A stretch of 10,445 nt of DNA. Source: an uncultured Butyrivibrio sp. (GTDB lineage: Bacteria; Bacillota; Clostridia; Lachnospirales; Lachnospiraceae). Under the pieces are notes generated by a model. That model saw only the letters and a program-made list of their open reading frames with translations. It was not told where the DNA came from and did not search any database. Both the position numbers and the translations under genes were made by a program. Every line of letters begins with the position of its first letter. Within the stretch, counting starts at the first letter, position 1. Positions 1-10,445 of the stretch are shown here, piece by piece. The stretch spans positions 1 to 10,445 of the forward strand of contig CAMVRW010000056.1 in NCBI GenBank assembly GCA_947169985.1. The letters are read 5' to 3'.

Positions 1-346
1 AGATCAGGATTGCGAAGAACGGCGACAGTTTATTGAGCATGTTGGCGTCTGCAATGTTCAGCTGGTCTATGGCATAGAAGTTGGCGATGAGGCCACTTGT
101 GCCAAACAGGCATCTGAAAAGGATATCTCCTCCGCAACCTTTTTTGATCCTGATCTTCTCTCCTGATCTGATGAGAAGGATCAGGGATGCAATGATGGCT
201 ACAGCATTTCTGAAAAAAGCTTTCTCCATGGTGGGAACATCTCCGGATATCCTTACGAAGAAGGTCATCATTGAAAATCCAAAGGCTGCGAACAGTATGC
301 AGATGATTCCCTTTGATTTATTGTTAATACTATTAAATTCTTTCAT
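1..346 (-). CDS. EamA/DMT-family permease, 5' part only (cut by window edge)
   Basis: Reading leftward from an ATG at 344-346 there is an uninterrupted frame of 115 codons that runs off the left edge. It begins MKEFNSINNKSKGII and continues into a hydrophobic helix (CILFAAFGFSMMTFFV), a VPTMEKAFFRNAVA stretch, a second helix (AIIASLILLI), and then FRCLFGTSGLIANFYAIDQL followed by NIADANMLNKLSPFFAIL. This is the helix layout and wording of the first EamA repeat of drug/metabolite transporters: a short cytoplasmic N-terminus, the 'R' in helix 2, and the 'A.ML..LSP.F' helix 4. It should be an inner-membrane metabolite exporter or permease; the substrate cannot be told. The start is uncertain: an in-frame ATG at 404-406 would add 20 residues and begin 9 bp after the preceding minus-strand ORF, and a GTG lies two codons upstream of the chosen ATG. 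A GGGAGG at about 398-403 has no start codon at normal spacing. Confidence 0.8.
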   Translation of the reverse strand, partial: MKEFNSINNKSKGIICILFAAFGFSMMTFFVRISGDVPTMEKAFFRNAVAIIASLILLIRSGEKIRIKKGCGGDILFRCLFGTSGLIANFYAIDQLNIADANMLNKLSPFFAILI

Positions 347-415
347 TCCCACTTTTCCATACTTCAATTGATAATCAAATAAAGCCCGCTTACTTTTTCC
401 TCCCATTATTGAGCA

Positions 416-769
416 TTATCTATTATCATAAACCGCTTCTTTTAACAGTTCCTGGCACTCTCTTACGAGGGACATGTTGCTGCAGAGGATGAGGACTTCA
501 TTCCAGCAGGTTGAGACTTCTTCTGCGAGAGTGTCAGTATCTTCAATTCCCCACATAACTGCGAAATCTTCGTATCCGTTGATCTCCATATCTTCCTCAT
601 TGAAGATGGTACGGAGGTCTTCTGATGCTGCTCCACAAAAAGCTACGTTCTTGCATCCTCTTGTAAGTACTATATCTGCAGTTTCTCTGATTACGCAGAG
701 CTGTTGCAGAGCGGAATTTCTGGCAAAAAAGGCTTGGAAACGTTTGGGAATAGCGTATAATAGAAACAA
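416..769 (-). CDS. Doubtful 117-codon ORF, unknown function
   Basis: The frame opens right after an in-frame TAA at 770-772, so the only full-length start is a TTG at 767-769. There is no Shine-Dalgarno sequence before it, and it lies inside the promoter of the divergent permease gene. The product would be acidic, with five cysteines, and looks soluble: after a basic N-terminal segment comes LCVIRETADIVLTRGCKNVAF, then acidic stretches (FNEEDMEINGYEDF, IEDTDTLAEEV) and a helical C-terminus (SLVRECQELLKEAV). No family was recognised. The residue mix looks protein-like, and the gene would lie co-directionally 9 to 69 bp before the truncated permease gene, depending on which permease start is used. 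Possibilities are a genuine small gene with a rare start, an internal start at the ATG near 589 (preceded by GAGGAAG), or a 5'-truncated remnant. A plus-strand frame overlaps it (474-896) but looks less protein-like. Confidence 0.4.
   Translation of the reverse strand: MFLLYAIPKRFQAFFARNSALQQLCVIRETADIVLTRGCKNVAFCGAASEDLRTIFNEEDMEINGYEDFAVMWGIEDTDTLAEEVSTCWNEVLILCSNMSLVRECQELLKEAVYDNR
734..761 (+). promoter_or_regulatory. Sigma-A promoter of the EamA permease gene (leaderless transcript likely)
   Basis: TTGGAA (734-739), a 16-bp spacer and a perfect TATAAT (756-761). Transcription would start near 767-769, only 3-5 nt before the ATG at 772. There is no ribosome-binding sequence in between, so the mRNA should be leaderless or nearly so. 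Confidence 0.65.
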
Positions 770-771
770 TT

Positions 772-1674
772 ATGACGAAGATCAAAAACTCTCAGATAAA
801 AAGTTCATTATTGCTGTTGCTGGCATCGCTGGTGTGGGGACTGGCCTTTGTGGCTCAGTCAGTTGCCGGCGGGAATGTTGGCACGTTTACTTTTAATGGA
901 ATCAGGTTCATCATTGGAGGATGCTGCCTGCTGCCATTCCTTCGTGGCCACAACATTGCGCCTAGTAAGATTCCGTTTAACAAGCTGGTGGGCGGGATAA
1001 TTTGTGGAACAGCTCTTTTCCTGGCTTCTACGTTCCAGCAGGGAGGGATTGCCCTGGGGGCTGATGCCGGAGAAGCGGGATTTCTGACTGCTTGCTACAT
1101 TGTCCTGGTGCCTATCTTAGGACTTGTTATTGGAAAAAAGTGCTCTCCGCTGGTTTGGCCTGCCGTGGGAATAGCTCTTTTCGGGCTATATCTTCTGTGC
1201 ATACCTGCTAGCGGCAGCGGACTTAGAGTCTCAACCGCAGACCTTGCGCTACTGGCCTGTGCATTTATGTTTTCGATTCAGATTCTGTGCGTGGACCACT
1301 ACGCCAAGGTAATGAGTCCTGTGGCTCTTGCCTGCGTTCAATTCTTCGTGAGCGGAGCTGTGTCTTTAGTGGCAGCCTTCATATATGAGTTCTTACCTGC
1401 CCCATCTGCATGGGTAAGCTCTCTCTCCATGCCCCTTTCCTGGGTGTCGATCCTATACACCGGAATCTTCTCCTGTGCGGTGGGCTACACTCTCCAGGCT
1501 GTGGGCCAAAGAGATCTTCCCCCTGCCCTGGCTTCACTTATCATGAGCCTTGAATCAGTCTTTTCTTCCATCTTTGGCTGGCTGATCCTGCGCCAGACCA
1601 TGACAGGAAGGGAAGTACTTGGCTGTGTCCTCATCTTCACCGCTGTCATCCTGGCCCAGATACCGCGGAAATAG
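772..1674 (+). CDS. EamA/DMT-family permease (complete, two EamA repeats)
   Basis: A 300-residue protein with about ten hydrophobic helices, the usual length for the ten-TM drug/metabolite transporter superfamily. The first repeat starts with SSLLLLLASLVWGLAFVAQS (around residues 11-30), the typical 'lla.l.WG..fva' helix 1. It continues through FNGIRFIIGGCCLLP (helix 2) and GEAGFLTACYIVLVPILG (helix 4), the family's 'k.aFl..lyvvlvP' signature. The second repeat begins near residue 157 (LALLACAFMFSIQILCVDHY) and ends with ASLIMSLESVFSSIFGWLIL and a final helix before IPRK. It probably exports or takes up a small metabolite at the cytoplasmic membrane; the substrate is unknown. The start at 772 is kept because helix 1 begins at residue 11 and a later start would cut into it, although there is no Shine-Dalgarno sequence. 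No terminator follows; the next promoter starts immediately. It is not obviously a close duplicate of the truncated permease at the left edge. Confidence 0.9.
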   Translation: MTKIKNSQIKSSLLLLLASLVWGLAFVAQSVAGGNVGTFTFNGIRFIIGGCCLLPFLRGHNIAPSKIPFNKLVGGIICGTALFLASTFQQGGIALGADAGEAGFLTACYIVLVPILGLVIGKKCSPLVWPAVGIALFGLYLLCIPASGSGLRVSTADLALLACAFMFSIQILCVDHYAKVMSPVALACVQFFVSGAVSLVAAFIYEFLPAPSAWVSSLSMPLSWVSILYTGIFSCAVGYTLQAVGQRDLPPALASLIMSLESVFSSIFGWLILRQTMTGREVLGCVLIFTAVILAQIPRK

Positions 1675-1708
1675 TGTGACATTCCTGTGACAGATCCTCT
1701 GATATAAT
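1675..1708 (+). promoter_or_regulatory. Extended -10 promoter with tandem TGTGACA boxes, upstream of the secreted protein gene
   Basis: TATAAT at 1703-1708 is preceded by TG at 1700-1701 (TGaTATAAT, an extended -10). The -35 region has no good hexamer. Instead it carries two direct copies of TGTGACA (1675-1681 and 1686-1692), 11 bp apart start to start, which is one helical turn. That layout fits an activator or repressor site; the binding factor is unknown. Confidence 0.6.
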
Positions 1709-1715
1709 CAGCTCA

Positions 1716-1735
1716 AAGGAACCAAAAAGGTCCTT
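1716..1735 (+). other. 5'-UTR hairpin before the secreted protein gene
   Basis: AAGGA(a)CC, five A residues, then GGTCCTT form a 7-bp stem with one bulged A. It lies at the predicted 5' end of the transcript. No U-run follows, so it is not a terminator. It could protect the 5' end of the mRNA; this is inference. Confidence 0.35.
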
Positions 1736-1782
1736 GTGTGAAATGGTTTTCAGTTCATTAAAAGAGAAAAGGAGATGTCGAT

Positions 1783-2157
1783 ATGAGAAGGATGACTTTA
1801 ATCGCTGCAGCTATAGCTTGCGCAATCATTTTTGTATTTGGTTTTTCAGGATTCAAATCAGAAGCAGCTTGTCAGCCTCAGTCACTGGGTGGATGGTCTC
1901 TTGTTGATAACAATACGCCTTCCATGATGAAAGACGAAGACAGCGCACGTATCCAGACAGCGCTCAAAGATCAGGGTGCAGATTTCAAAGTTCTCGATCT
2001 TGTGGCAACACAGGTTGTATCCGGAACCAACTACAAAGCTCTTTGCAGAGGCAACGACAAGAACCTTTACGTAGTAACCTGGTACAAAGATCTTCAGGGC
2101 AACTCAAGCCTCACCTCCGCAGAATGTGTTAACATCGGGGCTTACTCAGGAATGTAA
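1783..2157 (+). CDS. Small secreted cystatin-like protein (candidate cysteine-protease inhibitor)
   Basis: A 124-residue protein with a clear Sec signal peptide: MRRM, a hydrophobic core (TLIAAAIACAIIFVFGF), and a likely cleavage near residues 27-30 (SEAAC). A lipoprotein site at C30 is possible but the -3 residue is Glu, a poor lipobox. The roughly 95-residue mature part has the cystatin layout: a Gly-Gly near its N-terminus (G36-G37), a helix-like segment (DEDSARIQTALKDQG, 51-65), then strand-loop-strand around Q77-V-V-S-G81, followed by TNYKALCRGND and a strand LYVVTWYKDL. In cystatins, Q-x-V-x-G is the loop that enters the active site of papain-type proteases, often followed by TNY as here. 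C88 and C115 could form a disulfide. The Pro-Trp of the second cystatin hairpin is not seen. It has its own promoter and terminator and a strong AAGGAG 8 nt before the ATG, so it is a single-gene unit. Fold assignment rests on motif and order only. Confidence 0.75.
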   Translation: MRRMTLIAAAIACAIIFVFGFSGFKSEAACQPQSLGGWSLVDNNTPSMMKDEDSARIQTALKDQGADFKVLDLVATQVVSGTNYKALCRGNDKNLYVVTWYKDLQGNSSLTSAECVNIGAYSGM

Positions 2158-2171
2158 AACAGTCATCCTTA

Positions 2172-2214
2172 CAGGATACTTCTTCTAGCAAGAAGTATCC
2201 TGTTTTTTATTTTC
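2172..2214 (+). terminator. Intrinsic terminator of the cystatin-like gene
   Basis: CAGGATACTTCTT (2172-2184) pairs perfectly with AAGAAGTATCCTG (2190-2202) around a 5-nt loop. It is followed by TTTTTTATTTT. A 13-bp stem with a U-run is a textbook Rho-independent terminator. Confidence 0.95.
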
Positions 2215-2234
2215 CCCTTGCATTCACTTCGATG

Positions 2235-2263
2235 TTGTTTGGCGGGAGCAGGTATACTATACT
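2235..2263 (+). promoter_or_regulatory. Sigma-A promoter of the IMPase-family gene
   Basis: TTGTTT (2235-2240), a 17-bp spacer and TATACT (2258-2263); an overlapping TATACT also lies at 2253-2258. Transcription should start near 2270. This puts an upstream in-frame ATG at 2232 outside the transcript and supports the start at 2292. Confidence 0.6.
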
Positions 2264-2291
2264 GTCCCTAAGAAAGGCGAGGGTAAAGAAA

Positions 2292-3089
2292 ATGACAATA
2301 GATGAAATTATTTTAATAGTAAAAGATGCGGGAAATATACTGCTGAATGCAAAACGTCCCAGGATCATGGAGAAGTCAGGACATGCTAATTTTGTGACGG
2401 AAACTGATGAAAAAGTTCAGAGATTTCTTGTGGAGAGATTGAAGGCAGTGCTCCCTGAGGCTGAATTCCTCGGAGAAGAGGATGGCCAGGATGTCTTCTC
2501 TGCAAAGATGGCAAGTGGGTACTGCTTCGTGATAGATCCAATCGACGGAACCTCAAATTTTATCTACGAGTACAGACCTTCAGTGGTTTCAGTAGGTCTT
2601 TTAAAAGATGGAAAGCCATATATGGCCGTTGTGTATAACCCTTACGATGACATGATGTTCTCTGCGAAAGCAGGTGAGGGAGCGTATATGAACGGGGAAA
2701 AGATAATGTCTTCAGAGGCGCCGCTTTCCGACCAGCTGGCGTGCTTTGGAACAGCTCCATACTATGAGGAATACAGGGACAGATCCTTTGAGATTGCCAA
2801 GAAGCTTTTGCCCCAGTGCGTCGATCTTCGAAGATCGGGGACAGCAGCCTGGGATATGTGCTGCGTTGCCCTGGGAAGATGCGGCCTATATTTTGAATTA
2901 AAGATCCAGATATGGGATTACGCCGCAGCTGCTCTCATTGCGATGGAAGCAGGCTGCAGCGTAACTGACATTGAAGGTAATCCTCTCTCCTACACAGGGG
3001 CTTCATCAGCACTTTGCATGGGACGAGGGGTAAAAGAAATACCGGTGTGTTTTACTTTTCAAAATACTGTATCTTCTCAACAACCTTGA
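2292..3089 (+). CDS. Inositol monophosphatase-family phosphatase
   Basis: A 265-residue protein, the family's normal length, with all its metal-site signatures: VTETD (35-39), GEEDG (61-65, metal-binding Glu), DPIDGTSNF (82-90, the two metal-binding Asp residues of motif A) and IWDYAAAALIAMEAG (207-221, motif B with the WD pair). Members of this Mg2+-dependent, Li+-sensitive superfamily hydrolyse sugar or polyol monophosphates (myo-inositol-1-P, some histidinol-P, PAP or fructose-1,6-bisphosphate). Sequence alone does not settle the substrate. The usual 'HG(F/Y)P' after DGT.NF is replaced by YEYRPS, so the substrate loop differs from classical SuhB. The start at 2292 is chosen because the promoter lies between it and an earlier in-frame ATG, and GAGGG precedes it. 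The last 12 codons overlap the convergent MBL gene on the other strand by 38 bp, and no terminator is seen between them. Confidence 0.92.
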   Translation: MTIDEIILIVKDAGNILLNAKRPRIMEKSGHANFVTETDEKVQRFLVERLKAVLPEAEFLGEEDGQDVFSAKMASGYCFVIDPIDGTSNFIYEYRPSVVSVGLLKDGKPYMAVVYNPYDDMMFSAKAGEGAYMNGEKIMSSEAPLSDQLACFGTAPYYEEYRDRSFEIAKKLLPQCVDLRRSGTAAWDMCCVALGRCGLYFELKIQIWDYAAAALIAMEAGCSVTDIEGNPLSYTGASSALCMGRGVKEIPVCFTFQNTVSSQQP

Positions 3090-3699
3090 CAGGGTCCTTG
3101 ACCATGCCTGCAAAAGTTTTACCATCTGACTGCTTTCCTACTATGCTGCCATAGTGGGTAGGAATGGCAAACTCCGGTCTGATGGTGTTGATAAGGTCAG
3201 CAGCTCTTTTAGCATCCATTGTATATGTGCCGCCCACGGGAACTATTGCGATGTCGCACTGAACCTCCTTGGCTTCATTGGTGGCACCTGTGTCTCCGGC
3301 GATGTAGATGCGCTTTCCTTCCAGCTTCAGGATATATCCAACCCACTCAGCACGTCTTGGGTGGAAGGGCTTAAGCGTGTTATAGGCAGGGATTGTCTCA
3401 AGCTCAAGTCCGCTGATCTTCTTGTCATCACCAGGCTGAACCGCAACAACTTCCTTCACTTCCCTTGACAGCTCCCTGGCATCATCGATCATGCTCTCAG
3501 GCGCAACAAGGATTGTAGATTCTTTTACCACCTTGCGGATATCCTCTACAGAGAAATGGTCATAATGGCTGTGGGTGATCAGGACGTAATCCGCGTCATG
3601 GAAATCTTCCTTTATCTTAAAGGGGTCCACATAGATGGTGCCCACATCGCTTTTTATCCTTATACTGCTCTGGGTGAAAACCTCAATTTTATCGATCAT
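3052..3699 (-). CDS. MBL-fold metal-dependent hydrolase (UlaG/COG2220-like)
   Basis: A 215-residue metallo-beta-lactamase-fold protein. The dinuclear metal site is visible: H43-S-H45-Y-D47-H48 (HxHxDH), D136 in AGDT, and H182 in PTHYGS. The short length, DPF near residue 25, IPAYN near 103 and the absence of a long second domain match the compact COG2220 group, which includes UlaG-like lactonases and many uncharacterised hydrolases. It should be a cytoplasmic hydrolase using two metal ions, possibly Zn or Mn; the substrate is unknown. Its ATG overlaps the stop of the upstream RHH gene by 4 bp (ATGA), and AGGAG lies at proper spacing inside that gene, so the two are translationally coupled. 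Its 3' end runs 38 bp into the convergent phosphatase gene. Confidence 0.9.
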   Translation of the reverse strand: MIDKIEVFTQSSIRIKSDVGTIYVDPFKIKEDFHDADYVLITHSHYDHFSVEDIRKVVKESTILVAPESMIDDARELSREVKEVVAVQPGDDKKISGLELETIPAYNTLKPFHPRRAEWVGYILKLEGKRIYIAGDTGATNEAKEVQCDIAIVPVGGTYTMDAKRAADLINTIRPEFAIPTHYGSIVGKQSDGKTFAGMVKDPVKVVEKIQYFEK

Positions 3700-4124
3700 A
3701 CAGCGCTCCTTTTAGCATTAACATAAACTGCTGCTCTGCAATAGAACTTGAGCTGTTCCTCACCGTTCTTTATGGTTGTGGCTCTCTCGATGCCCTTGGC
3801 GTTGCCCTGTTTTACTGCCTCGTTAAACATCTTGCCAAGGCGGGCTCTTACCTGTGCAGGGGATTCCTTGATCTTGTACTCAGCAAGGACCTCATTACCA
3901 TCTGCAAAGGTTGGAAGATCTGCCAGAGTAAACTCCTTATCCATCTTCTTGGCTTCCTTGATCATCTCGCTGACTGCTACTGTATAGTCGTAGGTAGTTC
4001 TTTTACCAAAGCGCTCTTCTAGCATCTCGCATACGTAGTAGTTAACAGTGATGTTCTGCTTCTTAGCCTCTTTCTCAATCTGATCATACATATCCTGTGA
4101 TAATGATAAATTTACTCTTGGCAT
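3696..4124 (-). CDS. Ribbon-helix-helix DNA-binding protein with unassigned C-terminal domain
   Basis: A 142-residue protein. Residues 1-40 (MPRVNLSLSQDMYDQIEKEA, then KKQNITVNYYVCEMLEERFG) have the Arc/CopG ribbon-helix-helix pattern: a short basic beta-strand (RVNLSLS), helix 1, a turn, and helix 2. Residues from about 64 (FTLADLPTF, then PAQVRARLGKMFNEAVKQGNAKGIERA, ending FYCRAAVYVNAKRSAV) form a second domain. It vaguely recalls the DUF1413-type tail found on some RHH proteins ('rlGk.F...v..G'); this is a memory-level match only. RHH proteins bind DNA as dimers and commonly repress their own operon. Here an AGGAGG lies 8 nt before the ATG, and a perfect promoter with duplicated boxes lies just upstream. 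It is coupled to the MBL hydrolase gene by ATGA. A toxin-antitoxin reading is possible but the partner looks like an enzyme, not a known toxin. Confidence 0.85.
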   Translation of the reverse strand: MPRVNLSLSQDMYDQIEKEAKKQNITVNYYVCEMLEERFGKRTTYDYTVAVSEMIKEAKKMDKEFTLADLPTFADGNEVLAEYKIKESPAQVRARLGKMFNEAVKQGNAKGIERATTIKNGEEQLKFYCRAAVYVNAKRSAV

Positions 4125-4137
4125 ACCTTCATCCTCC

Positions 4138-4180
4138 TATGAGTGTTAAACAGTTCCGTATGCATTAATTATATGAGTGT
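4138..4180 (-). repeat. Duplicated TATGAGTGT boxes (candidate RHH operators)
   Basis: TATGAGTGT occurs at 4138-4146 and again at 4172-4180 on the plus strand, in the same orientation, 34 bp apart start to start. The first touches the ribosome-binding site and the second overlaps the -10 box of the RHH/MBL operon. Their position fits autoregulation by the RHH protein; binding is inference. Confidence 0.5.
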
Positions 4181-4196
4181 GGATCGCATATGTCAA
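4168..4196 (-). promoter_or_regulatory. Perfect consensus sigma-A promoter of the RHH-MBL operon
   Basis: On the minus strand, TTGACA (4196-4191), a 17-bp spacer and TATAAT (4173-4168). Both hexamers match consensus exactly. The -35 box overlaps the stop codon of the upstream YwaF-like gene, so the operon can be transcribed apart from it. Confidence 0.88.
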
Positions 4197-4948
4197 TTTT
4201 TGGGGTTCTCCCACCGCTTCCTTAGCTCTATTCCAAGATAAATGAGAAAGATCACAGCCACAGTCAGCAGGGCATAACCCAAAAGATATCCCGGATTTCC
4301 CATAAATGATGCCATCCAGGAAAGAGGGCTGTTCGGAACCGGCCAGTTCACAAAGAAGTAATTACAGCCAAAGTGCTTATCAAACGCATAGATTGGCGGA
4401 ACTACCACGCACAGGAACAGCAGGCAAAAATGAATGTGCCTGATGGTGGGCCTGATATCCCCACGTACTCGCAGAAGCACCGGATAAAGGATAAGCAGTC
4501 CATGCCAGATATAGCTGTAGATATTCATGAAGTTCCAGACCGGATAATAGACCGTCCAGTCTGCAAACAGAAGTGCTGCCACAGACGCCGGCATTATGAT
4601 GATATATGATATTTCTCCCAAAAGCTCTTTTTCCCATTTGGACGGAATCCATTCTCTTAGAAGGAACACAAATATTCCTATGCTACAGATATGAAGGGGA
4701 AGATATCCGATCCCAAATCGGTGGATGCTGATAAGGAAGGTATCTTTGAAGACCTCCAGCCCCACCATGAAGACAGGCACTAGTTTCAGGAAATGTCTCT
4801 GCTTTCTGTCCTCCAGTCTTTTTATGAAAAAAATAAGGAATACCGTCAGAAGCAGGGTGATAACAACACTCATAAGATGGGCCATTCCAAACAATGGATA
4901 GCCCATCCCTGGTGGTATATCATCCTGTTGCTTCCAAAAGTATTCCAT
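4193..4948 (-). CDS. YwaF/TMEM164-like integral membrane protein (TIGR02206 type)
   Basis: A 251-residue protein with about six to seven hydrophobic helices and short loops. Signature pieces of the YwaF/TIGR02206 group are visible: HLMSVVITLLLTVFLIFFIK (helix 1, 24-43), YLPLHICSIGIFVFL (82-96) with the conserved Pro-Leu-His-x-Cys, WNFMNIYSYIWHGLLILYP (138-156) with its membrane His, and GCNYFFVNWP (194-203). The family is largely uncharacterised in bacteria. The human relative TMEM164 has been reported as an ether-phospholipid acyltransferase using a conserved cysteine, so a lipid role via C88 is a possibility, not a conclusion. AGGAG lies 7 nt before the ATG. It is divergent from the TetR gene, and a palindrome in the shared 144-bp gap makes TetR control plausible. 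Confidence 0.85.
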   Translation of the reverse strand: MEYFWKQQDDIPPGMGYPLFGMAHLMSVVITLLLTVFLIFFIKRLEDRKQRHFLKLVPVFMVGLEVFKDTFLISIHRFGIGYLPLHICSIGIFVFLLREWIPSKWEKELLGEISYIIIMPASVAALLFADWTVYYPVWNFMNIYSYIWHGLLILYPVLLRVRGDIRPTIRHIHFCLLFLCVVVPPIYAFDKHFGCNYFFVNWPVPNSPLSWMASFMGNPGYLLGYALLTVAVIFLIYLGIELRKRWENPKN

Positions 4949-4982
4949 GTCTTTTCTCCTATGTTTTCAATTTTACTATATT

Positions 4983-5006
4983 CCTATACATAAAAAAATG
5001 TATTGG
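4983..5006. promoter_or_regulatory. Imperfect 24-bp palindrome in the TetR/YwaF-like divergent gap (candidate operator)
   Basis: CCTATACAT (4983-4991) and ATGTATTGG (4998-5006) are inverted copies with one mismatched pair around an A-rich centre. A further CCTATGTA follows at 5008-5015. Placement between divergent genes, one of them encoding a TetR protein, is the usual place for a TetR operator. No U-run makes it a terminator. Confidence 0.4.
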
Positions 5007-5092
5007 TCCTATGTAGTCCAAAACCGAATATGTGTGTAAAATAGTAACGAAAGAAATATGATACCGAACCCTTTAAGAAATGGAATACTCAC

Positions 5093-5671
5093 ATGAATGA
5101 ATTTGATGAAAGATACAGCACATCAGAGGAAGCGATAGTTAATTCCTTCTTTTTGCTGCTGCGAGATAAAGATATAGATAAGATAACTGTTTCAGATGTG
5201 GTCAAGAAAGCCGGTATAGTAAGGAGCACTTTCTACAACCACTATGAAAATGTGCCTGCCCTTGTGAATGCGGCAGAGGAAAAGACAATTGAAAATATCT
5301 TTTGTCTGATGGAAAGCTTTCACCCCAGGGATGACAAAGAGATCTGTAAATCCTTCTTTTTGGCCATCTGTAATTACACAAGAGAAAATCCCTTTCTTTC
5401 TACACTTCTGAACAGTACAAGGGGCGATGCTTTTTTTGAAAAGATGCTTCTGATGTTTGACAGGTACATGAGAAAGGTTACGGATGACGAAACCTACCAT
5501 ATAGGGAACCGAAAAAGTGCTGCATATTTTATTGCATCGGCAATAGGCAGCACTATCGGTGTTTTACATAAGTGGTCCACTGAAAACTTTGATGCTTCGG
5601 AAGATGAGATCGCTGATATAATGGCTCAGGTCTTTATAACAGGAGTCCTTCCCGGATTGAATTCAAAGTAA
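5093..5671 (+). CDS. TetR/AcrR-family transcriptional regulator
   Basis: A 192-residue protein, typical TetR length. Residues about 11-60 hold the DNA-binding domain: helix 1 (SEEAIVNSFFLLLRDKDIDK), then ITVSDVVKKAGIVRSTFYNHYENV. The latter is the textbook TetR helix-turn-helix 'IT..di...Agi.rsTFY.hY.n'. The remaining all-helical part (CKSFFLAICNYTRENPFLSTLL, ENFDASEDEIADIMAQVFITGVLPGL) would bind ligand and dimerise. It resembles the DhaS-like/TetR_C group common in Firmicutes, whose ligands are mostly unknown. There is only a weak ribosome site (TGGA) before the ATG. Neighbours are the divergent YwaF-like gene and, 15 bp after its stop, the convergent end of the C/ACP/ligase operon. Control of either neighbour is plausible; a fatty-acyl ligand is speculation. 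Confidence 0.9.
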   Translation: MNEFDERYSTSEEAIVNSFFLLLRDKDIDKITVSDVVKKAGIVRSTFYNHYENVPALVNAAEEKTIENIFCLMESFHPRDDKEICKSFFLAICNYTRENPFLSTLLNSTRGDAFFEKMLLMFDRYMRKVTDDETYHIGNRKSAAYFIASAIGSTIGVLHKWSTENFDASEDEIADIMAQVFITGVLPGLNSK

Positions 5672-5686
5672 GTATTAAGCTCTCTG

Positions 5687-7207
5687 TTACGCAGGTATAT
5701 CCTCAGCTGCGTACTGTCTCAGGATCTTCTTGGTGGTGTTCCTTCTGAAAGGATTTTCCCTGATCACAAGATGGGCAATCCTTCTGTAGCCTGGTTGGGA
5801 TTTGTTATACTCATCAAGAAGATTCCACAATTCTTTTTCAAGTCTATCTGTTGTAAGCTTCTTTTTCACCATGTAATCCTGATCGGGATATATTCTGGCT
5901 GTAAGCCCATTACCACCCCCTGTAACAACCACTTCTTCAATGAGCGGATAAAGTGCAAGCTTGTTCTCAATTTCCTCAGGAGAAATATTCTCGCCATTTG
6001 AAAGTATGATGAGATTCTTAACGCGGCCATTGATATAAAGATATCCATCCTCATCGATATAACCTTTGTCTCCAGTATGAAGGAAGCCACCTTCCAGGGT
6101 TTTCGCTGTTTCCTCCGGCATATTGTAATAGCCCTTCATGACACTTGTACTTCGGACCAGGATTTCACCATTTTCAATCCGGACTTCAGCGTTTTTTAAC
6201 ACCTTACCAACAGATCCGCTCCTGTGATTCAATGGAGTGTTAGAACTGATAACAGGGGCACTTTCGCTCATTCCGTAGCCCTCGTAGAGATTTATTCCGT
6301 ACTCCTTGAATTTTTCTACATAGAAGGGATCCAGATGCGCACCGCCTGAAAAAACCGTGGTGAGATTTCCGCCAAAGACCTTTGCAGCAATAAGCTTTTT
6401 AGGCAGAAGATTCCCTACAGAGGTGCTCTTGATCTTTTTATAAATGGTCTCAATCATCATGGGCACCATCAGCATTACATTTGGTTTAAAGAGCTGCATG
6501 TTCTTAACAATGTGCAGCAGGGAATCGTTAATGCATATCGTAACTCCAAGAGTCAGGCACTTTAAGTAGTCCATTACAAGGCAGTAAGCATGGTGAATTG
6601 GCAGCACACTTAGTGTAACCATTCCCGGACAGGCGTCATACTCCACAGCCTCCACGTTGCTCATAAGGTTTTTGTGGGTGAGCATTACACCCTTACTTTT
6701 TCCTGTTGTGCCTGATGTGAAGATTATCATTGCCAGATCGTCTCCAGAGTTTCCAGGAACATCAGGAAGTTCACTGTTGCTGTTTTCAAGGCTTAGAAGC
6801 TCTTCCTGAGCAAGAGTATATATTTTTTCGATCAAAGGACATTTTGCCAATATTTCTTTTGCCATATCAATCTTGCTCGGATCCAGGAATACCGCTCTTG
6901 AATCAGACCTTAGCAAAAGATCTGTTATCTCCTCGTCAGGCAGTAGCGGATCGATCAGCACCGCTGCGTTGTCACCTGATGTAATGGCAAAAAAAGCTGT
7001 GATCCATTCAATTGAACTATAACCAACGATCGCTATGTGGCTGTTTGAAAGGCCATGGGCCCTGAGGCCTTTTCTTGCGTTAGTAACCTGAGTACACAGT
7101 TCGCCGTAGGTCCTCTGATGCACCTCTTTTCCATTGGGCCATTTGATAGCCGGCAGATCGTGGTAGTTACTATCTATGTACTCCAGCAGTTGTCGTATAT
7201 TTTCCAT
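5687..7207 (-). CDS. AMP-dependent fatty-acid-type ligase (stand-alone adenylation enzyme)
   Basis: A 506-residue ANL-superfamily adenylating enzyme with every core motif: P-loop TSGTTGKSKG (164-173), LPIHHAY (202-208), YEGYGMSES (308-316), TGDKGYIDEDG (378-388), the R395 hinge region GRVKNLI, SNGENISPEEIE (403-414), and the catalytic Lys near 493-494 (NTTKKILRQ). It activates a carboxylic acid as acyl-AMP and passes it to a thiol. The A4 region reads LPIHHAYC, as in long-chain acyl-CoA synthetases, and lacks the aspartate that amino-acid-activating domains use to hold the alpha-amino group. A fatty or other plain carboxylic acid is therefore the likely substrate. The upstream carrier protein gene, 25 bp away, makes the ACP the probable acceptor instead of CoA. 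GGAGG precedes the ATG at good spacing. It is the last gene of the operon, and no terminator is seen in the 15-bp gap to the TetR gene. Confidence 0.93.
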   Translation of the reverse strand: MENIRQLLEYIDSNYHDLPAIKWPNGKEVHQRTYGELCTQVTNARKGLRAHGLSNSHIAIVGYSSIEWITAFFAITSGDNAAVLIDPLLPDEEITDLLLRSDSRAVFLDPSKIDMAKEILAKCPLIEKIYTLAQEELLSLENSNSELPDVPGNSGDDLAMIIFTSGTTGKSKGVMLTHKNLMSNVEAVEYDACPGMVTLSVLPIHHAYCLVMDYLKCLTLGVTICINDSLLHIVKNMQLFKPNVMLMVPMMIETIYKKIKSTSVGNLLPKKLIAAKVFGGNLTTVFSGGAHLDPFYVEKFKEYGINLYEGYGMSESAPVISSNTPLNHRSGSVGKVLKNAEVRIENGEILVRSTSVMKGYYNMPEETAKTLEGGFLHTGDKGYIDEDGYLYINGRVKNLIILSNGENISPEEIENKLALYPLIEEVVVTGGGNGLTARIYPDQDYMVKKKLTTDRLEKELWNLLDEYNKSQPGYRRIAHLVIRENPFRRNTTKKILRQYAAEDIPA

Positions 7208-7232
7208 ACTCGTTTCCTCCCAGCAGGTAAGA

Positions 7233-7472
7233 TCAGGCAGTCTTTGCAGCTCCTTCTATAAATACAAGTGCTTCCCCGATTGTTGTTAAGTTTCCGATTT
7301 TTTCAGTATCAATTTCCACATCAAAGTTGTCCTCAAGATCACCAAGCAGTGACATGAAGTCAAAAGAGCTAAGCCCCAGATCCTCCAAAAATCTCATATC
7401 GTTTGTCATATCCTGTGGCTTTACTGTGCAGTACTGGGCCAAAAATTCTTTAAATCTCTTTTCGTTTTTCAT
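7233..7472 (-). CDS. Acyl/peptidyl carrier protein
   Basis: A 79-residue acidic helical protein of normal ACP size. The phosphopantetheine site is LEDLGLSSFDFMSLLGDLED (29-48). The canonical D-S-L reads S35-S36-F37, so the serine to be modified is S36, followed by the usual Asp two residues on. Later FDVEID (50-55) and IGNLTTIGEALVFIE (59-73) match helices 2-4 of ACPs. It needs a 4'-phosphopantetheinyl transferase, which is not in this window. It lies 24 bp after the condensation gene and 25 bp before the ligase gene, with a strong AGGAGGAG ribosome site. It should carry the acyl chain made by the ligase to the condensation protein. The changed serine motif suggests a dedicated carrier and not the housekeeping fatty-acid-synthesis ACP. 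Confidence 0.93.
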   Translation of the reverse strand: MKNEKRFKEFLAQYCTVKPQDMTNDMRFLEDLGLSSFDFMSLLGDLEDNFDVEIDTEKIGNLTTIGEALVFIEGAAKTA

Positions 7473-7496
7473 AGTTTTTTTCTCCTCCTGATTAAC

Positions 7497-8882
7497 TTAT
7501 ACAGTTTCTATTATTTCTTTTAATGTTCTGGAATCATCGCAGATGCCTGTAAAGACTATCCGCATCATGTAGTAGTAGAAAAGCTCGATGTCTTTTTCTT
7601 CAAGAGCCGCTGTCTGGTAGTGATAGGAAAAGTTCAGGCCGTCTTCGTCTGTGTGCGTGACAGTCAGATAAACTTTTTTGGTGGCTGCGCCGTTGGCAAA
7701 CCATTTGAAATACAGCGGAATGCCTGAGAGGTTCATGTTGTCTGCATTTACCTGAAGGGGCTGGTATGTCAGGTAGCAGCTTTCATAGGTGGTTCCATCA
7801 GGAGTGCCAAAGCGCTCTTTTACGGACTTTTTGATGAGCTCAGGATCATAATTGCTATGAAGGTATATGCTGTTCTGCATGTCCTGTATTTCTTTTGCTG
7901 CATCAAAAAAGCTTGTCGCCGGGCTGATCACTGTTCTGCAGGGGAACATTATTGTCCTGCTTCCACCGCTGGTCCACTCATCATGGGTAGACCTTCTTGC
8001 GATGAAGCTCTCTATGGTTATGTCTTCCTGAAGGTCATTTACCTTGGACAGATAAGTCCTCATGGTCAGGAGCAAAAGGTTGTTAAAAGAAATCTTTTTG
8101 CCTGCGCAGTAATCCATTAATTTCTTCGTGGCTTCACTATCCAGCTTGTAATCCTTAACTTCCACAAACAGGTTTTCCTTTTCTATGTCTGCGCTTCGAA
8201 GGCTCTTATCATTATGTCTTTTTCTGGATTCTTCAAGCACCTTTTTCCCCTGAATGTCCGAGTAAAGAGGCTCGCCGTATTTATCAAGAATACTCTCCCA
8301 AAAGGCTCTGTCCTTATCAAAGCGCTTTTGGTTACCGGCCTTTATAAGATCCTTAGTCAGTACCTCTTCAAAGCCCGCAAGCTCCTGGGGATAATCCTTG
8401 CCAAACTTGTAGTGTGCATAGAGTGCCATTATGTCTTTTACCATCACAGCAAGCCCACAGGAATCGATGAGTCTGTGATCCAGATGGGCGAAGAAGCCGT
8501 TATAACCACCAGGCAGCATGACCAGCAAAAACTCGTACATTGCTCTGTCAGCTCCCTCAAAAGTTTCGTAAGCCATGCTCTGGCAAACACTCTCAGCTTC
8601 TTCAAAGGACATTGACGAAAGGTTGAGCAGTTTGATCGTCTTTTGGGATTTACGCTTGAAGTACTGCTTTATCTCTCCATTTTCATCAGGAGCTGTGAAC
8701 CGGAGATTCAGGCACTCATATCTTTTAGTCTCTTCATCTATACACTTATTAAGAAGCATAAAATCAAGGTCCATCTTTACGGCGGCTACGATGGTGACGC
8801 CGCAGACCTGCTGAGTGTTGTACTGCCTTATCCATTGGTAATGCATGTTCTGGGCAGGAGTTAGCGGATATAGTGTTTTCAT
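7497..8882 (-). CDS. Stand-alone condensation-domain protein (NRPS C-domain/acyltransferase superfamily)
   Basis: A 461-residue single-domain protein, the size of one NRPS condensation domain. The N-terminus YPLTPAQNMHYQWI (5-18) is the C1-type 'ypLt..Q..m.' motif. The catalytic stretch is AHLDHRLIDSCGLAVMVKDIMALY (132-155): it keeps the H136-x-x-x-D140 core of HHxxxDG, but the first His is Asp (D135) and the Gly is displaced to G143. The C-terminal half (about 250-461) has the second lobe, ending in YLTVTHTDEDGLNFSYHY and a final helix, as in C domains. It should transfer the carrier-bound acyl group to an amine or alcohol acceptor and so release the product, since no thioesterase or reductase gene accompanies it. 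First gene of the operon; GGAGGAG lies just before the ATG. It could instead be a related acyltransferase (papA- or wax-synthase-like). Confidence 0.85.
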   Translation of the reverse strand: MKTLYPLTPAQNMHYQWIRQYNTQQVCGVTIVAAVKMDLDFMLLNKCIDEETKRYECLNLRFTAPDENGEIKQYFKRKSQKTIKLLNLSSMSFEEAESVCQSMAYETFEGADRAMYEFLLVMLPGGYNGFFAHLDHRLIDSCGLAVMVKDIMALYAHYKFGKDYPQELAGFEEVLTKDLIKAGNQKRFDKDRAFWESILDKYGEPLYSDIQGKKVLEESRKRHNDKSLRSADIEKENLFVEVKDYKLDSEATKKLMDYCAGKKISFNNLLLLTMRTYLSKVNDLQEDITIESFIARRSTHDEWTSGGSRTIMFPCRTVISPATSFFDAAKEIQDMQNSIYLHSNYDPELIKKSVKERFGTPDGTTYESCYLTYQPLQVNADNMNLSGIPLYFKWFANGAATKKVYLTVTHTDEDGLNFSYHYQTAALEEKDIELFYYYMMRIVFTGICDDSRTLKEIIETV

Positions 8883-8912
8883 TGTTTTCTCCTCCTCGTG
8901 CTGTACTCTGAC

Positions 8913-8936
8913 TTAACTGAGTGCAAAGTTATCATA
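8913..8936 (-). promoter_or_regulatory. Tentative -10 box and inverted repeat upstream of the C/ACP/ligase operon
   Basis: On the minus strand TATGAT (8936-8931) could be a -10 box, but no good -35 lies 17 bp before it. TAACT (8914-8918) and AGTTA (8927-8931) form an inverted repeat with an 8-bp spacer at the predicted transcription start, so a repressor site is possible. The rest of the 170-bp leader up to the next gene's terminator shows nothing clearer. Confidence 0.3.
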
Positions 8937-9052
8937 GTTTCCGAGGGGATGAAATACCGTTCAGGATTTAACAAACACTTTGGGGAAAATTGACCGGAAG
9001 ATATCAAACATAAATTGAAAATGTGTAGTATATCTATCTGGCGCAAGGCAAC

Positions 9053-9088
9053 AAAAAAGCCTCAGCCAAATTGATAACTGAGACTTTT
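9053..9088 (-). terminator. Intrinsic terminator of the peroxiredoxin gene
   Basis: On the minus strand AAAAGTCTCAG (9088-9078) pairs with CTGAGGCTTTT (9065-9055; one G-U pair) across a 12-nt loop, with the U-run continuing to 9053. It lies 26 bp after the peroxiredoxin stop and insulates the condensation operon from it. Confidence 0.88.
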
Positions 9089-9114
9089 CCTGAATCTATT
9101 CATTGTTATGCAGC

Positions 9115-9573
9115 TCACTCTTCAAGTTCACCCAGCATTTTCTCCGGGTCTTCTGCTGCCTTCACTTTATCATTTGCTCTTATGATGATGCCATTTTCAT
9201 CTATAAGATATGTTGTCCGGACTACTCCCATGGAGACTTTTCCGTAGTTCTTCTTTTCTTTCCATACGTCATAAGCCTCTATCACTTTCCGTTCAGGATC
9301 TGCAAGCAGCGTGAACGCAAGACCATATTTTTCTTCAAACTTTTTATGTGAAGCAACAGTATCTTTACTTACTCCAAGTACCACTGCACCTTTCTCAGTA
9401 AACTGTGGATACCTTTCAGAGAATCCGCATGCCTGCTTGGTACAGCCGGATGTATTGTCCTTGGGATAAAAGTACAAGATGACCTTCTTACCTTTGTATT
9501 CTTCCAGAGAATGCATTACTCCGTTCTGATCAGGTAATTCAAATGACGGTGCCTTTGTTCCTACTTCTAACAT
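9115..9573 (-). CDS. bcp: Bcp/PrxQ-type thiol peroxidase (peroxiredoxin)
   Basis: A 152-residue thioredoxin-fold peroxiredoxin. The start at 9571-9573 is preferred over an in-frame ATG 10 codons upstream because GGAGG lies just before it and because the family starts 'M...G..AP.F.LpdqnG', exactly as here (MLEVGTKAPSFELPDQNG). The active site P37-K-D-N-T41-S-G-C44 contains the peroxidatic cysteine. C49, five residues on (GCTKQAC), is the resolving cysteine of the classic Bcp/PrxQ group, which forms an intramolecular disulfide reduced by thioredoxin. A conserved Arg lies in VVRTTYLID. It reduces H2O2 and organic hydroperoxides in the cytoplasm. It is monocistronic or read together with the upstream msrA gene, and its terminator follows. 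Two peroxide/oxidised-protein repair genes side by side suggest an aerotolerance locus in an anaerobe. Confidence 0.93.
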   Translation of the reverse strand: MLEVGTKAPSFELPDQNGVMHSLEEYKGKKVILYFYPKDNTSGCTKQACGFSERYPQFTEKGAVVLGVSKDTVASHKKFEEKYGLAFTLLADPERKVIEAYDVWKEKKNYGKVSMGVVRTTYLIDENGIIIRANDKVKAAEDPEKMLGELEE

Positions 9574-9709
9574 GAAAGATTCCCTCCGTTCTATAAGTTT
9601 CAAAATACATACTTATATTTTAAAACATTCTTTAAAGCGAATCTATGAAACTGAAAACTTTCTCAAAGTACAGCTCCGGATCAAGGTACAATGACTGCCC
9701 ATGCCCTGG

Positions 9710-9759
9710 AAAGCACAAACGATACAAGATAGTTTCCTGCAAAAATATCTTCGTGCTTT
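9710..9759 (-). other. Two-part hairpin overlapping the msrA stop codon
   Basis: Outer arms AAAGCAC (9710-9716) and GTGCTTT (9753-9759), and inner arms AAGATA (9726-9731) and TATCTT (9746-9751), can form a bulged stem at the 3' end of the msrA message. No U-run follows, so it is not a standard terminator. Apart from this, the 184-bp gap between msrA and bcp shows no recognisable element. Confidence 0.3.
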
Positions 9760-10240
9760 ACTTCTTCCTTCCCGATTCTATCAGTTCCTTCTCAAAAGCC
9801 TCCGGGTTCTTCAGGTAATAATCCTGATGGTATTCCTCTGCCTCGTAGAAATTCTTATATGGCAAAAGAGCTACGTGCGTCTCTTTACCTGAATTCTTTT
9901 CAATCTCAGCTATCTTCTTTTCAGCAATCTCTTTTTCTTCCTCAGAGTTGTAGAAAATCGCCAGGGTATATGAAAAGCCCTTATCGATAAACTGCCCTTT
10001 GGCATCGAAAGGATCCACATTGGCCAAATATATATCAAGCAGCTTCTCAAAGGAAACCTTCTCCGGATCATAGACAAGTTTAATAGTCTCTCTATGTCCT
10101 GTTTCCTGATGTTTCACCTGCTCATAGGTTGGATTTTCCTCATCCCCACCTGCATAGCCGCATATAACCTGTTCAACACCATACATCTTATAAATTGGCG
10201 TGACGCACCAAAAGCATCCGCCTGCAAAATATGCTTCCAT
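9758..10240 (-). CDS. msrA: Peptide methionine sulfoxide reductase A
   Basis: A 160-residue MsrA that reduces S-methionine sulfoxide in proteins. The start at 10238-10240 is chosen over an ATG two codons earlier because GAGG lies 8 nt before it but practically touches the earlier one. The N-terminus MEAYFAGGCFWC holds the GCFWC active site with catalytic C9. VICGYAGG (25-32), TYEQVKHQETGHRETIKLVYDP and the terminal EEYHQDYY are all standard MsrA signatures. A second Cys (C12) lies in the motif and a third (C27) immediately precedes GYAGG, where Ser or Val is more usual. There is no cysteine in the C-terminal tail, so recycling must use C12 or C27 or direct thioredoxin attack. It is a single-domain form without an MsrB fusion. 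It lies upstream of, and co-directional with, the bcp peroxiredoxin gene. Confidence 0.95.
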   Translation of the reverse strand: MEAYFAGGCFWCVTPIYKMYGVEQVICGYAGGDEENPTYEQVKHQETGHRETIKLVYDPEKVSFEKLLDIYLANVDPFDAKGQFIDKGFSYTLAIFYNSEEEKEIAEKKIAEIEKNSGKETHVALLPYKNFYEAEEYHQDYYLKNPEAFEKELIESGRKK

Positions 10241-10310
10241 TACCATTTCCTCACTTTAATTACAAATCCCTTAAGCTAGAGTTCTTATCACGAGCTTGAT
10301 CAAGTGCTGC

Positions 10311-10445
10311 CTATAATACTTCGTACGCGTAGCCTTTATTCCATTCTTGACGGAACCTGTAAAGGGCAAGCCCTGCTAAAGCAGGGTGGCTCGGCAACAG
10401 TACCTCTGGCTCCGAATCCAGGAACAGCTGATGACATACCGCTAC
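10311..10445 (-). CDS. Possible 3' end of an unrecognised gene running off the right edge
   Basis: The minus strand is open from the window edge to a TAG at 10311-10313 (44 codons) and would end YRFRQEWNKGYAYEVL. The residues look protein-like, but no family was recognised. A plus-strand frame is also open across the same stretch (from about 10278 onward, no ATG), so the coding strand is not certain. The stretch holds a perfect CCCTGC-TAAA-GCAGGG hairpin (10371-10386) and seems richer in GC than its surroundings. The end of a mobile element or a structured RNA is possible. Confidence 0.3.
   Translation of the reverse strand, partial: VAVCHQLFLDSEPEVLLPSHPALAGLALYRFRQEWNKGYAYEVL

Follow-up and report, generated by a model that had tools for sequence, protein, structure and literature searches.

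A Candidate Fatty Acid Amide Operon of the OaaC Branch in a Butyrivibrio-Type Bacterium, Probably Controlled by a Convergent TetR-Type Protein

Genes and Conserved Sites of the Locus

The stretch of DNA analysed here (10,445 nucleotides, called the window below) carries three single-domain minus-strand genes coding for a condensation protein (C), an acyl carrier protein (ACP), and an AMP-forming ligase (A), with a TetR-family gene behind them and two tandem palindromes and a -10-like box in front (Table 1). The genes are separated by 24 bp (C/ACP) and 25 bp (ACP/ligase); the open reading frames and Pfam matches agree on this point with the first-pass annotation, and the spacing suggests that the three are co-transcribed. 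The full unit probably extends past them (5687..8882) and takes in the TetR gene on one side and the upstream sites on the other. Further out, a peroxiredoxin-type gene and an MsrA gene lie upstream of C; downstream, beyond the TetR gene and divergent from it, comes a gene for a TMEM164-type membrane protein. Scans of the window for tRNA genes and Rfam families gave no match.

Table 1. Coordinates of the genes and conserved sites in the window.
Feature	Position	Strand	Details
TetR-family regulator (TetR_C_8)	5093..5671	+	convergent with the ligase; conserved neighbour
Fatty-acid-type AMP-forming ligase (A)	5687..7207	-	506 aa; PF00501, 1.4e-64
Acyl carrier protein (T/ACP)	7233..7472	-	79 aa; PF00550, 8.3e-9
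Condensation protein (C), free-standing, OaaC type	7497..8882	-	461 aa; PF00668, 1.5e-30
Extended -10-like box	8928..8936	-	TATGATAAC; 28 bp after the 13-bp conserved right block of O2
O2 palindromic site, weaker	8968..8996	-	GGTCANTTT...TGTTCATTAA
O1 palindromic site	9001..9032	-	family consensus TATCAAACA...TGTTTGATA; left half diverged in the window

The ligase had been taken, on the first reading, for a fatty-acid-activating enzyme, and profile scores point the same way. With 239.7 bits (cut-off 476), a long-chain-fatty-acid--CoA ligase subfamily provides its best NCBIfam model, while the amino-acid adenylation model reaches 128.5 bits (cut-off 317.4); the protein lies below the cut-off with both, and it is the amino-acid-activating enzymes that are the more distant. 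Its motifs are intact (TSGTTGKSKG from residue 164, GYGMSE from 310, TGD from 378, and Lys494), and an additional match to PF23562 corresponds to the C-terminal part of the same enzyme. The A4-like stretch is LPIHHAYCLVMDYLK, and the Asp of amino-acid-activating domains is absent, as read directly from the sequence. Among 94 neighbouring ligases, picked by position, length, and SGTTG motif, the pattern L-P-x-H-H-x-x-C-L-x-M-D is at least 95% conserved, and the catalytic residues common to these proteins are kept in the window ligase.

In the ACP, the segment LGLSSFDF holds the presumed phosphopantetheine Ser, as read from the sequence; the residue preceding it is Ser, not Asp. As noted at the outset, no thioesterase, reductase, or phosphopantetheinyl transferase was seen among the window genes looked at. 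Elsewhere in the same genome, we found a PF01648 transferase (a 216-aa ORF on contig C170) and a second condensation domain, which belongs to an ordinary NRPS module with HHxxxDG.

Kinship to the Oaa System and Distribution

The closest characterised relative of the window C protein is part of the Oaa system of Coprococcus eutactus (OaaC, OaaACP, and OaaA), the source of oleoyl aminovaleric acid; together with its ACP and ligase, OaaC is reported to form fatty acid amides in vitro from free amines, its acceptors being aminovalerate or GABA (PMC13142362). The window protein matches OaaC (PDB 12KH) with a phmmer E-value of 8.4e-157 and 50% identity over 456 residues, and the two fall in one branch (SH-aLRT 98) of a quick, midpoint-rooted tree of 110 proteins, in which OaaC is the only characterised row and from which canonical C domains were left out. 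The branch, thus, contains a characterised member of the fatty acid amide (FAA) type, and the PF00668 match keeps the protein within the condensation family, where the first-pass annotation had put it. Residues 135-141 read DHRLIDS, in agreement with the FAA-type catalytic motif (D/H)HxxxD(S/A/G) instead of HHxxxDG; DHxxxDS is found in 56 of 57 aligned C proteins, those of the window and OaaC included, the remaining one having DA. The stretch of the 17-residue insertion of OaaC (helix Gln214-His224) aligns without gaps with the window protein, whose model has a helix at 214-223 (mean pLDDT 84.6). A canonical NRPS condensation domain was ruled out, as the protein has a single domain and carries DHRLIDS, not HHxxxDG.

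The likeness to the Oaa system covers three free-standing proteins, the DHxxxDS motif, the lack of a thioesterase, and the branch of the C protein; one difference lies in the host, Coprococcus eutactus on one side and a Butyrivibrio-type bacterium on the other. The window also has all the parts of a C-T-A operon (a free-standing C, an ACP, and a fatty-acid ligase), in the same order as in the CTA operon of Blautia wexlerae and other human-gut Lachnospiraceae, for which acyl-amine chemistry has been described (PMC13060934). A more remote comparison is the starter condensation domain of the rhizomide synthetase RzmA (PDB 7C1L), which is part of a multidomain NRPS and only 13% identical to the window protein; starter condensation domains use acyl-CoA and a carrier-bound acceptor (PMC13142362).

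Taken together, the locus is best explained as an FAA ("CTA") operon belonging to the OaaC branch, with the convergent TetR-type protein as its probable regulator, a reading to which we give a probability of about 0.8. Its proteins make it a new member, from a Butyrivibrio-type host, of the published FAA/"CTA" type. The enzymology is already known in kind, and the three genes very probably serve to couple fatty acids with small amines. From the observed gene content, family, branch, and catalytic residues, we infer the reaction and its substrates as follows: the ligase would use ATP to activate a free long-chain fatty acid, which it would load onto the phosphopantetheine arm of the ACP, and the C protein would then form the amide from the acyl-ACP and a small amine that diffuses freely, so that the product would be released without a thioesterase. 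As for the amine, our best guess, a weak one drawn from kinship to OaaC, is an omega-amino acid or a similar compound. The idea of an amide-making operon in the first-pass annotation is supported by this kinship; nothing in the present data points to a neurotransmitter amine such as dopamine.

One has to keep in mind that 42 positions conserved in related C proteins differ from OaaC (for example, Tyr370 versus Gly), so the acceptor may not be the same. The same enzymes could even use an alcohol or a membrane-lipid head group and yield an ester of the acyl chain or a membrane lipid with an amide link, an option to which these positions and the TMEM164-related membrane acyltransferase gene beyond TetR would lend some colour. 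We consider it improbable, as OaaC itself makes amides with free amines (PMC13142362) and the TMEM164 gene was not found at either the 61 or the further 22 related loci. The latter result also led us to reject this gene as a part of the system.

Comparison of gene order, which the first-pass annotation had proposed, found C-ACP-A in 52 of 61 related loci; most of the other nine stop at a contig end, and L060 holds a mere fragment. Among named genomes, those of Butyrivibrio are the closest relatives, several being labelled as coming from ruminant gut samples. Within the genus of the window, 22 of the 61 genomes sampled, among them the window's own, have a full-length C protein, three further matches being a fragment or ordinary NRPS domains; the pathway, thus, appears common but patchy in the genus. 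In the family sample, 67 of 397 genomes match the C protein at E <= 0.001, a count that includes ordinary NRPS domains at its weak end and a group of proteins of about 33% identity.

Tandem Palindromes and the TetR-Type Protein

In most of the related Lachnospiraceae loci that extend far enough, the same TetR-type gene lies directly behind the ligase in convergent orientation. Within the protein, the recognition region GIVRSTFYNHYEN ranks with the most highly conserved parts. The best solved match is 3kkc, an uncharacterised TetR protein, not DhaS. DhaS, a TetR-type transcriptional activator, shares the superfamily and the TetR_C_8 domain, matches weakly, and belongs to another operon; assignment to the DhaS equivalog was rejected (NCBIfam DHAK_reg, 36.1 bits versus a cut-off of 129).

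In front of C, O1 and O2 are both imperfect palindromes, spaced 33 bp centre to centre with O2 downstream. Alignment of 39 loci on one block shows a region of about 70 bp with high information content, which drops to nearly zero in the flank upstream. The two scored blocks stand 9 bp apart in 29 of 32 loci and 8 bp apart in the other three, and a search with no preferred offset placed a TGTGATAAT-like box at offset 28 in 36 of 40 loci. In L127, L128, L131, L210, and the loci with C alone described below, O2 is the only site that is well kept. A consensus scan of the palindrome region found no two-hexamer sigma-70 promoter on the C strand.

In order to relate the sites to the TetR gene, we scored the consensus element, first spotted by eye, at a minimum of 17 out of 22 positions: it is present in 31 of 33 loci with a window-type TetR and in none of 15 without (13 of the 61 loci could not be scored), a count that is partly circular since the consensus was drawn from some of the same loci. 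A weight matrix was trained on the 32 loci having both TetR and site; L008 and L039, kept out of training for lack of the consensus, carry TetR and score 7.2 and 5.6, below the maximum of 7.5 reached by 574 shuffled controls. Against this null, six of eight separately fetched TetR loci (L126-L131, L134, and L135; L125 was dropped as a duplicate of L033) scored above the maximum, the two below being L134 and L135, whose TetR is 35-36% identical. Six loci too short to show TetR also exceeded it, as did only one (L133) of 45 loci, some of them cut, in which tblastn detected no such TetR (L132, L133, and L136-L178). For a second test, 22 loci were fetched and 19 left after removal of three duplicates. 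Sixteen of the 17 new TetR loci exceeded the null maximum (3.5, n = 1100), the lowest at 10.4; below it were the remaining TetR locus, L227, and two loci (one cut) in which no TetR was detected. As the test loci are relatives of the training loci, both tests show conservation and not independence of ancestry.

Across 58 rows of the tree (38 with both TetR and site, 15 with neither, four with TetR only, and one with the site only), the TetR trait changes four times and the site follows about twice, never in the opposite direction; the sign test, on pairs sharing no branch, is underpowered (p 0.5). A Ruminococcus-rich branch nested among TetR-bearing loci has neither TetR nor site where scorable.

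These few independent co-changes leave some room for the palindromes being bound by a different, unlinked regulator, the TetR gene being a neighbour by shared ancestry only; L133, which has sites and no detected TetR, and L134, L135, and L227, which have TetR and no sites, could be read in the same way. We find this rather unlikely. In the window's genome (66.85% complete), the site pattern occurs once, without mismatch, at the C operon, though a reversed control pattern has one match there too (up to three mismatches allowed). In the 397 genomes of the family sample, four places match with no more than one mismatch, and three of them, including that of the window, stand in front of a C gene; a branch that lacks ligase and ACP yet keeps TetR and O2 (see below) tells against an unlinked regulator as well. 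With two mismatches, the pattern occurs at 52 places versus 34 for the reversed control, so most of these matches look like chance. A wider regulon was considered and set aside as unsupported, given the single match in the window's genome and the chance-like character of most two-mismatch matches. A perfect O1-type palindrome does precede, in one genome (G191) that is absent from those with a C match, a gene read as coding for an O-acetylhomoserine sulfhydrylase-like enzyme.

From the conserved sites and their fixed spacing, both observed, we infer the start site, TetR binding, and the sign of control. Transcription of C would start a few bases past the extended -10-like box, at a promoter in which no -35 hexamer is recognised, and the convergent TetR-type protein would bind the two tandem palindromes, which would then lie upstream of the -35 region. 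Most simply, it would act as an activator of the C operon, sensing a fatty acid, the amine, or the product; the lack of a two-hexamer promoter at the sites would fit such a role. Most characterised TetR proteins are repressors, and a repressor relieved by one of these same compounds would follow the usual mode of the family. This is a possibility to be taken seriously, although we hold it to be less likely than activation: the palindromes lie upstream of the -35 region by the presumed start site, the consensus scan of the C strand showed no two-hexamer promoter, and the activator DhaS is found among the relatives, though distant.

Solo-C Branch, Hydrolase-Associated Relatives, and Possible Role

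In four genomes of the window's genus (L222, L223, L225, and L226), the C gene is intact (DHRLIDS) and the TetR gene is still convergent with it, but no ACP or ligase lies between the two; O2 is kept, and O1 is not recognisable. Three of these genomes are 99-100% complete and the fourth 85%. The best matches of the window ligase in them are 28, 34, 38, and 28% identical, versus 57 and 72% in two full-operon genomes searched in the same way. In the tree, the four C proteins group together (SH-aLRT 97) in the midst of full operons, which makes a derived loss likely, and the pattern favours a functional bond between TetR and C. A further locus, L227, has C and TetR on the same strand without an adjacent ACP or ligase. 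The solo-C branch raises the question of whether an amide-forming enzyme can work without its partner carrier and ligase, and where its acyl chain would come from.

In the published work, FAAs of gut Clostridia are described as acting on host GPCRs. For the bacterium itself, the operon may serve fatty-acid detoxification or signalling, and a dedicated regulator with defined sites would make both its own use of the amides and the inducing signal testable. A more speculative picture, which we regard as unlikely as a whole, would place C at the core of a lipid-sensing switch in rumen Lachnospiraceae: the TetR activator on its tandem operators would respond to free fatty acids or the matching amine, toxic unsaturated fatty acids would be turned into amides alongside biohydrogenation, and some species would be reduced to C and TetR, with C using the ordinary acyl-ACP pool.

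Text searches found no mention of TetR, promoter, transcription, or operator in PMC13142362, nor of TetR, regulator, promoter, hydrolase, lipase, rumen, or Butyrivibrio in PMC13060934. Within these two preprints, the term searches returned no description of the TetR-tied tandem sites, the solo-C branch, or the hydrolase links set out below, and we make no claim of their absence from print.

Outside the group of about 33% identity, 24 of 57 loci have an alpha/beta hydrolase (PF12146) close to C; these 57 are mostly Lachnospiraceae and include the window, cut loci, and two distant rows. No hydrolase adjoins the window operon, and the best homologue in the window's genome is 28% identical. In the nested Ruminococcus-rich branch, another hydrolase stands behind the ligase in 13 of 18 loci. 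In the group of about 33% identity (L140-L176), whose C motif is xHxxxDA (for example, DHMTMDA), 32 of 37 loci have the PF12146 hydrolase upstream of C, at a distance of 11-114 bp. This repeated recruitment may point to a supply of free fatty acids or a turnover of the amides. Of the 37 loci in the same group, 30 also have a different TetR and 20 an SCP2 protein; under looser clustering, the TetR-type proteins of two of them join the cluster of the window TetR.

Condensation genes alone, in two copies or as a remnant

Four loci from the genus of the window (L222, L223, L225 and L226, in genomes G432, G408, G426 and G410, respectively) hold the condensation gene alone, with O2, the weaker palindromic site before it, and the convergent TetR-family gene, no carrier protein or ligase being present between the two genes; these loci are a single derived branch. 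In a Butyrivibrio relative, a remnant of roughly 58 codons is what is left of the condensation gene (L060 and the location tabulated below), which suggests gene decay. The MAG RGIG1500 carries two differing operon copies on its contigs, L004 and L056, whose condensation proteins show 79% and 86% identity, respectively, to that of the window; the pair reflects either a true paralogue or mixed binning.

Neighbouring genes

Among the 37 loci with about 33% identity to the window's condensation protein (L140-L176), an alpha/beta hydrolase gene lies 11-114 bp 5' of the condensation gene in 32, its place being about 1 kb upstream; a TetR of a different kind occurs in 30 and an SCP2-type gene in 20. 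In the Ruminococcus-rich branch (L040-L061), where TetR was not found, a lysophospholipase-like hydrolase gene follows the ligase (13/18 loci), about 3.2 kb past the condensation gene start.

The TMEM164-related gene was not found at the other loci examined. A transporter-like gene adjoins the NRPS module.

Table. Coordinates of additional features
Feature	Location	Remark
TMEM164-related membrane acyltransferase gene	window 4193-4948	divergent from TetR gene
NRPS module, ordinary	G000:C159:336-1541	window's genome; HHxxxDG-type condensation domain
Condensation-gene remnant	G407:C258:8016-8189
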